Assembly (NCBI GenBank): GCA_003543135.1
Contig: DPJG01000032.1
Span: forward strand, 1-64,000
DNA from: Rheinheimera sp.
GTDB lineage: Bacteria > Pseudomonadota > Gammaproteobacteria > Enterobacterales > Alteromonadaceae
Direction of reading: 5' to 3'
Length of the DNA stretch: 64,000 bases
The first letter of the stretch is position 1. Every line of letters starts with the position of its first letter. Both the position numbers and the translations under genes were made by a program. The notes below the pieces were generated by a model. That model was given only the letters and a program-made list of their open reading frames with translations, had not been told where the DNA came from and did not search any database. Shown in pieces: positions 1 through 64,000 of this stretch.

Positions 1-33
1 GTGTCGGTGGTTCGATTCCGCCTCTGGGCACCA
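1..33 (+). tRNA. tRNA-Phe, 3' end only
   Basis: The window opens inside a tRNA. The T arm (GGTTCGATTCC), the 3' acceptor strand TCTGGGC, discriminator A and encoded CCA are visible, ending at 33. The remaining sequence resembles the 3' third of gammaproteobacterial tRNA-Phe (acceptor GCCCAGA/TCTGGGC expected). The anticodon is outside the window, so the amino acid identity is an inference from the 3' half. Confidence 0.75.
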
Positions 34-41
34 TAAACAAC

Positions 42-70
42 AAGCCCTGCAAGCAATTGCAGGGCTTTTT
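42..70 (+). terminator. Rho-independent terminator of the tRNA
   Basis: An 11-base stem (AAGCCCTGCAA at 42-52 pairing with TTGCAGGGCTT at 57-67) with a GCAA loop runs straight into a T tract. It lies 8 bases after the tRNA CCA end. Confidence 0.85.
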
Positions 71-155
71 GTTTTGGGCTTTTTATTGTTCTGGCTTGCC
101 AGAAGTGAAGGTAAAAAAACAAGCGGGCCCAATGCAGGCCCGCCTGGTTGCGGCC

Positions 156-842
156 TTATTGGCAGGAGCCGCAGCACTGACCTTTCTGTTGCTGTGGTTC
201 AACAAACAGAATTTCGTTTTCCAGCAGAATATGTTCCATTAAATCTTCTTTCAGCTCGGTCAGGCCCAGATATAACGCCGACCAGGTATTGCAGGCGCCG
301 GCCGGTAACACCAGGTCTTTGGCCAGGTTCAGCATGGTGTCCAGCGCATCACCGTGTTGCAGATGTTCTTCCTGCATCACGGAAATAGGGCCGGCCGGGA
401 AAAAACCATTACATAACATCGGGAACAAAATTTGTTCTTCTTTATGCATATGGCTTTCCAGCTCCTGATACATATGTTCCAGATGAGTGGCCAGGCCGGT
501 TGGACACTCTGGATGATCGGCATGCACATGCTCTACCCGGCGGGCGAGGCGGATCAATTCCGGCAGCTGCAGCCGGTGTTTGGCGTGAAAACGTTCCAGA
601 ATAAAATACGCCAGCTCTTCGGTTTTTGCCTCGCGCCAGTTGCGCTGCATTGACCCGGGTTTCTGCGCCAGCGCCGCCAGTTCAGTATTAATTTGCGCGG
701 CGTTCAGTTGTCTTTTGGCGGCTGCTGCGGCCAGTGACTCTTTACCACCACAACAAAAATCCAGTTTGTATTTGTGAAATACGGCGGTTGCGCCCGGGAT
801 TTGGGTGGCAAGCTGGCCTAAAGGTTGATCTAAATAAGACAT
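156..842 (-). CDS. ytfE: Iron-sulfur cluster repair di-iron protein YtfE/Ric
   Basis: 228 residues, about the size of E. coli YtfE (220). This family repairs iron-sulfur clusters damaged by nitric oxide and oxidative stress, in the cytoplasm. The N-terminal ScdA-type domain carries the paired cysteines (C30, C31, in DFCCGGK). A hemerythrin-like four-helix bundle follows, with conserved His/Glu ligand motifs (HMHKEEQILFPM; MEHILLENEILF). The C-terminus ends in an extra Cys-rich tail (CCGSC) that is absent from the E. coli protein. The ATG has a CGGAG ribosome site. It diverges from norR, and the spacer contains three NorR sites, so NO-induced transcription by NorR is likely; E. coli ytfE is instead under NsrR. 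Confidence 0.95.
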   Translation of the reverse strand: MSYLDQPLGQLATQIPGATAVFHKYKLDFCCGGKESLAAAAAKRQLNAAQINTELAALAQKPGSMQRNWREAKTEELAYFILERFHAKHRLQLPELIRLARRVEHVHADHPECPTGLATHLEHMYQELESHMHKEEQILFPMLCNGFFPAGPISVMQEEHLQHGDALDTMLNLAKDLVLPAGACNTWSALYLGLTELKEDLMEHILLENEILFVEPQQQKGQCCGSCQ

Positions 843-927
843 AACAGACTCCGGTTTTTGGGCCTTGGGCAGGCGGAAATTTCACATCAGCAGCGTGCTG
901 CCGTTATGCTGATATTCCAAGAATCAG

Positions 928-943
928 GCCAAAACTACCCCTT
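928..943 (-). promoter_or_regulatory. Weak candidate sigma-54 -24/-12 element for ytfE
   Basis: Read on the minus strand, a GG-N10-GC arrangement lies between the NorR sites and ytfE, as expected for a NorR-activated sigma-54 promoter. The bases flanking GG and GC match the TGGCAC/TTGC consensus poorly. A second GG/GC pair nearer the gene (about 890-903) has only nine bases between. I see no fully canonical site. Confidence 0.25.
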
Positions 944-972
944 TTGATTTATATAGATTTTTTGCCGGTAGT

Positions 973-1029
973 GGTAAATTTAACCCCGAAAAAACCGGGT
1001 AATAATTACCAAACAGGGTAAAAATAACC
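973..1029. promoter_or_regulatory. Three NorR enhancer sites (GGT-N7-ACC)
   Basis: Three perfect GGT-N7-ACC motifs lie at 973-985 (GGTAAATTTAACC), 998-1010 (GGTAATAATTACC) and 1017-1029 (GGTAAAAATAACC). E. coli NorR binds three GT-N7-AC sites upstream of norVW, and such sites are enhancers for sigma-54 transcription. The third site touches the norR start codon at 1030, so occupancy may also restrain norR itself. Confidence 0.9.
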
Positions 1030-2601
1030 ATGCTGGAAGAAACCTTAGTGGCTGATTTAGTAGCCGATTTACCCTCAGCGGTGCGGTTGCAACGGCTGGT
1101 GAATACCATGCGCACCCATTTTGGCTGCAGCGCTGTGGCGCTGCTGCAACTACAGCAGGAGCAGCTGAAACCTGTGGCCGTCTGTGGCCTTGCCAGCGAA
1201 ACCCTGGGCCGGCGTTTTATGGTGGCGCATCACCCCAGGCTTGCCACTATTTTACAAAGCCGGCAGCCGGTCCATTTTGCGCCCGACAGCAGCCTGCCCG
1301 ATCCTTATGATGGTTTAGTTGAAGTGCAACAAGGCCAGCCGCTGTTGGTGCACGACTGCATGGGTATTTCGTTATATCTGGAAGGCCAGTGCTGGGGAGT
1401 GCTGACTCTCGACGCCCTGCAGGCCGGCACTTTCAGCCGTTTAACAGTGCTGGAGTTACAAAGATTCAGTTTGCTGGTAGAAGCCGCGGTCAGGGTCTGT
1501 CAGCTTGAAACCGAACTTCGTACAGTGCGCTTTGCCAGAGCCAATCAGGTGCTGGACAGCGGTGTTTACCATTCACCGGCTGATGAAATTATTGGTCAGA
1601 GCCCGCAGTTATTGCAGCTGTTGTCAGAAGTCAAAGTGGTGGCGAGTTCCGATTTGCCTGTGTTGCTGCTGGGGGAAACCGGTGTTGGCAAAGAGTTATT
1701 TGCCCGTTATCTGCATCAGCAGTCCAACCGCAATAATAAACCGCTGGTGTATATCAATTGTGCCGCTTTGCCCGAGTCGCTGGCGGAAAGTGAACTTTTT
1801 GGTCATGTGAAAGGGGCGTTTTCCGGCGCCCAGCAAGAGCGCAGTGGCCGTTTTGAAGCAGCTGACGGTGGCACTTTATTTTTAGATGAAGTGGGGGAGC
1901 TGCCGCTTCTGGTGCAGGCCAAAATGCTGCGGGTGTTACAAAACGGCGAAATTCAGCGGCTGGGCTCGGACAAAAGCCGCAGTGTGAATGTGCGGATAGT
2001 GGCGGCCACCAACCGCGATTTAGCCCAGCAGGTGGCGCAGGGCGCGTTCAGAGCCGATTTATATCACAGGTTATCGGTGTATCCTGTGCCTATTCCGCCG
2101 CTGCGTCAGCGCAGCAGCGACATTGCCATGCTGGCCGGGCATTTTCTGGAGCAAAACCGCAGCAGGCTTGGCCTCAGATCCATCCGTTTGTCGCAGGATG
2201 CGCAGCTGTTGCTGCTGCATTATCACTGGCCTGGCAATGTGCGTGAGCTGGAGCATGTGATAAGTCGTGCGGCAATCAAAGCGCTTAGTGAAGGCCATAA
2301 CCGCAGTGATATTCTGACCATAGAACCCCGTTATCTGGATATCAGCCCAACAGCAGCTGTTGCTGGCGAGCAAAACATGGCCGCAGCTGAACAGGTGTTT
2401 AGCAATACATTAGCCACAGCCAAAGGCCTGCCGCTTAAACAAGCGCTGCAGCAGTTTCAGCGCCAGCATATTGAAGCTGCCTTTAAACAAAGTGGCGGCA
2501 GCTGGTCTAAAACCGCCCGGTTGCTGGAAATCGACAGTAGTAATTTACATAAACTGGCAGAAAAACTTGGGGTCAAAGCCCTGCTTAAAGGACAAAACTG
2601 A
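1030..2601 (+). CDS. norR: NO-responsive sigma-54 activator NorR
   Basis: 523 residues. Order: an N-terminal GAF domain (about 15-165), an AAA+ sigma-54 activation domain (about 187-420) and a Fis-type helix-turn-helix at the C-terminus. The GAF domain keeps aspartates matching the E. coli mononuclear iron ligands ([13 protein letters not shown] and LTLDA). Walker A is GETGVGKE (about 215-222) and Walker B is LFLDEVGE. The sigma-54 contact loop is GAFSGA (about 262-267) instead of the usual GAFTGA. Ribosome site AGGG is 11 bases before the ATG. It diverges from ytfE, and its stop overlaps the next start (TGATG). Confidence 0.93.
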
Positions 2602-2999
2602 TGCAGCTGGCGCGTATTGTATTGTTCCGCATGTTGGCGCTTTGCAGTTTATTGCTGGGGTTGATTGGCGTGGTGCTGCCTGGTTTGCCGACAGTGCCTT
2701 TTGTATTACTGGCCGCTTTTGCCGCTGGTAAAGGCTGGCCACAGCTGGAAGCACGTTTATTGGCACATCACAAATATGGCCCTGTGATCCACAACTGGCG
2801 CCGTTATGGGCTGGTGCCACGCGCCGGCAAAATAGCCGCCAGCCTGATGATGACGCTCAGCCTGGTACTTTGCTGGTTCAGTACCTTTGCGCTGCTGTAC
2901 AAAGTGTTGCTGACGCTGTTGCTTGGGGCTGTGGCACTCTGGTTATGGCGCCGGCCAGAGCAGATGCCAGCAGAGCGGGCATTGGAGGAGCAAAAATGA
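2601..2999 (+). CDS. DUF454 (YbaN-type) inner-membrane protein
   Basis: 132 residues, the size of E. coli YbaN. The N-terminal half carries the family signature GLIGVVLPGLPTVPFVLLA, and about three to four hydrophobic segments span the protein. The function of this family is not established. The gene is translationally coupled at both ends: it overlaps norR (TGATG) and the following moeB (ATGA), so all three are probably one transcript. Whether it has a role in NO stress or cofactor supply cannot be told from sequence. Confidence 0.8.
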   Translation: MQLARIVLFRMLALCSLLLGLIGVVLPGLPTVPFVLLAAFAAGKGWPQLEARLLAHHKYGPVIHNWRRYGLVPRAGKIAASLMMTLSLVLCWFSTFALLYKVLLTLLLGAVALWLWRRPEQMPAERALEEQK

Positions 3000-3799
3000 A
3001 ACCAACAACATCTGCAGAGCTGAATTTGCAACAAGCCATGCGCTACAGCCGGCAAATTATGTTGCCGGCCTTTGAGCTGCAGGGGCAGGAAAAACTGTTG
3101 GCGGCCCGGGTGCTGGTTATCGGAGTGGGTGGTCTTGGCTGCGCCGCTTTGCCCTATCTTGCAAGCTCAGGTATCGGAGCGCTGACGCTGGTTGATGGGG
3201 ATGTGATTGACCGCAGTAATTTACAGCGGCAGATTTTGTTTCGGGAAGCTGATGTAGGTAAATACAAAGCCGAAGTAGCGGCAGCGGCGCTGGCGCAGCT
3301 TAATAGCGACGTGAAGTTTGGTGTGGTCTGCAGTTTTGCCGATGAAACTTTGTTGGCTGAGCTGATTGCACAACATGATCTGGTGCTGGATTGTTGCGAC
3401 AATTTAAGTACCAGGCTGCTGATTAACCAATATTGTTATCAGCAGCAGGTACCGCTGGTGTCGGGCGCAGCCATCAGGATGGAGGGGCAGGTCAGCAGTT
3501 TTGCCATGAACAGGCAACAACAGCCGGACGCACCCTGTTACCAGTGCCTGAGTCTTGGTTTTGCCGAGCAGCAGCTGAGCTGTCTGGAGGCCGGTATTTT
3601 ATCGCCTGTGGTTGGGGTAATTGGCACTATGCAGGCGCTGGAGGCCATTAAAATCTTATCGGGTTGTGGCAGCGCACTTTATGGCCGTTTGTTGTTATTG
3701 GATGGCAAATACAGTGAATGGCAAAGTTTTAACATCCGCAAACAGCCAGATTGCCCCTGTTGTGGCATATTGGCTGCGGATAAAGCGCCTGCTGAATAA
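2996..3799 (+). CDS. moeB: Molybdopterin-synthase adenylyltransferase MoeB (ThiF/MoeB family)
   Basis: 267 residues from the ATG at 2996, which has GGAG nine bases upstream and overlaps the previous stop; an in-frame ATG at 2870 lies deep in the DUF454 gene and is rejected. MoeB adenylates the C-terminal Gly-Gly of MoaD so that it can be charged with sulfur. Visible features: nucleotide loop GVGGLGC, the arginine-containing RSNLQRQ segment, and two zinc-binding pairs (CYQC and CPCC). ThiF is close in sequence, but no thiamine genes are near, whereas moa genes and a molybdoenzyme (NarG) are, which favours MoeB. Confidence 0.85.
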   Translation: MKPTTSAELNLQQAMRYSRQIMLPAFELQGQEKLLAARVLVIGVGGLGCAALPYLASSGIGALTLVDGDVIDRSNLQRQILFREADVGKYKAEVAAAALAQLNSDVKFGVVCSFADETLLAELIAQHDLVLDCCDNLSTRLLINQYCYQQQVPLVSGAAIRMEGQVSSFAMNRQQQPDAPCYQCLSLGFAEQQLSCLEAGILSPVVGVIGTMQALEAIKILSGCGSALYGRLLLLDGKYSEWQSFNIRKQPDCPCCGILAADKAPAE

Positions 3800-3854
3800 A
3801 GGGGCCACTTGAGCCAGTGTGGCATGCAGGGCTGCAGCTGTCGGCAAATATTGC

Positions 3855-4256
3855 TTAGCCGGCACCCTGCGGTTTAGCGCTTGGCAAAATATCCTGCTGA
3901 ATATGCTGCAATAATTTATAAGCCTGCTGCAAATCACAGTCTTCACCGTCGCGTTTTTTATAACCAAAACTGGTCAGCTCCAAATGCCAGGTGGGTTCCA
4001 CCTGTTGCAGCGCCAGGGTGTGGCGCACACAATTGAGCGGACAACCGTCAATGGCCAGAATAGGCCGGCCGGATTTGGCCACTTTCACCAGCTGTTTCAC
4101 CTGGCCGCCGACACCGGCAATACAGGACATTTCGGCAATACCTTCTCTATCCAGCACCACGGCCAGATCATTGGCCAGCTGCGCTACGTTAGAGCAGCCC
4201 GAGCAAGCGTAAACCAGTGGTTTTCCGGTTAAAGGTTGGTCTGTAAAAGCGGCCAT
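3855..4256 (-). CDS. DGC-domain putative zinc-binding protein
   Basis: 133 residues from the ATG at 4256 (AGGGAG upstream); an ORF extension to 4301 has no ribosome site. It resembles the DGC family, named after a DGCP-type motif seen here as IDGCPLNCVRH. A YACSGCS motif near the N-terminus supplies further conserved cysteines, consistent with metal or cluster binding. Biochemical function of the family is unknown; members are commonly found beside nitrate/NO genes. Its upstream region holds a perfect FNR box and a NarL 7-2-7 site, which ties it to anaerobic nitrate metabolism. Confidence 0.8.
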   Translation of the reverse strand: MAAFTDQPLTGKPLVYACSGCSNVAQLANDLAVVLDREGIAEMSCIAGVGGQVKQLVKVAKSGRPILAIDGCPLNCVRHTLALQQVEPTWHLELTSFGYKKRDGEDCDLQQAYKLLQHIQQDILPSAKPQGAG

Positions 4257-4418
4257 ACAAAACTCCCTGATTGTGGATAAACACAAACGGCAATACAACA
4301 AAGGGCGGCCTGCCGGGAAAGCCCTGCGCTTTTTGTAAAAACGCGGTGCTTCATCAACAAAACGCAGTTGGCGTATTACCTGTTGTTGCTGAGTCTAAGC
4401 ATTGGTGTTTGTTAGAAC

Positions 4419-4432
4419 TTGATATAAATCAA
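4419..4432 (-). promoter_or_regulatory. Perfect FNR-type box upstream of the DGC gene
   Basis: TTGATATAAATCAA matches the FNR/ANR/DNR consensus TTGAT-N4-ATCAA exactly. It lies 163 bases upstream of the DGC-protein start and has no other gene start in reach on the right (nnrS converges from that side). Confidence 0.85.
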
Positions 4433-4446
4433 CTGAAAGTGGCGGC

Positions 4447-4462
4447 TACTCACACAGAGGTA
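4447..4462 (-). promoter_or_regulatory. NarL-type 7-2-7 site upstream of the DGC gene
   Basis: TACTCAC-AC-AGAGGTA forms two inverted heptamers with a 2-base gap. The right one, read in reverse, is TACCTCT, a full match to TACYYMT; the left one matches 6 of 7. Its centre is 29 bases upstream of the FNR box centre for leftward transcription. Confidence 0.7.
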
Positions 4463-4522
4463 TCATTGCCCGGCAGGGAAAAAACTGCGGTTTGACGTTA
4501 TTACACAGGCCAGCGAAAACAA

Positions 4523-4546
4523 AAAACCAGCCCAAAGGCTGGTTTT
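4523..4546 (-). terminator. Terminator of nnrS
   Basis: AAAACCAGCC (4523-4532) pairs with GGCTGGTTTT (4537-4546). In leftward reading the stem runs into a T-rich tract. It is about 57 bases after the nnrS stop. Confidence 0.85.
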
Positions 4547-4602
4547 CATAAAAAAATTACAGCAGCACAAGAGCCACAGATCTGGGTTACATCGCTTTGC
4601 AG

Positions 4603-5820
4603 TTAACCAGGCCTGCCGTCCGCTCTGGTGCTGCACAGCATGCCGGCATAACAATAACAAAACAGCGCATAAGCCAGTACCCAGCAGCCAATGGCCAGTA
4701 TCAGCAGCGCCTGGCTCATATCCGGCATCAACCACAGCAGCAGGCTGCGGCTGATGCCTGCGGCCACCACCAGTACAAAAGCCGGCACCATCAAGGCCGA
4801 TACCTGCAGTGGCCGCCCTGTGTGGCCAAGCGACACCCGCGCCATCATGGCTAAAATCATCGAACCCATGGCGCCGGCTGTTAATGCATGCAGCGCCGTG
4901 CTTTTGAGCACCGTATGGCCCAACAAAGTGCTGCCGCTGTAATGCAGTGCAAACAGCGCCAGGCCAAGTGGAATAAACCAATAAGCCAGATGTAAAGACC
5001 ACAACAGTGGCACTCTGAACGTGATCCAGATTTTCCAGCGGGCACAACGGATAGCCAGCAGCACAGCCGCAATACCATATAAAGCGCCAATCAGCGGATG
5101 CGGCAGGAAGTTTTCCAGTTTTAAAAACTGCTGAATAAATACCAGCCATAAAAGTCCAAGCGCCAGCCGGTCGAGCCAGAGCACAGGCTCCACTTTTTTG
5201 CTTTGGGTGCCATTGGCGGTAAACATCGGCAGCACCCGGCCACCCATAATGCTCATTACCAGCGTCAGCAGCAGCACGGCACTATAAAGACCATGTTGTT
5301 GCAGCATATAGTCGTTTAATGCCAAACCAACCCAGCTGACCGCGTTACAAAGCGTAAGCAGCATCAGCACAGGCACAAAAAACAAATTACGCCACTGCGC
5401 CACGGCCAGAATAGGTTTGGCCATCAGCACCGCGGCCAAAGGTAAAAACAGCAGGTCTACCAGTGCCACCACCCAGATGGGCAAAGCCGCACCAAATAAC
5501 ACCAATAACCGGGCCAGAAGCCAGCAGAGCAGCAGCCATAACAAAGGCTTGCCGTGGGGGGCTCTAAGGCCCGTCCAGTTTTGCATCGCTGTTAATAAAA
5601 AACCGGCCACTATGGCGCAGCCAAAACCAAAAATCATTTCATGGCTGTGCCAGAACAGAATATTACCCACAGGGGACAGCGGCAGGCCGGCAAAAAGCGC
5701 CAGTCCCCACAGCAGCATGGCAATACAGCTAAAAGCACCACCGAATAAAAACAGCGGCCGAAACGCCAGCCGAAGTAAAGGTGGTATATCAAGTTCTGTT
5801 GTCAGATCAGTAATTTGCAT
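4603..5820 (-). CDS. nnrS: NnrS family haem/copper inner-membrane protein
   Basis: 405 residues, about twelve hydrophobic segments. NnrS proteins are polytopic membrane proteins that protect against nitric oxide stress and are usually NO-regulated in denitrifiers. Family signatures are visible: FWHSHEMIFGFG near residue 55, GRVLPMFT in the middle, and ALTAGAMGSMILAMMARVSL plus the adjoining GHTGRPL near residues 310-335; the histidines are probable haem or metal ligands. It starts 24 bases after the upstream MFS transporter gene, so they are likely co-transcribed, and it ends at a strong terminator. Confidence 0.9.
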   Translation of the reverse strand: MQITDLTTELDIPPLLRLAFRPLFLFGGAFSCIAMLLWGLALFAGLPLSPVGNILFWHSHEMIFGFGCAIVAGFLLTAMQNWTGLRAPHGKPLLWLLLCWLLARLLVLFGAALPIWVVALVDLLFLPLAAVLMAKPILAVAQWRNLFFVPVLMLLTLCNAVSWVGLALNDYMLQQHGLYSAVLLLTLVMSIMGGRVLPMFTANGTQSKKVEPVLWLDRLALGLLWLVFIQQFLKLENFLPHPLIGALYGIAAVLLAIRCARWKIWITFRVPLLWSLHLAYWFIPLGLALFALHYSGSTLLGHTVLKSTALHALTAGAMGSMILAMMARVSLGHTGRPLQVSALMVPAFVLVVAAGISRSLLLWLMPDMSQALLILAIGCWVLAYALFCYCYAGMLCSTRADGRPG

Positions 5821-5844
5821 CTTGTTTTCCCAAATGAAACGGCT

Positions 5845-7215
5845 TTAGTCGCTGCCGTCTTCTAATAAAAAATTGTGGGCTCTGGCGGCGGCCAGTTCGC
5901 GCTGATATTGCTCCCGTTGGTTGGCAAAAAACATCAAAATCATACAAAAGGCCAGCACGCCGTACAGCAACATAAAACAGGCGGTGTGAATGCCGAGTAA
6001 ATCCTGCGACAACCCAAATAACAACGGCAGGGTACAACCCCCCAGCGCGCCAATGGCCGCCACCATACCCCCGGCTGCCCCCATTTGGTCGGGGTAATAG
6101 TCATAAATGGTGCGAAATACACTGGCACGGCCCAGGCCCTGGGCTATGCCGATGACAAAAATCAAGGCAGTAAACAGCCAGAGGTTGATGTTAATTTCCA
6201 GCACCACCTCTTTTTGAATACCGTGGATCACCAGGCTGGTGGGTGGGTAACTTAAAATAAATAAACAAATCAGGCAGATCCAAAAAGCACTCCAGTTGAC
6301 TGCCCGGCCGCCATAACGGTCAGCCAGCCAGCCGCCCAAAGCACGCACCATGCTGGACGTAGTGACAAAAAACAGCGTAAAGGCCATAGCATCTGCTGCG
6401 CTGAGCTGATAGGCCTGCATGTAATACAGTGGCAGCCACAGCAGCAACGCCAGAAAGCTGCCAAACACAAAATAATAATACAGTGAAAAACGCCAGAGCC
6501 TGGCGTCTGTTAACAACTGCTTGCTGCGCTGATAGAAGGGGCTGGTTTTATTGGGCAGCGTTGTTGTTGCAGCCTTTTGCGGATGCCCTTGCGGCATTTT
6601 GGGTGCAAATAAAACAAACAGCAGCGCCAGCACGGCAGTTAACAGCGCATACAAAGCACCGACTCCAAGTGGCCAGCTGACTTGGTTTAATAGCGGTACC
6701 AGCAATAAACTCAAAGCGGCACCGGCATTACCAACCCCAAACAAACCCATCACTGTGCCTTGCTGCGCAGCGGGGTAAAAAGCCGACACATAAGCAATGC
6801 CGAACGTAAAAGCCACACCGGCCAGCCCCAGCCAGAATCCAAGCAACACCAGACTCAACAGGCTTTGGGCATAAGGCAATAACAATAAAGCGGGGATCAG
6901 CAGCAACATCAGCCACAACCACAAAGTACGGGGGCTGATTTTTTCCGCCAGGATACCGGCCGGAAATCTTAATAAAGCGCCGGTCAGCACAGGGGATGAC
7001 AACAACAAACCATAGTCAGTCGCGCTTAGTTGCAGCTGTGCTGCCAGCTCCAGTCCCAGGGCGGCATATAAACACCAAATCGCAAAACACCAGGCAAAAC
7101 AAAAAATTGAAAAACATAAAGCACGGCGTGCCTGCGGCAACGGCATCAGCAGTGAGTGTGCTGTTTCTGGGCTTGTGATCCGGGCGTCAGACATAAGAGA
7201 TGTAGCCTTTGGCAT
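5845..7215 (-). CDS. NarK-like MFS transporter, upstream of nnrS
   Basis: 456 residues with about twelve membrane segments; the pattern RFPAGILAEKISPR after helix 2 is the MFS loop motif and the protein resembles the nitrate/nitrite porter family. Substrate (nitrate, nitrite, uptake or export) is inferred from family and context, not from a diagnostic residue. It is shorter and more divergent than the other two NarK paralogues in the window. Start is uncertain: ATG at 7215 has a weak AGAAAG ribosome site, and an in-frame ATG at 7194 has AAAGG further away. It shares a 290-base control region with the divergent transporter at 7507 and is likely co-transcribed with nnrS. Confidence 0.75.
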   Translation of the reverse strand: MPKATSLMSDARITSPETAHSLLMPLPQARRALCFSIFCFAWCFAIWCLYAALGLELAAQLQLSATDYGLLLSSPVLTGALLRFPAGILAEKISPRTLWLWLMLLLIPALLLLPYAQSLLSLVLLGFWLGLAGVAFTFGIAYVSAFYPAAQQGTVMGLFGVGNAGAALSLLLVPLLNQVSWPLGVGALYALLTAVLALLFVLFAPKMPQGHPQKAATTTLPNKTSPFYQRSKQLLTDARLWRFSLYYYFVFGSFLALLLWLPLYYMQAYQLSAADAMAFTLFFVTTSSMVRALGGWLADRYGGRAVNWSAFWICLICLFILSYPPTSLVIHGIQKEVVLEININLWLFTALIFVIGIAQGLGRASVFRTIYDYYPDQMGAAGGMVAAIGALGGCTLPLLFGLSQDLLGIHTACFMLLYGVLAFCMILMFFANQREQYQRELAAARAHNFLLEDGSD

Positions 7216-7311
7216 TAAAAGCTTTCTGATGATAAACCGCCGGGCAACGAAGTGGGGTTTTCATCGGGAGTATTCCTTTCGTTTTGGTCAAGGCGCCTTG
7301 TGAAAACCTGT

Positions 7312-7327
7312 TACCACGAAGTGGGTA
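7312..7327. promoter_or_regulatory. NarL-type 7-2-7 site between the two transporters
   Basis: TACCACG-AA-GTGGGTA: inverted heptamers with a 2-base gap. The inverted right half reads TACCCAC (6 of 7 to TACYYMT); the left half matches less well. It is nearer the leftward transporter gene. Confidence 0.5.
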
Positions 7328-7368
7328 GTGGGGTGGTTCAGGTGCTGAGTTGCAAGCTTGTTTCGCCC

Positions 7369-7384
7369 TACCTACAAGGTGATA
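7369..7384 (+). promoter_or_regulatory. Candidate NarL-type site upstream of the rightward narK
   Basis: TACCTAC-AA-GGTGATA: the left heptamer matches 6 of 7, the right is degenerate. Its centre is 52 bases upstream of the FNR box centre, almost the same separation as at narG (54), which supports it. Confidence 0.45.
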
Positions 7385-7421
7385 TTCCTTATAAAAACAG
7401 TGGTTTAGTGGCGGCTATTGC

Positions 7422-7435
7422 TTGATTAAAGTCAA
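7422..7435 (+). promoter_or_regulatory. FNR-type box upstream of narK (type I)
   Basis: TTGATTAAAGTCAA differs from TTGAT-N4-ATCAA at one position. Its centre is about 78 bases before the ATG at 7507, consistent with a class II activator site near -41.5 and a short leader. Confidence 0.8.
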
Positions 7436-7506
7436 TGTTTTTTTACCTTTGAGTCTCTATGCTTCAGCCAGTTTTGTTCTCACTGGGTGTTCCACCGGAG
7501 GTTTAT

Positions 7507-9003
7507 ATGTCCAAGCTGTCCTCTTCCGTCTCTGAAGCCGGAAAGGTCAATTTGCTGAATTTTGGCGATGCAAAAATAAAAACTTTGCATCTGACCTGGT
7601 TTGCATTTTTTCTGACTTTTGTGATGTGGTTTAACCATGCGCCGTTACTGACCGAAATTAAACAGGCGCTGAGCCTGACGGACGCTCAGGTTAAAGCACT
7701 GCTGATTTTGAACGTAGCACTGACGATACCGGCCCGTATTGTGGTGGGTATTCTGGTCGACAAGTTTGGCCCCCGCATTATGTACAGCCTGTTGTTAATG
7801 ATTTCGTCGTTTTTTTGTATAGGTTTTGCGCTGGCTGAAAGTTTTGAAAGCCTGGCCTTATTCCGCTTCTTACTGGGTTTTGTCGGTGCCGGTTTTGTGA
7901 TTGGTATCCGGTTGGTGGGGGAATGGTTTCCAAGCCATCAGGTTGGCACAGCCGAAGGCATTTATGGTGGTTGGGGTAACTTTGGCTCTGCCGCGGCGGC
8001 CATGACGTTACCAACCCTTGCGCTGATGTATGGCGGAGCCGATGGCTGGCGGTATGCTTTGATCAGCGTAGGTGTATTAAGTGCGGTGTATTCATTGTTG
8101 TTTTACCACCAGGCGCGCAATACCCCTAAAGGTTCAGTGTATTTTAAACCGAAAAAAAGCGGGGCTATGGAAGTCACCAGCTGGGGCGATTTATGGCTGC
8201 TGATTTTGCTGAATATTCCAATGCATCTGGCGCTGGCGATGCTGGCCTGGAAAATGTCGCCAGCCGGGGTGAATTTATTCTCTGAACAATATATGTATTT
8301 GATTTGGGCCAGTTTAGTGGTGCTTTTTGTGATCCAGACCCATCAGGTCTGGCGGGTGAACGCCGAGCACCTGCGTAAAGGCGTGCCAGAGCATGAAAAA
8401 TACTCGTTTAAACAAGTGGCTATTCTGGATTTAGCCTATTTCACTACCTTTGGCTCTGAGCTGGCTGTGGTATCGATGTTACCACTGTATTTCCTGGAAA
8501 CCTTTGAAGGTTTAAACCCTGTGAGTGCGGGTTTGTTAGCGTCCAGCTTTGCTTTTATGAATCTGGTCTCCAGACCTATGGGTGGCTGGTTTTCAGATAA
8601 GTTTGGCCGCCGCAAAAGTATGGTGTTGTTAATTGCCGGTTTATCGGCCGGTTATTTCCTGATGGGGTTAATGGACAGCAGCTGGTGGTTGCCGCTGGCG
8701 GTACTGGTGAGTATGGCTTGTAGCTTCTTTGTGCAGGGGGGCGAAGGTGCGGTATTTGCCATAGTGCCGCTGATTAAACGCCGGATGACAGGGCAGATTG
8801 CCGGTATGGCCGGTGCTTATGGCAATGTCGGCGCTGTGGTGTACTTAACCGTATTAAGTTACGTTGATTACAGCACCTTCTTTTATGTGATTGCCGCCTC
8901 GGCGCTGGTGGGTTTAGTGGCGGTGATGTTCCTGGACGACCCTAAAGGCCATATTGTTGAAGTGGATGAAGACGGCAACGTGCATCATATTCACGTCAGT
9001 TAA
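7507..9003 (+). CDS. narK: Nitrate/nitrite MFS transporter, NarK type I
   Basis: 498 residues from the ATG at 7507 with GGAGG upstream; the ORF extension to 7459 is rejected. Twelve membrane segments. It resembles the first half of fused Paracoccus NarK and the nitrate uptake porters (nitrate/proton symport type): [14 protein letters not shown] in helix 1, [20 protein letters not shown] after it, and glycine-rich [13 protein letters not shown] in the nitrate-signature position. The probable role is nitrate uptake into the cytoplasm for NarG. An FNR box and NarL-type sites precede it; a terminator follows. Confidence 0.85.
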
Positions 9004-9024
9004 GGCAAAAGGTAAACACCTGAT

Positions 9025-9057
9025 AAAACTGGCTGTTGCAATACAGCCAGTTTTATT
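9025..9057 (+). terminator. Terminator after narK (type I)
   Basis: AAAACTGGCTG (9025-9035) pairs with CAGCCAGTTTT (9044-9054), loop TTGCAATA, followed by a T-rich stretch. It separates narK from the kinase/phosphatase gene. Confidence 0.85.
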
Positions 9058-9131
9058 CTTTCTGGTTCGTTTATCAATGATCACGGATGTTGATCACAGC
9101 TCTTGTATTTATCTGGCAAAAAGAGGCAAAG

Positions 9132-10943
9132 ATGGTGTCAGGGCAAAGTAGTGACGAATCGTCCTTATTACAATCACAGCTTAAACTGGCGGCTGGCGGT
9201 TTAAGCTGCGCCGGTCATAAAAGCCAGAATGAAGATGCCATTGCCTGGCATTTGCCAAAGGATGCCCATTTATTAACTTATAAAGGCGGCTGTTTTTGTT
9301 TGGCCGATGGTGTCAGTTCAGCCGAGGCAGGGCAACAAGCCAGCGACTATGCGGTGCAACATTTTGCCAGCGAATACGCCAATACCCCCGACAGCTGGTC
9401 GGTAAACCACAGTGCCAGCCAGTTACTGGCCAGTATCAATACCGCACTTTATCAACAAAGCCATGCTTATGTATCTGAAGAAAAAGGTTTTTTATGTACC
9501 TTTAGCGGCCTGATCATTAAATCTCATACTGCTTATTTTTTTCATATTGGCGACAGCCGTATTTACCTGTGGCGCAAAGGGGTCATTGCCCAGCTAACGC
9601 AGGATCACACCACTAAACTCAGTGAAAACCGCCAGTTTTTAGGCCGGGCTTTGGGTATGGATGAGCAGGTGCAGTGGCAAACCGGCAATGTCGCTTTGGA
9701 GCCAGGTGACAGGTTTTTGCTGTGCAGTGACGGCCTGTCAGATTTTATTCCCGACAACCAACTGTCTGAGCTGTTAAACCCTGAGCCGTTAGATCCTGAA
9801 CCTGGCGCTGCGGCTGTGCAGACACCACAGGATTTAACAACACTGGCTGAGCAGTTATGCCAGCTGGCGCTTAAAAACGGCAGTGACGACAATATCAGTG
9901 CGCTTATCGTCGAAGTGCAGGCGCTTTGCGCTCAAACGCTGGAAGACTACAACGAAAAACTGACCCGGCTGCCGTTTTTACCTGTGCTGGTGCCCGGCAT
10001 GAAAGTGGACGGTTATCAGGTAGAAAAAGAGATTTTTGCCAGCAGCCGCAGTCATTTATATCTGGTGTGGGATTTGGCCACAGATAAACTCTGGGTATTA
10101 AAAACACCTTCGGTGAATTTTGCCGACGATCACAGTTATATCGAGCGTTTTATCCGCGAAGAATGGATAGGGCTTCGGATTTCCCACCCCAATGTGGTGC
10201 AGGTGCACCGTCAGCAGCGCCCCCGTACTTTTTTATATTATTTATTGGCTTATGTCGAAGGCGAAAGCCTGGAGCAGTGGTTTGCCAAAGTGGATAAACC
10301 GCTCAAACCAGCCAAAGCCATAGCGCTGGTAAAGCAAATTGCCGCGGGTTTGCAGGCTTTTCATAAACTCGGCGCTGTGCATCAGGATTTAAAACCCGGC
10401 AATATTATGCGCCGCCCTGACGGCACTTTAGTGTTGGTCGATTTTGGCTCTGTCTACGTGGCAGGTCTTGCCGAAATGTTTTCGCCGCTGGAGCAAGACA
10501 TTGCCCTTGGCACTGCCAGTTATTCCGACCCGCATTATTTGCTGGGCCATAACTCGGGCGTACAGGGGGATGTGTACGCGCTGGCTACCATTTGCTACGA
10601 GCTTTTTACCGGCCAGCTGCCATACGGCGCTAAAGTAGAAGACTGCCAGACTATGCGCGACTACCAAAAACTGCGTTATCAGCACAGTTATCAACACAAT
10701 CCTATTATTCCGCCCTGGTTTGACCGCGCACTGGAGCTGGGTGTCAGTCTGGATCTAAGCCAGCGTTACAGCTCAGTGAGCTTGCTGATGAAAGACTTAC
10801 AAAACCCCAACCCTTTGTTTTTACAGCAACAAGTCGTAGCTAAACACAAAACCAACCGGTTGTTATTCTGGCAACTGATGTCGGGTTTCTGGTTTGCTAC
10901 TCTGCTGTTGGTGATTTGGTTGTTTTTGATCCGAAGGGGCTAG
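9132..10943 (+). CDS. Bifunctional PP2C phosphatase / Ser-Thr protein kinase, membrane-anchored
   Basis: 603 residues from the ATG at 9132 (GAGG upstream). The N-terminal PP2C domain (about 15-265) shows DGVSSAEAG, GDSRIYLW, CSDGLSD and GSDDNISALIV, including the metal-binding aspartates. A Hanks-type kinase domain (about 300-560) follows, with VLKTP for the catalytic lysine, HQDLKPGN where HRD is usual, and DFGS. One hydrophobic helix at the C-terminus (about 580-598) with RRG after it indicates inner-membrane anchoring with the enzymes in the cytoplasm. In pseudomonads a similar kinase gene sits between nasA and nirBD; here nirBD is absent. Targets are unknown. Confidence 0.88.
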   Translation: MVSGQSSDESSLLQSQLKLAAGGLSCAGHKSQNEDAIAWHLPKDAHLLTYKGGCFCLADGVSSAEAGQQASDYAVQHFASEYANTPDSWSVNHSASQLLASINTALYQQSHAYVSEEKGFLCTFSGLIIKSHTAYFFHIGDSRIYLWRKGVIAQLTQDHTTKLSENRQFLGRALGMDEQVQWQTGNVALEPGDRFLLCSDGLSDFIPDNQLSELLNPEPLDPEPGAAAVQTPQDLTTLAEQLCQLALKNGSDDNISALIVEVQALCAQTLEDYNEKLTRLPFLPVLVPGMKVDGYQVEKEIFASSRSHLYLVWDLATDKLWVLKTPSVNFADDHSYIERFIREEWIGLRISHPNVVQVHRQQRPRTFLYYLLAYVEGESLEQWFAKVDKPLKPAKAIALVKQIAAGLQAFHKLGAVHQDLKPGNIMRRPDGTLVLVDFGSVYVAGLAEMFSPLEQDIALGTASYSDPHYLLGHNSGVQGDVYALATICYELFTGQLPYGAKVEDCQTMRDYQKLRYQHSYQHNPIIPPWFDRALELGVSLDLSQRYSSVSLLMKDLQNPNPLFLQQQVVAKHKTNRLLFWQLMSGFWFATLLLVIWLFLIRRG

Positions 10944-11030
10944 CGGGGCTTTTGCCTTATGGGTTTTGCTGTGGAAAAGTTGAAGAGGTGGTTATCAACT
11001 GTTGCTGACAAACCGGTATTTAACCTTTTA

Positions 11031-11072
11031 GCTAACCGCTAACCGCTAACCGCTAACCGCTAACCGCTAACC
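11031..11072. repeat. Six perfect tandem copies of GCTAACC
   Basis: A 7-base unit is repeated six times without change, about 90 bases after the kinase stop and just before a bidirectional terminator. A seventh partial copy is absent on both sides. No coding or known regulatory role is apparent. Confidence 0.95.
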
Positions 11073-11104
11073 GGTGCCTGCGACTGCAGGACTGCCAGAG
11101 CCAG

Positions 11105-11142
11105 AAAAAACCAAGGCCTGCTGGATCAGGCCTTTGGTTTTT
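11105..11142. terminator. Bidirectional terminator between kinase and kelch genes
   Basis: An A-run leads into CCAAGGCCTG, loop CTGGAT, then CAGGCCTTTGG and a T-run, with one bulged base. It can serve the rightward kinase gene and the leftward kelch gene. Confidence 0.85.
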
Positions 11143-11169
11143 GTCACAGTTTCAGTCAAGGTGTTGCCA

Positions 11170-12306
11170 TTAATCTGAAGTGTCCGCCTGATTTTTGCGA
11201 TAAACCAGCCAGCTTTGAGCTGTGGGGCGGATATTGTTGTCGTAGCCGCCCAGAACCAGGACTTTGCCATCGGATAAAGGGGTTGCCGTACTAAAAGCCA
11301 GACGATTGCCAATACTGCCGCCGGCTTTGACAAAAGCAGCTGTGCCAGGTGTCCAGATCTCAACATCGTTTGCGTCACCAACCACAACAACATCGCCGCT
11401 GGGCATTACTGTGGTGGCGGTCACTATCTTGTACCTGGGGTTTAACAGCGCTGGGCCGTCACTAAATTGGCCGGTGTGAGGATCGTATATCTCCGTTTGG
11501 GCAATCCGGTGTTGCTCTTCGCAGTTGCGGGAGCCGCCAATCACCATCACACGTCCATCCTGCAGTAGGACAGCGCCATGTTTGCATCTTGCGTGTCGCA
11601 TAGGGCCAGTTTTCGAAAATGTGTTGCTGGCCGGGTTGTAAAGTTCTGCCGTTGCGGTTGCTGACTGGCGTTTGTGCAAACCACCGATGACCAATACACG
11701 ACCATCAGACAAGCGCGCAGCGGCGTGGTGGGCTCTTGCTTGGTGCATTGGCCCTGTTGCAACAAAGTGGCCTTTGCTCAGATCAAACACCTCGGCTTTG
11801 GCAAGTGCACTATTCACGGCGCTGGCACCGCCTGCAACCAGGATTGCCCCGTCGGTGAGTGGAGTCGCTGTTGCGTCCATTCTCGCTGATAGCATCGCTG
11901 CGGCCGGTGTAAAAGTGCGTGTGCCGGGGTCAAAAAATTCGGCCGATGCAGTTGTGTTGGTGCCAGTCCAGCCGCCAGCGACCAAAACCCGGCCGTCCTT
12001 GAGCAAGGCCGCAATATGAGCAACACGGGCTTCACGCATCGGCGGTGTTATTTCAGTGCGTCCGGTTGTGGTGTGAAATAATTCGGCTGAACGTTCAACC
12101 GGGCTGCAACCGCCACCACTGCAGCCGCCCGTCACCAGCACCTGGCTTGGGGAAATGACGGTCGTCTGATGCGCCGCCCTTGGAATTGACAGGTTAGAGG
12201 CAGGTTGCACTATCCAGTCTGGTTTTGTTAAGGGCTTCGGCGCAGCAAAGGCCAAGCCAGGGATAAAACAACACAGACCGGCAACAAAAATCAGGTGAAG
12301 TCTCAT
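11170..12306 (-). CDS. Secreted kelch-repeat beta-propeller protein
   Basis: 378 residues from the ATG at 12306 with AAGGAAA upstream (a TTG one codon earlier is rejected). A signal peptide is visible (about 1-22, LIFVAGLCCFIPGLAFA). The rest is about six to seven kelch units of roughly 45 residues, each with a DGRVLVxGG-type strand. Two Cys-containing loops (GGCSGGGCS and SRNCEE) may form disulfides. Such proteins fold as beta-propellers and bind proteins or sugars; no catalytic residues are recognisable. It shares no obvious function with the nitrate genes around it and may be an insertion into the cluster. Confidence 0.75.
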   Translation of the reverse strand: MRLHLIFVAGLCCFIPGLAFAAPKPLTKPDWIVQPASNLSIPRAAHQTTVISPSQVLVTGGCSGGGCSPVERSAELFHTTTGRTEITPPMREARVAHIAALLKDGRVLVAGGWTGTNTTASAEFFDPGTRTFTPAAAMLSARMDATATPLTDGAILVAGGASAVNSALAKAEVFDLSKGHFVATGPMHQARAHHAAARLSDGRVLVIGGLHKRQSATATAELYNPASNTFSKTGPMRHARCKHGAVLLQDGRVMVIGGSRNCEEQHRIAQTEIYDPHTGQFSDGPALLNPRYKIVTATTVMPSGDVVVVGDANDVEIWTPGTAAFVKAGGSIGNRLAFSTATPLSDGKVLVLGGYDNNIRPTAQSWLVYRKNQADTSD

Positions 12307-12418
12307 CAACGTTTCCTTGCCATGGATTGCAGCCTAATGATGTACAAGCGGATAAAACAGCACCGTGGAATCAGCCTGCGATTTACCCATCATAAACCTA
12401 AATGAATAGTCTGAGTGC

Positions 12419-12817
12419 TCACGACCAGACGCCCGCCATTGCTGATATAGCCAGACCTAACCCTGCTCCGAACATAGCAAATGCAACAATGGTGATCCGG
12501 CTTTCTACTTTGGCAGTGCGCGGCAACTTAAAACGCCCGCCAGTCGCATCGTCGTCCTTTGCCAGTGTTGAACGTAACCTTTCAACGAGGATCTGTTGTG
12601 CTTGCAGTGAAAATAGCGCTGACAACACGAGTAAGCCACTTGCCAGGATCATCAAAGGCCGCGCAGAACTTCCGGTGAGCACAGTTTGCAGCAAGGTAAT
12701 ACTTCCGCCAGCGGTGGCGAGCGCAAGGGTAGCAAGCTGTTTGAGAAAGTCGAACGAAAGAAAGGCTATAGTGTCGTTCGAAACGTTATGTATATTTGTG
12801 TTTCCCTGTGGGGCCAT
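12419..12817 (-). CDS. Small membrane protein of unknown function
   Basis: 132 residues; ATG at 12817 has AAGGA ten bases upstream. Four hydrophobic segments are suggested (about 15-50, 55-70, 105-128), with a charged, probably cytoplasmic middle part around residues 75-103 (RLRSTLAKDDD and following). I do not recognise the family. It stands alone between the kelch gene and a long gap; co-transcription with the kelch gene (112 bases downstream) is possible. Confidence 0.6.
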   Translation of the reverse strand: MAPQGNTNIHNVSNDTIAFLSFDFLKQLATLALATAGGSITLLQTVLTGSSARPLMILASGLLVLSALFSLQAQQILVERLRSTLAKDDDATGGRFKLPRTAKVESRITIVAFAMFGAGLGLAISAMAGVWS

Positions 12818-13390
12818 CGTTTTGTCCTTTTTATCTGTATCAACCAGTATGGCGAGGTATTGATCAGGCTTTTGTTACCGTTGTTCAATTCGAATATATG
12901 CTCAGAACACAGAGGTTCAAGCTAAGCGTTTTGTAGAGCACTCTCTCAGGGATTTTAATGTCTGGACATTTCAATCAGCCATGCACTGGCACTCTCTCTC
13001 ATGCATCAAAACTCAACCAACAGGAAATCCACGTTTTAAGTCGTACGTTTTCCCGTTTTTCCGAGATATACGTCCAAACTACATAGAAATATTATTCGCG
13101 ACAAGTCGTCATAGAAAAGTCAGTTTTTGTGAGGGGGAAGGACTGGTACAACCCGCAAAGTGAAATTGGCGACAACATATGTAAATTTTGGAAGCCCGCC
13201 AAAGAGGCTTAGCTGCCGGGGCGAAACCCGGCATAAGCACCAAGGCGCAGGGCAGCAAATAAACAATTAAACCAGTCAGTGATTACATTAACCAGCGCTA
13301 ATAGCCCTCAGCAAAAGGGCCGTGCAACAGGCCGCAGCCTTAGCGGCAAAACAAACCCCTTCGGCAGCCATTCAAACGGGCGCTAAAGCT
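12818..13390. other. Long intergenic stretch with hairpins
   Basis: No convincing gene is visible in these 570 bases. The left part is AT-rich. The right part holds a nested hairpin at 13209-13240 (GCCGGG/CCCGGC inside GCTTA/TAAGC, with a GCGAAA loop) and, at its end, a rightward terminator-like hairpin. A small RNA transcribed rightward is possible but unsupported by a clear promoter. Confidence 0.5.
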
Positions 13391-13403
13391 TTAGCCCTTT
13401 TTT
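13378..13403 (+). terminator. Rightward terminator-like hairpin at the end of mogA
   Basis: The palindrome GCTAAAGCTTTAGC (13382-13395), flanked by GGG and CC, is followed by six T on the plus strand. It overlaps the last codons of mogA, which runs the other way. No rightward gene precedes it, so its transcript, if any, is unknown. Confidence 0.5.
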
Positions 13404-13924
13404 GGCCGGAATACCTGAATCACCTCGTCATTACACTGCAGATATGGCCCTTCCATCAGGTCGATGCAATAAGGCACGGCCGGAAATACTGCGTCCAGGC
13501 ATTGGCGGATAGCGCTGGGTTTACCCGGTAAATTAATAATTAAACTGCTGCCGCGAAGGCCGGCGGTTTGACGCGACAAAATAGCGGTGGGCACAAATTT
13601 CAGTGATTCAGCGCGCATCAGCTCGCCAAAACCCGGCATCATTCTGTCGCACACTGCTTCAGTGGCTTCCGGGGTTACATCTCTTTTGGCAGGCCCAGTG
13701 CCGCCTGTGGTCACCACCAGGCAGCAGCCCAGCTCGTCCACCATTTGGCACAAGGTTTGTTCAATCAGCGGCTGTTCGTCCGGGATCACTTTATATTCGG
13801 CCTGCCATGGGCTTAATAAATACTGATTCAGCGTGTCGATAATGGCTTTACCGGAAATGTCGTCGTAAATGCCGGCTGAAGCGCGGTCGCTGACGGTCAG
13901 AATGCCAATTTTGGCTTGCTGCAT
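13391..13924 (-). CDS. mogA: Molybdopterin adenylyltransferase MogA
   Basis: 177 residues, slightly shorter than E. coli MogA (195). MogA adenylates molybdopterin before molybdenum insertion by MoeA. Nearly the whole family pattern is present: TVSDRASAGIYDD, VTTGGTGPAKRDVTPEAT, PGFGELMR, LPGKPSAI and ASLPYCI-like AVPYCIDLMEGPY. It follows ubiV with 13 bases between, so it likely shares the ubiUV transcript. A second, more divergent family member in the window (58827-59396) lacks parts of these motifs and is called MoaB. Confidence 0.93.
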   Translation of the reverse strand: MQQAKIGILTVSDRASAGIYDDISGKAIIDTLNQYLLSPWQAEYKVIPDEQPLIEQTLCQMVDELGCCLVVTTGGTGPAKRDVTPEATEAVCDRMMPGFGELMRAESLKFVPTAILSRQTAGLRGSSLIINLPGKPSAIRQCLDAVFPAVPYCIDLMEGPYLQCNDEVIQVFRPKKG

Positions 13925-13937
13925 TTTTTTATCCTTT

Positions 13938-14897
13938 TTAGTCGTCGGCCTGCTTTAAGTGAGTCTGCTGTAAACCTGCCAGCTGATGCCAATAACCGTT
14001 GCAGTCGCCGGCCGGCAAAGGCTGATGGCCTTTTGCAGCGCCAGATAACTTTTGCTGAAATTTATCAAGCCATTCAAAGCTTTGTTCTGGTTCCGGGCTT
14101 AACCTTACCACATCGGCCAGGCCGAGCATTGAAGGTAAATCGTTCAGCAGGTTGTATCTGTCGCCCGACTGGGTTTGAATGCCGTTGAGTAAAAACACCG
14201 CTTCGCCTTCCTGTGAATTGGCAATGCGGCCTTTGGGGTAGTTGATACAACAAAGTTCACACTGATCTTTAGCGCGGTTTTCCGAGCGGGCGGTAAAACA
14301 GCGGCCCGACCAGGCCAGCGGCAGATGACCAAAAGCAAAAACTTCCACTTCAAAACAGTCGCGCACGTCGGCAATTAACGGTTGTTGCAAAATGTCCTGT
14401 AACCAGTCGCGCGACAGCTCCACCGGCATCACCCATCGTTTCATGCCCAGCTGCAACAACTGGCGCAGCGCCTTGTGGTTATAAACGCTGATGGCGGCAC
14501 CGGCGACAAAAGGCAGTTGTTGCTCCTGCACCATCTGAATAGCACCAACATCGTTGGCTTCAATCCAGAACTCGCCATTGTCGCAATAACGGCGCAGCTC
14601 TTTAAGCTCCGAAGGCGACTCCAGCATGGTGAGAGTAGATAACACCACTTCTTTGCCGGCTTCGCGCAGCATCTGGGCAATGGCCAGATAATCGCTGAAT
14701 TTCAGCTCGCGCCTTTTACTGCACACCGTTTCGCCTAAATACACCACCTGCGCTGGTGAAGAAGCCGCTTGCTGATAAAAATCCAGCATCTGCGCTTTGG
14801 GCCAATAATATTGCACCGGCCCTAACGCCAGTTTCAGCGGCGCTGCTGCTGTGTTTAAAGGGCTGGCCGCTGTTGTTGCGTGTGTAAACAAAGACAT
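13938..14897 (-). CDS. ubiV: UbiV, O2-independent ubiquinone hydroxylation (peptidase U32 family)
   Basis: 319 residues. UbiV (YhbV) forms a heterodimer with UbiU, each carrying a [4Fe-4S] cluster, and works with UbiT in hydroxylating the ubiquinone ring without oxygen, using prephenate as donor. Cysteines for the cluster are visible: VCSKRREL near residue 58, GRCF near 200 and CELCC near 218. The N-terminus has a short polar, Ala-rich extension of about 18 residues before the conserved LALGPVQYYWP. It begins three bases after the ubiU stop. Confidence 0.93.
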   Translation of the reverse strand: MSLFTHATTAASPLNTAAAPLKLALGPVQYYWPKAQMLDFYQQAASSPAQVVYLGETVCSKRRELKFSDYLAIAQMLREAGKEVVLSTLTMLESPSELKELRRYCDNGEFWIEANDVGAIQMVQEQQLPFVAGAAISVYNHKALRQLLQLGMKRWVMPVELSRDWLQDILQQPLIADVRDCFEVEVFAFGHLPLAWSGRCFTARSENRAKDQCELCCINYPKGRIANSQEGEAVFLLNGIQTQSGDRYNLLNDLPSMLGLADVVRLSPEPEQSFEWLDKFQQKLSGAAKGHQPLPAGDCNGYWHQLAGLQQTHLKQADD

Positions 14898-14900
14898 AAG

Positions 14901-15896
14901 TTATTTCCAGCTGCGATGATATGCACCCAAAGTGGTTTGGCTGCCTTCAGATAAAGACGCCAGCACCTGATCCCACTGCGCCTGCACGTTAAAAGCATCG
15001 GGATTGGCTGCTAAAGTGTCGATGGCCTGTCGCCAAACGCGGGTGAGGCTTGCCACATAAGCCGGGCTGCGCTGGCGGCCTTCAATTTTCAGCGACGCTA
15101 TTCCTTCGCGTTTAAGCTCCGGCAGCAGCGCCAGGGTATTGAGGCTGGTGGGCTCTTCCAGCGTATGGTACAGCTCGCCTTCTACTTCAAAGCGGCCTTT
15201 GCATAAAGTGGGGTAACCTGCGGTTTCGTTGGGGGCAAATTTGTCTATCAGCACACCGTTTAAGCGTGATTCCAGGCTGCCGTCGTTATTTTCCTGCCAG
15301 CGCACAAAAGCGGCAGGAGAGCAGGCACCTGCAGTATTGGGCGATTGCCCTGTTAAATAAGAGCTTAAATAACAACGACCTTCGGCCATAATACAGAGGC
15401 TGCCAAAGGCAAAAACTTCAAGTTCGATGTCGCTGCTGCGGGCTATGGCTCTCACTTGCTGAATAGACAACACCCTGGGCAACACCACCCGGCTGATACC
15501 AAACTGGCGGTAAAATTCAATGGCCGCCAGATTGGTGGCCGACGCCTGCACCGACAAATGCCGTTCAATATGCGGGTAGTGCTCAGCGGCATAAGCCAGC
15601 ACCGCCATATCGGCAATAATCAGCGCGTCGGCACCGGCCGCTACCGCCTGATCCACCGCTTGCTGCCAGCGCGGCCAGCTACCCGGATGGGCAAAAGTAT
15701 TAATAGCCACATGCAGTTTTTTACCGGCTTTGTGCACATAAGCACAGGCTTCGGCCAGCTTTAAATCGTCAAGATTTAAACCGGCAAAATTGCGGGCATT
15801 GGTGTCGTTTTTCAGGCCAACATAAACGGCGTCAGCACCGTTTTCGATGGCGGCTTTAAGCGCCGCCACACTGCCGGCAGGGCACAATAATTCCAT
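14901..15896 (-). CDS. ubiU: UbiU, O2-independent ubiquinone hydroxylation (peptidase U32 family)
   Basis: 331 residues, the same length as E. coli UbiU/YhbU (331). It opens with MELLCPAGSVAALKAAIENG, typical of the U32 family. Conserved cysteines for a [4Fe-4S] cluster are GSLCIMAEGRCYLSSY (about 168-180), the AGACSP cysteine and the later TLCKGRF. It is the first gene of a leftward ubiU-ubiV-mogA unit and diverges from ubiT. A degenerate FNR-like motif lies in the shared upstream region, which fits the known FNR control of ubiUV in E. coli. Confidence 0.94.
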   Translation of the reverse strand: MELLCPAGSVAALKAAIENGADAVYVGLKNDTNARNFAGLNLDDLKLAEACAYVHKAGKKLHVAINTFAHPGSWPRWQQAVDQAVAAGADALIIADMAVLAYAAEHYPHIERHLSVQASATNLAAIEFYRQFGISRVVLPRVLSIQQVRAIARSSDIELEVFAFGSLCIMAEGRCYLSSYLTGQSPNTAGACSPAAFVRWQENNDGSLESRLNGVLIDKFAPNETAGYPTLCKGRFEVEGELYHTLEEPTSLNTLALLPELKREGIASLKIEGRQRSPAYVASLTRVWRQAIDTLAANPDAFNVQAQWDQVLASLSEGSQTTLGAYHRSWK

Positions 15897-15976
15897 CCCT
15901 TTCTACCTCTTTGGCGCAATGGGCGCTTGGCGTTGGCTGTGTCACCATGTTTTATCAGTTTCAGCCGGCGCACAGC

Positions 15977-15990
15977 TTTATCAGCATCAG
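15977..15990. promoter_or_regulatory. Degenerate FNR-like motif between ubiU and ubiT
   Basis: TTTATCAGCATCAG matches TTGAT-N4-ATCAA with two mismatches. Its centre is 87 bases from the ubiU start and 44 from the ubiT start. Supported mainly by context. Confidence 0.35.
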
Positions 15991-16027
15991 AAGCAGTATA
16001 AAGTGTTGAGCCCAGGAGATGTTCCCA

Positions 16028-16585
16028 ATGTGTCAACTCAAAATGATTACTCCCAAAGTGATAAAAGCCTTGCCCAAAGCCGGACAAAAGCTGAACCAGC
16101 TGCTGCCACAGCAGATAAAAATTGCCCTGATCAGCACAGTGTTAAATAAGCTCTTTGCCAACGACTGCGCCCTTGGTGCGCTGGATTTTTTAACCGGCAA
16201 AAAAGTGCGGATAGAGGTCACAGATTTTGCGTTTTGTTTTGTGGTTGAGTTGCAGTCACAACAGCTGAAAGTGAGCGCCTTAACTACAGAAAGCTCAGCA
16301 CATCAACAACAGGCGGATTTAACAGTCAAAGCCAGCAGTGTGGATTTTTTCCTGTTATGCAGCAGCCAGGCCGACCCCGACACGCTGTTTTTTCAGCGCC
16401 GTTTAAGCATGCTGGGCGATACCGAGCTTGGCCTTTATTTAAAAAACTATCTGGATAGTTTTGACAGCCAAAGCCTGCTGCCGGCCACAGTCTGGCAATT
16501 GCAGCAGTATCTGGCGTTACAGCTCAGGCCAGAACCGCAGCCACAGCCACAGCAAATGAATAGCGGTTTAGCTCGCCCTTTGTAG
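16028..16585 (+). CDS. ubiT: UbiT, SCP2-domain ubiquinone accessory factor
   Basis: 185 residues from the ATG at 16028, which has AGGAG nine bases upstream; an in-frame ATG at 16019 touches that ribosome site and is rejected. UbiT (YhbT) is an SCP2-type lipid-binding protein required for ubiquinone synthesis in anaerobic conditions together with UbiU and UbiV. The SCP2 core covers about 30-140, including FLTGKKVRIEV and the RRLSMLGDTELGLYLKN segment. It diverges from ubiU, as is common in this pathway. Confidence 0.88.
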   Translation: MCQLKMITPKVIKALPKAGQKLNQLLPQQIKIALISTVLNKLFANDCALGALDFLTGKKVRIEVTDFAFCFVVELQSQQLKVSALTTESSAHQQQADLTVKASSVDFFLLCSSQADPDTLFFQRRLSMLGDTELGLYLKNYLDSFDSQSLLPATVWQLQQYLALQLRPEPQPQPQQMNSGLARPL

Positions 16586-16615
16586 CTGAGATAGCGTTGC
16601 AGTTTTGCCTCAAAA

Positions 16616-16644
16616 CGAAAACGGCGCCTTCTGGCGCCGTTTCG
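16616..16644 (+). terminator. Probable terminator after ubiT
   Basis: CGGCGCC (16622-16628) pairs with GGCGCCG (16633-16639) around a TTCT loop, extended by CGAAAA/TTTCG with one bulge. An A-rich 5' flank precedes it; the T-run after it is short. Confidence 0.6.
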
Positions 16645-16651
16645 TGTGTTG

Positions 16652-16681
16652 GAGCTTATTGTGTTGGTGCTTATTGTGTTG
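16652..16681. repeat. Two near-identical 15-base tandem units
   Basis: The unit GAGCTTATTGTGTTG is followed directly by GTGCTTATTGTGTTG, one mismatch. It lies between the ubiT terminator and the end of the next gene; no role is evident. Confidence 0.7.
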
Positions 16682-16705
16682 CGAATAAAACAATAACAAT
16701 GAAGC

Positions 16706-17110
16706 TTAATAGAGCGCCACCAGTTCACCCTGACGGTTAAAAGTCAGGAAGTCGGCAATAATGCCGGACTGAATTTTGGCCAGCATCATTTTTAGGGGTT
16801 GTTCGGCTTCGTCGCTGTTTGGGGCAAAACCACCACGGCCGCCAAGCGCTGAGACAAAAGCAATATCCCACTCAATGCCGGTATGGGCTGATTCTGCGGC
16901 TAAAGTGGCAAATTCCGGAATTTCGTCCGGCAGTTTATCGACACAAAGCACCGGGCTTAAGGCGCCACCATGGCCTTGCTGATAACTGTCGTGCTGATTC
17001 TGGGTGTAACCATTGGGCAGTTCGGCTTTGGCAAAGACAAACAGCAGCCGTTGGGGCTCGTTTTGTTGTTTAGCGGCGCTAATTAAATCCTGATAACTTT
17101 CAATATTCAT
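16706..17110 (-). CDS. Small protein of the family often named ribonucleotide reductase subunit alpha
   Basis: 134 residues from the ATG at 17110 (GGGAG upstream); the ORF extension to 17146 is rejected. The start MNIESYQDLI, the middle GGALSPVLCVDKLPDEIPEF and the AFVSALGGRGG segment match a short gammaproteobacterial family that databases often label ribonucleotide reductase subunit alpha. It has no reductase domain, so that name is probably a misannotation; function is unknown. Soluble, no signal peptide or membrane segment. It lies 173 bases after nrdD on the same strand, a link worth noting. Confidence 0.65.
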   Translation of the reverse strand: MNIESYQDLISAAKQQNEPQRLLFVFAKAELPNGYTQNQHDSYQQGHGGALSPVLCVDKLPDEIPEFATLAAESAHTGIEWDIAFVSALGGRGGFAPNSDEAEQPLKMMLAKIQSGIIADFLTFNRQGELVALY

Positions 17111-17283
17111 CTGAAACTCCCGGCCTGTTGCTGCAGGCGTGAACAAAACGATGTTGTTGAGTCTGAGTGGTGGTTCGCCAAAACAGACCCAACACAGGTT
17201 GGGGTCAGTGTAACAACAGCGGGCTTTGCGCTGTTTGCACAGAAGGGGGAGTTGAGCTCCCCCTTTGTAGGTAGCTTTGGCGC

Positions 17284-19158
17284 TTACGATGTGGCGGTTT
17301 GAGGTTGTTTTTGTGGTTTTGAGTGTTGCGGGCTTAGTGTTGTTGGCAAAGACTGCAACCTGGCCGGGCTTTGATGATAATGGCGCAGTTCGTGCTCCTG
17401 GCGGCGGCCTTTGCTAAAAGCCGATACCCGTTTTAAATAGCCAATAACGCGGGTGCCGTAGTCAATATTTGTGCTGCCACAACAAGAGCAGGCCGTTAAG
17501 GTGCGTTTGTCGATGGCTTCGCAGCTGTTACAAATGGTGATTTTGACGTTGACACAAAAATAATTACAGCCGGTGCTGGCGGCAATATTTAAAAGTTTTA
17601 GATATGCATCCTGACTGAGTTTTTCTTCCAGGTTTAAATGCAAAGCTGAACCACCGTCGAGATAGTCGAGCAGGGCCCGCCCATGCAGCTGGAACTTATC
17701 CAAAGCGTTGCAGCTGTCATCCTCTACCACATAAAAATACGAGTTATAACAGTCTCTTGGCACAAAATACCCGTCGGCTTTGTCCCACTTAGCGTTTTTA
17801 ATGCCGAGATTCTCTGCCGGCACAAATTCGGTGTTAAACAGATAACCGTATTTGGCTTTGGCTGCTTTGTTGGCGTCAAAAATGGTTTTTAGTTTTTGCT
17901 GCACAAAAGCAATATAAGCCGGGTTGTTGCTGGCGGTCAGACCCTGTGATTCGGCAGCTTCCACCATGCCGTTAATACCAATGGTTAAAAACTGTTTGTC
18001 CAGGCTGATAAAACCGGCGTCGTACACTGTTAATAAACCAGCGGCCTGATACTCTTCCATTAATTTGCGATAAGCCACCTGATATTGCTGAATTTTTTCA
18101 ACTTCAGCTGCTAAATCGCGGCCATCCTGTACCAGCCGGTTCATATTGATGGTAATGACATTAATAGAACCGGTGGCGACGCCGCCTGCGCCTAATGAAT
18201 AAGAAAAAGTGTTGTCGCTGATTTCACTGCGTAAACGGCAGCAGGAGGCCAGTGAGTCGGCACTGTCGGACAAATACACAAAAAATGAACTGCCATCAGC
18301 AAGTTGCTGTGCCATTTTTTCGGCAAATGTTTTGTCTTTACAATAACTTTGCGCCGGGTTTTGCGTTTTTTCCGTTAACATGGCCACTGTCACCACAGGG
18401 AAAGTTAAAATGGTTTTTTCCCTTTCCTGATTAAACCAGCTTAAGAAAAAGTCCTGTAAGGCGGATACCGACTGCCACTGAGGTTTCACAAAATCCGGGA
18501 ACACAAAATTGCCAAACATAGAATCAAAATAAAACTGGTCATATACCGAGATATTCCAGAACACACTCTGATATCCACGGGCGGCCGCAGGTTGATTCAG
18601 TGCATACACCACATGCTGCAGGTGGTTTTCAATTTGTTTTTTGTGGGTGGTCAGGTAGTTGTCGCCGTAGTCTTTGCGGGCAAAATAATCAAAATAAGTT
18701 AAAAACTCGACGGTGGCGACAGCGCCGGCAAACTGGCTGCTGACGGCAAACACAAAATTGACAAAACAACCACAAAAAGACTCTAAATGTTGTGGCGCTT
18801 TGGATTCACCACCCAGTTTGGTCAGGCCGTCCCGTAAAAAGGGGTACATGGTGACCGACACACAATAAGGTTTTAAGCTGGTTTCGTCGTGTACATAAAT
18901 TTCGTGGGCTTCAATTTGCCGCACATATTCCGCAGCCAATTCAGTGCCAAAAAGCTGTGCAATTTTTTGACTGACCTGAGCCCGGTTCACCTGAATAAAA
19001 TAATCTTTCATCAGCTCAGCTTCTAAAGTGGCAATGTTTTTTTGTGTCACATTGGCGTTAGCGTCCATTTTAGAGCCGTCGGCGGCATTGGTGGCTTGCA
19101 GGTAGTGCTGAATAAAGTCGAGTTTTTGTTGTACCTGGTGGCTCATCAGTCGTTGCAT
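17284..19158 (-). CDS. nrdD: Anaerobic ribonucleoside-triphosphate reductase NrdD, form without ATP cone
   Basis: 624 residues, against 712 for E. coli NrdD. It reduces ribonucleotides without oxygen using a glycyl radical made by NrdG. The N-terminal ATP-cone regulatory domain is absent. The core has LASCCRLRS (active-site cysteine region), GSINVITINMNRL, a zinc site (C543, C546, C557-C560 region) and the glycyl radical motif RVIGYL with Gly573. After HELRHYH there is an unusual polar tail of about 28 residues rich in Q, P, T and S. The start has AAGGA nine bases upstream and overlaps the nrdG end by 13 bases. Confidence 0.93.
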   Translation of the reverse strand: MQRLMSHQVQQKLDFIQHYLQATNAADGSKMDANANVTQKNIATLEAELMKDYFIQVNRAQVSQKIAQLFGTELAAEYVRQIEAHEIYVHDETSLKPYCVSVTMYPFLRDGLTKLGGESKAPQHLESFCGCFVNFVFAVSSQFAGAVATVEFLTYFDYFARKDYGDNYLTTHKKQIENHLQHVVYALNQPAAARGYQSVFWNISVYDQFYFDSMFGNFVFPDFVKPQWQSVSALQDFFLSWFNQEREKTILTFPVVTVAMLTEKTQNPAQSYCKDKTFAEKMAQQLADGSSFFVYLSDSADSLASCCRLRSEISDNTFSYSLGAGGVATGSINVITINMNRLVQDGRDLAAEVEKIQQYQVAYRKLMEEYQAAGLLTVYDAGFISLDKQFLTIGINGMVEAAESQGLTASNNPAYIAFVQQKLKTIFDANKAAKAKYGYLFNTEFVPAENLGIKNAKWDKADGYFVPRDCYNSYFYVVEDDSCNALDKFQLHGRALLDYLDGGSALHLNLEEKLSQDAYLKLLNIAASTGCNYFCVNVKITICNSCEAIDKRTLTACSCCGSTNIDYGTRVIGYLKRVSAFSKGRRQEHELRHYHQSPARLQSLPTTLSPQHSKPQKQPQTATS

Positions 19159-19748
19159 GGTAAAAGTCCTTGTTGTGTTGTTTTTTGGGTTTTTGCTGCG
19201 GTTTGGTCTGTTGTTAGGATCTGTATTGGTATTTTGTCTGCCGGTGCTGCACTCTTTACCGGCATAACCTTGTGGCTTTTGCCTGTATCTGCTGGCCGGA
19301 ACTTCCAGCTTTGTTCCTGCAACAGGTTTAAATCGTAAAAACGCTGATTGCTGCCAGGCGCGCCCAAAGGACCCAGTTCAGCCTGCCAGCGGCCGGTTTT
19401 GATGTAATCCAAGAGCGGCAGCAGGCCAGGGGGCGGGCTGTCCAGCCCTGTGTATAAACAGGTTTTTAAGCCCTGCTTTTTGCAAAGCAGCAGCAGTTGT
19501 TGCAAAAGCCTGGCTTGCCACTCACCACCTAAAAACAGCACACAGCTGATAAGACCCCGGTATTGGTTCAGCTTTTGCTGCAGCAATATAGGCGTGAGTG
19601 GCATACCAGCCTTGGCTGGCCAGCTTTGTGCGCTATGGCAACCTTTGCAGCCCAGAGGGCAGCCACTGATGGTAAAAGCCAGGCTGGTTTCACCCGGCAC
19701 TTCCTGCCATACCACTTGCTCTGCGTAAAAATATAAATTTGGCATCAT
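19146..19748 (-). CDS. nrdG: Anaerobic ribonucleotide reductase activating protein NrdG (radical SAM)
   Basis: 200 residues, against about 154 in E. coli. Radical SAM activase that makes the glycyl radical of NrdD. The cluster motif CPLGCKGC (CX3CX2C, about 30-37) and a glycine motif FLGGEW are visible. About 48 residues at the C-terminus after QSWKFRP are a low-complexity tail without family counterpart. nrdG comes before nrdD here and overlaps it, the reverse of the E. coli order. A perfect FNR box lies 75 bases upstream. The second codon is also ATG; either could start. Confidence 0.9.
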   Translation of the reverse strand: MMPNLYFYAEQVVWQEVPGETSLAFTISGCPLGCKGCHSAQSWPAKAGMPLTPILLQQKLNQYRGLISCVLFLGGEWQARLLQQLLLLCKKQGLKTCLYTGLDSPPPGLLPLLDYIKTGRWQAELGPLGAPGSNQRFYDLNLLQEQSWKFRPADTGKSHKVMPVKSAAPADKIPIQILTTDQTAAKTQKTTQQGLLPCND

Positions 19749-19822
19749 CCTGTATCTTGTGTTTGTTGTGTGTTGTTGGCACTAGATATGGTGTTAGCTT
19801 AGGTTCTGCTCCCGGGCGGACT

Positions 19823-19836
19823 TTGATCTGGATCAA
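19823..19836 (-). promoter_or_regulatory. Perfect FNR-type box upstream of nrdGD
   Basis: TTGATCTGGATCAA matches the consensus fully. Its centre is about 81 bases before the nrdG start, fitting a class II site and a 40-base leader. Confidence 0.88.
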
Positions 19837-19970
19837 TGTTTTTCGGTGGTTAAAAAGCCTGTCCGGCTGCAGGCGGCATGGTTGCTGTGGTTGTTACCCC
19901 AACAGAGGTAAAGGTCAAAACAGGGGGCTTTGGGGGGGGGGAGTTGGGGTGGCGTTTGCGCTGATAGATA

Positions 19971-20004
19971 AAAAAAACGCCATCCGGAACCCTCTGGATG
20001 GCGC
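19971..20004 (-). terminator. Terminator of the porin gene
   Basis: CGCCATCC (19978-19985) pairs with GGATGGCG (19996-20003); in leftward reading the stem is followed by seven T. It is 39 bases after the porin stop. Confidence 0.88.
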
Positions 20005-20042
20005 TGCAAAAAACCGACGTGGAGGTCGGGCCGAGAAGAAAT

Positions 20043-21260
20043 TTACAGGTTATAACTTGCCATAAACCAGACTTTGGTGGTGTCTACGGCATGGCTGTCG
20101 GCGTTGTATTGTGCCAGTTTCACCAGCAGATTCAGTTGAGGCGTCGGATCCCAGGCCAGGGTGGCATTCACTTCAGAACCAAGCTGTTGACTGCCCGCGT
20201 CGCTGTCGTATTGGTGATAGCTCACCGCCAGTTTTGTGCTGTTCAGCGGCAAGCTGAATTCCAGCGCATTGTCGCGTACACCCTGATTTGGCGTGGTCAG
20301 GAATAAATCGGCAAAACCATCAAAAGCATGCAGGGTGGCAAAAGGGGTTTGGAAGGCGGTGTTACCGTCGCCTGCCAGCCGTTCCTGCCATACCTTGCCG
20401 GTAAAGGGACCGAAGTTATAGCTCAAGTCGATGCGGTGATAATGGTGGCTTAAATCAACAGGCGCCTGATGGGCGTCTTTTTGGCTGGCCAATGCCAGTT
20501 GCCATTTGAATTGTGGTAAAGCACTCAGGTTGCCGCTGTAATCAAGCCCCTGGGTGCTGCTGTCACGTGCTTGCAACCTGTCAAAGTTGAAGTCATACAC
20601 AAAGGCGCTCAGCTGCTGTGTGTGCAGCAACTGCCAGTTCAGCGTGGCCAGATTAAAACGGCCGTGTAAGTCGGCAGCGCTGCCTTTGGGGCCAAACACT
20701 CTGTTGGCATTGTGCAAAGTGGCAAGATCCAGTTGCCAGTTGCTTGCCACTTTTTGGTTATAACGTACACCATCAAAAGTCTGTTCATTTTGCCGCCAGC
20801 CAACACTGCCGATAAAGCGTTGATTTGCTAGGTTAATACGCTGGCGACCCAGGGTGAATTGGGCATCCTGGTTGGGGCTTATTATCACAGCAGCCTGATT
20901 AATATCAGTGCCGGTTGGGTCGGCTACCACCGAATAATGACCATGGCCATTAACGGTGCTGTTGTATCTTTCGCCACCAATGCTGCTGACATTGTCAATT
21001 TCCAGCAAGGCTTTGCTGTTGCGCCAGCTGCCGGTATTGAGCGTCAGGCGGCTTCTTAAGGTTGAGGCTGTGGCATTGTGTAGTGCTTTGTCTTCATCGA
21101 CATTTTCCAGCCGGTAACGGAACTGGGCGCTGACGCTGCTTTGTTTTAGCGCATCGGCGGCAGCGCTGTTGGTGGCATAAGCTGCGGGCAGGAAAAGGCT
21201 GGTTAAGGTCAGGGCGAGCAAAGAAACAGGGGTGAGTAAAACTGAGTTGGCTTTTTTCAT
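20043..21260 (-). CDS. Outer-membrane beta-barrel porin (alginate-export-like fold)
   Basis: 405 residues from ATG 21260, with AAGGA just upstream; an ATG four codons earlier lacks a ribosome site. A signal peptide of about 26 residues ends at AYA. The mature part alternates hydrophobic and polar residues throughout, contains QFRYRLENVD near the start and SRLTLNTGSW, and ends in ASYNL, a typical barrel C-terminus. This resembles the alginate_exp/porin group found in many Alteromonadales; the substrate is unknown. Its place beside narGHJI and nrdDG suggests a role in anaerobic solute entry, but no FNR site is clear upstream. Confidence 0.75.
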   Translation of the reverse strand: MKKANSVLLTPVSLLALTLTSLFLPAAYATNSAAADALKQSSVSAQFRYRLENVDEDKALHNATASTLRSRLTLNTGSWRNSKALLEIDNVSSIGGERYNSTVNGHGHYSVVADPTGTDINQAAVIISPNQDAQFTLGRQRINLANQRFIGSVGWRQNEQTFDGVRYNQKVASNWQLDLATLHNANRVFGPKGSAADLHGRFNLATLNWQLLHTQQLSAFVYDFNFDRLQARDSSTQGLDYSGNLSALPQFKWQLALASQKDAHQAPVDLSHHYHRIDLSYNFGPFTGKVWQERLAGDGNTAFQTPFATLHAFDGFADLFLTTPNQGVRDNALEFSLPLNSTKLAVSYHQYDSDAGSQQLGSEVNATLAWDPTPQLNLLVKLAQYNADSHAVDTTKVWFMASYNL

Positions 21261-21414
21261 AATTTCCTTCATCGAGGCGGTTAAAAAGCATGGAAATTAT
21301 AAGGTCTTTATGTAAAAACATGAATAAAATGAAATGGTTATCATCTGTTGGGTAGCAAGGTGTTGCCGGTGGTATCTGCGTGGCGCCAAATGGGTAGTGG
21401 CTTTATTTCACCAA

Positions 21415-21446
21415 TAAAAAACCGCCGACTGTGGCCAGAAGGCGGT
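21415..21446 (-). terminator. Terminator of the narGHJI-ppiC operon
   Basis: ACCGCC (21421-21426) pairs with GGCGGT (21441-21446); in leftward reading the stem is followed by T-rich sequence. It is 40 bases after the ppiC stop. Confidence 0.8.
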
Positions 21447-21485
21447 GAGTTTTATGACGGCTACAAAATGCTGTGATGAATGCTG

Positions 21486-22265
21486 CTATTGCATCAACGG
21501 CGAGCCACTGAGTGCAAAGTCGTAACCATCAATCTGCGCTTGCCCAATCAGGTTCTGAATATAATGGGCTATGGCTTTGCGTCTTACTTTTTCGTTGAGA
21601 TAATCGCGGATCCTGTGCTCAACAGCATCAAAAGGTAAAACATCTCCTTCAATCCGGCGCAATACATCCACCACATGCAAACCAAAACGGCTTTCCACCG
21701 GATAGGGAATTAAACCCGGTTTGGCTTTAAATACCTGACGTTCAAATTCCGGTACTGTCTGGCCTTTGCTGATTTGACCTAATAAACCGCCATTGTCTTT
21801 ACTGCTGCACACCGAATAATTGGCAGCAAGTTTGGCAAAATCGCCGGCCTGGTTCAGCTCCAGCAAAATAGCTTCCGCCAGTTGTTTGGTTTTAGCGCGT
21901 TCAGCGTCATTGTCCGGCGCGGCTGGTAATAACATATGCCGCACTTCAATCAAAGGTGAGGTGACAAACCGCTGTGGGTTTTGCTGGTAATAATGCAAAC
22001 ATTCGTTGCTGCTGGCCTTTGGAATCACAACTTCCCGCTCAATCAGTAAGTCCAGAACCAGATCCTGCGATGCCGGACTATGGTCTTGCAGCTGTTGTTC
22101 ATCAGCCAAACCAAGCGACATAGCACGTTGTTTTAAAAGCTCGGCAATAATCAGGCTTTCGGCCGCCTTGAGCATAGCGGCCCTTTTATCCGGTGCCGGA
22201 TGGTATTGCATTTCCGCCATAATGGCCGGTTCCGGAATTTGTACTTCATTGACAATAATCATCAT
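21486..22265 (-). CDS. Parvulin-type peptidyl-prolyl isomerase of the nar operon
   Basis: 259 residues. No signal peptide, so probably cytoplasmic. The N-terminal half (about 1-105) is a helical chaperone-like region, and the PpiC/rotamase domain covers about 105-205: VRHMLLPA, FAKLAANYSVCSSKDNGGLL, GQTVPEFERQVF and VESRFGLHVV. Similar genes follow narI in Pseudomonas and related denitrifiers and are thought to help mature or fold nitrate reductase, an inference from context. GGAG precedes the ATG. It is the last gene of the operon, 87 bases after narI. Confidence 0.88.
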   Translation of the reverse strand: MMIIVNEVQIPEPAIMAEMQYHPAPDKRAAMLKAAESLIIAELLKQRAMSLGLADEQQLQDHSPASQDLVLDLLIEREVVIPKASSNECLHYYQQNPQRFVTSPLIEVRHMLLPAAPDNDAERAKTKQLAEAILLELNQAGDFAKLAANYSVCSSKDNGGLLGQISKGQTVPEFERQVFKAKPGLIPYPVESRFGLHVVDVLRRIEGDVLPFDAVEHRIRDYLNEKVRRKAIAHYIQNLIGQAQIDGYDFALSGSPLMQ

Positions 22266-22352
22266 TTTCTCCGAAAAAACCGCTTTGGCAGCAACAGCCT
22301 GTCTCGGTGGATACAGCAGTTGCGGCCAAAACGGTGGCAGAACAGCAAGGGC

Positions 22353-23057
22353 TTAACGTACAAAACGCTGGCGGACAATCTGATGCTGGCGGCGGAAATA
22401 TTGCACCGGCACGCTCAGCATATGCACCAGACGGCTAAAGGGGAACAACACAAAAATGGTCATGCCTAAAAACACATGGGCTTTAAAAATCCAGTGCACA
22501 CCAGAGATGGCTTCTACCGCAGCTGCACTCTGGAAGGTCATGGTGCTTTGTGCCCAGGTCATCAGCTTTAACATTTCGGCGCCGTCCAAGTGCCCCATAG
22601 AGACAAAAATCGACAACAAACCCAAAATCAGTTGTGCGTACAACAGCAGTAAAATGGCGATATCCATGGTGCTGGAATTGGCGCGCACCCTTGGGTTATT
22701 CAGCCGGCGGATAATTAAAATGGTCAGGCCGTAAAAACAAATCAGACCAAAAAAACCACCGACACCCATCGCAATCAGCTGTTTCATTTCAGTGGTAATA
22801 CCCAGCAAATGCCAGACAGATTTGGGCATCAGCAAACCGGCAAAATGGCCAAAAAAGATGGCAATCACACCAATATGAAAGGCAATACTGCCTTTTCGCA
22901 GCTGCTTTTTCTCCATGATCTGGCTGGAGCTGGTTTTCCAGGTGTATTGTTCACGGTCGTAACGGATCCAGCTGCCGATAAACATAATGGCCATGGCAAT
23001 ATAGGGGTAAATGCCAAAGGCAAAACTGTCAAAAATGGAAGGGGTAAAGGCGGTCAT
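22353..23057 (-). CDS. narI: Respiratory nitrate reductase gamma subunit NarI (cytochrome b)
   Basis: 234 residues from ATG 23057 (AGGAG upstream); the long ORF extension lies in narJ. NarI is the membrane subunit that takes electrons from quinol and carries two haem b. Five membrane helices are visible. Haem ligand histidines include H61 and H71 in helix 2 (AFHIGVIAIFFGH) and two more near the C-terminus (GVHWIFKAH and RLVHML). It begins one base after narJ ends. Confidence 0.95.
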   Translation of the reverse strand: MTAFTPSIFDSFAFGIYPYIAMAIMFIGSWIRYDREQYTWKTSSSQIMEKKQLRKGSIAFHIGVIAIFFGHFAGLLMPKSVWHLLGITTEMKQLIAMGVGGFFGLICFYGLTILIIRRLNNPRVRANSSTMDIAILLLLYAQLILGLLSIFVSMGHLDGAEMLKLMTWAQSTMTFQSAAAVEAISGVHWIFKAHVFLGMTIFVLFPFSRLVHMLSVPVQYFRRQHQIVRQRFVR

Positions 23058-23058
23058 A

Positions 23059-23922
23059 TCATACTCCTTTTGCTGCAGCGCTTTGGGCCGCAGCTTTTTG
23101 GTTGGCCGCAGCATGGGCAAAAATCTCTGCGGCCAGTGCATCTTTATCAACAACTTGGGCTTGCTGCGCTAACACGCCAGCCTCTGTGGCCAGCCTGTCA
23201 GCAGCAAGCCTGTCAGTAGCCAGCAATTCGGTATTGAGCGGTACATACTGATCTTTACGTTGTTGCTCAGTTGGGCGTGACACACTGCTGGCACAGGCGC
23301 CGTTTTGCTGTTCATTGCCAAGGAAGGTCACCATTTCTTCTTCCCAGACTTTGTCGAGCGCCTTGGGTGTATCGTCCCGCTCTTCAGTGGCAATTTGCGC
23401 CTGAATATCCGACAAATCGATATCGGTATCCGACAGCTCCAGCAAAGCGATAAACAGCGCGGCATAGTTGCTTTGGCGTTTTTGCAACCGCGCTGTCAAC
23501 AGCGCCAGCACAGGTGCAACTTCCTGCAAACCATAACGGGCGTTGTCATCGCCCTGAGTCGACAAAAACTCTAAATAAAGCGGCAGATAATCCGGCAGCT
23601 CTTTTTGGCCAATGTCTAAACCGGCTTCTTTATATTGGTTTTGCAGATTAACCATGGCCTGGCCGCGGTCACGTGACTCGCCATGCACATGTTCAAACAA
23701 CAATAAAGACAAAGAACGGCCACGTTCAAACAGGCCGTCATAATCGGCCTGCCAGTCCATTAAATCGCCATCCAGGCGCGCTGTGACAAAGTCACAGAGC
23801 GCCTGTTGGTTGGCAGCCGAAAGGCCGGCGCTTTGTATCAGCGCCAGCAAGTCTTCTTTGCTGTCATGCAAAAGTTCGGTGGGGTAATCCAGTAATAAAG
23901 ATAAAACCTGTAAAATTTTCAT
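23059..23922 (-). CDS. narJ: Nitrate reductase molybdenum cofactor assembly chaperone NarJ
   Basis: 287 residues, longer than E. coli NarJ (236). It is a cytoplasmic TorD-family chaperone that binds apo-NarG and allows cofactor insertion before membrane attachment. The core (about 1-175) includes LLDYPTELL, FERGRSLSLLLFEHVHGESR and the acidic LPDYLPLYLEFLS motif. The additional C-terminal part of about 60 residues is Ala-rich and contains the small internal repeat LATDRLAADRLATEA. Tightly spaced between narH and narI. Confidence 0.94.
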   Translation of the reverse strand: MKILQVLSLLLDYPTELLHDSKEDLLALIQSAGLSAANQQALCDFVTARLDGDLMDWQADYDGLFERGRSLSLLLFEHVHGESRDRGQAMVNLQNQYKEAGLDIGQKELPDYLPLYLEFLSTQGDDNARYGLQEVAPVLALLTARLQKRQSNYAALFIALLELSDTDIDLSDIQAQIATEERDDTPKALDKVWEEEMVTFLGNEQQNGACASSVSRPTEQQRKDQYVPLNTELLATDRLAADRLATEAGVLAQQAQVVDKDALAAEIFAHAAANQKAAAQSAAAKGV

Positions 23923-23925
23923 GTT

Positions 23926-25464
23926 TTAATCCTTCAACTCAACTGGAATGACCTGACGTACCCCTTTGGCTTTGGTGCCAAACAGGCTGACGTCGTTATT
24001 GCCATCACCACAACCATTGCCAAAGCTAAAACCACAGCTGCTTTTTAAGTCATAGGCATTTTCGGCATAAGCACGGTGGCTGGTTGGAATGACAAACCTG
24101 TCTTCGTAGTTGGCCAGTGCCATATAACGGTACATTTCTTCCACCTGCAGCGCTGTCAGTCCGACCTGTTTCAGCACGGCCAGATCTTCCACACCGTCTA
24201 CTTGCTGCGCACGTTTAAAAGCGCGCATAGCGATCATGCGCTCCAGCGCTCTGACCACAGGTTTTTCATCACCGGCGGTCAGCATATTGGCCAGATAACG
24301 CAGCGGAATACGCAAAGATTTCAGATCCGGAATTTCACCATTCATACCGACATGGCCAGCCTGCACTGCACTTTGAATAGGTGACAGCGGTGGCACGTAC
24401 CAAACCATTGGCAGGGTGCGATACTCTGGGTGCAGTGGCAGCGCCACTTTCCACTCCATTGCCATCATATAAACAGGGCTTTGCTGGGCGGCATTGATCC
24501 AGTTATCCGGAATGCCTTCAGCACGGGCAGCGGCAATCACTTGTGGATCTTTTGGATCTAAAAAGATATCCAGCTGCGCCTGATATAAATCCTGTTCGTT
24601 GGCCACACTGGCAGCGGCCGAAATTTTGTCGGCGTCGTAAAGCAGCACGCCTAAATAACGGATACGACCAACACAGGTTTCAGAGCAGACAGTCGGTTGA
24701 CCGGCTTCAATGCGCGGGAAGCAGAAAGTACATTTTTCTGATTTACCGGTTTTCCAGTTGTAATAGATTTTTTTGTAGGGGCAGGCCGATACACACATGC
24801 GCCAGCCACGACATTTGTCCTGGTCAATCAGTACGATGCCGTCTTCTTCGCGTTTGTAGATAGCGCCACTTGGGCAAGCCGCCACACAAGCCGGATTCAG
24901 ACAGTGCTCACAAAGCCGTGGTAAATACATCATGAAAGTTTTTTCAAACTGACCGTAGATGTCTTTTTGCACTACTTCATTAAAGTTCTGATCTTTTTTG
25001 CGTTTGGCAAACTCAGTACCAAGAATTTCTTCCCAGTTTGGGCCCCATTCAATTTTTTCCATGCGCTGACCGCTGATCAGCGACCTTGGTCTTGCCACCG
25101 GCTGATGTTGACTGTCTTTGGCGGTATGCAGGTGCTGGTAGTCAAAATCAAAAGGTTCGTAGTAGTCGTCAATTTCCGGTAAATCCGGGTTGGCAAAAAT
25201 ATTCGCCAGCACCCGGCGTTTGCCGCCAATTTTTAACTCCAGTTCGCCTTTGGCGTTTTTGACCCAGCCGCCGTTCCATTTTTGCTGGTTTTCCCATTCT
25301 TTCGGAAAACCAATACCAGGTTTGGTTTCGACGTTGTTAAACCAGGCGTATTCCACACCTTCGCGTGAGGTCCAGACGTTTTTACAGGTAATGGAGCAGG
25401 TATGACAGCCTATGCACTTGTCGAGATTTAATACCATGCCTATTTGTGCGCGTACTTTCATCAT
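23926..25464 (-). CDS. narH: Respiratory nitrate reductase beta subunit NarH
   Basis: 512 residues, like E. coli NarH (512). It carries the four iron-sulfur clusters that pass electrons from NarI to NarG. Cysteine groups are CIGCHTCSITCKN (about 17-28), CEHCLNPACVAACP, CRGWRMCVSACP with tryptophan replacing the second cysteine (the [3Fe-4S] site) and CTFCFPR/CSETCVGR. GGAG precedes the ATG pair at 25464/25461. It starts seven bases after narG. Confidence 0.97.
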   Translation of the reverse strand: MMKVRAQIGMVLNLDKCIGCHTCSITCKNVWTSREGVEYAWFNNVETKPGIGFPKEWENQQKWNGGWVKNAKGELELKIGGKRRVLANIFANPDLPEIDDYYEPFDFDYQHLHTAKDSQHQPVARPRSLISGQRMEKIEWGPNWEEILGTEFAKRKKDQNFNEVVQKDIYGQFEKTFMMYLPRLCEHCLNPACVAACPSGAIYKREEDGIVLIDQDKCRGWRMCVSACPYKKIYYNWKTGKSEKCTFCFPRIEAGQPTVCSETCVGRIRYLGVLLYDADKISAAASVANEQDLYQAQLDIFLDPKDPQVIAAARAEGIPDNWINAAQQSPVYMMAMEWKVALPLHPEYRTLPMVWYVPPLSPIQSAVQAGHVGMNGEIPDLKSLRIPLRYLANMLTAGDEKPVVRALERMIAMRAFKRAQQVDGVEDLAVLKQVGLTALQVEEMYRYMALANYEDRFVIPTSHRAYAENAYDLKSSCGFSFGNGCGDGNNDVSLFGTKAKGVRQVIPVELKD

Positions 25465-25471
25465 GCTACTC

Positions 25472-28400
25472 CTATTGGGTGTCCAGCCAGTCGACTTTGT
25501 TCATCTTACGGACGATGACAAACTCATCGCGGTTACACCCCACAGTGCCGTAATAGTTAAAGCCATAAGATTGCTGGGCATAACCGCCGATCATATGGGT
25601 GGGTTTCATCACAGCGCGGGTCACAGAGTTGTGAATACCACCGCGGGTGCCGGTCTGTTCACTGCCTGGCACGTTCACTATCCGTTCCTGTGCGTGGTAC
25701 ATCATGCTCATACCTTCCGGCACCCGCTGTGACACCACGGCACGGGCGGCAATGGCACCGTTGACGTTAAAAATTTCAATCCAGTCGTTGTCTTCAATGC
25801 CCGCCGCTTTGGCGTCAATTTCACTGAGCCAGACGATAGGGCCACCGCGTGACAAGGTCAGCATCAGCAGGTTGTCGGAATAAGTACTGTGAATGCCCCA
25901 TTTTTGGTGTGGCGTGATCCAGTTCAATACTATTTCGGTGTTGCCATTGGGCTTTTTATTCAGCACAGGGGCCACAGTTTTTAAGTTGATAGGCGGTTTG
26001 TACGCACATTGTTGTTCGCCAAAATCGCGCATCCACTCGTGATCCTGATAAAACTGCTGACGGCCCGTGATGGTGCGCCATGGGATCAACTCGTGCACAT
26101 TGGTATAACCGGCGTTGTAAGACACATGTTCATCTTCCAGACCTGACCAGGTGGGCGAGGAGATGATCTTGCGTGGCTGGGCCACAATGTCGCGCCAGCG
26201 GATTTTTTCATCTTCTTTGTTGAGCGCCAGATGGCGATGGTCACGGCCGGTAATTTTGCCAAGGGCGTCCCAGGCTTTTACCGCCACCTGGCCATTGGTT
26301 TCAGGCGCCAGCGTTAAAATCACTTCACAGGCGTCAATGGCCGATTCAATTTTGGCCAGGCCTTTGTTCGCGCCTTCAGCGGTGTGAGTGCGGTTCAGCT
26401 CTTTGAGGAAATGCACCTCGTTTTTGGTATCCCAGCCGATGCCTTTACCACCGTTACCGGTTTTTTCCAGTAATGGGCCAACAGAGGTAAAGCGCTGATA
26501 AGTATTGGGATAATCACGCTCCACCACATTTAAGTGTGGCATGGTGACACCAGGCACAGCGGCACATTCACCTTTCCACCAGGCTTTGACGCCATAAGGC
26601 TGGGCCAATTCAGCCGGTGTGTCATGGTGCATAGGCGTGGTCACCACGTCGGTTTCTACCCCTAAGTGGCCGACACAAACGCGGGAGAATTCTTTGGCAA
26701 TGCCTTTAAAAATCTCCCAGTCGCTGCGCGCTTCCCACACAGGGTCAATAGCGGCTGACAACGGATGAATAAAAGGATGCATATCCGAAGTATTCATATC
26801 GTCTTTTTCATACCAGGTGGCGGTTGGCAAAACGATGTCGGAATAGAGACAGGTGGTGGACATCCGAAAATCCAAAGTCACCCATAAATCCACTTTGCCT
26901 TCGGCCGGGCTGTCGGTCCACTGCACGTCTTCCGGTTTTTTACCGCCAAAACCGCCTAAATCTTTACCGAGCAAACCATGTTTGGTGCCCAGTAAATGGC
27001 GCAGCATATATTCATGGCCTTTACCGGATGAGCCGAGCAAATTAGAGCGCCAGATAAACATATTGCGTGGGAAGTTCTGCGGGTTTTCCGGTTCTTCACA
27101 GGCAAATTTAATGTTGTGGCTGCTAAGTTCATTCAGCAGATAATCTTTAATTTCCATACCAGCGGCTTTGGCTTTGCCGGCAATAAACAGTGGGTTTACA
27201 CCAAGTTGGGGTGCAGAAGGTAACCAGCCCATGCGTTCGGCGCGGGCGTTAAAGTCGATAATAGAGCCAGTCCATTTTTCTTTATTGGCAAGCGGTGACA
27301 CCACTTCCGCCATATCCAGTTTTTCATAACGCCACTGGCTGGAATGGTTATAAAAGAATGAAGTACCGTTCATATGACGCGGTGGTTTTTGCCAGTCGGT
27401 GGCAAAAGCCAAAGGGGCCCAGCCGGTTTGTGGCCGCAGTTTTTCCTGACCGACATAATGCGCCCAGCCGCCACCACTCTGACCGATACAACCACACATC
27501 ATCAGCATGTTGATGAGACCACGGTAGTTCATATCCATGTGGTACCAGTGGTTCAGTGCAGCACCTACAATGACCATAGAACGGCCACGGGTTTTATCGG
27601 CGTTACGGCCAAACTCAGTGGCAATCCGAATCACATCTTCAGGTTTGACACCTGTGATGGCTTCTTGCCAGGCCGGGGTATAAGGCACATTGTCGTTGTA
27701 ACTCTGGGCACGGTTAGCATCACCAATACCGTTATCCACACCATAGTGCGCCAGTGTTAAGTCATAGACTGTGGCCACCAGCGCAGTGCTGCCGTCGGCG
27801 AGCTGTACTTTTTTCGCCGGCACTTTACGCAGCTGAATATCGTCATGCGCTGTGTGCTGGAAGTATTTGTATTCGTGCGGCGCACCACCAAAATACGGGA
27901 AAGCAACATCGACTAAACCGTCATTGTTGTCTTTTAAGCTCAGTGCCAGCTCAATATCACCGTTTTTGTCTTTTTGCTCTAAGTTCCATTTACCAGGCTG
28001 GTCGGTATTCTGGCCCCAGCGATAACCAATGGCACCGTTCGGGCTGGTCAGTTTGCCGGTTTTGTTGTCCAGCGCTATGGTTTTCCAGTCCGGGTTATTG
28101 TTTTCACCCAGATTGTCCACCAGATCGGCTGCCCGCAGGAAACGGCCCTGTGTCAGTTTGCCGTCGTTTTCTTCCAGAATGACCAACATCGGCATATCGG
28201 TATAACGGCGCACATAGTCGGTAAAGTAGGCGCTTGGGTTATTGACATGGAATTCTTTTAAAATCACATGACCAAATGCCATGGCAAGGGCGGCGTCTGT
28301 GCCCTGACGTGGTGCCAGCCAGGTATCACCAAATTTAGAGGCTTCGGAATAATCCGAAGTAATAACGCAGGTTTTAGTGCCTTTGTAGCGCACTTCAGTT

Positions 28401-29203
28401 AAAAAGTGGGCATCCGGGGTACGGGTTTGTGGCACATTCGAGCCCCAAACGATGATGTAGTTGGAGTTGTACCAGTCGGCCGATTCAGGCACGTCAGTTT
28501 GTTCGCCCCACACCTGAGGTGAAGAAGGGGGTAAGTCACAGTACCAGTCGTAAAAACTTAAACAGTTACCGCCAATTAATGACAAATAACGGGCACCGGC
28601 GGCGTAAGACACCATCGACATGGCCGGAATAGGTGAAAAACCAGTGACACGGTCCGGGCCATAAGTTTTGGCGGTATGCACGTTGGCTGCAGCGATCAGC
28701 TCGTTCACTTCATCCCAGCTGGCGCGAACAAAACCACCTAAGCCACGGCGTTCTTTGTAACTTTTGGCTTTGGCCGGGTCGTTGATAATAGATTGCCAGG
28801 CCAACACCGGATCTTTATGAATAGCTTTGGCTTCACGCCATAACTTCATCAGGCTTTGACGCACTTTTGGATATTTCAGCCGGTTCGCGCTATAGATATA
28901 CCAGGAATAACTGGCGCCCCTTGGGCAACCGCGGGGTTCGTGGTTCGGTAAGTCGGGTCTGGTGCGTGGATAGTCGGTTTGCTGGGTTTCCCAGGTCACC
29001 AGACCATCTTTGACATAAATTTTCCAGCTACAAGAACCGGTACAGTTCACCCCGTGGGTGGAGCGTACAATCTTGTCGTGTTGCCAGCGTTGCCGGTAAC
29101 CCTGTTCCCAGGTTCTGTCTTCATTGGTGGTAATGCCATGTCCGTCGGAAAATGGCGTTTTGCGGGTTTTAAAAAACCGCAATTTGTCGAGAAGATGACT
29201 CAT
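25472..29203 (-). CDS. narG: Respiratory nitrate reductase alpha subunit NarG
   Basis: 1243 residues from ATG 29203 (AGGAG upstream), against 1247 in E. coli; the ORF extension to 29242 is rejected. Catalytic subunit with bis-MGD molybdenum cofactor, cytoplasmic face of the inner membrane, reducing nitrate to nitrite. The FS0 cluster ligands H50, C54, C58 and C93 occupy the same positions as in E. coli. The molybdenum Asp lies in the FYDWYCDLPPSSP segment. First gene of narGHJI-ppiC. FNR-like and NarL-type sites lie upstream. Confidence 0.98.
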   Translation of the reverse strand: MSHLLDKLRFFKTRKTPFSDGHGITTNEDRTWEQGYRQRWQHDKIVRSTHGVNCTGSCSWKIYVKDGLVTWETQQTDYPRTRPDLPNHEPRGCPRGASYSWYIYSANRLKYPKVRQSLMKLWREAKAIHKDPVLAWQSIINDPAKAKSYKERRGLGGFVRASWDEVNELIAAANVHTAKTYGPDRVTGFSPIPAMSMVSYAAGARYLSLIGGNCLSFYDWYCDLPPSSPQVWGEQTDVPESADWYNSNYIIVWGSNVPQTRTPDAHFLTEVRYKGTKTCVITSDYSEASKFGDTWLAPRQGTDAALAMAFGHVILKEFHVNNPSAYFTDYVRRYTDMPMLVILEENDGKLTQGRFLRAADLVDNLGENNNPDWKTIALDNKTGKLTSPNGAIGYRWGQNTDQPGKWNLEQKDKNGDIELALSLKDNNDGLVDVAFPYFGGAPHEYKYFQHTAHDDIQLRKVPAKKVQLADGSTALVATVYDLTLAHYGVDNGIGDANRAQSYNDNVPYTPAWQEAITGVKPEDVIRIATEFGRNADKTRGRSMVIVGAALNHWYHMDMNYRGLINMLMMCGCIGQSGGGWAHYVGQEKLRPQTGWAPLAFATDWQKPPRHMNGTSFFYNHSSQWRYEKLDMAEVVSPLANKEKWTGSIIDFNARAERMGWLPSAPQLGVNPLFIAGKAKAAGMEIKDYLLNELSSHNIKFACEEPENPQNFPRNMFIWRSNLLGSSGKGHEYMLRHLLGTKHGLLGKDLGGFGGKKPEDVQWTDSPAEGKVDLWVTLDFRMSTTCLYSDIVLPTATWYEKDDMNTSDMHPFIHPLSAAIDPVWEARSDWEIFKGIAKEFSRVCVGHLGVETDVVTTPMHHDTPAELAQPYGVKAWWKGECAAVPGVTMPHLNVVERDYPNTYQRFTSVGPLLEKTGNGGKGIGWDTKNEVHFLKELNRTHTAEGANKGLAKIESAIDACEVILTLAPETNGQVAVKAWDALGKITGRDHRHLALNKEDEKIRWRDIVAQPRKIISSPTWSGLEDEHVSYNAGYTNVHELIPWRTITGRQQFYQDHEWMRDFGEQQCAYKPPINLKTVAPVLNKKPNGNTEIVLNWITPHQKWGIHSTYSDNLLMLTLSRGGPIVWLSEIDAKAAGIEDNDWIEIFNVNGAIAARAVVSQRVPEGMSMMYHAQERIVNVPGSEQTGTRGGIHNSVTRAVMKPTHMIGGYAQQSYGFNYYGTVGCNRDEFVIVRKMNKVDWLDTQ

Positions 29204-29297
29204 CGGTTTACTCCTGGCGCTGGTTGCTGCTCTTGCATGCACAACAACCTTGTCTGCTTAACTTCTGAACACTATAAGAATGTTGGGCGAATGATGA

Positions 29298-29311
29298 TTG
29301 ATCTGGCACAA
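29298..29311 (-). promoter_or_regulatory. FNR-like site upstream of narG
   Basis: TTGATCTGGCACAA keeps the left half TTGAT and two of the right half. Its centre is about 101 bases before the narG start and 54 from the NarL-type site centre. Confidence 0.55.
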
Positions 29312-29350
29312 GCTTGCTATGGCATGAAATTGGGTAAAATGACTGCTTGC

Positions 29351-29366
29351 TACCCCCAAAGAGGTA
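29351..29366 (-). promoter_or_regulatory. NarL-type 7-2-7 site upstream of narG
   Basis: TACCCCC-AA-AGAGGTA: inverted heptamers with a 2-base gap. The right half reversed reads TACCTCT (full match), the left matches 6 of 7. It lies in the shared narG/narX control region. Confidence 0.75.
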
Positions 29367-29528
29367 GAGTGAATTTTCACTAAGTGATTGAATAAAAATG
29401 TAAACTTCGCTGCCAATTTTCAGGTCTGTTTGCTGACTTGGGGCGGGCGGGGTAAAAGGGGTAGCTCACTTGCGCAGCTTTTCACAGGGCAAAAAAGCAT
29501 ATGCTGTGCCTGTCTTCATTTGGGTGTA

Positions 29529-31334
29529 ATGATGAAAAAATTTTCAATTGTGACGCGCATTGGCGTTGCCCTATCCTGCATAGTGGCGATGGCACTCAGT
29601 ACCATGCTGATTTCCTACTGGTTATCGGAAAAAGCCGACAGTGATGCGCTGGCCATTAATGTGGCGGGTTCACTGCGGATGCAAACCTATAAAGTGGCGC
29701 TGTTAAGCCAGCAACAAAAACCGCAGCAGCTGGCCGAAGCACAGCAAAAGCTGCTGGACAGCTGGCAGCATCCGGTGTTTTACCGGATGAAACATGAAAA
29801 ACGCGCGCTCAGTGAAGCTTTTCGTGAGGCACGTCACAACTGGCTGGAACTGAACCCAAAAATAACCAGTGGCAGTATGAATGCCGACGAGTTAAGCAGT
29901 GCGCTGGCCGGCCATGTCGCCATGCTGGAACAGTTGGTCAGCAGTATTCAGCAGGACGCCGAACAAAAAGTGCGGGCTTTGCGTTTAGTACAGGTGGTGG
30001 CGCTGTTTTTAACAGTGATGCTGGCCATGGTGGTGATGTACTGGCTCAAATCCAGAGTAGAGCAGCCGCTGTCGGAGTTAACCCGTGCGGCGCGACGCAT
30101 TGGTCAGGGCGACTTTACCTCGCGCCTTGCCGCCGACCAGCCAGATGAGCTGGGGGTGCTGGCCGGCACCCTGAATAAAATGAGTGACGCTATTGCTTAT
30201 ATGTACGGCAATCTGGAAAAGCGGGTGGATGAACAAACAGCGGCACTGCAGCAAAGCAATACCAAACTGCAGTTTTTATATGAGATGGCGCGCAGTTTTA
30301 ACCAGCAGGTACCGGACCGGCAGCAATTAAATTTACTGGTGGACCGGCTACAGCAGGTGACACAAATCCGTGATATTGAACTTTGTTTAATTACTGAGCA
30401 GGGCAGCCAGCCTTATCTGCAGCTGCAACCAGCAGATGCTGAGCACGACGCTTGCGGCCGTGCCAGTTGCCATGAATGTATAGAAGCGCCCAGCCATGGC
30501 ATGCGCCGTGACGATCAGCTGTTATACCGTTATCAGCTCAGAAGAGACCATCAGCAGTATGGGGTGCTCATCGCCCGCAGTAGCGCGGATAAAAAGCTGG
30601 CCGAGTGGCAACAACAGCTGCTCAGCACTGTAGCCGACCAGCTGGCGGTCGCGATGAGTTTAAAATCAGAAGCTGAACAGGCCCGCCGGCTGGCATTGAT
30701 GCAGGAGCGCACTGTGATTGCCCGCGAGCTGCATGACTCTTTAGCCCAGGCGCTTTCTTATTTAAAAATTCAGGTGAGCCGGCTGAATAAAGCCATCAGC
30801 ACAGATGATAAAGCCAGTATGCAGGATGTGTCGGCCGAACTGAAACACGGCCTGGATGCTGCTTACCGCCAACTGCGGGAATTGCTGACCACCTTCAGGT
30901 TGAAAATGGACGGTGGCGGCTTGCAGCAGGCGCTGCAGCTCACTGCAACCCAGCTATCAGAACAATCCGGTATCAAGTTTTTGCTGGATTATCAGCTGAC
31001 CAACACGCCGCTACAACCGCAGGAAGAAATTCATTTACTGCAGATAGTGCGTGAAGCCAGCCAGAATGCGGTGCATCACAGTCAGGGTTCTGAAGTGCGG
31101 ATCCGGCTGGCGCAGCAACAGGGGAAAGCCATTGACCTGGCGATTGAAGATAATGGTGTGGGCATAGCGCAAAATGCTGAAAAGCTGAACCATTATGGCC
31201 TGGCCATTATGCAGGAACGTAGTAAACAGCTGGGCGGAGAAATTCAGATCCGCCGCCGCGAACAGGGCGGCACCGGGGTTTATTTCAGTTTTACCCCTGA
31301 ATATTTGCAACAACAACCGGTAGAAGTTGAATAA
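29529..31334 (+). CDS. narX: Nitrate/nitrite sensor histidine kinase NarX
   Basis: 601 residues from ATG 29529 (or 29532); a TTG-initiated ORF reaching 29388 is rejected because it runs through the control region. Two membrane helices bound a periplasmic sensor whose P-box reads [17 protein letters not shown], the nitrate-binding motif of NarX/NarQ. A HAMP domain, a Cys-containing central module (CGRASCHEC, typical of NarX), a HisKA_3 domain with [10 protein letters not shown] (His about 402; E. coli His399) and an HATPase domain (DNGVGIAQN) follow. It diverges from narG. Its partner NarL lies about 20 kb away. Confidence 0.94.
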
Positions 31335-31377
31335 CAGACTTTTGGCCGCTTGCTGCGGCTTTTTCAAGGAGAGTTTA

Positions 31378-33336
31378 ATGCAAGCGATGATCCGCAACTG
31401 GCCAATGCAAAATAAGCTGCTGTTATTGTTGGCTTTGCCATTAATATTTTTGTTCTGGTTTGTGAGCCAACATATGTGGACACAATATCAGGCGCTGCAA
31501 GTGGCGGCCGAGGTTGAGCAAAGGGTGCAACAAACCCTGGTGGTGGGGGCGCTGGTGAATAGCCTGCAAACCGAACGTGGCAGCAGCGGTGTGTTTTTGG
31601 GCAGTAAAGGCAATAAATTTGCCGACAAAATGCAAAAAGCCCGCAGTGACAGCGACCGCAGCCTCAGCGCTTTTTTGCAGTTAAAAGATGAGCGACTCAA
31701 GCAGGCTCAGCAGCAGTTAGCGGCGCTGACACCCATTCGGCAAGAGGTGGATAAACAGCAAATTAAAAATACTGAGTCGGCTGCCCGTTATACCCAATTG
31801 ATCAGCCAGTTGCTGGCGCTGAGTCATCAGGCCGAGCAGCAGTTATCCCATCTTGAGATGGCACGTCAGCTGGCGGTGATGAATCAGCTGATGGAAATGA
31901 TCGAGCGTGCCGGGAATGAACGGGCTTTGCTCGGGCTGGTGTTTAATCAGCAGCAGCTGGACAGCGATTTATTAAGCCGGGTCAGCACTAACCTCGGCGC
32001 TTTTATTGCGTTTCAGGAAAACGTGTTAAGGCAAAGTGGCGCTGAGCAGCAGTCGATTAAAACGGCGCTGGCCGAAGCCGACAGTGCCGAGTTTAAAAGC
32101 CTGCAGCAACTGGTGTTTCAGACGCCCATTAACACCAAACTTGAGGTGGACAGTGGCCGCTGGTTTGAGTTAGCTACCCAGCGTATTGATAAGCTGGTAG
32201 CCCTGCAAAACCAGTTATTAAACCAAACCGCCAAAGCGGCGGCAGCAGTGTATCAGCAAAGTCAAAGCGCTTTATGGTGGGCTTTGCTGTCAAATCTGCT
32301 GGTGTTGGTTTTTGTGTTGTGGCTGGCTTTTGCTGTGATTAAAAATATTAAAAATGCGGTGGCCAGAATTGATGATGCCATGGCCAAACTGGCTGCTCGT
32401 GATTTAACAGCCCGGGTGCAATACCAGAGTAATGATGAATTTGGCCATATTGCCAAAGGCATTAATCAGGTGGCCGATGAGCTGCATCAGGTGCTGCAGC
32501 AAATTGATTCCGCTGTGCATCAGGTGGCTGCAGCTGCCGAGCAGGCTTCAGCTGTGACGGTGCAAACCAGCAAAGGCGTGCTGCAACAGCAGCAGGACAC
32601 TGAACTGGCGGCAACTGCTATGCATGAAATGAGCGCGACAGTCAGAGACGTGGCCAGCAGTACGGCAGAAGCGGCAGGGGAAGCCAGTGCAGTACATCAA
32701 CATGCGGAAAAAGGCCTGACAGAATTACATCAAACCATTGATTTAATTGGAAAGCTCTCCAGTCAGGTGCAAAACACCAATAACACTATTGTGCAGGTAA
32801 AAAGCCACAGCCAGTCGATTAACACTGTACTGGAGGTGATCCGCGGTATTGCCGAACAAACCAACTTACTGGCGCTCAATGCCGCTATTGAAGCGGCCAG
32901 AGCTGGTGAGCAAGGCCGGGGTTTTGCTGTGGTGGCAGACGAAGTGCGGCATTTGGCGCAGCGCACCCAACAATCTACTGTGGATATTCGTAGCATGATT
33001 GAAACCCTGCAACAAAGCACAGAGCAAGCCTCAGCCGATATGCAGCTGAGTTTGCAGCAGGCAGGTCAGGGCGCGGAAAACATTCATGCGACCGGCCATT
33101 TATTGGAAGCAGTGCTCGAAGGCATAGTGGCGATTAATGACAAAACCACCCAGATAGCCTCTGCCGCTGAAGAGCAAAGTACAGTAGCGGAAGAAATTAA
33201 CCAGAATATTATCCGCATCAGCGATGTGTCGGTGCAAACCAGCGCCGGCGCTGAACAAACAGCAGCAACAGCAAGGGAGCTTGCGCGTCTGGCCGGCTCG
33301 TTGCAGGATATGGTGGCCCGTTTCCGGCTGGCCTGA
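31378..33336 (+). CDS. Methyl-accepting chemotaxis protein with NIT (nitrate/nitrite-sensing) domain
   Basis: 652 residues from ATG 31378 (AAGGAGAG upstream). One membrane helix (about 12-30), a large periplasmic part with NIT-domain pattern ([18 protein letters not shown], then RSDSD and later [13 protein letters not shown]), a second helix (about 302-325), HAMP, and a signalling domain whose hairpin tip reads [37 protein letters not shown] domains are proposed to sense nitrate or nitrite, so chemotaxis towards them is the likely role. It follows narX by 43 bases and is probably co-transcribed. Confidence 0.88.
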
Positions 33337-33373
33337 AGCTTTGCCGGACAGGCGCTCACAACAGAGGCCGTTT

Positions 33374-33409
33374 GGTAGCATTGACTGTTGCAAGCTGCTA
33401 CCTATTTTT
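33374..33409 (+). terminator. Terminator after the NIT chemoreceptor gene
   Basis: GGTAGCA (33374-33380) pairs with TGCTACC (33396-33402), followed by TATTTTT. Confidence 0.75.
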
Positions 33410-33505
33410 GGGCATTGGCAGGTGGTTGCTTATCGCTGACACTGAGCAAACAATAACCACAGGCTTTGTACTGTTATTGCAAAGCCAATTTTGCGGAGTG
33501 TATTG

Positions 33506-33748
33506 ATGCCGTACTCCAATCAACAAGACAACAAGTCGCCACAAAGCGCTGTTGTTTACCAGACTGAACTGCAGCAACAAAGGTTACGTCGTTTGGCCTC
33601 TGAGCTCGATGCCATTACTGATCCTGCGTTAAAACTGCAATTTATTGAGCAGCGCCTGCTCGATAACCTGCAGCAGCTCAAACGCCAGCTCGCCATATTG
33701 CAGCAGGAACTGCCAAAAACCGCAGATAACACAAAACCCGGCTGCTAA
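33506..33748 (+). CDS. Small coiled-coil-like hypothetical protein
   Basis: 80 residues from ATG 33506, GGAG nine bases upstream. After a polar start the protein is one long predicted helix rich in Leu and Gln (QQQRLRRLASELDAI to LQQEL), suggesting a coiled coil. No family recognised. It lies between two terminators, so it is probably its own transcript. Small size lowers confidence, but the ribosome site and terminator support a real gene. Confidence 0.6.
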   Translation: MPYSNQQDNKSPQSAVVYQTELQQQRLRRLASELDAITDPALKLQFIEQRLLDNLQQLKRQLAILQQELPKTADNTKPGC

Positions 33749-33759
33749 GGCCGGATTTT
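33736..33759 (+). terminator. Short terminator of the small coiled-coil gene
   Basis: CCGGC (33738-33742) pairs with GCCGG (33750-33754) across the stop codon, followed by ATTTTG. Confidence 0.5.
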
Positions 33760-33913
33760 GTGGTTTTAAGCGACTGAAGACGGCACAGTTCTTTTAGCAG
33801 AGAGCGCAGTGCCTTTGCCAATGCTATTTGGGCCGGGCATTGACGCCCGTCCGCGCCTTTGACAACTAAACCTTTGGTAAACGAACGTCTTGCCCCATTA
33901 TAAATTGCAGTTT

Positions 33914-35092
33914 TTAGTTAAATGCCTGCAAAAACGCCGGTTGTACCACCCAGATGTGGTTGGCTCGTGCATTGTTGCCGGCTTTTTTGTCAGACTTCAT
34001 CGTGGTTAGTGTCAGGCCAAGCAAACCACTGTCGCTGACTGCTGCATGACAAAGCCGGTGCCCATCCACGGCAATAGCGCTTAATTGCTGCTGGTTCAGG
34101 CTATAAAGCCGGCTGCGACAAGGCTGAACGTTGTCAGTGAGCAAAAACAAACTTTGTCTGTCGGTCGATGTCAGGGCGGTAAATTCTAACGGGCCACCAA
34201 GGCCATAACTCCAGTTCAGCCATTGTTGTTGTGCTGTGCCAAAGGTGCTGATATCGGTTTGTAATAACAGGGTTTGGCTGCGCTGATGGCGATTTTGCTG
34301 TAACACCAACACCAGCTGGTTGTGATAAAGCGCACCACCCATAGCTCGGATTTGCGCCGTTTCAAGCCCTTTGGGCAAAGGCAGCAAAGTGCGCTGGCAG
34401 TTTGGTACATCAATCAACCACAGATCGCCCGGCTCTTGTGCATAACTGGCCTGATACAACAGGGTTTTGCCTGGCTGCAGCCAGTGATTGTTGCTGTGTT
34501 CAACCACTTCCGGGCGCCAGTCGGCAAAACATTGTTGCACCTGATGTTCTGCGTCGGTCAGCGAAGGCGGTTCATCCAGCGTCCACTCACCAATATTGGG
34601 GTTTTTCAGCCGTTTTTGGGCGGTTAAATACGTCAGCTCTGTGGCTTCATCATCACCATTACCAATTACCAATAAGATGTTGTGGTGCTGCCACTCCAGG
34701 CTGAGCGCAGGGGCGCCATAATAGGCAAATTTGTTGGTGGTGCTGGCATCAATCAGTTTCTGTGGACTGTCGCTTGCGGTAAAAGACCAGGCATAAAGTT
34801 CGCTGAGCCAGATATCGCCAAGCTCACTTTGTTGTTTGCTGTTGCGGCTGGTACTAAACGCCAGTGTCTGGTTGTCGGGCGAAAATGCCAATAAGCCAAC
34901 AGCATCGGCACTTTGGTACCGCGTCGCCAGCACCGGTGGCACTATCATACTGACAACAGGCTCAGCTTCAGGCAGGGCAGTGGTTAAAACATCAGTGGCC
35001 AAAAGATTGGCAGCTACAGCGGCGCTCTGCGTGGCAAGTGACGCCAATAAACAGCCGATAGCAGCAACTTGCCAGCCAAAGCAAAATTTCAT
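33914..35092 (-). CDS. Exported beta-propeller-like protein of unknown function
   Basis: 392 residues from ATG 35092 (AAGGA nine bases upstream; an ATG at 35101 touches that site). An N-terminal signal peptide is visible (about 1-28, to SAAVAA). The mature part contains LLAFSPDNQTLAFSTS, a PD40/TolB-type blade motif, and further WD40-like strands such as GDLWLIDVPNC. Four or so cysteines in the second half could pair as disulfides. No catalytic signature. It is isolated by strand from the lipid A genes to its right. Confidence 0.6.
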   Translation of the reverse strand: MKFCFGWQVAAIGCLLASLATQSAAVAANLLATDVLTTALPEAEPVVSMIVPPVLATRYQSADAVGLLAFSPDNQTLAFSTSRNSKQQSELGDIWLSELYAWSFTASDSPQKLIDASTTNKFAYYGAPALSLEWQHHNILLVIGNGDDEATELTYLTAQKRLKNPNIGEWTLDEPPSLTDAEHQVQQCFADWRPEVVEHSNNHWLQPGKTLLYQASYAQEPGDLWLIDVPNCQRTLLPLPKGLETAQIRAMGGALYHNQLVLVLQQNRHQRSQTLLLQTDISTFGTAQQQWLNWSYGLGGPLEFTALTSTDRQSLFLLTDNVQPCRSRLYSLNQQQLSAIAVDGHRLCHAAVSDSGLLGLTLTTMKSDKKAGNNARANHIWVVQPAFLQAFN

Positions 35093-35252
35093 CAGGAACA
35101 TCCTTGTGTTACTTAGTCCGCGTTTTTGCGGCGCCGCGACTATAGCCAATCTGCCTGAATTTTTGCAACTGCAGCTCTGTTGGTTGTGGCCGAGGCATCA
35201 GTAGCTCCCTGGCACAGGGCTTTGTTCAAAGCTGCGGCTAATAAATTTCCGA

Positions 35253-35269
35253 CTTAAGTTAATTTTAAG
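35253..35269 (+). promoter_or_regulatory. PmrA/BasR-type box
   Basis: CTTAAG-TTAAT-TTTAAG matches the PmrA consensus YTTAAK-N5-YTTAAK exactly, 48 bases before the PAP2 gene. Known PmrA targets include eptA/pmrC, which is the second gene of this operon. Confidence 0.7.
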
Positions 35270-35317
35270 TATCGCTGATTAGGCTGTAGTGATGTTTAAC
35301 ACGCCGGTTGTCAGCCA

Positions 35318-36037
35318 ATGGTACAGAATCACTTGAAACAGCTACTGCATTACCTGTTGGTGCCAACTGCTGTTTTTATGCTGGGTTTTAGCCTGTTTTA
35401 TGCGGCAGGCTTTGATTTTGTGCTGGCCTCAGTCTTGTTTGAGCTTGAAGGTGGGCAGTGGCGTTTGGCCGATCACTGGCTGTTCAGTGATGTGCTGCAT
35501 AGTGGCGGCCGCTTGTTCAACAATCTGCTGGTGGCGGCTTTGTTGTTGGGCTGGCTTTATCAGCAGTTCCTGACAAAACAACAGAGTGCCCGCACCCGGG
35601 CGCTTGGCAAATTACTGCTGAGCCTGCTGTTAAGTTTTGCCCTTGTTGCTGTCATCAAAGATTTGTTGCCGGCCGAGTGTCCCTGGGATTTACAACAATT
35701 TGGCGGCCATCAGCCTTTTATCGGCATTTTTGCCACGCGCCCGGATTGGATGCCATCTACCCAATGTTTTCCGGCAGGCCATGCCAGTGTGGGTTATGCC
35801 TGGGTTGCTTTGTATTTTTATTTTTTACCTCTTTCTGCCCGTAAAGCCCGTTTGGGCCTGACGCTGGGTTTGCTGCTTGGCATCTTGTTTGGGAGCGCGC
35901 AGCAGCTGCGCGGTGCCCATTTTTTCTCTCATGATCTCACTACGTTGTGGTTGTGTTGGTGTGTCAGCACTCTGGTGTATCTGGGTTACCCCAAAGACCC
36001 GGTTTTTAATAATGCATGCAGTGCAGGAGCGGTCTGA
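35318..36037 (+). CDS. PAP2-family membrane phosphatase (probable lipid A or undecaprenyl phosphatase)
   Basis: 239 residues, about six membrane segments. The three phosphatase motifs are present in altered form: KDLLPAECP (motif 1), PAGHAS (motif 2, with catalytic His) and LRGAHFFSHD (motif 3, with nucleophile His). This family removes phosphate from membrane lipids. Its stop overlaps the eptA start (TGATG), so it likely prepares the lipid A phosphate for, or acts alongside, the phosphoethanolamine transferase. No strong ribosome site precedes the ATG. Confidence 0.85.
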   Translation: MVQNHLKQLLHYLLVPTAVFMLGFSLFYAAGFDFVLASVLFELEGGQWRLADHWLFSDVLHSGGRLFNNLLVAALLLGWLYQQFLTKQQSARTRALGKLLLSLLLSFALVAVIKDLLPAECPWDLQQFGGHQPFIGIFATRPDWMPSTQCFPAGHASVGYAWVALYFYFLPLSARKARLGLTLGLLLGILFGSAQQLRGAHFFSHDLTTLWLCWCVSTLVYLGYPKDPVFNNACSAGAV

Positions 36038-37692
36038 TGTTTAGTTATTTACGCCGTTATGCGCCGGTATTGCTCTCGGCCGATTTACAAAGACCGGCGA
36101 GCAGCTGGCATCCGCTGCTGTTTATGCTGGTGGCAGCGCTTGGCATGACATTGATGTTCAACGCGCCTTTTTACGCGGCGTTACAAACGCAGATCCCGGA
36201 CCAGCAGGGCCTGCAAATTTGTTTGTTATTGCTGGTATTTTTGCTGAATTTATTGCTGCTGTTTATTTTTGCGCACGGCACTTTACTTAAACCTGTGGTG
36301 TTGCTGCTGTTTTTTGCCGGTAGCCTGAGCCTGTATTTTAACCAGAGTTTTGGTGTGCTGATTGACAAAGATATGCTGCAAAACGCGCTGGAAACCGATC
36401 CGGCCGAAGCGCGCGGCTTGCTAAGCGGTGCGCTATTGCTGCACCTGCTGCAGTGGATGTTATTTCCGCTGCTACTGGTGCTGATGGTCAGAGTGCAGCG
36501 CCTTGCAAGGCGCAGTTATGCTCAGCATCTGCTGGCGGCTCTGCTGCTGGTGGTGTTGGTGTTGTCGGCCCTTGGCACGACCCGTTATGCAGAATTTGCG
36601 TCCTTTTTCCGTAATTTCAGAAGTGTAAAACATCTGGCTTTGCCGGTGAGCCCTGTAGTTGCCGGCCTTTCCTTGCTCAGTAAATCGGTGAAAGCCCAGA
36701 CGCAGCCGCCCTTTCAGCTGCTGGCCGGTGACGCCCGGCGAAGCGAAAGCCCGGGCCAGCCCAAATTAATGGTGTTAGTACTGGGCGAAACTGCCAGAGC
36801 CGACCATTTTCAGCTCAATGGTTATCCGCGTCCGACCAATCCGTTATTAAGCCAATTGCCGGTGCTGAGTTTTAGCCAGGTGAGCGCCTGCGGCACTGCC
36901 ACTGCGCATTCTGTGCCTTGTATGTTTTCGGCCCTGAGCCGGGATAACTATGACGAGGCCATCGCCAAAAACAGCAGTAATGTGCTGGATATACTGCAAG
37001 CCACGGGCGTCGACACCAGCTGGCTTGATAATAACTCCGGCTGTAAAGGGGTGTGCGACCGGGTGCCTTCTGAGTTTTTATTTCAGCAGCCTGATAAGCG
37101 CTGCAGCCATGGCCAATGTCTGGATGATGTATTACTCGATGGTCTGGCGCGTGCGTTAAAGCGCCAAACCAATGGCGACCGCATTATTGTGTTGCACCAG
37201 CTGGGCAGTCATGGCCCTGAGTATTACAAACGCAGTGCCGGTGAGGACAAAAAGTTTCTGCCCGAATGCCAGGATAAACAAATTCAGTTGTGTGAACGCA
37301 GCGAAGTGGTCAATGCATACGACAACAGCATTGTCGCCACCGACCGTTTGCTGGCCAAAGTGATAGCGCAGCTGCAACAGCAGCAGCACTACAACGCCGC
37401 GCTGTTGTATCTGTCGGATCACGGTGAGTCGCTGGGCGAGAACGGCGTTTATCTGCATGGTTTGCCTTATTTTATGGCGCCACAAGCACAAACCCGGGTG
37501 CCTATGTTGTGGTGGATGAGCGCTGATTATGCGGCGGCGACTAAATTAGATGCCGGTTGTCTGGCTGCAGCAAAAAGCAGCCCGTTCAGTCACGATCACC
37601 TGTTTCATAGCCTGTTGGGCGCTTTTTCAGTGCAGACCACGCTTTATCAGCCTGCACTTGACCTGTTTTCTGGTTGCCGGGCGGCTGGCTGA
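36037..37692 (+). CDS. eptA: Lipid A phosphoethanolamine transferase EptA
   Basis: 551 residues from ATG 36037 overlapping the PAP2 stop. It transfers phosphoethanolamine to lipid A and can lower susceptibility to polymyxins; PmrC and MCR proteins are relatives. Five N-terminal membrane helices (to about residue 190) precede a periplasmic alkaline-phosphatase-like domain. The nucleophile threonine is in GETARADHFQLNGYPRPTNP, and metal-binding motifs are SHGPEYYKRS and LYLSDHGESLGENGVYLHG. Several cysteines (NSGCKGVC, CSHGQC, PECQDKQIQLC) match the family disulfides. Confidence 0.93.
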   Translation: MFSYLRRYAPVLLSADLQRPASSWHPLLFMLVAALGMTLMFNAPFYAALQTQIPDQQGLQICLLLLVFLLNLLLLFIFAHGTLLKPVVLLLFFAGSLSLYFNQSFGVLIDKDMLQNALETDPAEARGLLSGALLLHLLQWMLFPLLLVLMVRVQRLARRSYAQHLLAALLLVVLVLSALGTTRYAEFASFFRNFRSVKHLALPVSPVVAGLSLLSKSVKAQTQPPFQLLAGDARRSESPGQPKLMVLVLGETARADHFQLNGYPRPTNPLLSQLPVLSFSQVSACGTATAHSVPCMFSALSRDNYDEAIAKNSSNVLDILQATGVDTSWLDNNSGCKGVCDRVPSEFLFQQPDKRCSHGQCLDDVLLDGLARALKRQTNGDRIIVLHQLGSHGPEYYKRSAGEDKKFLPECQDKQIQLCERSEVVNAYDNSIVATDRLLAKVIAQLQQQQHYNAALLYLSDHGESLGENGVYLHGLPYFMAPQAQTRVPMLWWMSADYAAATKLDAGCLAAAKSSPFSHDHLFHSLLGAFSVQTTLYQPALDLFSGCRAAG

Positions 37693-37750
37693 AGCAGCAC
37701 TGTCTGCAATCAGCCGGCTTAGATGAACTCTGGCCAAAAAGGCGGTAGTG

Positions 37751-39673
37751 ATGAACTTAATGCAGTCGTTGATGATGTTGCAGCAGCCGGTATTGCAGCA
37801 GCCAGCTTTGTTATATCGCTGCGTTCTGGCGTTTTGTCTATTGCTGACGCCTGCTTTGGCGTTCTGTGCTGAACCCTCAGATGCTGTGGCAGGAGCTGAG
37901 GCGGCAGCGCCCGCCGCGCAAGATAAAACGCGGCCCAAAGAGCTGACGCTGGAAGATTTGTGTCAGCTGACACGCCAGGCGCCCACAACGGATGACATGT
38001 CCGAACCTCGTTCTGACTGGCCACCAGCGATGACGGTCGGGCAAATTGATTTTCAGGTAAACCCCATTTTTGATGAAACAGCGCCGGATGCTTTCTGGCT
38101 ACACCATTTTGCCAACTGGCTGCATATCAACTCCAAGGCCTGGGCGCTCAAGCGCGAACTGCCTTTTAGCAGCGGTCAGCAGGTTAATGCCGATGATTTG
38201 CGTGAAGCTGAACGTTTATTGCGGCAGAAAAATTATCTGCGTGACAGCAAAATCAAAGTGTTACCTGAATGTAATACCGATGGCAGTCACAATATTCAGG
38301 TAGAAACCTGGGATACCTGGAGCCTCCAGCCCACACTGGGATTTAGCCGAAGTGGCGGCAGTAATAAATATTCTTTGGGTTTTAAAGAAGAAAATTTACT
38401 TGGCCTTGGCGTGCGTACCAGTTTGAAGTTTCAGTCGAATTATCTGCGCCAGGGTTATGAGTTTCGCAGTGAAATTCCGCTGTCATTATTTGAGTGGGAC
38501 AGTCTGGATCACAGTTATGGTTGGTTTGAATGGGTGGATAACGATGATGGCTCAAAACAGGTGCTGAGTTTGGACCATCCTTTTTATACCGATGATGCCG
38601 CGCTGATGTGGCGGCTCGCCTGGATGCGCGATGACAAGCTGGAGCAGATTTTTCACAATAACAACCCGGAAAACCAGTTCAGAACAAAGCAAAAAGAAAC
38701 AGAGCTGGCTTACGGTCGTTTGTGGTCTTATTCGGAGCAAACCAGCTGGCGTTGGTTATTGGGTTATACAGAGCAAAAATTTGCGTTTAGTGAAGACCCA
38801 TTGCACCCGACACTGTTGTTACCGCAAAACCGTCTTTATCAGTACCCCTGGCTCGGTGTTGAATATATGCAGCATCATTATCAAAAACTGTCCGATGTGT
38901 TTTTAATTAATCACACCGAAGATATTCATCTGGGCTGGCGTCATCAGCTGAAAGTGGGGGTGCAAACAACTGCACTGGCACCTGACAAACAACTGGGTTA
39001 TCACCTGCAATGGCAAAGCAGTAAAGGTTTTGGCGATCAGCAGCATCTGGTGTTATTCAGCAGCAGCCTGGCGGTGCAAACCGGGGCGGCCAGTGGCAAT
39101 CAAACTAAATTAAAGCTTGAGATGGAAGATTTTTATCGTTTATCTGAGCGTTTTGCCCTTTACAGCCATTTGCGCTACGACCAGCGCCGGCAGAATGAAC
39201 TGGACGATCCGCTATCGCTTGGCAGTGAAGATGGCGTGCGCACCGATGGTGGTATTCGGGGTTATCCGGTGCAGTATCTGCACGGTTTGCGCCGCACTCT
39301 GGCGACTATGGAACTGCGCTGGTATCCAAAAATCACCCTGTATCAGCTGTTGGATGTGGGTTTTGTGGTGTTTGCCGATGCCGGTCGTATTGATGACGGC
39401 AAGGTTGGAGCGCTGGGGTTCGTTCCAGCCACAGCGCCAGAACCGGCTGCCGCACTGACAAGGCCGGCACTGGTTTTAACCGGCGCTCAGCTGGATTTAT
39501 TAAATCCAAATAAGCTGAACTCCTGGCTTGGTTCTGTTGGCATTGGCGCGCGTTTTTATTCATCACGCTCGGCCAATGACAATGTGATCCATCTGGATTT
39601 GGCAAAACCCATAGGGCCAGCCCGGGACGTTCATGCTTATGAGCTGCAGCTCAAAGTAGAGCAACGTTTTTAG
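37751..39673 (+). CDS. BamA/Omp85-like outer-membrane protein with signal peptide
   Basis: 640 residues from ATG 37751 (a GTG one codon earlier is possible). Signal peptide with hydrophobic LAFCLLLTPALAF (about 27-40) and a cysteine directly after it. A short POTRA-like region (about 90-190; SGQQVNADDLREAERLLRQK) precedes a beta-barrel of the bacterial surface antigen type, with GGIRGYP near the C-terminal third and a terminal phenylalanine (VEQRF). The single-POTRA form points to a minor Omp85 relative. It is 58 bases after eptA on the same strand and may belong to the PmrA-type operon. Confidence 0.75.
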   Translation: MNLMQSLMMLQQPVLQQPALLYRCVLAFCLLLTPALAFCAEPSDAVAGAEAAAPAAQDKTRPKELTLEDLCQLTRQAPTTDDMSEPRSDWPPAMTVGQIDFQVNPIFDETAPDAFWLHHFANWLHINSKAWALKRELPFSSGQQVNADDLREAERLLRQKNYLRDSKIKVLPECNTDGSHNIQVETWDTWSLQPTLGFSRSGGSNKYSLGFKEENLLGLGVRTSLKFQSNYLRQGYEFRSEIPLSLFEWDSLDHSYGWFEWVDNDDGSKQVLSLDHPFYTDDAALMWRLAWMRDDKLEQIFHNNNPENQFRTKQKETELAYGRLWSYSEQTSWRWLLGYTEQKFAFSEDPLHPTLLLPQNRLYQYPWLGVEYMQHHYQKLSDVFLINHTEDIHLGWRHQLKVGVQTTALAPDKQLGYHLQWQSSKGFGDQQHLVLFSSSLAVQTGAASGNQTKLKLEMEDFYRLSERFALYSHLRYDQRRQNELDDPLSLGSEDGVRTDGGIRGYPVQYLHGLRRTLATMELRWYPKITLYQLLDVGFVVFADAGRIDDGKVGALGFVPATAPEPAAALTRPALVLTGAQLDLLNPNKLNSWLGSVGIGARFYSSRSANDNVIHLDLAKPIGPARDVHAYELQLKVEQRF

Positions 39674-39731
39674 CCCAATCCTTGTTGGCCTTGTTGTCAT
39701 TAGTGCCATGCAGCGTCCCTGAAGAAGGCTG

Positions 39732-40991
39732 TTATTGCAAGCTGGCCTGCGGTGTTGTGTTTAAACGCCAGGTGACCAGCACTGTGCCCAGCAAAAAGGC
39801 GCTGGACAGATAAAGACAAGCGTGAAAACCATAAGCCTGATACACCCAGCCGGATAACAAAGTGCCAATCAGCCGGCCTATGGCGTTGGCCATATAATAA
39901 AAACCCACATCGAGCGACACACCGTCGCGACTGGCGAGGCTTACAATCAGATAGCTGTGTAACGAAGAATTCACCGCAAAGACAGCGCCAAATAACAACA
40001 AACCACCGACTAACAGCCAAAGGGGGTTGGCGCTTTGTTGCATGGCAAGGCTGATTAACAGCGGCAGGCCACAAAGCAGGCCAGCCCAGAAGAGAGCAGT
40101 GTGCTGGTTGGGTACCTTGCCGGTGTTTTTACCTACCTTACTTCCGGCTTTGCTGCCCGCTTTGCTACCGGTCAAAGCAGGCGCCAACGCCTGCACAGCG
40201 CCATAAGCAATCACCCAGCAAGCTAAAAAAGCACCCACTTCGGTTTGTGACCAGGCAAAGTTGCCGGATAAATACAGTGGCAGCGCAATCACAAACCAGA
40301 TATCGCGCGCGCCAAATAACAATAACCGCGCTGCCGACAGCCGGTTAATGGCGGCGCTTTTGGAGAACAAGTCTTTAAACTTGGGTTTAAAACTGCTTTT
40401 GCCCAAGTCTTTTTTCAGCAGCACTAAACTTAGCAGCCAGACAAGCGCAAGTGCAGCGGCCATGGCCGCGACTGCGCCCTGAAAACCATACAGGCTCAGT
40501 AACAGCCCACCTAAAAAGAAGCCAACGCCTTTGAGCGCATTTTTTGAGCCGGTTAAAATGGCCACCCATTTGTATAAAGCTCCCTGGGCATTTTCCGGCA
40601 GCAGTAGCTTCAGTGAGCTTTTGGCGCTCATTTTGTTGAGGTCTTTGGCAATGCCGGACAGCGCCTGCGCGGCCATCACCCAAAGCACAGTCAGAAACCC
40701 GGAGGGCACCAGCAACATGGCCAGAGCCAGCACCTGCAGCGCCAGGCCTGTATTCATGGTTTTATTCAGGCCAATACGGGCACCCAGCCAGCCGCCCACT
40801 AAGTTGGTGACCACACCAAAAAACTCATAAAACAAAAACAACGAGGCAATAGCCAGCGGACTGTAACCCAGCTGATAAAAGTGCAGCACTATTAACATGC
40901 GCAGCGCACCGTCAGTCAGGGTAAAAGCCCAGTAGTTGGCGGTGACCACCAGATATTGTTTCAGGCCGGTACTGGCCGGTAGTCCAGACAT
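39732..40991 (-). CDS. arsJ: ArsJ, organoarsenical (1-arseno-3-phosphoglycerate) efflux MFS transporter
   Basis: 419 residues from ATG 40991 (AGGAAA upstream). About twelve membrane segments with MFS loops. The start YLVVTANYWAFTLTDGALRM and the DLNKMSAKSSLKLLLP segment are typical of ArsJ. ArsJ exports the unstable arsenate ester that the partner GAPDH makes from arsenate, giving arsenate resistance without reduction. The central loop contains a short tandem repeat (GSKAGSKAGSKVGKNTGK). It is the last gene of the leftward ars operon, directly after the GAPDH gene. Confidence 0.92.
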   Translation of the reverse strand: MSGLPASTGLKQYLVVTANYWAFTLTDGALRMLIVLHFYQLGYSPLAIASLFLFYEFFGVVTNLVGGWLGARIGLNKTMNTGLALQVLALAMLLVPSGFLTVLWVMAAQALSGIAKDLNKMSAKSSLKLLLPENAQGALYKWVAILTGSKNALKGVGFFLGGLLLSLYGFQGAVAAMAAALALVWLLSLVLLKKDLGKSSFKPKFKDLFSKSAAINRLSAARLLLFGARDIWFVIALPLYLSGNFAWSQTEVGAFLACWVIAYGAVQALAPALTGSKAGSKAGSKVGKNTGKVPNQHTALFWAGLLCGLPLLISLAMQQSANPLWLLVGGLLLFGAVFAVNSSLHSYLIVSLASRDGVSLDVGFYYMANAIGRLIGTLLSGWVYQAYGFHACLYLSSAFLLGTVLVTWRLNTTPQASLQ

Positions 40992-41134
40992 TGTGGTTTC
41001 CTGGTCATCAGGTAAAGCTGCAACTAAGCCGTTACAGCCATTTGACACACTTTGCTAAAACACAGCTGCGTGGCAGGGGCAGCTCTGAGCTGGCGAGCGA
41101 CAGCCGGATCCCCCGCACACTGTGGTTGAAAAAG

Positions 41135-42142
41135 TTAAGCTGCGCTGCCAACCAGCCGCGCCAGTTCGACGGTGCGATTGGCGTAACCCCATTCGTTGTC
41201 ATACCAGGCGTAAATTTTTACCTGAGTGCCGTTCACCACCATAGTCGACAAAGCATCAATGACGCTGGAGCGTGGGTCGGTTTTATAATCAATGGAAACC
41301 AGCGGCCGCTCTTCATATCCTAAGATATTTTTCAGCTCCCCCTCTGCCGCGGCTTTGAGTAAAGCATTTACCTCTTCGGCTGTGGTAGTGCGTTCCACTT
41401 CAAACACACAGTCGGTCAGTGACGCGTTGGCCAGCGGCACCCGCACTGCATGGCCATTTAACCGGCCCTTCAGCTCAGGGAAAATTTCGGTAATAGCTGT
41501 GGCTGAACCCGTGGTGGTTGGAATTAAACTGCTGCCACAGGCGCGGGCACGGCGTAAATCTTTGTGCGGAGTATCCAGAATCGACTGGGTGTTGGTTAAG
41601 TCGTGAATAGTGGTGATAGAGCCATGTTTGATGCCTAAATTTTCATGAATGACTTTGACCACAGGGGCTAAACAGTTGGTGGTGCAGCTGGCGGCTGTCA
41701 CTATCTGGTGTTTTGCGGCATCAAAAAGCTGATGATTCACGCCCATCACCACATTCAGCACACCTGGCTCTTTCACCGGTGCACTGACCACCACCCGTTT
41801 TACGCCTTGCGCCAGATACTGCTCAAGCACAGCTTTGTTTTTCATTTTGCCGGAACATTCAATGACCAAATCACAGCCCGACCAGTCGGTGTCATTGATG
41901 TTTTTATGCTGGCTGACCGCAATCATTTTGCCGTTAATCAGCACTGTATTGCCCTCAGCCTGCGCCTGATGCTGCCAGCGGCCATGCACTGAGTCAAAAT
42001 TGAGCAGATGGGCAAAAGTGGCGGCGTCACCGGCCGGGTCGTTAATTTGTACAAATTCAAATTCAGGCCAGTCAAAAGCGGCGCGCAAAGCTAACCGGCC
42101 GATACGGCCAAAACCGTTGATCCCTACTTTAATGGTCATCAT
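41135..42142 (-). CDS. ArsJ-associated glyceraldehyde-3-phosphate dehydrogenase
   Basis: 335 residues. Full GAPDH: NAD-binding [14 protein letters not shown] at the N-terminus and the catalytic SCTTNC in the middle, with [21 protein letters not shown] after it. In ArsJ operons this enzyme uses arsenate in place of phosphate to form 1-arseno-3-phosphoglycerate, which ArsJ exports. Position between the thioredoxin-like gene and arsJ makes that role more likely than glycolysis. The start could be 42142 or the next codon (both ATG, AGAGGA upstream). Confidence 0.93.
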
Positions 42143-42154
42143 GTATCCTCTGTT

Positions 42155-42391
42155 TCAGCTTTTCAGCCACTGTTCAATCTGTTCGCGATGTGGAATGGAG
42201 CCTGTATGCACCACAAGGTTATTTAATACAACGGCGGGTGTGCTCATCACACCAAAGCCAATGATTTGTTGCATATCTTCAATCTTTTCTACCTGAACCT
42301 GGATGCCAAGCTCGGCGGCAATACGCTCAATGGATTCAACGGTTTTGGCACATTTGCTACAACCCATACCTAACACTTTAAATTCTTTCAT
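42155..42391 (-). CDS. Small thioredoxin-like (redox-active disulfide) protein
   Basis: 78 residues. A CxxC motif (CSKC, about 11-14) lies in MGCSKCAKT, followed by a compact thioredoxin-like fold with the conserved cis-proline strand STPAVVLNN. These short proteins often accompany arsenic and DUF318-permease genes and may reduce or carry the metalloid or recycle ArsC. It overlaps the upstream phosphatase gene by four bases (ATGA), 12 bases before GAPDH. Confidence 0.85.
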   Translation of the reverse strand: MKEFKVLGMGCSKCAKTVESIERIAAELGIQVQVEKIEDMQQIIGFGVMSTPAVVLNNLVVHTGSIPHREQIEQWLKS

Positions 42392-42894
42392 GATTGAGTC
42401 TCCGCAACTTGTTGAAAATACGTGATATGTGCAGGCAAGGTTAAGGCATAAGGCCGTAGCGCCTGCACTTTGTGTTGCACAACATCCAGTGGCTCACCAC
42501 GCTCCAACAGAATTTGCGCTGCTATTAAGCCGGTACGACCCGAACCACCTTTGCAGTGTATTGCTACTTTATTCCCTGCAGACAGCAGCTGATGCACCTG
42601 CGGGCCAGCCTGTTGCCAGGCTTTGACAAAATCAGCCGCCGGAGCTTCGTCGTCAGCAATAGGGCAGTTAAACCACCCTAAACCTCTGGCGGCGCAATGC
42701 TCAGCCAAAGTGGCAGCCTGATGTGCTTCCAGCTCGGCCTGAGGCATCAGTGTGATAAGCGCTGTTGCACCCGCTTGTTGCAGTGTGGTCAGGGCATCGG
42801 CCACCGACGAGCCTTTAGTGCCGGGGCAGGGCGTAAAAATAAGGCCGGCAGGCTTGTGCGGCTCCAGCGGTAACAAGTTATACGGATGGGTCAT
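42388..42894 (-). CDS. Dual-specificity/CDKN3-like protein phosphatase in the ars operon
   Basis: 168 residues from ATG 42894 (AAAGGA upstream). The phosphatase loop HCKGGSGRTG (CX5R, Cys near residue 115) and a preceding acidic loop (CPIADDEAP) give the signature of dual-specificity or tyrosine phosphatases. Such genes occur in some ars operons; their substrate is not known. It lies between acr3 and the thioredoxin-like gene and is translationally coupled to the latter. It is not an ArsC, which is encoded separately. Confidence 0.85.
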   Translation of the reverse strand: MTHPYNLLPLEPHKPAGLIFTPCPGTKGSSVADALTTLQQAGATALITLMPQAELEAHQAATLAEHCAARGLGWFNCPIADDEAPAADFVKAWQQAGPQVHQLLSAGNKVAIHCKGGSGRTGLIAAQILLERGEPLDVVQHKVQALRPYALTLPAHITYFQQVAETQS

Positions 42895-42924
42895 CACAAT
42901 TCCTTTATCAGCTCAGTGAAAGTT

Positions 42925-43968
42925 TTATGCATGGGCAAACCAGTGACGGGTGCTATTGGCAAACCACACCAGCGACAACATAACCGGCACTTCCACCAGC
43001 ACACCCACGACTGTGGCAAGTGCAGCCCCTGAATGCAGGCCAAACAATGAAATAGCCACAGCAACCGCCAGTTCAAAGAAGTTACTGGCGCCAATCATGC
43101 CGGCAGGGGCGGCAATGTTGTGTGGCAGTTTAAGTTTGCAACCAACAAAATAACTCAGGGCAAAAATGCCATAGGTTTGCAGCAGCAGTGGTATTGCAAT
43201 CAGCACTATGGCCAGTGGCTGGCTGAGAATAGTCTGGGCCTGAAAACCAAACAGCAGCAGCACTGTGGCCAATAAACCAAACACAGACCAGGGTTTCACG
43301 CGCTGGGCAAAAGCTACGATAGCTTTGTCGGTAGTGGCTGCGCCGTGCCGGGTTACACGCCGTGTTAAATAGTGGCGGGTAAACACACCGGCCAGCAGTG
43401 GCAGCACTACATAAAGCAATACCGACAACAATAAGGTAGACCAGGGCACTGTGATATCTGATACCCCCAGCAGCCAGGCGCTGATCGGCGCAAAAGCAAA
43501 AATCATAATCAGATCATTCACCGACACCTGCACCAGGGTGTAGTTGGCATCCCCTTTGGTCAATTGGCTCCAGACAAACACCATGGCGGTGCAGGGTGCT
43601 ACCCCCAGCAAAATCATGCCCGCTATATATTCGGTAGCGGTCTGTGGGTCGACCCAATCGGCAAACAACACACGGAAAAATAACCAGCCCAGCAGCGCCA
43701 TGGTGAAGGGTTTCACCAGCCAGTTGATCACCAGCGTCAGCAGCAAACCGGCTGGTTTTTTACCGACATCACGAATGGCAGCAAAATCAACCTGCACCAT
43801 CATGGGATAAATCATCAGCCATATCAGGACGGCAATCACCGCATTGACCTGGGCATACTCCAACGAGGCCACCAGGCTAAACCACTGGGGTTGCCATAAA
43901 CCTGCGGCGACACCTGCGGCCATAGCCAGTGCTACCCAGACTGATAAATAACGTTCAAAAATACCCAC
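42925..43968 (-). CDS. acr3: Arsenite efflux transporter Acr3
   Basis: 347 residues, ten membrane segments, the usual Acr3 size. It expels arsenite across the inner membrane using the proton gradient. The conserved cysteine in [15 protein letters not shown] and the [18 protein letters not shown] segment are Acr3 hallmarks. It lies 21 bases after arsC and before the phosphatase gene in the same operon. Confidence 0.95.
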
Positions 43969-43989
43969 ATGAACTCCTTAATAACTGCT

Positions 43990-44490
43990 TCAGTTTGACG
44001 GCTCAAAGCCGGTAAGTTGCAGCGGAAAACGTGTTGCAATGACCGATAACAGGGTGCTGTCCGGTTTTGTTGTCGCCTGAAACAATGCTTTGGCACGTTG
44101 TTGCAGCGCCAGATACAAAGCAGAAAATTCTTGTTTTTGTACATCCGGACTCAGCCCGTAACGACTGGGGTCTGGTAGCGACCAGTGTGCTTTCACAGCT
44201 TTGCCAAACCAGACCGGGCAAGATTCACCTGCCGCTTGATCGCAGACGGTAATCACCAGATCCGGGGCAAAATCGGCCATTTCATCCCAGCTTTTACTGG
44301 TCAGTCCCGCAGTGTCGATTTGCCAGTGTTTCAGATACTGCAGCGTCAACGGATGTATGGTGCCGCGCGGCGTCGAGCCAGCACTTTGTACCCTGATATT
44401 GACTCCGGCCTTGATGGCTTCAGCACGAAAAATGGCCTCAGCCAAAATGCTGCGGCAAGCGTTATGGGTACATAAAAACAAAATATTCAT
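43990..44490 (-). CDS. arsC: Arsenate reductase ArsC (low-molecular-weight phosphatase type)
   Basis: 166 residues. It reduces arsenate to arsenite for Acr3. The P-loop CTHNACRS starts at Cys7 (CX5R), and a redox pair follows in VCDQAAGESCP. SLPDPSRYG is the Asp-Pro loop. This is the phosphatase-fold family dependent on thioredoxin or glutaredoxin, not the E. coli ArsC fold. It is the second gene of the operon, 35 bases after arsR. Confidence 0.94.
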   Translation of the reverse strand: MNILFLCTHNACRSILAEAIFRAEAIKAGVNIRVQSAGSTPRGTIHPLTLQYLKHWQIDTAGLTSKSWDEMADFAPDLVITVCDQAAGESCPVWFGKAVKAHWSLPDPSRYGLSPDVQKQEFSALYLALQQRAKALFQATTKPDSTLLSVIATRFPLQLTGFEPSN

Positions 44491-44525
44491 CAGGGTTCTG
44501 CACTCATGGCGTTTTGTTCACTTGG

Positions 44526-44873
44526 TCAGGGGCAACAGGCTTTTGCCCGTTCTGGTCTTTCACCCATGGCACAAAGATTATTCAGCAAGGGCGCCAGCAG
44601 AGGGGTATTTTGTGCCCGGGTTTGCTCCAGCGTTTGTGTGGCCCACTGCGGTAATTCCGGATTTAACCGGTAAAACACCCATTGTCCCTGACGGCGGTCC
44701 AATAACACTTTGGCACTTCTGAGCATTGCCAGGTGACGGGATATTTTAGGTTGGGATTCACCAAGGGCCGATGTCAGTTCACAGACACAAAGTTCGCCCT
44801 CCTGCGCAATCAGCAGCAGGGAAAACAAACGGGTTTCATCGGCCAGTAACTTAAAAAATTCGACAGGGTGCAT
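44526..44873 (-). CDS. arsR: Arsenic-responsive repressor ArsR
   Basis: 115 residues, SmtB/ArsR winged helix. The As(III)-binding CxC motif is ELCVCEL in helix 3, as in E. coli ArsR, and a CC pair sits near the C-terminus. DNA-recognition helix: QPKISRHLAMLR. First gene of the leftward operon; a perfect 18-base palindrome about 55 bases upstream is its probable operator and lies between it and the divergent permease. Confidence 0.94.
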   Translation of the reverse strand: MHPVEFFKLLADETRLFSLLLIAQEGELCVCELTSALGESQPKISRHLAMLRSAKVLLDRRQGQWVFYRLNPELPQWATQTLEQTRAQNTPLLAPLLNNLCAMGERPERAKACCP

Positions 44874-44926
44874 GTTGTTTGCTGCCTCTTTTCTTGCTGC
44901 CGCGCTGAATTGGATAACTTTAATGG

Positions 44927-44965
44927 ATATGTAAATTTACATATATGTGGATAATCATATATATG
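44927..44965. promoter_or_regulatory. ArsR-type operator region
   Basis: ATATGTAAATTTACATAT at 44927-44944 is a perfect 18-base palindrome. A second dyad, CATATATATG at 44956-44965, follows closely. Position between the two divergent genes suggests control of both. Confidence 0.7.
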
Positions 44966-45026
44966 TTTTTCCAGATGTCAATGCTATGCTGCCAGCATCA
45001 ACTGCAACAGCTACAGAGGAATGCAG

Positions 45027-46031
45027 ATGGATATATGGGCCTGGCTTAACAATCAGCTGCTGAAAATGCAGTGGTTATCTGATCTTGTCAAAATGCTGGT
45101 AGAAGATGTTTTTGGTTTGTCGATGCAGTCGCGTTGGGGCGCCAGCCTGCATTTTTTTATTTATGACGTGCTGAAGATTTTTATATTACTGACAGTGCTT
45201 ATTTTTACGGTGTCCTGGGTACAGAGTTATTTTCCACCTGAGCGCACCAGAAAAATTCTGGGCGGCATGCAGGGGTTTAAAGCCAACCTGACCGGCGCGT
45301 TAATGGGCACTATCACGCCATTTTGTTCCTGTTCATCTATTCCGCTGTTTATTGGTTTTAGCAGTGCCGGTTTGCCGCTTGGTGTGACATTTTCATTTTT
45401 AATTTCTTCACCGCTGGTGGATTTAGCCTCGGTAATTTTATTGGCCAGTATTTTTAACTGGTCTATTGCCATCGCTTATGTGGTGGTGGGCATTGTGCTG
45501 GCGGTGATTGGGGGCACTTTGATCAGTAAAGCCAATATGAGCCGATATGTGGAATCTTTTGTGCTGCACAGCCCGGTGCTGGATATACCGCAGGCAAAGT
45601 TGAGCCCAAAAGACCGTTTTGATTATGCAACAGCGCAGGTTGGGGATATTTTCCGGCGGGTGTGGTTTTATGTGCTGCTTGGGGTAGGAATTGGCGCTGC
45701 AATTCACAACTGGGTGCCACAAGCCTGGGTAACTTCGGTACTGGGTCAGGACAACTGGTGGTCGGTTTTTGTCGCAACGCTGATTGGTGTGCCTATGTAT
45801 GCCGATATCTTTGGCACCTTGCCGGTGGCTGAAGCTTTGGTGGGTAAAGGCGTTGGCCTTGGCACAGCGCTGGCTTTTATGATGTCGGTGACGGCGTTAT
45901 CTTTACCATCGCTGATCATGCTGAAAAAGGTGATTAAACTGCCGTTATTGTTATTTTTTGTGTTTATTGTGGTGTGCGGCATTATGGTGATTGGCTATTT
46001 GTTTAATGCATTTGCTCATTTGCTTATCTGA
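45027..46031 (+). CDS. arsP: ArsP-type permease (DUF318/YraQ family)
   Basis: 334 residues from ATG 45027, AGAGGA six bases upstream; an ATG at 45021 touches that site. About eight membrane segments. The family motif TPFCSCSSIPLFIGF (about 98-112) contains the paired cysteines used by ArsP to move trivalent organoarsenicals. A second conserved loop reads IGVPMYADIFGTLPVAEAL. It diverges from arsR. Whether it exports methylarsenite or another soft metalloid cannot be told from sequence alone. Confidence 0.85.
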   Translation: MDIWAWLNNQLLKMQWLSDLVKMLVEDVFGLSMQSRWGASLHFFIYDVLKIFILLTVLIFTVSWVQSYFPPERTRKILGGMQGFKANLTGALMGTITPFCSCSSIPLFIGFSSAGLPLGVTFSFLISSPLVDLASVILLASIFNWSIAIAYVVVGIVLAVIGGTLISKANMSRYVESFVLHSPVLDIPQAKLSPKDRFDYATAQVGDIFRRVWFYVLLGVGIGAAIHNWVPQAWVTSVLGQDNWWSVFVATLIGVPMYADIFGTLPVAEALVGKGVGLGTALAFMMSVTALSLPSLIMLKKVIKLPLLLFFVFIVVCGIMVIGYLFNAFAHLLI

Positions 46032-46189
46032 GCAAAGCCTTGTTCTTTCAGGAAAGGATCCTGTGCCAGACAAGAGCATGCTGTCAGGCGATGCCAAAGT
46101 CAGCCATCGCCTGGCTTACTCCACGGAACTTACCTTGGGCTATAAACCCCGGTATTTAGCGGTGCGGCAACTCAGTCAAACATCCTTGG

Positions 46190-47596
46190 TCAGGCTTGCA
46201 ATAACACCAGATCCAACACAGCGCCACCGCGGTGCACACCGCCTTCGTTGCTGTTGGCATCTTTGGTGCGGCATAAATAACCGCCATAAAGCGCGTCGGT
46301 GCCAAGGCTAAAAATGCCAAGCTCAGTGATATGGCCCAGGCTGATGCGGGTGTTGCCGCCACGCAGGCTGGTGAATGCTTCAGCACGCACAAAACATTGA
46401 ATAGGCGCCATCAGTAAATCTACGCTGTCGGCTTTGGCGAGTTGTTGCCGGGCATCTTCGCCGCGCGCCACATTGCCACCACCTTCCTGCTGTGTTTTAT
46501 ACCAATAACCCTGTGCAATCAGCTGTTCTGCCTGAGCTTGGCTTAAGTCGCTGACGGCCGATGAAGGCACCACAGCTTGTTGCAATAAACGAAGATCTGC
46601 ACCGCTGAGGCCAAATTGACTGGCAACTGCAGCCGGGTTGTGCAGAATAAGCGCCGTAAGCCTGTGCTGAAACCATTTGCTGCCGGTGAGCTGACCTGCC
46701 AGAGTCGGGCACTGTGTCACAGCGCTTTGTTCCAGTCTGGCCCGGAATAACCAGACATTGTTATCAAGCTCGGTACCCGGGTTATAAGCTGTGCGCCAAT
46801 ACAATAAATCTACCCGCTGCTTTTGCCAGATCAGCTGCTGTTGGCTGTTAAAACTGGCCTGCAGCAGCGCTGCCACTGTCACTCTTTGCACCTGCACACC
46901 CAGGCGCTCCACTTCATCACAGAGCAGTTGCTGGTCAAAAATATTATCTTCATTAGCTTCCACCACTATCAGCATCAGCGGCTGCTGTTGGTGTGACGTT
47001 GTGCTTTGCTGTGCCTGTAATATCGCCGCTTGTGCCAACAGCCTTGCCTGCAGTGCCGTAGCATCATTCGGCGCATAATGGCCCTGCAGATGTTGTTGCC
47101 ACAGCTGCTGATAAGCCGCGTTTAACGGCCCCATGCCGGCGGCGATGGGGTTTGATTCGACCCAGCGCCACCGTAGCTTCCGATCCAGCAACAAATCGTG
47201 CCGGTTCAGCATCAGATTCCGGCTTTTTATGCTGTGGTTTTGCCCGATGCGTCGTTTGACAGAGAGCGCTTTCAGGCGACGCCAAATCTCACCCGGCACT
47301 GTGTCTGAGCTGACAAGTTGCTCTGTTTGTGCCAGTAACCAGTCTGGTTCGTCAGCGGCTTTGGCCTGCAGTTGTCCAAGCAATTGCGCCAGTTTTTGTG
47401 CCGCAGCAAACTGCTCTGTGCTCAGCTGCCAGGGGGTTAATGAAACCGGCACCGGCACAAAGCCCTCAGCACCTTGTAACCCAAGCTGTGCTGCCCGCAG
47501 TTGCTGGTTGATCTGCTCTGGTTTTAATGGCGCCCAAGGCTGGTGGCGGTATAAGCTGGTTGTCACTTGTGCTGATGTGTTTTGTACAGTTGTCAT
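46190..47596 (-). CDS. Eukaryotic-type glutathione synthetase homologue
   Basis: 468 residues, close to human glutathione synthetase (474) and unlike bacterial GshB (about 316). The family pattern is present throughout: LMLIVVEANEDNIFDQ, YWRTAYNP, CPTLAGQLTGSK, KTQQEGGGNVARGED, ITELGIF and CRTKDANSNEGGV. Residues equivalent to human substrate, Mg or ATP contacts are R132, E147, N149, R268, Y271, K307, K367, E371, E425, R443 and K445. Two differ: serines 149 and 151 of the human dipeptide-binding loop are A152 and G154, and D458 is E451. One base after the permease gene, so one operon. Expected reaction: gamma-Glu-Cys plus Gly to glutathione, possibly altered. Confidence 0.85.
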   Translation of the reverse strand: MTTVQNTSAQVTTSLYRHQPWAPLKPEQINQQLRAAQLGLQGAEGFVPVPVSLTPWQLSTEQFAAAQKLAQLLGQLQAKAADEPDWLLAQTEQLVSSDTVPGEIWRRLKALSVKRRIGQNHSIKSRNLMLNRHDLLLDRKLRWRWVESNPIAAGMGPLNAAYQQLWQQHLQGHYAPNDATALQARLLAQAAILQAQQSTTSHQQQPLMLIVVEANEDNIFDQQLLCDEVERLGVQVQRVTVAALLQASFNSQQQLIWQKQRVDLLYWRTAYNPGTELDNNVWLFRARLEQSAVTQCPTLAGQLTGSKWFQHRLTALILHNPAAVASQFGLSGADLRLLQQAVVPSSAVSDLSQAQAEQLIAQGYWYKTQQEGGGNVARGEDARQQLAKADSVDLLMAPIQCFVRAEAFTSLRGGNTRISLGHITELGIFSLGTDALYGGYLCRTKDANSNEGGVHRGGAVLDLVLLQA

Positions 47597-47597
47597 G

Positions 47598-48536
47598 TTA
47601 TTCCCCTGTTGTGCTCAGCAAAAAGTCGATGCTAAAGCCGGTGATACAGGCCGTCAGAAACACGACAGCGATAAAAGCGAGCAACAAAGGCCACTGAAAA
47701 ATCCGTTTTAAAATAATCATCTCCGGCAAACTGGCACCAGCGCCGCCTATGGTCAGTGCCATCACAGAGCCATAGCTCATGCCTTTGCCCACCAGGCTCA
47801 GTGCCAGCGGGATCATCGAACTGGCTCTAACATACAACGGAATACCAATCAGCGCCGCGATCGGGATCAAAATCCATTGATTTAAATTGCCAAGCTGCTG
47901 AAAAAAACCTGTGGGTATATAACCGTGGATCACTGCGCCCACCAGCACTCCAAACAGCAGGTGTGGCAGGAAACTTTTGGTTTCAGTCAAAGCCCGGCCA
48001 AACAGCGATTGCAGATAAGGACCAGAAAAAGACCGCTCTGGTGCAGGAGCCGCCACAGCAGCATCGCTGCTGCAACCACAGGACTTCAGTTCAGGCAGCG
48101 TGACAAAACGCTGAAAATTCAGCCAGGACAACAGCACACCGGCCAGCAGGGCAATCAGCAATACAGCTGCACTGTACAGCAAAGTTAAAGCAGGCCCGAA
48201 TACACTGAGCAGCAATACCACCAGCACAGGGTTTAACAGCGGCGAGGTCAACAAAAAGGTCATTACAGGGCCAAAAGCGGCATTGGCGCGCAGCATGCCG
48301 ACCAGCATCGGCAGCGTGGAGCAACTGCAAAAAGGGGTAATAGCCCCGAGCGCCGCCGCAGTCAGGTAACCCCGGCCGCCACTGAGTAAGGCCTGAATAC
48401 GTGCGGCCGGAAACCTGTCTTGCAACACCATCACCAGCATGCTGATCAGTATAAATAACAACAATAATTCGCCGAGGGTGCCAATAAAAAACTCAACACT
48501 GGCGGCAAAAGCAGGGGAAAACATGGGCTCGTTCAT
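47598..48536 (-). CDS. Second DUF318 (ArsP/YraQ-like) permease
   Basis: 312 residues, about eight membrane segments. The TPFCSCSTLPMLVG motif (about 67-80) matches the ArsP-type cysteine motif, and the IGIPLYVRASSMIPLALSL loop the second conserved region. A cytoplasmic-type loop carries an extra cysteine motif, KSCGCSSD (about 151). It differs from arsP at 45027 by its length and this loop. It is the first gene of a two-gene operon with the glutathione synthetase and diverges from the second ArsR. Confidence 0.82.
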   Translation of the reverse strand: MNEPMFSPAFAASVEFFIGTLGELLLLFILISMLVMVLQDRFPAARIQALLSGGRGYLTAAALGAITPFCSCSTLPMLVGMLRANAAFGPVMTFLLTSPLLNPVLVVLLLSVFGPALTLLYSAAVLLIALLAGVLLSWLNFQRFVTLPELKSCGCSSDAAVAAPAPERSFSGPYLQSLFGRALTETKSFLPHLLFGVLVGAVIHGYIPTGFFQQLGNLNQWILIPIAALIGIPLYVRASSMIPLALSLVGKGMSYGSVMALTIGGAGASLPEMIILKRIFQWPLLLAFIAVVFLTACITGFSIDFLLSTTGE

Positions 48537-48553
48537 GGTTTGTCCTTAAGTTT

Positions 48554-48631
48554 ATATTTCGAACATCTTGGAAATAATAATATTTCGACAAACATGGAAG
48601 TGTCAAATTATATTTCGATCTTTGTGGAAGT
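48554..48631. promoter_or_regulatory. Three-copy dyad operator for the second ArsR
   Basis: ATATTTCGA-N6-TGGAAGT (or TGGAAAT) occurs at 48554-48575, 48580-48601 and 48610-48631. Each copy is an imperfect dyad (ATTTC...GAAAT) of the size bound by an ArsR/SmtB dimer. All lie between the permease and the divergent arsR-type gene, nearer the permease. Confidence 0.75.
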
Positions 48632-48741
48632 ATTTTGCCAAAAAGCATAGACTGCAAAGCGAAGCTGCGGGCGCAAACCGCGTCTGTCCTGATGTTGGGA
48701 CAGATGGTTCCGGGCTTCAGACAAAAAATTGCGGAGTGATA

Positions 48742-49080
48742 ATGGAAGTAAACAGCGAACTGGAACTGGCCGCCGCCCAATTGGCTGAACTGGGGCACCC
48801 AACCCGGCTTGGTATTTTCAGAGTATTGGTGCGGGCAGGGCGTAGTGGCGTGGCAGTGGGAGACATTCAGCTGGCGCTGGATATTCCGGGCTCAACTTTG
48901 TCTCATCATATCAGCCGGATGAGCAAGGTGGGCCTGATGACGCAGCGCCGTGATGGCCGCACCCTGTATTGCAGTTTAGCCTTTGAAACCGTCGAGGCGC
49001 TCCTGGGCTTTTTATATGCCGAATGTTGTATTGGCATGCCACAAGCGCAGACTGCACCACAGGGCAATTGTTGTGATTAA
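48742..49080 (+). CDS. ArsR/SmtB-family repressor with C-terminal cysteine pairs
   Basis: 112 residues from ATG 48742 (GGAG upstream); an in-frame ATG at 48568 lies in the operator array and is rejected. Winged helix with GHPTRLGIFRVL and STLSHHISRM. It lacks the CxC of the classical ArsR. Instead it has CC in YAECCIG (about 96-97) and CC near the end (GNCCD). Paired C-terminal cysteines are used by the methylarsenite-selective Shewanella ArsR, so organoarsenical sensing is a reasonable guess. It diverges from the permease/glutathione-synthetase operon. Confidence 0.85.
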   Translation: MEVNSELELAAAQLAELGHPTRLGIFRVLVRAGRSGVAVGDIQLALDIPGSTLSHHISRMSKVGLMTQRRDGRTLYCSLAFETVEALLGFLYAECCIGMPQAQTAPQGNCCD

Positions 49081-49107
49081 GCCAAACTGGCAAACAGAAA
49101 AAACAAA

Positions 49108-49134
49108 ATGCCAGTCTTTGCGACTGGCATTTTT
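49108..49134. terminator. Terminator between arsR-like gene and narK, bidirectional
   Basis: ATGCCAGTC (49108-49116) pairs with GACTGGCAT (49122-49130), loop TTTGC, with T-run to the right and A-run to the left. Confidence 0.85.
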
Positions 49135-49170
49135 ATAATGAAGTTACAGAACCTGAGCTGTGCCGTTTTG

Positions 49171-50787
49171 TTACGGATTATAAAACTCACCTGATTTACG
49201 CAGGTAAAAGAACCAGTTTAATACCAGGCATAAAGCGTAGAAGGCGGCAAAACCTATCATGGCGTATTCAGGGGTGGCGGCTTTAATTTGTTCACCCAGC
49301 ACCTGCGGAATATAAAAAGCACCATAAGCGGCCACAGCTGAAGTCCAGCCTAACACCGGGCCTGCCTGCTCTTTTGGAAAAACCACAGCAATGGTTCTGA
49401 AGGTCGAGCCGTTACCAATACCACTGGCGGCAAATAAACCTAAGAAAATCAGGAAACAAGGCACAAAATATTGCTCCGGTGTCGCACTCTGATAAGCCAG
49501 TTGCATGTAATAAGCCGCGCCTAAAGCACAAACAATCATCACGACAGAACAAATTTGTGTGACCAGAGCACCACCCACTTTATCGGCAACCCAGCCGCCG
49601 ACAGGGCGGATCAGGGCACCAATAAAAGGGGCTATCCAGGCGTAAGTTAAAGCGCTGGGGCCATTCGGATTTGGCGTGGTGTGGGTCATCACGCCGTCCA
49701 CCATGATATGGCTATAACCAAAAATCACCTGAATGGACAGCGGGAAAGCAGCGGAAAAACCGATAAAAGAGCCAAAGGTCATCACATACAACACACTCAT
49801 TACCCAGGTGTGTTTGTTATTAAAAATTTTGTATTGCCGGTCTAAGCTGGTGCGGATGGCGCCCGGCAGCAGTTTAAGCAGCATCACAGTGCTGAATAAC
49901 ACCAGAATAATGACAATTTCTTTGGGAATGCCAAAACCAGAGCCATTGGCATTTTCCGGCAACATTAACCACAAGCCAACAATAGAGGTTAAAAAGCCAA
50001 TACCGAGCATGGCTAAAATAATGGCAAATGACACAGGCGCTGCCGGCAGCTTGGGGGTGACTTCTTCAGTATTCAGGTTATTGGTGCCAAACCACAATAA
50101 AAACGCCAGCGGCACTAAAGTAATGAGCCAGGAAAAGCCTGAGTTCTGGATCCAGGTTTGAGTACCGGCCGCAATGGTGCCAATCACAGTACCACTGGCT
50201 TTTTCCAGCACCATTGGGTCACCGGCGCCAAAAATTGAAAACACGCCATAAGACATAAAAAGCGGTACCGCAATTTGCACTGTGGTCACGCCAAAGTTAC
50301 CCAGGCCAGCGTTTAACCCCAAAGCCAAACCCTGCTGCTTTTTCGGAAAAAAGAAGCTGATATTTGACATAGAGGAGGCAAAGTTACCGCCACCTATGCC
50401 GGATAACAGCGCCATCAGCTGAAACACCCACAGTGGCGTGGTTTTATCCTGCAGCGCTAACCCTGTGCCCACCGCCGGGATCATCAGCAAAGAGGTGGTT
50501 AAAAACAGCGTATAACGGCCACCACAAAGCCGGACAAAAAAGCTTGATGGAATACGTAAAGTAGCGCCTGTTAAACCGGCAATAGCGGTTAAGGTAAATA
50601 ATTCACTGGTGGTAAAGGGAAAACCCACGTTTAACATTTGTACTGTGACAATACTCCACAGCATCCAGACACCAAAACCACATAACAGGCTGGGAATGGA
50701 AATCCACAGGTTCCGGTTTGCAATTTTACTGCCTTGCTGCTGCCAGAAGGTTTCGTTTTCCGGCTCCCAACGTTTTAAATTCGACAT
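49171..50787 (-). CDS. narK: Nitrate/nitrite antiporter, NarK type II
   Basis: 538 residues, longer than E. coli NarK (463). The N-terminal cytoplasmic motif WEPENETFWQQQGSKIANRN and LWISIPSLLCGFGVWMLWS match E. coli NarK closely, as do GGNFASSMSNISFFFPKK and GSFIGFSAAFPL. This type exchanges nitrate for nitrite. The extra length is a membrane-spanning insertion around residues 170-320 between the two halves. It diverges from narL; a NarL-type site lies 114 bases upstream. Confidence 0.92.
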   Translation of the reverse strand: MSNLKRWEPENETFWQQQGSKIANRNLWISIPSLLCGFGVWMLWSIVTVQMLNVGFPFTTSELFTLTAIAGLTGATLRIPSSFFVRLCGGRYTLFLTTSLLMIPAVGTGLALQDKTTPLWVFQLMALLSGIGGGNFASSMSNISFFFPKKQQGLALGLNAGLGNFGVTTVQIAVPLFMSYGVFSIFGAGDPMVLEKASGTVIGTIAAGTQTWIQNSGFSWLITLVPLAFLLWFGTNNLNTEEVTPKLPAAPVSFAIILAMLGIGFLTSIVGLWLMLPENANGSGFGIPKEIVIILVLFSTVMLLKLLPGAIRTSLDRQYKIFNNKHTWVMSVLYVMTFGSFIGFSAAFPLSIQVIFGYSHIMVDGVMTHTTPNPNGPSALTYAWIAPFIGALIRPVGGWVADKVGGALVTQICSVVMIVCALGAAYYMQLAYQSATPEQYFVPCFLIFLGLFAASGIGNGSTFRTIAVVFPKEQAGPVLGWTSAVAAYGAFYIPQVLGEQIKAATPEYAMIGFAAFYALCLVLNWFFYLRKSGEFYNP

Positions 50788-50900
50788 AGTTCCACTCCGG
50801 GCTTATCCCACAAAAGGTGCGCTGAAACTATGCAGGCATGGCGACAAGGCCACAATGAGTCTGAGGAGTTAGTCCAAACTGGTTTCCCGGGCAGAATAGA

Positions 50901-50916
50901 TACCTACAAAGTGGTA
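50901..50916 (-). promoter_or_regulatory. NarL-type 7-2-7 site between narK and narL
   Basis: TACCTAC-AA-AGTGGTA: both inverted heptamers match TACYYMT at 6 of 7 positions. Centre 121 bases upstream of the leftward narK. Confidence 0.6.
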
Positions 50917-51026
50917 TTTTTACTGGGGTTGTCAGATTTTTGGTTTATAAACAATGATTTACGGCCGTGATTTTGCCAAAGGAAAATTCCGGGCTTTTTG
51001 CGCATTGTCCGGTGTTTGCGCCGGAC

Positions 51027-51040
51027 ATGATATAAATCAA
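51027..51040 (+). promoter_or_regulatory. FNR-type box upstream of narL
   Basis: ATGATATAAATCAA differs from the consensus by one base. Its centre is about 70 bases before the narL start. A GTCCGG/CCGGAC inverted repeat (51007-51026) lies directly before it. Confidence 0.65.
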
Positions 51041-51103
51041 CTTTATCGGTCAGACAAGCATGCAGCATAAGCGCATCAGTCCCGGACAGTGTTGGAGCAA
51101 AAG

Positions 51104-51760
51104 ATGTCAGATTGTAAAACCACAGTGATGCTGGTGGACGACCACCCGCTGTTACGCAAAGGATTACGCCAGTTATTGGCTTTTGAGGCTGAATTTGAAG
51201 TGGTGGCCGAAGCGGGGTCTGGCGCTGAAGCACTCACCACAGCGCCTGAATTAGATCCGGATTTAATTATTCTGGATTTAAATATGCAGGGGATGGATGG
51301 CCTTGAAACCTTAAAACGGCTGCGGGACGAAGGTGTCACCTCCCGTATTGTGATGCTGACGGTGTCGGACAGTAACGAGGATGTGATTAAGGCCATTGGC
51401 CTTGGTGCCGACGGTTATCTGTTAAAAGACTCAGATCCGGATGAGCTATTGGAGCAAATTAAAAAAGCCGCCAGTGGCAAAATGGTGTTAAGCGACGCCG
51501 TGAACGCTGCGCTGGCCACCGCCATTCGCCGTCCGGCGGAAAAACCAGCCGCTGACATTAACAGCCTGACCAACCGTGAATATGAAATTCTTAGTCTGAT
51601 CGCCAAAGGTCAGAGCAATAAACTGATTGCCCGCGAGCTGGATATTTCCGATGGCACAGTGAAGGTACATGTCAAACACCTGCTGAAAAAACTGAATTTA
51701 CGCTCCAGGGTGGAAGCTGCGGTCTGGATGGTGAATCACCAGGGGCGTCAAGGCAGCTAG
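51104..51760 (+). CDS. narL: Nitrate/nitrite response regulator NarL
   Basis: 218 residues from ATG 51104 (GGAG upstream; a GTG at 51089 is rejected), like E. coli NarL (216). Receiver domain with acidic pocket VDDHPLLRKG, phosphorylated Asp58 (ILDLNMQGMDG), Thr in MLTVSDS and Lys in YLLKDSDP. LuxR-type helix-turn-helix: LTNREYEILSLIAKGQSNKLIARELDISDGTVKVHVKHLLKKL. It lies apart from narX, beside narK and moeA. Confidence 0.94.
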   Translation: MSDCKTTVMLVDDHPLLRKGLRQLLAFEAEFEVVAEAGSGAEALTTAPELDPDLIILDLNMQGMDGLETLKRLRDEGVTSRIVMLTVSDSNEDVIKAIGLGADGYLLKDSDPDELLEQIKKAASGKMVLSDAVNAALATAIRRPAEKPAADINSLTNREYEILSLIAKGQSNKLIARELDISDGTVKVHVKHLLKKLNLRSRVEAAVWMVNHQGRQGS

Positions 51761-51824
51761 TGCTGCTGACCACAGCACAATAACCACCGTCAGCAGCAGA
51801 GCCTTGTGAATACGGAGCTATCTT

Positions 51825-53054
51825 ATGCCGCAGGAAAAAAAACCAATGTTGTCGTTTCAGCAGGCGCTTGCGCAGTTGCTGGAAGCTGTCAGCTGTCACC
51901 AGCAGGTGCAGCATGTGCCGCTGTCACAGGCGCTTGGGCGGGTCTTGGCAGAAGACATGCAATCCCCTTTGCAAATTCCGGCTTATACCAATGCAGCTAT
52001 GGACGGTTATGCCTTTTGTTATGCCGATGCCGTCAACACTCAAACTTTCCAGCTGATTGGGCAAAGTCTGGCCGGACACCCTTATCAGGGTGAATTAACA
52101 CCGGGTTGTTGTATCCGCATTATGACAGGCGCCAAGTTGCCACCAGGGCTGGACACTGTGGTGATGCAGGAGCAGGTTAAGCTCACAGAAGAAGGCAAGG
52201 TACAACTTTGCACCGAACCCCAAATGGGCGAGCATGTGCGTCTGGCCGGCAGTGAAATTGCCAAAGAGGCCACAGTGCTGCGCCGTGGCGAGCGCCTTGG
52301 CCCTTTGCAGCTTGGTCTGGCTGCCACCTTAGGTTTTGCAGAGCTTCCGGTTTATCAAAGGTTGAAAGTGGGAGTGATGTCCACCGGCGATGAGCTGGTG
52401 GCGCCCGGTCTTGTGCTGGGTGACGGTCAGTTGTATGACAGCAACAGATTTGTAATAGGCGCTATGTTACAGCGTCTGGATGTGGAGCTGGTTGATTATG
52501 GCTGGATTGCCGATGATCCGGTTTTGCTCAAAGCCGCCTTTGACCAGGCCGCCTCTGAAGTCGATGCGCTTGTTACCAGTGGCGGCGTGTCGGTTGGCGA
52601 TGCTGATTACACCCGTCAGGTGCTGTTGGAGCTGGGGCAAGTGAACTTCTGGCAGGTGGCGATTAAACCCGGTAAACCTTTTGCGTTTGGCAAACTCGGC
52701 CACTGCTGGTTTTTTGGTTTGCCCGGCAATCCGGTGTCGGCTGTGATGACGTTGGATCAGCTGGCACAGCCGGCGCTGCGTAAACTCGCCGGTGAAACAT
52801 GCAAAACGCCGCTGCAATTGCCTGCTTTGGTCAGCCGTAAATTCCGAAAAAAACCGGGCCGACTGGATTTTCAGCGTGGTGTGCTGAGTATGACTGACGG
52901 ACAGCTGCAGGTTGCCCCTTTGGCCATGGACAGTTCCGGCATGTTGTCTTCGTTATTGGCCGCCGATTGTCTGGTGCCGCTGGCGCTGGAGTCGGCCGAT
53001 ATCGAGGCAGGAGAGCGGGTGCAGGTTCAGCTGCTGTCGGATTGGCTGCGCTGA
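51825..53054 (+). CDS. moeA: Molybdopterin molybdenumtransferase MoeA
   Basis: 409 residues. It inserts molybdenum into adenylated molybdopterin. Hallmarks: IPAYTNAAMDGYA near residue 45-57, GAKLPPGLDTVVMQE, STGDEL, GDGQLYDSN, TSGGVSVGDADYT (the loop with the catalytic acidic residue) and GLPGNPVSA. It follows narL by 64 bases on the same strand, linking cofactor completion to nitrate control. Confidence 0.95.
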   Translation: MPQEKKPMLSFQQALAQLLEAVSCHQQVQHVPLSQALGRVLAEDMQSPLQIPAYTNAAMDGYAFCYADAVNTQTFQLIGQSLAGHPYQGELTPGCCIRIMTGAKLPPGLDTVVMQEQVKLTEEGKVQLCTEPQMGEHVRLAGSEIAKEATVLRRGERLGPLQLGLAATLGFAELPVYQRLKVGVMSTGDELVAPGLVLGDGQLYDSNRFVIGAMLQRLDVELVDYGWIADDPVLLKAAFDQAASEVDALVTSGGVSVGDADYTRQVLLELGQVNFWQVAIKPGKPFAFGKLGHCWFFGLPGNPVSAVMTLDQLAQPALRKLAGETCKTPLQLPALVSRKFRKKPGRLDFQRGVLSMTDGQLQVAPLAMDSSGMLSSLLAADCLVPLALESADIEAGERVQVQLLSDWLR

Positions 53055-53079
53055 AAATAATGCTGTCTGCAGCTTTAAA

Positions 53080-53148
53080 TGCGTGAATGTTCATATAAAG
53101 GTCAGCGCTTGGTGCCAACCGCGTTATATGCATCAATGCTCATATAAA
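53080..53148. repeat. Two imperfect 20-base direct repeats
   Basis: Copies at 53080-53099 and 53129-53148, both ending in TCATATAAA, with four mismatches. They precede the CHASE histidine kinase gene and may be binding sites. Confidence 0.55.
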
Positions 53149-53225
53149 ACTTTAGCCGCATATTCAGATCCCGGATTTAGCGCTAAGATAATCAACATTG
53201 TTATGATAAATCCTTGTCTGCGCTG

Positions 53226-55364
53226 ATGAAGTTACTGGTTCAAACCGCTTTTAGTCCAAGAGGCATGGCTGCCTGGTTGATTTTATTATTGGGTTTGTTG
53301 GCCACTGCCACCCTATGGCATAGCTTGCTGACCAATCAACAGCAGCGGGCTCAGGCCGAGTTTGAACTCCATAACCGCGAAGTGTTGGCCGCTATTCAAA
53401 AACGCTTACAGGGCCACGATCAAATTTTATTAAGTGGTGCCGCTTTATTTGATGCCAGTGAGCAGGTTGATCGCGACGAATGGCGCAACTTTGTTGCCAG
53501 GCTTAAACTGGAGCAAAACTACCCTGGTATTCAAGGGGTTGGCGTGGTCAAAGCCATTCCGGCGGCCGAACTTGCGGTTTATCAGGCTGACGCCAAAAAT
53601 CAACAACTGCCGCAGATCCATCCCTCGGGTGAAAGGGAATTTTATACGGCCATTATGTATCTGGAGCCCGACAACGAGCGCAACAGGGCAGCCCTTGGTT
53701 ACGACATGTTTTCCGAACAGGTGCGCCGTAAAGCCATGCAGTATGCGGTGGAACACAATAGCACCACCATTTCCGGTAAAGTGACGTTAAAACAGGAAAT
53801 TAAAGGCCCGCAGCAGGCCGGTTTTTTAATGTATGTGCCGGTGTTTTATAACAACAGGCCCGTTGCCACTGCGGCCGAACGCTGGGCGGCGTTATTTGGT
53901 TTTGTCTATAGCCCCTACCGGATAGATGATCTGATGCAGGGCATTTTGGGCAACCGCGATCTGATGGTGGATTTTACCATTCATGATGGTGAGCAAGCCT
54001 CGGATGCCACATTAATGCACAACTCAGCACGTTGGCATGAACCAGAGCCCAACCATAAAGCACTTTATTCCAGCCGTTATCTGATCCCATCTTATGGCCA
54101 TCAGTGGCTGATCACCCTCACCAGCCGCCATGCTTTTGAGCGTCAGTTCGAATCCTTGCTGAACTGGTCCTTACCTCTTTCCGGTGTTGCTATCAGCAGC
54201 TTATTGTTTTTATTAGTGCTGCAGCTGTTAAGCCGGCAGCAACAGGCGCTGGCGCTTGCTGAGCGGATGGCCAAACAGCGTGCTGAGTCTGAAGCCCGTT
54301 TTCATCAGTTGTTTTTACATATGGGGCAGGGGGTGCTGATTTATAACGCCAGTGCCGCTCTGGTGGATGTGAATCCGGCCGCGTTAAAGCTGATGGGACT
54401 GACCATGGCACAGTTGCAGGGCAACACAGCGCTGCCAGGTGACTGGCAAATCAACCCGCCACAAGCGTTGCCGCCAGCGCCGTTGCAGTCGGTGCTGGAT
54501 GTGTTGGTGTCGGGGGAAGGTAAAACCAGCGAAGAGATAGGATTCTGGCACTCAGAGCTACAGTCTTATCTTTGGTGTAATCTGGATTTATACCCGCAGT
54601 TTGCTGCAGATACGCAGCAGCTGGAAAAAATTTATCTGGTGCTCAGTGACATTACCGAACGTAAAAGAGTGGCGCAGATGAAAGACGAGTTTGTCGCGAC
54701 CGTCAGTCACGAGCTGCGTACGCCACTGACCTCAATTTCAGGTGCACTGGATTTATTGTGTCATCAGGTGCTGGAAGACGAAGGCCATGCCGCACTCAAA
54801 CAACATATGTTGCAGGTGGCTTATGACAACAGCAAAAGACTGACGATGCTGATCAACGACTTACTGGATCTGGAAAAAATCGCCGCAGGTGGTATGAGCT
54901 TTGATATCAAACCCCAGTTGTTAATGCCAATTCTGACCATGAGTGTGGAAGCCAATCAGGTTTCTGGCAGTAAAAGGGGCATCCGTCTCGAGCTGACGCC
55001 GCCAGATGAAGATGTGCCGGTATTGGTCGATAGCCTGCGTTTACAGCAGGTGCTGGCCAATTTGTTATCCAATGCCATTAAATTTTCACCTGACAATTCG
55101 GTGGTGCGTCTTGGGCTCAGCACTGTGCCTGGTTTTATCCGTATCAGTGTTTGTGACAGCGGTGAGGGTATTCCACAACAATTCAGGCCAATGATTTTCC
55201 AGAAGTTTAGTCAGGCTGATGCCTCCAGCAGCAAAAGGCAACAAGGCACTGGTCTTGGTCTTGCCATTTGTAAAGAGTTGGTAGAGCGGATGCAGGGGCG
55301 CATTAGTTTTAGCTCAGAAGAAGGGGTTGGCAGCTGTTTTTACGTTGATTTACCCACTGCCTGA
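53226..55364 (+). CDS. CHASE-PAS sensor histidine kinase, orphan
   Basis: 712 residues from ATG 53226; a TTG four codons earlier is possible, and neither has a clear ribosome site. Two membrane helices (about 14-36 and 318-340) bound a periplasmic CHASE domain with YPGIQGVGVVKAI and FYTAIMYLEP. A PAS domain (about 365-480), HisKA with ATVSHELRTPLTSISGALDL (His about 500) and HATPase with NLLSNAIKF, GEGIPQQF and GTGLGLAICKEL follow. No response regulator gene adjoins it. CHASE domains bind small ligands outside the cytoplasm; the signal is unknown. Confidence 0.88.
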   Translation: MKLLVQTAFSPRGMAAWLILLLGLLATATLWHSLLTNQQQRAQAEFELHNREVLAAIQKRLQGHDQILLSGAALFDASEQVDRDEWRNFVARLKLEQNYPGIQGVGVVKAIPAAELAVYQADAKNQQLPQIHPSGEREFYTAIMYLEPDNERNRAALGYDMFSEQVRRKAMQYAVEHNSTTISGKVTLKQEIKGPQQAGFLMYVPVFYNNRPVATAAERWAALFGFVYSPYRIDDLMQGILGNRDLMVDFTIHDGEQASDATLMHNSARWHEPEPNHKALYSSRYLIPSYGHQWLITLTSRHAFERQFESLLNWSLPLSGVAISSLLFLLVLQLLSRQQQALALAERMAKQRAESEARFHQLFLHMGQGVLIYNASAALVDVNPAALKLMGLTMAQLQGNTALPGDWQINPPQALPPAPLQSVLDVLVSGEGKTSEEIGFWHSELQSYLWCNLDLYPQFAADTQQLEKIYLVLSDITERKRVAQMKDEFVATVSHELRTPLTSISGALDLLCHQVLEDEGHAALKQHMLQVAYDNSKRLTMLINDLLDLEKIAAGGMSFDIKPQLLMPILTMSVEANQVSGSKRGIRLELTPPDEDVPVLVDSLRLQQVLANLLSNAIKFSPDNSVVRLGLSTVPGFIRISVCDSGEGIPQQFRPMIFQKFSQADASSSKRQQGTGLGLAICKELVERMQGRISFSSEEGVGSCFYVDLPTA

Positions 55365-55458
55365 CTCCTGAGGACTGTTTGTCTTTCCCAGCAGGCTGTT
55401 GTTTATTTTATCCTCAACAGCAATACCTCTTTTGCGCTGTTAGCCTGCTGTAACTGGC

Positions 55459-55472
55459 TTGATCCAGGTCAA
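55459..55472 (+). promoter_or_regulatory. FNR-type box upstream of the decarboxylase gene
   Basis: TTGATCCAGGTCAA matches TTGAT-N4-ATCAA with one mismatch. Centre 65 bases before the ATG at 55531, fitting a class II site. Confidence 0.78.
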
Positions 55473-55530
55473 CAAGCCGGCGCTTTTGAACCTTCACACT
55501 GACGTCATCAAAGTGATTGAGGGTGAACTG

Positions 55531-57264
55531 ATGCGTTTAGTTGATTTGTTGTTGCAACAATTGCAACAGGCCGGGGTGCAGCAAATTTTTGGTATACCGG
55601 GCGATTTTGTGTTGCCGCTTTTTGCTGAGCTGGAGCGGGCGAAAAAGCTGCCGCTCTATTATGTTAGCCACGAACCTTCGGCTGTGTTTGCCGCCGATGC
55701 GGCGGCCCGTTTTGCCAATCAGCCAAGCGCCGTGTTGCTTACTTATGGCGCCGGCGCACTGAATGCGGTGAACGCAGTGGCGCAGGCTTATGTGGAGCAG
55801 GTGCCGCTGGTGATCATGGCCGGTTTCCCGTCCCGCGCTGAAATCGAACGTGATTTGCACATACACCATCAGGCTAAACATCTGGACTCACAACGGGATA
55901 TTTACCGCGAAATTACCTGTGCCCAGGTTCGGCTTGATGATATTCACACCGCCGCCGCTGAACTGTGCCGGGCTATTCAGACTTGTCAGCGCGAATCACG
56001 CCCTGTGTTGATTGAAATTCCACGGGACGCTGCCTGCTGGCCTCTGGCCCATGCGCAGGTGGCACAAGCCATAGCGGCTTTGCATTGCCAGCAGCAGGGG
56101 CAGGATCCTTTGTATCAGCAAGAGCTGCAACTGGCCTGTGATGCTATGTTAAAACGGTTGCAGCAGGCGAAAAAACCAGTGTTGTTATGTGGTATTGGCA
56201 TCAGGCGTTTTGCTGCTGTGCCGCTGGTGGAGCAGCTTGCCAGCAGGCTCAATGTGCCGATGCTGACCACTTTGCTTGGGCGCGCCTGTGTCGACCAGAC
56301 CCACCCACAATATGCCGGTGTTTTTGTTGACCGTCAGGACTCTGCTGCGCTGGCGTTATTGGCCGATGCCGACTTAATTATTCAGCTGGGCGTGATTCAG
56401 AACGACAGTAATTTTGCTGCTCATCAGGAAATATTTACACCGGAAAAACAGCTGCTGATTCAACAGGGTGAATTAAAAATGGCCGGGGTGATTTTTCATG
56501 ACTTGCCTATTGCTGCGTTGCTGCAGCAGCTTTTACAGATGCCATTACCGGAGTTTGCAAGCCGCAGTCTGCAGCCCAATAGTTTGCGTTCTGCAGCTTG
56601 CGGGCAAGCAGATTTTACGCCACAGCTGGCAGAAGCTTCGGCTCAGGCACGCACTGAAGCCGACCCTCAGCCTGCCTTTAATTCAGCTTCTGCATTAACC
56701 CTGATTGACCAGTTGTTAAGTCAGCAAACAAAGCTGGTGCCTGTGGTCAGTGATATTGGCGATTGTTTGTTTGCGTCCTTGCAGGTCAAACCCACTTATC
56801 TGTTAGCTCCGGCTTATTACGCCTCTATGGGCTATGCGGTGCCGGCAGCGCTTGGTGTACAGGCGGTCAGTGGTTTAAGACCGCTGGTGCTGGTGGGCGA
56901 TGGCGCATTTCAGATGACAGGACTGGAGCTGGGGCATTGTGCCCGTTATGGTTTTGCGCCTGTGGTGCTGCTACTCAATAACAGTGGCTGGCAGATGATT
57001 AAAGCCTTTGCGCCTGAGCTCAGTTCAACCTCGTTGCAGGGCTGGAATTATTCCGCCATAGCGCGGGGCATGGGTGGTGGTGCTTATCAGGTGTGGAGTT
57101 TGTCGCAGCTGGAAAGTGCATTTGAGCAGGCACTGCAGGACGATAAAAGATTTTCTTTGATTGAAGTGATGTTACCGCCGGGCAGCAGCAGCGCAAGGTT
57201 ACAGCAGTTTGCCGCAGGCTTTTTATCAGCGCAAAAACAGCCAGCGCCATTGGCTGGCTGTTAA
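55531..57264 (+). CDS. Thiamine-diphosphate-dependent 2-keto acid decarboxylase (phenylpyruvate/indolepyruvate type)
   Basis: 577 residues from ATG 55531 (GAGGG upstream); an in-frame TTG at 55459 falls on the FNR box and is rejected. Family signs: IFGIPGDFVLPLF, activating Glu in SHEPSAVFAADA, the paired histidines in IHHQAKHLDSQ, and the cofactor motif GDGAFQM to LLNNSGW. The HHQ region resembles phenylpyruvate decarboxylase of Azospirillum more than pyruvate decarboxylase. The middle part (about 370-410) is a long, poorly conserved linker. Product would be an aldehyde and CO2, possibly part of anaerobic amino acid breakdown. Confidence 0.8.
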   Translation: MRLVDLLLQQLQQAGVQQIFGIPGDFVLPLFAELERAKKLPLYYVSHEPSAVFAADAAARFANQPSAVLLTYGAGALNAVNAVAQAYVEQVPLVIMAGFPSRAEIERDLHIHHQAKHLDSQRDIYREITCAQVRLDDIHTAAAELCRAIQTCQRESRPVLIEIPRDAACWPLAHAQVAQAIAALHCQQQGQDPLYQQELQLACDAMLKRLQQAKKPVLLCGIGIRRFAAVPLVEQLASRLNVPMLTTLLGRACVDQTHPQYAGVFVDRQDSAALALLADADLIIQLGVIQNDSNFAAHQEIFTPEKQLLIQQGELKMAGVIFHDLPIAALLQQLLQMPLPEFASRSLQPNSLRSAACGQADFTPQLAEASAQARTEADPQPAFNSASALTLIDQLLSQQTKLVPVVSDIGDCLFASLQVKPTYLLAPAYYASMGYAVPAALGVQAVSGLRPLVLVGDGAFQMTGLELGHCARYGFAPVVLLLNNSGWQMIKAFAPELSSTSLQGWNYSAIARGMGGGAYQVWSLSQLESAFEQALQDDKRFSLIEVMLPPGSSSARLQQFAAGFLSAQKQPAPLAGC

Positions 57265-57403
57265 CGCCATAAAAACAGCAGGTGTCGCAGATTTTTGTTG
57301 CACCTGTTGTTCATATCAGCTTGGCGTTGAAATAAAGTTGTGATTGGTGTTGGGTTGTCATTGCGGCTCTGGCGCTGCAAAAAAGTGTGATCACTTGCCG
57401 TGA

Positions 57404-57913
57404 TCATTGCCACTTTTGCTGCTGCGCCTGATCTGAGGCTTTTGCTTCGACCCAGGCCGTGCCGTTGGCGTCATGCTGTTTTTTCCACAGCGGCGCTTTG
57501 GTTTTTAAATAATCCATTATAAATTCGGCGCCGGCAAAGGCGCTGCCACGATGCGCCGAGGCCACGCCGACCAGCACTATTTGTTGTTGTGGTGCCAGTA
57601 CGCCAATGCGGTGGATCACAGTAACCGCTTTTAAATCAAATCTTTGGGCTGCTTCAGTGGCTATCTGCAGCAAAGCTTTTTCGGTCATGCCGGGGTAATG
57701 CTCCAGCTCCAGCGCCTGAAGTTGCAGCTCTGGATGATCCCGTACCAAACCGACAAAAGTGACCACAGCACCACAATAAGGGGTGGCAGCAAGCTGCTGA
57801 TAGACATCCTGCAGCGAAAAATCAGCGTGTTGCACCCTGATATCGAACTTTGGCTGAAGCTGCTGTTTTTGTTCCGGCTGTTGTGCTGTTGTCATCTCCA
57901 GGTCCGGCATCAT
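57404..57913 (-). CDS. moaE: Molybdopterin synthase large subunit MoaE
   Basis: 169 residues from ATG 57913 (GGAGG upstream, inside the moaD end); the ORF extension to 57982 is rejected. MoaE with MoaD converts cPMP to molybdopterin. Motifs: CGAVVTFVGLVRDH, LELEHYPGMTEK, HRIGVLA, SAHRGSAFAGAEFIMDYLK and the catalytic lysine in TKAPLWKKQ. The N-terminus carries about 20 extra polar residues. Last gene of the moa operon. Confidence 0.95.
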   Translation of the reverse strand: MMPDLEMTTAQQPEQKQQLQPKFDIRVQHADFSLQDVYQQLAATPYCGAVVTFVGLVRDHPELQLQALELEHYPGMTEKALLQIATEAAQRFDLKAVTVIHRIGVLAPQQQIVLVGVASAHRGSAFAGAEFIMDYLKTKAPLWKKQHDANGTAWVEAKASDQAQQQKWQ

Positions 57914-57914
57914 A

Positions 57915-58163
57915 TTAACCTCCGGTGACAGGCGGGAAAAATGCCACTTCATCACCTGACTGAACCAGCACTTCAGTGCCACAAAGCTGCTGATTCAGGG
58001 CACAGAGCAGGTTGTTGTCTGCCAAAGCGCCGGCAAAAAGCGCAGACTGCTGGCGCAGCTGGTTGAGCAGTTCAGATACAGCACAAGGGGTATTGAGCGG
58101 CATTTGCAGGCTGGCGCATTGCAATCTTTCGCGTAAAGCGCCAAAAAACAGGATTTTAATCAT
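57915..58163 (-). CDS. moaD: Molybdopterin synthase sulfur carrier MoaD
   Basis: 82 residues, ubiquitin-like, ending in the required Gly-Gly (VAFFPPVTGG). Start ILFFGALRERL is typical. It overlaps the moaC end (ATGA) and ends just before moaE. MoeB, encoded at 2996-3799, would activate it. Confidence 0.95.
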   Translation of the reverse strand: MIKILFFGALRERLQCASLQMPLNTPCAVSELLNQLRQQSALFAGALADNNLLCALNQQLCGTEVLVQSGDEVAFFPPVTGG

Positions 58164-58795
58164 GAGGTTGCTCCGTTGTGGCTTGCGCCGCTTTTTATCT
58201 GGGCAGTGTTTATCTGTGTTGTATTTGTCTGTGCTGAGTTTGCCGGAACTGTATGTGTCGGAGCAGGGCGCTGTGCTAAAAATGCCGCCCTTTGCCAGAG
58301 ACCGGACTTGCCACCGGTCTTTTCCTCCAGCTGGATTTGACCGATCACCAGTGCCGGATCCACAGCTTTACACATATCGTGAATAGTCAGAGCGCTGACG
58401 GCCGCAGCTGTTAATGCTTCCATTTCCACGCCGGTATTGCCGTTGACGGCGCAGGTGGCAACAATACGCAGCTGGCCAAGCCTCTCGTCGAGGCTAAATT
58501 CAATTTCTACTTTATTCAGTGCCAGCGAATGGCATAACGGAATCAAATCGCTGGTTTTTTTTGCAGCCATTATGCCGGCGATGCGGGCACAGGCCAGTGC
58601 ATCCCCTTTTTTCAGGCCGGCACTTTGTAATAATGCAATCACCGCTGGTGTGGTTTGCACCAAAGCTGAGGCTATGGCCTGTCGCTGGCTGTTTTGTTTG
58701 CCGCCCACATCCACCATGCGGGCACTGCCGTCCTGGTTTAAATGCGTGAACTCAGTGTTGGCTGTGAGGGCCGGGTTTATTAAATCTTGTGGCAT
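58160..58795 (-). CDS. moaC: Cyclic pyranopterin monophosphate synthase MoaC
   Basis: 211 residues from ATG 58795 (GGAG upstream), against 161 in E. coli. It forms cPMP from the MoaA product. Motifs: FTHLNQDGSARMVDVGGK, ARIAGIMAAKKTSDLIPLCH, and the lysine-containing EALTAAAVSALTIHDMCKA with EEKTGGKSG. About 40 residues at the C-terminus are a low-complexity Thr/Asn/Gln tail (NTTQINTAQIK) without counterpart. Confidence 0.95.
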   Translation of the reverse strand: MPQDLINPALTANTEFTHLNQDGSARMVDVGGKQNSQRQAIASALVQTTPAVIALLQSAGLKKGDALACARIAGIMAAKKTSDLIPLCHSLALNKVEIEFSLDERLGQLRIVATCAVNGNTGVEMEALTAAAVSALTIHDMCKAVDPALVIGQIQLEEKTGGKSGLWQRAAFLAQRPAPTHTVPANSAQTNTTQINTAQIKSGASHNGATS

Positions 58796-58826
58796 CAAAG
58801 GTTCTCCAGGGGGTGAAAAGGCCCCA

Positions 58827-59396
58827 TCAGCGCGGGCAGCATAAACGCTCTTCATAAACAGCGTTGCTGCCGCCGGCCTTCACCGGACGCAACAACAGAG
58901 GGACAAAATTGCACGGACCTTGTCTGGCATCAAGCTGAGGTAACAGCAGTTGTTGCATGGCCAGTTCGCACGCGGAAGGAGAGCCCGGCATCGCCACCAA
59001 CAGCTTCTGATTGGCAAGGCCAGCGAGGGCGTTGGATTGCAAAGCTGCACTGCCGATACCGGCAAAAGACAGCTGACGGAACAGCTCGCCAAAGCCTGGC
59101 ACTTCCTGATCAAACAAAGCGCTGATGGCGGCAACAGTGCAGTTGTCAGGGGAAAAACCGGTACCGCCATTCAGTAAAATCACCTGATGCGCTCTTTCAC
59201 ACAAAAGCCGCGACACTTCAGCTCTGATTTGATATTTATCTGAAGGAACTATGGCCCTGTGGCTAATGCGATGTCCGGCCTGTTGCAACAAATGGCTGAT
59301 TAAATCACCGCTGCTGTCGGTGGCTGGCGTGTGGCGATTGGATATGGTCAGCACGACCACAGCCAGTGGCTGAAATGCCTGTGCGGTTTTAGCCAT
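58827..59396 (-). CDS. moaB: MoaB/MogA-family protein (MoaB)
   Basis: 189 residues, GGAG upstream of the ATG. Molybdopterin-binding fold with VVLTISNRHTPATDSSGDLI, LLNGGTGFSPDNCTV, PGFGELFRQLS and AMPGSPSACELAM. In E. coli MoaB the function is minor, whereas the archaeal relatives adenylate molybdopterin. A clear MogA is encoded at 13391-13924, so the two are not duplicates of equal role. It overlaps the mobA end by eight bases. Confidence 0.9.
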   Translation of the reverse strand: MAKTAQAFQPLAVVVLTISNRHTPATDSSGDLISHLLQQAGHRISHRAIVPSDKYQIRAEVSRLLCERAHQVILLNGGTGFSPDNCTVAAISALFDQEVPGFGELFRQLSFAGIGSAALQSNALAGLANQKLLVAMPGSPSACELAMQQLLLPQLDARQGPCNFVPLLLRPVKAGGSNAVYEERLCCPR

Positions 59397-60066
59397 GGGA
59401 AATGCTCTCCTTGAACTCTTGATATGGTTGCTGTTTTTGCTGATAAACCGCTGTGGCTTGTTGCCATTGCTGCGGCGTGTTGGTGTTCAGCAGCGCGCCA
59501 GGCAGAGGGCAAGGCAGGGTCAGGCCGCCACAATAGTGCAGCAGTGCTGTAACGGATAAAGCGGATACAGTGTCATTGCTCTTTTGCTGCACCTGGTCTT
59601 TTGGCTGCTGTGCAGCTGCTTGTTGTAACTGCTGTAACAGCCAATGCCGCACAGCGCTGTTATTGGGGATCACGGCTGGTAGTGGCGAACCCTGAAAACT
59701 GGCACAGGGGTACTGCCATAACAAACGCAGCAGTGATGGCTGCAGCAGCGGAGTATCAACAGGCAGAATAAGGCAATTGGCAGCGTGCACCTGCAATAGG
59801 GCGGCCTGAATACCAGCTAAAGGCCCGGCTGCCGGGTAGAGATCATAAATAAAACCAGGCTGGTTACGGCTAATGAGAATCTGGTCGCAACCTGCGGCTT
59901 TGGCCAGCGCTACAGTGCGGCTGAGCTGACTTTGTCCGTTCAGTTGCAGCAGCGCTTTGTCTTGCCCCATCCGGCTGGAGCGGCCGCCGGCCAGAATAAT
60001 AGCGCTTTTAAGCACTGTATCGCCGCTATGTTGTTGATTTACCGTTGTATTCAATCTGTTTGTCAT
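59389..60066 (-). CDS. mobA: Molybdenum cofactor guanylyltransferase MobA
   Basis: 225 residues. It joins GMP to molybdopterin to form the MGD needed by NarG. The nucleotide loop LAGGRSSRMGQDKALL, then PAAGPLAGIQAAL and LPVDTPLLQPSLL are present. The middle (about 150-180) is Gln-rich and little conserved. The first 18 residues before the loop are polar; the true start could be further in. Between moaA and moaB on the same strand. Confidence 0.92.
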   Translation of the reverse strand: MTNRLNTTVNQQHSGDTVLKSAIILAGGRSSRMGQDKALLQLNGQSQLSRTVALAKAAGCDQILISRNQPGFIYDLYPAAGPLAGIQAALLQVHAANCLILPVDTPLLQPSLLRLLWQYPCASFQGSPLPAVIPNNSAVRHWLLQQLQQAAAQQPKDQVQQKSNDTVSALSVTALLHYCGGLTLPCPLPGALLNTNTPQQWQQATAVYQQKQQPYQEFKESISHG

Positions 60067-60196
60067 ACCGAACCTGCATCAACCACTTTTACTACAGTGT
60101 TAATCCCGGCGATAAGCTTTAGGCTTTGAAGCCGCAGTGATTTATCGCCTGCGATAAACAGCCCTTGGCTCACCAGCAGTTATTCACCGGCAATCA

Positions 60197-61168
60197 TTAA
60201 CCGCCAATCATCGCCAGATGGCGGGTGGCGCCGGTTTTTTGTTCGGCAAGGGCATGGCTGCTGCTTTTAAATAACAGGCTATGTTGCAAAAACTGCCGGA
60301 CAGCTTCGGGATCATCCTGCGCCAGCAAATGACGCAAACTGCGGTGTTGTTCGGTAAAAAGACAAAGATACAACTCGCCAAGGCTCGACACCCTGAGCCT
60401 GTTACAGTCGGCGCAAAAGTCTTTGCTGTAAGGCATGATAAGGCCAATGCCGCCCTGATGCTGTGGATGGAAAAATTCCTGCGCTGGCCCGGCATGGGCG
60501 TCTTTGACACCCAATAACCAGCCAGCGGCGAGCAGCTGCTGCTTGATACTGTCGCCAGACAGATGTTGTCGGGCAAAAAAGGCATTGTTATCGCCGGTTT
60601 GCATCAGCTCAATAAAACGTAAAGTGACAGCACGTTGTTTTACAAAGGCCATAAAGTCGGGCAATTCACCGGCATTGTGCTGACGCAGCAGTACTGTATT
60701 AAGTTTTAGTTTTTTAATGCCAAGGCTGCTGGCCAGGTCAATACCTTCCAGAATATCCGGCAGTCTGTCCTGACCTGTCACCAGCGCAAAAGTGGCGGGG
60801 TCCAGGCTGTCGACACTGACATTCAGCGCATCCAGCCCTGCGTCCAGCCAGCTTTGAATATCCCGTTTCAGCCGGTAACCATTGGTGGTCATCGCGACCT
60901 GTTCTATGCCGGGCACTGCTTTGCAGGTGGCAATAATGTCGCACAAGTCACGGCGCAAACTGGGTTCACCGCCGGTCAGGCGGATTTTGCGGGTGCCACA
61001 AAGGGCAAAGGCGGTCACCAGACGTTTAATTTCCGGCAGCGTCAGCTCTTCAGCGCGGCTTGAGCATTCATTGCCATCCGGCAGGCAGTAGCTGCAACGA
61101 AAGTTGCAACTTTCCGTCAGCGACAGCCTTAAGTAGCTGAAGCGGCGGTTAAATTGATCTTGAAGCAT
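60197..61168 (-). CDS. moaA: GTP 3',8-cyclase MoaA (radical SAM)
   Basis: 323 residues from ATG 61168; the ORF extension to 61258 lies in the structured leader. First step of molybdenum cofactor synthesis. The N-terminal cluster motif is CNFRCSYC (CX3CX2C), followed by RLTGGEPSLRRDL. The C-terminal cluster is in CADCNRLRVSSLGELYLCLF. The protein ends in Gly-Gly, essential for activity. First gene of the leftward moa cluster. Confidence 0.96.
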   Translation of the reverse strand: MLQDQFNRRFSYLRLSLTESCNFRCSYCLPDGNECSSRAEELTLPEIKRLVTAFALCGTRKIRLTGGEPSLRRDLCDIIATCKAVPGIEQVAMTTNGYRLKRDIQSWLDAGLDALNVSVDSLDPATFALVTGQDRLPDILEGIDLASSLGIKKLKLNTVLLRQHNAGELPDFMAFVKQRAVTLRFIELMQTGDNNAFFARQHLSGDSIKQQLLAAGWLLGVKDAHAGPAQEFFHPQHQGGIGLIMPYSKDFCADCNRLRVSSLGELYLCLFTEQHRSLRHLLAQDDPEAVRQFLQHSLLFKSSSHALAEQKTGATRHLAMIGG

Positions 61169-61300
61169 CACTACACACCTTTCCGAGGTAGGGAGGTCTG
61201 ACCGTTTCCCGTCAGGCCCGGTGGCCCAATTGCCACGGCTGCTGCAGGCGGATTGCACTTTGCAATCACCTATCCTGAATCTCAGAACTTAGCTTGCACA
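61169..61300 (-). ncRNA. Structured moaA leader, candidate Moco-type RNA
   Basis: Leftward reading gives three hairpins in a row: GATTGCA/TGCAATC, GTGG/CCAC and CTGAC/GTCAG with a loop containing GGGAAAC, then ACCTCGGAAA just before the start. Position in front of moaA is where the Moco RNA motif occurs in gammaproteobacteria. I could not align it to the family model, so the name is tentative. Confidence 0.45.
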
Positions 61301-61806
61301 GCTCGGCGTTGTGCTTATGGTAGTGGCAGTGCCCCGGGATTGCTATGACCTTGAAGGGGGCTTTTGGCTACTCCCTTGGAGGTACAGGTGCCGCCAGGGC
61401 CACTCGCCCCTTAAGCTGCAATTTCCGGGCTTTGAGATCGGGTTGATGCCATCGTTTTTATCTTCAGTTCAGCGCAAAAAATTAGCCTGGGCGCAGCGTG
61501 CGCTGAAGTGATTGCTAAAATTCTGGTTTCGTTCTAAGCTGCGTGCCCTTTTTATTTTTGTGGTCTGGCTGGCCGGATTTGTTATTGGGCTTTCACCCGG
61601 ACAATTTCTGTTCTAAAGCAGCACCACACACATAAGTGCAGGACTCTGGGCTATTGTAAAAGAGCTGGTTTGCCACAAGCCTGTTTTAACAAAACCGGCA
61701 AAGCAGCGCGCAGGTTTTATGGTTTTAGCTGGAGCAGGCAATAGTTGCCGTCGCAACCTGAAACCATCAAAAAATGCCGGCAGCAGAGTCAACTGAGGTA
61801 ATAACG
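61301..61806. other. Intergenic stretch with a possible small ORF pair
   Basis: About 500 bases between the moaA leader and deoB. A rightward reading frame ends at 61511 with TGA and continues from TTG 61512 in the same frame for 34 codons to 61616, encoding a hydrophobic segment (RALFIFVVWLAGFVIG). No ribosome site supports either part. It may be a degraded gene. Confidence 0.35.
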
Positions 61807-63018
61807 ATGACTAAAGCAATTATTCTGGTTCTGGATAGTTTTGGTATTGGCAGTGCACCAGACGCCGAAAAATTTGGTGATGCCGGCGCCAACACTTTTA
61901 ACAGTATTGCCCGTGCTTTTGCCAAAGCCAAAGGCCGGCAACTGGCACTGCCCAATCTGGCCAGATTGGGTTTGGTGAAAGCTGCTTTTGGTGCTTCGTC
62001 TGAAATGGCGGCAGTGGCTGATTTAGAGCCGGTGCAGGGCGCTTATGGTTTTGCCGCTGAATTATCCAGCGGCAAAGACACGCCCAGTGGCCACTGGGAA
62101 ATTGCCGGTGTACCTGTGTTATTTGACTGGGGTTATTTTCATAATAAACAACAGAGTTTTCCAAAAGAGCTGATTGACGAATTATGTGCCCGCACCGGTG
62201 TGCCCGGTATTCTGGGCAATTGTCATGCTTCAGGCACTGATATTCTGGTGAAACTCGGTGATGAGCATATCCGCTCTGGCATGCCAATTTGCTACACCTC
62301 TGCCGACAGCGTGTTTCAGGTAGCTGCGCATGAAGAGCATTTTGGCTTAGACAAACTCTACCACTTTTGTGAAGTCGCCAGAGAATTGCTGGACCCTTAC
62401 AATATTGGCCGGGTGATAGCACGGCCGTTTTTGGGTGATGCGGCAGACAATTACGCCCGTACCGGCAACCGCAAAGATTATTCGGTATTACCTCCGGCGC
62501 CAACGCTGCTGGATAAACTCACTCAGGCCGGTGGCACTGTAATCAGCATTGGTAAAATTGCCGATATTTATGCCCATCAGGGCATTAGTAAAAGCGTGAA
62601 AGCCAATGGCCTGGCCGCTTTGGTGGACACCACGCTGGCTGAATATGCAGGGGCGCCGGATCGCAGCCTGATTTTTACCAATCTGGTGGATTTTGACCAG
62701 AACTACGGCCATCGCCGTGATGCGATAGGTTATGGTGAAGCGCTGGAATATTTTGACAGCCGCCTGCCGGAAATTATCGCGGCGCTTGATGCAGACTCAG
62801 TGCTGCTGATGACGGCCGATCATGGCTGTGACCCGACCTGGATAGGTACTGAACACACCCGTGAGTTTGTGCCTGTGCTGTTCAGTGGCCCCAAAGTGGC
62901 GGCGGTCAATTTAGGGCAAAGACAAAGTTTTGCTGATATGGGCCAAACGCTGGCCGAATTTTTTGGTCTGGAAAAACTGGCTTATGGTGAGTCATTTTTA
63001 GCCCAGACCCGTAAATAA
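61807..63018 (+). CDS. deoB: Phosphopentomutase DeoB
   Basis: 403 residues from ATG 61807 (GAGG upstream), like E. coli DeoB (407). It interconverts ribose/deoxyribose 1- and 5-phosphates. Alkaline-phosphatase-type metal sites: [14 protein letters not shown] at the N-terminus, [10 protein letters not shown] with the active threonine, [14 protein letters not shown] and [18 protein letters not shown]. First of three nucleoside salvage genes, unrelated to the nitrate genes. Confidence 0.96.
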
Positions 63019-63075
63019 AACGAACAGACAACAACTGACAAAAACAACGAACAGATAACTGATAAGAGACAATCA

Positions 63076-63777
63076 ATGACCACTCCACATATTCATGCCG
63101 AAGTCGGCGCTTTTGCTCAAACCGTATTAATGCCAGGCGATCCGCTGCGTGCCAAACATATCGCCGACACCTTTTTAACCGACGTGAAATGCATTAACAC
63201 AGTGCGCAATATGTACGGTTTTACCGGTAAATATAACGGCAAAGACGTGAGCGTGATGGGCTCTGGTATGGGCGTGCCGTCCATGTCGATTTATGCCACT
63301 GAACTGGTGAAGTTTTATGGTGTAAAAAACATTATCCGTATTGGCTCCTGTGGTGGTTTACCGCTGTCGGTGAAGGTGCGTGAAGTTGTGATTGCAATGG
63401 GCGCCAGCACAGACTCAGCGGTCAACCGCAATCGTTTACAGGGCATGGATTTTGCCGCCCTTGCCAGTTATGACTTATTAGAACGTGCTGTTGCCGCCGC
63501 ACGCGCCAAAAATATCGGCGTTAAAGTGGGCAATGTCTTTACTTCTGACTTGTTCTACAACCCAAGTGAAACCCTGTTTGATACGCTGGAAAAATACGGC
63601 ATTTTAGGGGTTGAGATGGAAGCGGCCGGTTTATACGGTGTCGCCGCCGAATTTGGCATTAACGCGCTGGCAATTATGACAGTGTCGGATCATATCCGTA
63701 CCGGCGAATCGTTAAGCCCTGATGAGCGTCAGACCAGCTTTAACGAGATGGTTGAAATCGCGTTAGCACTGGCATAA
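63076..63777 (+). CDS. deoD: Purine nucleoside phosphorylase DeoD
   Basis: 233 residues, E. coli DeoD is 239. It splits purine (deoxy)nucleosides with phosphate. Typical segments: ADTFL after [50 protein letters not shown] and TVSDH. It follows deoB by 57 bases and is probably co-transcribed. Confidence 0.96.
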
Positions 63778-63787
63778 GGGGCCTGTT

Positions 63788-64000
63788 ATGTCGCTGAGCA
63801 GCAACAAAATGTTTTATGTGTCCTGGGAAGCTTTTCACCGGGCCACCAAAGAGCTGGCCAAATTATGCCTGGACGGCGAGTATGACAGCATAGTGGCGGT
63901 GAGCCGCGGTGGTTTGGTGCCTGCCGCTATTTTGGCGCGTGAGCTGAATATCCGGGTGGTGGACAGCATTTGTGTGTCGAGCTACGACCATGACCAGCAG
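63788..64000 (+). CDS. Phosphoribosyltransferase, xanthine phosphoribosyltransferase-like, 5' part
   Basis: 71 codons are visible before the window ends. From ATG 63788 the product reads FYVSWEAFHRATKELA, then VAVSRGGLVPAAILARELN, which is the type I phosphoribosyltransferase fold similar to Gpt of E. coli. It begins ten bases after deoD. The rest of the gene, including the PRPP loop, is outside the window, so the exact substrate is open. Confidence 0.8.
   Translation, partial: MSLSSNKMFYVSWEAFHRATKELAKLCLDGEYDSIVAVSRGGLVPAAILARELNIRVVDSICVSSYDHDQQ

Follow-up and report, generated by a model that had tools for sequence, protein, structure and literature searches.

The ArsP permease of C. jejuni exports methylarsenite and trivalent roxarsone, and not arsenite, according to the available text of PMC6205960. 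In Shewanella putrefaciens 200, the arsP promoter is controlled by a methylarsenite-responsive ArsR, which carries a Cys pair like that of AfArsR and needs only two Cys residues, as described in the accessible parts of PMC12124457, PMC13236881 and PMC11868830. No low-molecular-weight thiol has been assigned to ArsP-type permeases in those portions of the literature that were examined.

The presence of a glutathione synthetase in arsenic modules is known from a figure legend, and a plasmid copy is known beside arsR-arsC, as far as the available parts of these sources go. Thus, the legend of figure 3 of PMC6429310 colour-codes a glutathione synthetase and a permease in the ars/arr modules compared with those of Shewanella sp. 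O23S; the adjacency of the synthetase, the regulator and the function are not discussed in the examined portion of that text. The glutathione synthases encoded by IncN-type plasmids and by a plasmid of Citrobacter arsenatis belong to the family of the enzyme described here, with approximately 28-29% identity over the matched part, and on the C. arsenatis plasmid (L007, 4664-7062) the gene is divergent from arsR-arsC. Plasmid records matching our protein at E up to 1e-5 number 341, of which 199 are from Escherichia and 101 from Salmonella. In five annotated plasmid regions, no permease gene lies directly beside the synthetase gene; in plasmid NZ_CP038139, ArsR-type and permease genes are found approximately 2.6-4.2 kb off, past IS26 and a replication gene. 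A literature search covering few subscription papers returned, in the text available, no description of an arsP-synthetase unit, of its operator-like site or of its function.

The unit that is the subject of the present work is found in a stretch of 64,000 nucleotides, here called the window, of a Rheinheimera genome (34 contigs, 3.99 Mb) with one PF03917 gene. By description, it resembles the arsR-arsP pair of S. putrefaciens 200 in its AfArsR-like regulator with a vicinal Cys pair, and differs from it by the synthetase, which is not mentioned there in the accessible text of PMC12124457 and PMC13236881. On the reverse strand, the gene of an ArsP_1/DUF318 permease (47598..48536; 312 residues, with a TPFCSCST motif in the alignment) is followed, after a single base, by that of a eukaryotic-type glutathione synthetase homologue of 468 residues, an ATP-grasp peptide ligase (46190..47596); both the spacing and the nature of the second protein had been proposed in a preliminary description of this DNA and are borne out here. 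The divergent gene of an ArsR/SmtB-type regulator, with matches to HTH_20 and HTH_metalloreg and a vicinal Cys pair near the C terminus, lies on the forward strand (48736..49080) and starts at GTG 48736 or ATG 48742. Toward the permease and synthetase genes points a sigma-70-like promoter, TTGACA-18-TATTAT (48577..48606, reverse strand), which agrees with the consensus in 11 of 12 positions and is predicted from this match rather than from a mapped start. Three exact copies of a 20-bp operator-like site, TTCCANNNNNNTCGAAATAT, accompany it on the same strand, at 48554..48573, 48580..48599 and 48610..48629, the second of which reaches from between the -35 and -10 hexamers into the -10 hexamer, as placed by the promoter scan. 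We refer to the three genes as arsR-arsP-GSS.

Two neighbours lie outside the unit. An ars operon on the reverse strand (39732..44873; arsR, arsC, acr3, phosphatase, ArsJ-type gapdh and arsJ) encodes an ArsR, an LMW-type ArsC, Acr3, a dual-specificity phosphatase, an ArsJ-type GAPDH and ArsJ; the ArsC scores under the cut-off for the thioredoxin type and for the glutaredoxin type alike. A second, distant ArsP_1 permease (45021..46031, forward strand; PF03773, 228.1 bits) is encoded divergently from the operon's own arsR and convergently with the synthetase gene.

The distribution of the synthetase family was surveyed in overlapping samples of the window's family, order, class and phylum, in which PF03917 was found in 13/196, 49/394, 2/369 and 10/398 genomes, respectively. 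The class sample thus holds only two cases, the window's own genome included, and the ten of the phylum sample are all from the window's order. In family and order together, 58 genomes carry PF03917: 14 have the window's kind, 43 have an intact gene from a different clade, and the remaining one, G317, has a copy broken by a stop codon. This last gene (L105, G317:C1:3067351-3068755) is matched in two pieces, contains a single TAG stop and lies near an Acr3 gene. Neighbourhoods were fetched for the 57 other genomes, and their genes labelled by similarity to the window proteins. In a tree of 62 synthetases, which includes three outside rows and three plasmid rows and leaves out L004, L005 and L100, the window's kind forms one clade of 14 with support of 99/99, apart from 45 other bacterial rows, with the caveats that branches are long and that the bootstrap had not settled; the three plasmid copies fall in the other bacterial clade.

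Within the clade of 14, the permease gene is directly upstream of the synthetase gene in all cases except L106, and an arsR-type regulator is present in all except L030, so that the conserved linkage on which the preliminary description depended is found for each partner in 13 of the 14 loci. Among the 44 genomes of the other group, which takes in G317 with its broken gene, the permease is near in 4 and this regulator in 11. This other clade (L064-L098, many of family f21), 33 of whose 44 members are without regulator in the fetched stretch, also has the altered pocket described below. When all open reading frames of 120 residues or more in the flanks are compared, eight different surroundings can be told apart for the 14 loci (the window with L028 and L029; L027 with L031; L030 with L032; L103 with L104 and L107; and four singles). 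Permease and synthetase genes overlap, or are separated by at most 4 bases, in 9/13 loci, two overlaps of 47 and 88 bases being dependent on the choice of start, and gaps of 10-65 bases are found in L103, L104, L107 and L108. A chance neighbourhood can be discarded, as the pair recurs in eight surroundings along with operator-like sites.

Relatives of the locus were found in two Rheinheimera genomes (81 and 62% identity) and in three of Alishewanella (48-50%). In the Alishewanella stretches, which extend 4-6 kb to both sides of the synthetase gene, the arsR-permease-synthetase unit stands without an ars operon. This finding, along with the promoter-like sequence and sites that the unit has of its own, rules out that it is part of the neighbouring ars operon. 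Recurrent linkage and its own operator-like sites make arsR-arsP-GSS, as judged from sequence, a self-contained unit, separate from that operon. The view of the preliminary description, which had placed permease and synthetase in an arsenic island, is thereby refined: the pair belongs to a unit distinct from the ars operon beside it. The synthetase and permease trees agree in their main groups. L026 is discordant: the permease tree places it next to L027, the synthetase tree outside the group of the other nine. In both trees L108, which comes from a different family of the order, joins the rows of Rheinheimera and Alishewanella, although on long branches, which suggests transfer of the unit; apparently, then, the unit has been passed between lineages.

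The 468-residue protein belongs to the eukaryotic-type glutathione synthetase family, with scores over the Pfam gathering thresholds for both PF03917 (93.2 versus 25 bits) and PF03199 (61.7 versus 20.9 bits), as the preliminary description had expected. It scores far below the cut-off of TIGR01986, the equivalog model of glutathione synthetase (124.1 versus 329.8 bits). The fold and the ATP-grasp and Mg residues of the family are present. In an alignment of 59 bacterial sequences, from which L004, L005, L100 and L109 were left out, the equivalents of human E144, N146, K305, K364, E368-GGG, E425, R450 and K452, which we take to be the ATP/Mg positions, are conserved in 59/59, and so is the Arg that holds the Cys moiety. 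The ATP-grasp residues that the preliminary description had relied upon thus remain in place on alignment. The bacterial sequences do not keep human N373 and E399, and they have Glu in place of D458, as in potato. A dead enzyme is unlikely, since the listed ATP/Mg positions are kept in all 14 members of the clade, even though those of N373 and E399 are not; very probably, to judge from these residues, the protein is an active ligase. L109 (G671:C2), in one genome of the class, encodes a far more eukaryote-like glutathione synthetase (302 bits), in which the second pocket serine is kept.

With the human (2hgs), potato (5oes) and yeast (1m0w) enzymes, the window enzyme shares the whole fold, the ATP/Mg residues, the Cys-binding Arg and most gamma-Glu residues. 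It differs from the eukaryotic glutathione synthetases in an identity of only about 22-24%, in its score under the equivalog cut-off, in Ala and Gly in place of S149 and S151, and in His-Arg in place of A462-A463. In the potato enzyme six side chains (an Arg, a Glu, two Gln, an Asn and a Tyr) hold gamma-Glu, according to the available text of PMC5919673. Five of the six are kept in the window's clade, where one Gln is replaced by Glu in 12/14, and all six in the other bacterial clade, the identity of the second gamma-Glu-holding Gln being inferred in the alignment. The equivalents of human S149 and S151 are Ala in 58/59 and Gly in 59/59 bacterial sequences. The replacement (A152 and G154 in the window enzyme) had been read in the preliminary description as predicting a new acceptor; taken alone this argument fails, because the two serines of the potato enzyme bind the Cys of gamma-Glu-Cys via the backbone, as stated in the accessible part of PMC5919673, and because the gamma-Glu side chains are mostly kept.

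The loop for the terminal amino acid is a better pointer to a changed product than the serines, at the level of sequence. It reads Ala-Ala in eukaryotes and Leu-Pro in homoglutathione synthetase (PMC5919673, in the parts available). In the window enzyme, which is bacterial and arsP-linked and in these respects also differs from the soybean homoglutathione synthetase (3kal), it reads H455-R456, and His is found in 58/59 bacterial sequences, followed by Arg, Lys, Gly, Asn or Ser. The loop is not decisive for the product, because a nematode enzyme, with changed loop residues, still prefers glycine (PMC5919673, same portion). Taken together, the conserved pocket and the altered loop point to gamma-Glu-Cys as the acceptor, possibly joined to an amine other than glycine, and the chances that the product differs from glutathione appear to be roughly even. 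GshA is found in all 14 genomes of the clade, as is a GshB over the curated cut-off, and therefore the enzyme would be dispensable for basic glutathione synthesis; that it is the host's sole glutathione synthetase is out of the question for the same reason. Furthermore, the same Ala/Gly pocket and His loop are found in the other bacterial clade, which has few permeases, so that the chemistry of the enzyme need not concern arsenic.

The regulator of the window is an AfArsR-like protein with the vicinal Cys pair near its C terminus, AfArsR being its best match in the PDB (6j05, E 2.4e-12), with the pair aligned. The pair is found in 26/26 regulators, as ECC in 25 and as QCC in L101. Another CC follows close to the end of the window regulator, which has no Cys at the spacing of AfArsR C102; in 8/26 rows no Cys comes after the pair. 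Given this second C-terminal pair, the window regulator may or may not be selective for methylarsenite over arsenite.

As for the operator-like sites, the window holds four matches with at most two mismatches, three of them exact, as compared with 0.27 expected. With a slightly looser pattern, the only exact copies in the whole genome are the three of the promoter region; with at most one mismatch, the genome holds 11 matches, the same number as for a reversed control pattern, i.e. there is no enrichment. A scan for perfect long inverted repeats revealed no site common to the loci. A generalised pattern, allowing at most one mismatch within 300 bases upstream of the regulator gene or 60 bases inside it, is found in 43/45 loci, and the density of sites near the regulator is approximately 100-fold that in the rest of the same loci. 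This pattern was drawn by eye from 19 regions, 18 of which are recounted among the 45 loci. In the loci outside the defining set it is found in 26/27 (18/18 of those fetched later from the permease side), L023, L004 and L005 among the 27 being near copies of loci in that set. Two loci were missed: in L105 the regulator match is perhaps a different ArsR, and in L106 the regulator reading frame is overlong and encloses two matching sites. Among the 34 synthetase genes without a regulator match in the fetched stretch, which include L030 and L109, sites are found within 350 bases upstream in only two (L073 and L087), which argues against a general control of synthetase genes by these sites in such loci.

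The window permease matches PF03773 well over the threshold (149.3 versus 32.3 bits), and is thus an ArsP_1-domain protein; it also shows weak matches, below the respective cut-offs, to the models of a Cu/Zn exporter and of SaoE, and no relative in the PDB is found by sequence at E up to 1. In the family sample, permease matches at E up to 1e-60 occur in 47/196 genomes. Ten of these permeases score over 455 bits, and nine of the ten adjoin a synthetase gene; the tenth (G185, L114) pairs in the permease tree with the synthetase-linked L026, and the absence of the enzyme there looks like a loss, as far as sequence can tell. Of 27 matches at 360-436 bits only one has an adjacent synthetase gene (G003, of the other bacterial type), which implies that export by ArsP relatives generally needs no such enzyme; the remaining 13 matches score approximately 210 bits. 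For 19 of the remaining 26, plus G185, the loci were fetched from the permease side, and a regulator gene adjoins the permease gene in 17 of the 19, the exceptions being L125 and L126.

Sister units of a different composition were found in L128, L129 and L132, where the gene behind arsP, in the usual place of the synthetase, encodes an M14 carboxypeptidase of the cytosolic type (L128:6027-7181, L129:5999-7141 and L132:3696-4847). These proteins have an HPGE motif and, further on, an invariant His, to which we assign the zinc roles of M14 carboxypeptidases. In the permease tree, the carboxypeptidase-linked permeases group with the synthetase-linked ones of L103, L104 and L107 and, as they fall among them, the synthetase units have no permease clade to themselves.

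In the explanation that we prefer, arsR-arsP-GSS provides resistance to a thiol-seeking metalloid, and the ligase supplies a thiol tripeptide for export. Taken as a whole, this account has somewhat less than an even chance of being correct; that the unit serves metalloid resistance, probably against trivalent organic arsenic, is for its part quite probable. The target would most likely be a trivalent organic arsenical such as methylarsenite. The regulator would release the DNA once its Cys pair binds the arsenical, and permease and ligase would then be produced together; the ligase would couple gamma-Glu-Cys, provided by GshA, with an amino acid, possibly one other than glycine, and so furnish locally a tripeptide thiol that may capture the arsenical, and the permease would export the arsenical itself or its thiol conjugate. 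Export of the conjugate is the boldest step of this proposal. A bolder version, which we hold to be rather unlikely, would make the unit a bacterial counterpart of eukaryotic glutathione-conjugate efflux, with a new gamma-Glu-Cys-X thiol (X not being glycine), export of its conjugate, a methylarsenite-type sensor and, in the sister units, a carboxypeptidase acting on a like peptide.

The enzyme could also make plain glutathione, as a stress-induced second copy, while the permease exports the free trivalent organoarsenical. The largely kept gamma-Glu-Cys pocket (five of six gamma-Glu side chains and the Cys-binding Arg) would agree with this, as would the indication, in the accessible text of PMC5919673, that changed loop residues need not alter the preference for glycine. 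However, a GshB over the curated cut-off is already present in all 14 hosts, His occupies the glycine loop in 58/59 sequences, beyond what drift would suggest, and the score is far under the equivalog cut-off, so that this simpler role is possible, if somewhat doubtful. The presence of an M14 carboxypeptidase gene behind arsP in three sister units, at the synthetase's place, brings up a further candidate, namely a peptide-type arsenical, with the ligase modifying an arsenic-containing amino acid or peptide and the carboxypeptidase carrying out the reverse step. This is improbable, there being three cases only, in which the carboxypeptidase could equally trim a glutathione conjugate, and the kept gamma-Glu pocket fitting gamma-Glu-Cys better.

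Two other possibilities shift the chemistry or the signal itself. The title of Nemeti 2012, according to which glutathione synthetase promotes arsenate reduction by arsenolysis of glutathione, and the GAPDH-ArsJ pair in the same island make it conceivable that the enzyme runs in reverse with arsenate, yielding an unstable gamma-Glu-Cys arsenate for export or reduction, by analogy with the GAPDH that supplies ArsJ. Such arsenolysis is very improbable: the regulator resembles the As(III)-sensing AfArsR, the C. jejuni permease exports trivalent organic and not pentavalent forms (PMC6205960, available text), and the stand-alone units of Alishewanella have no adjoining ars genes. Another metal, or an electrophile, might instead be the real signal and cargo, as hinted at by the permease's sub-threshold matches to the Cu/Zn exporter and SaoE models and by the location of the unit near MerR and further efflux-type genes in G042 and G185. 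Yet AfArsR is the best PDB match of the regulator, and in Rheinheimera ars genes adjoin the unit, which leave a cargo other than arsenic with little likelihood.

How ArsP-type permeases handle thiol-reactive arsenicals in a thiol-rich cell is an open question, for which the arsR-arsP-GSS unit offers a compact test, with three genes, a defined operator-like site, an enzyme open to assay with gamma-Glu-Cys and various amines, and related units in nature that lack the enzyme or have a carboxypeptidase in its stead. Here an enzyme family of the eukaryotic type would have an accessory role in hosts already equipped with GshB and, if its product is not glutathione, it would make a new bacterial thiol.
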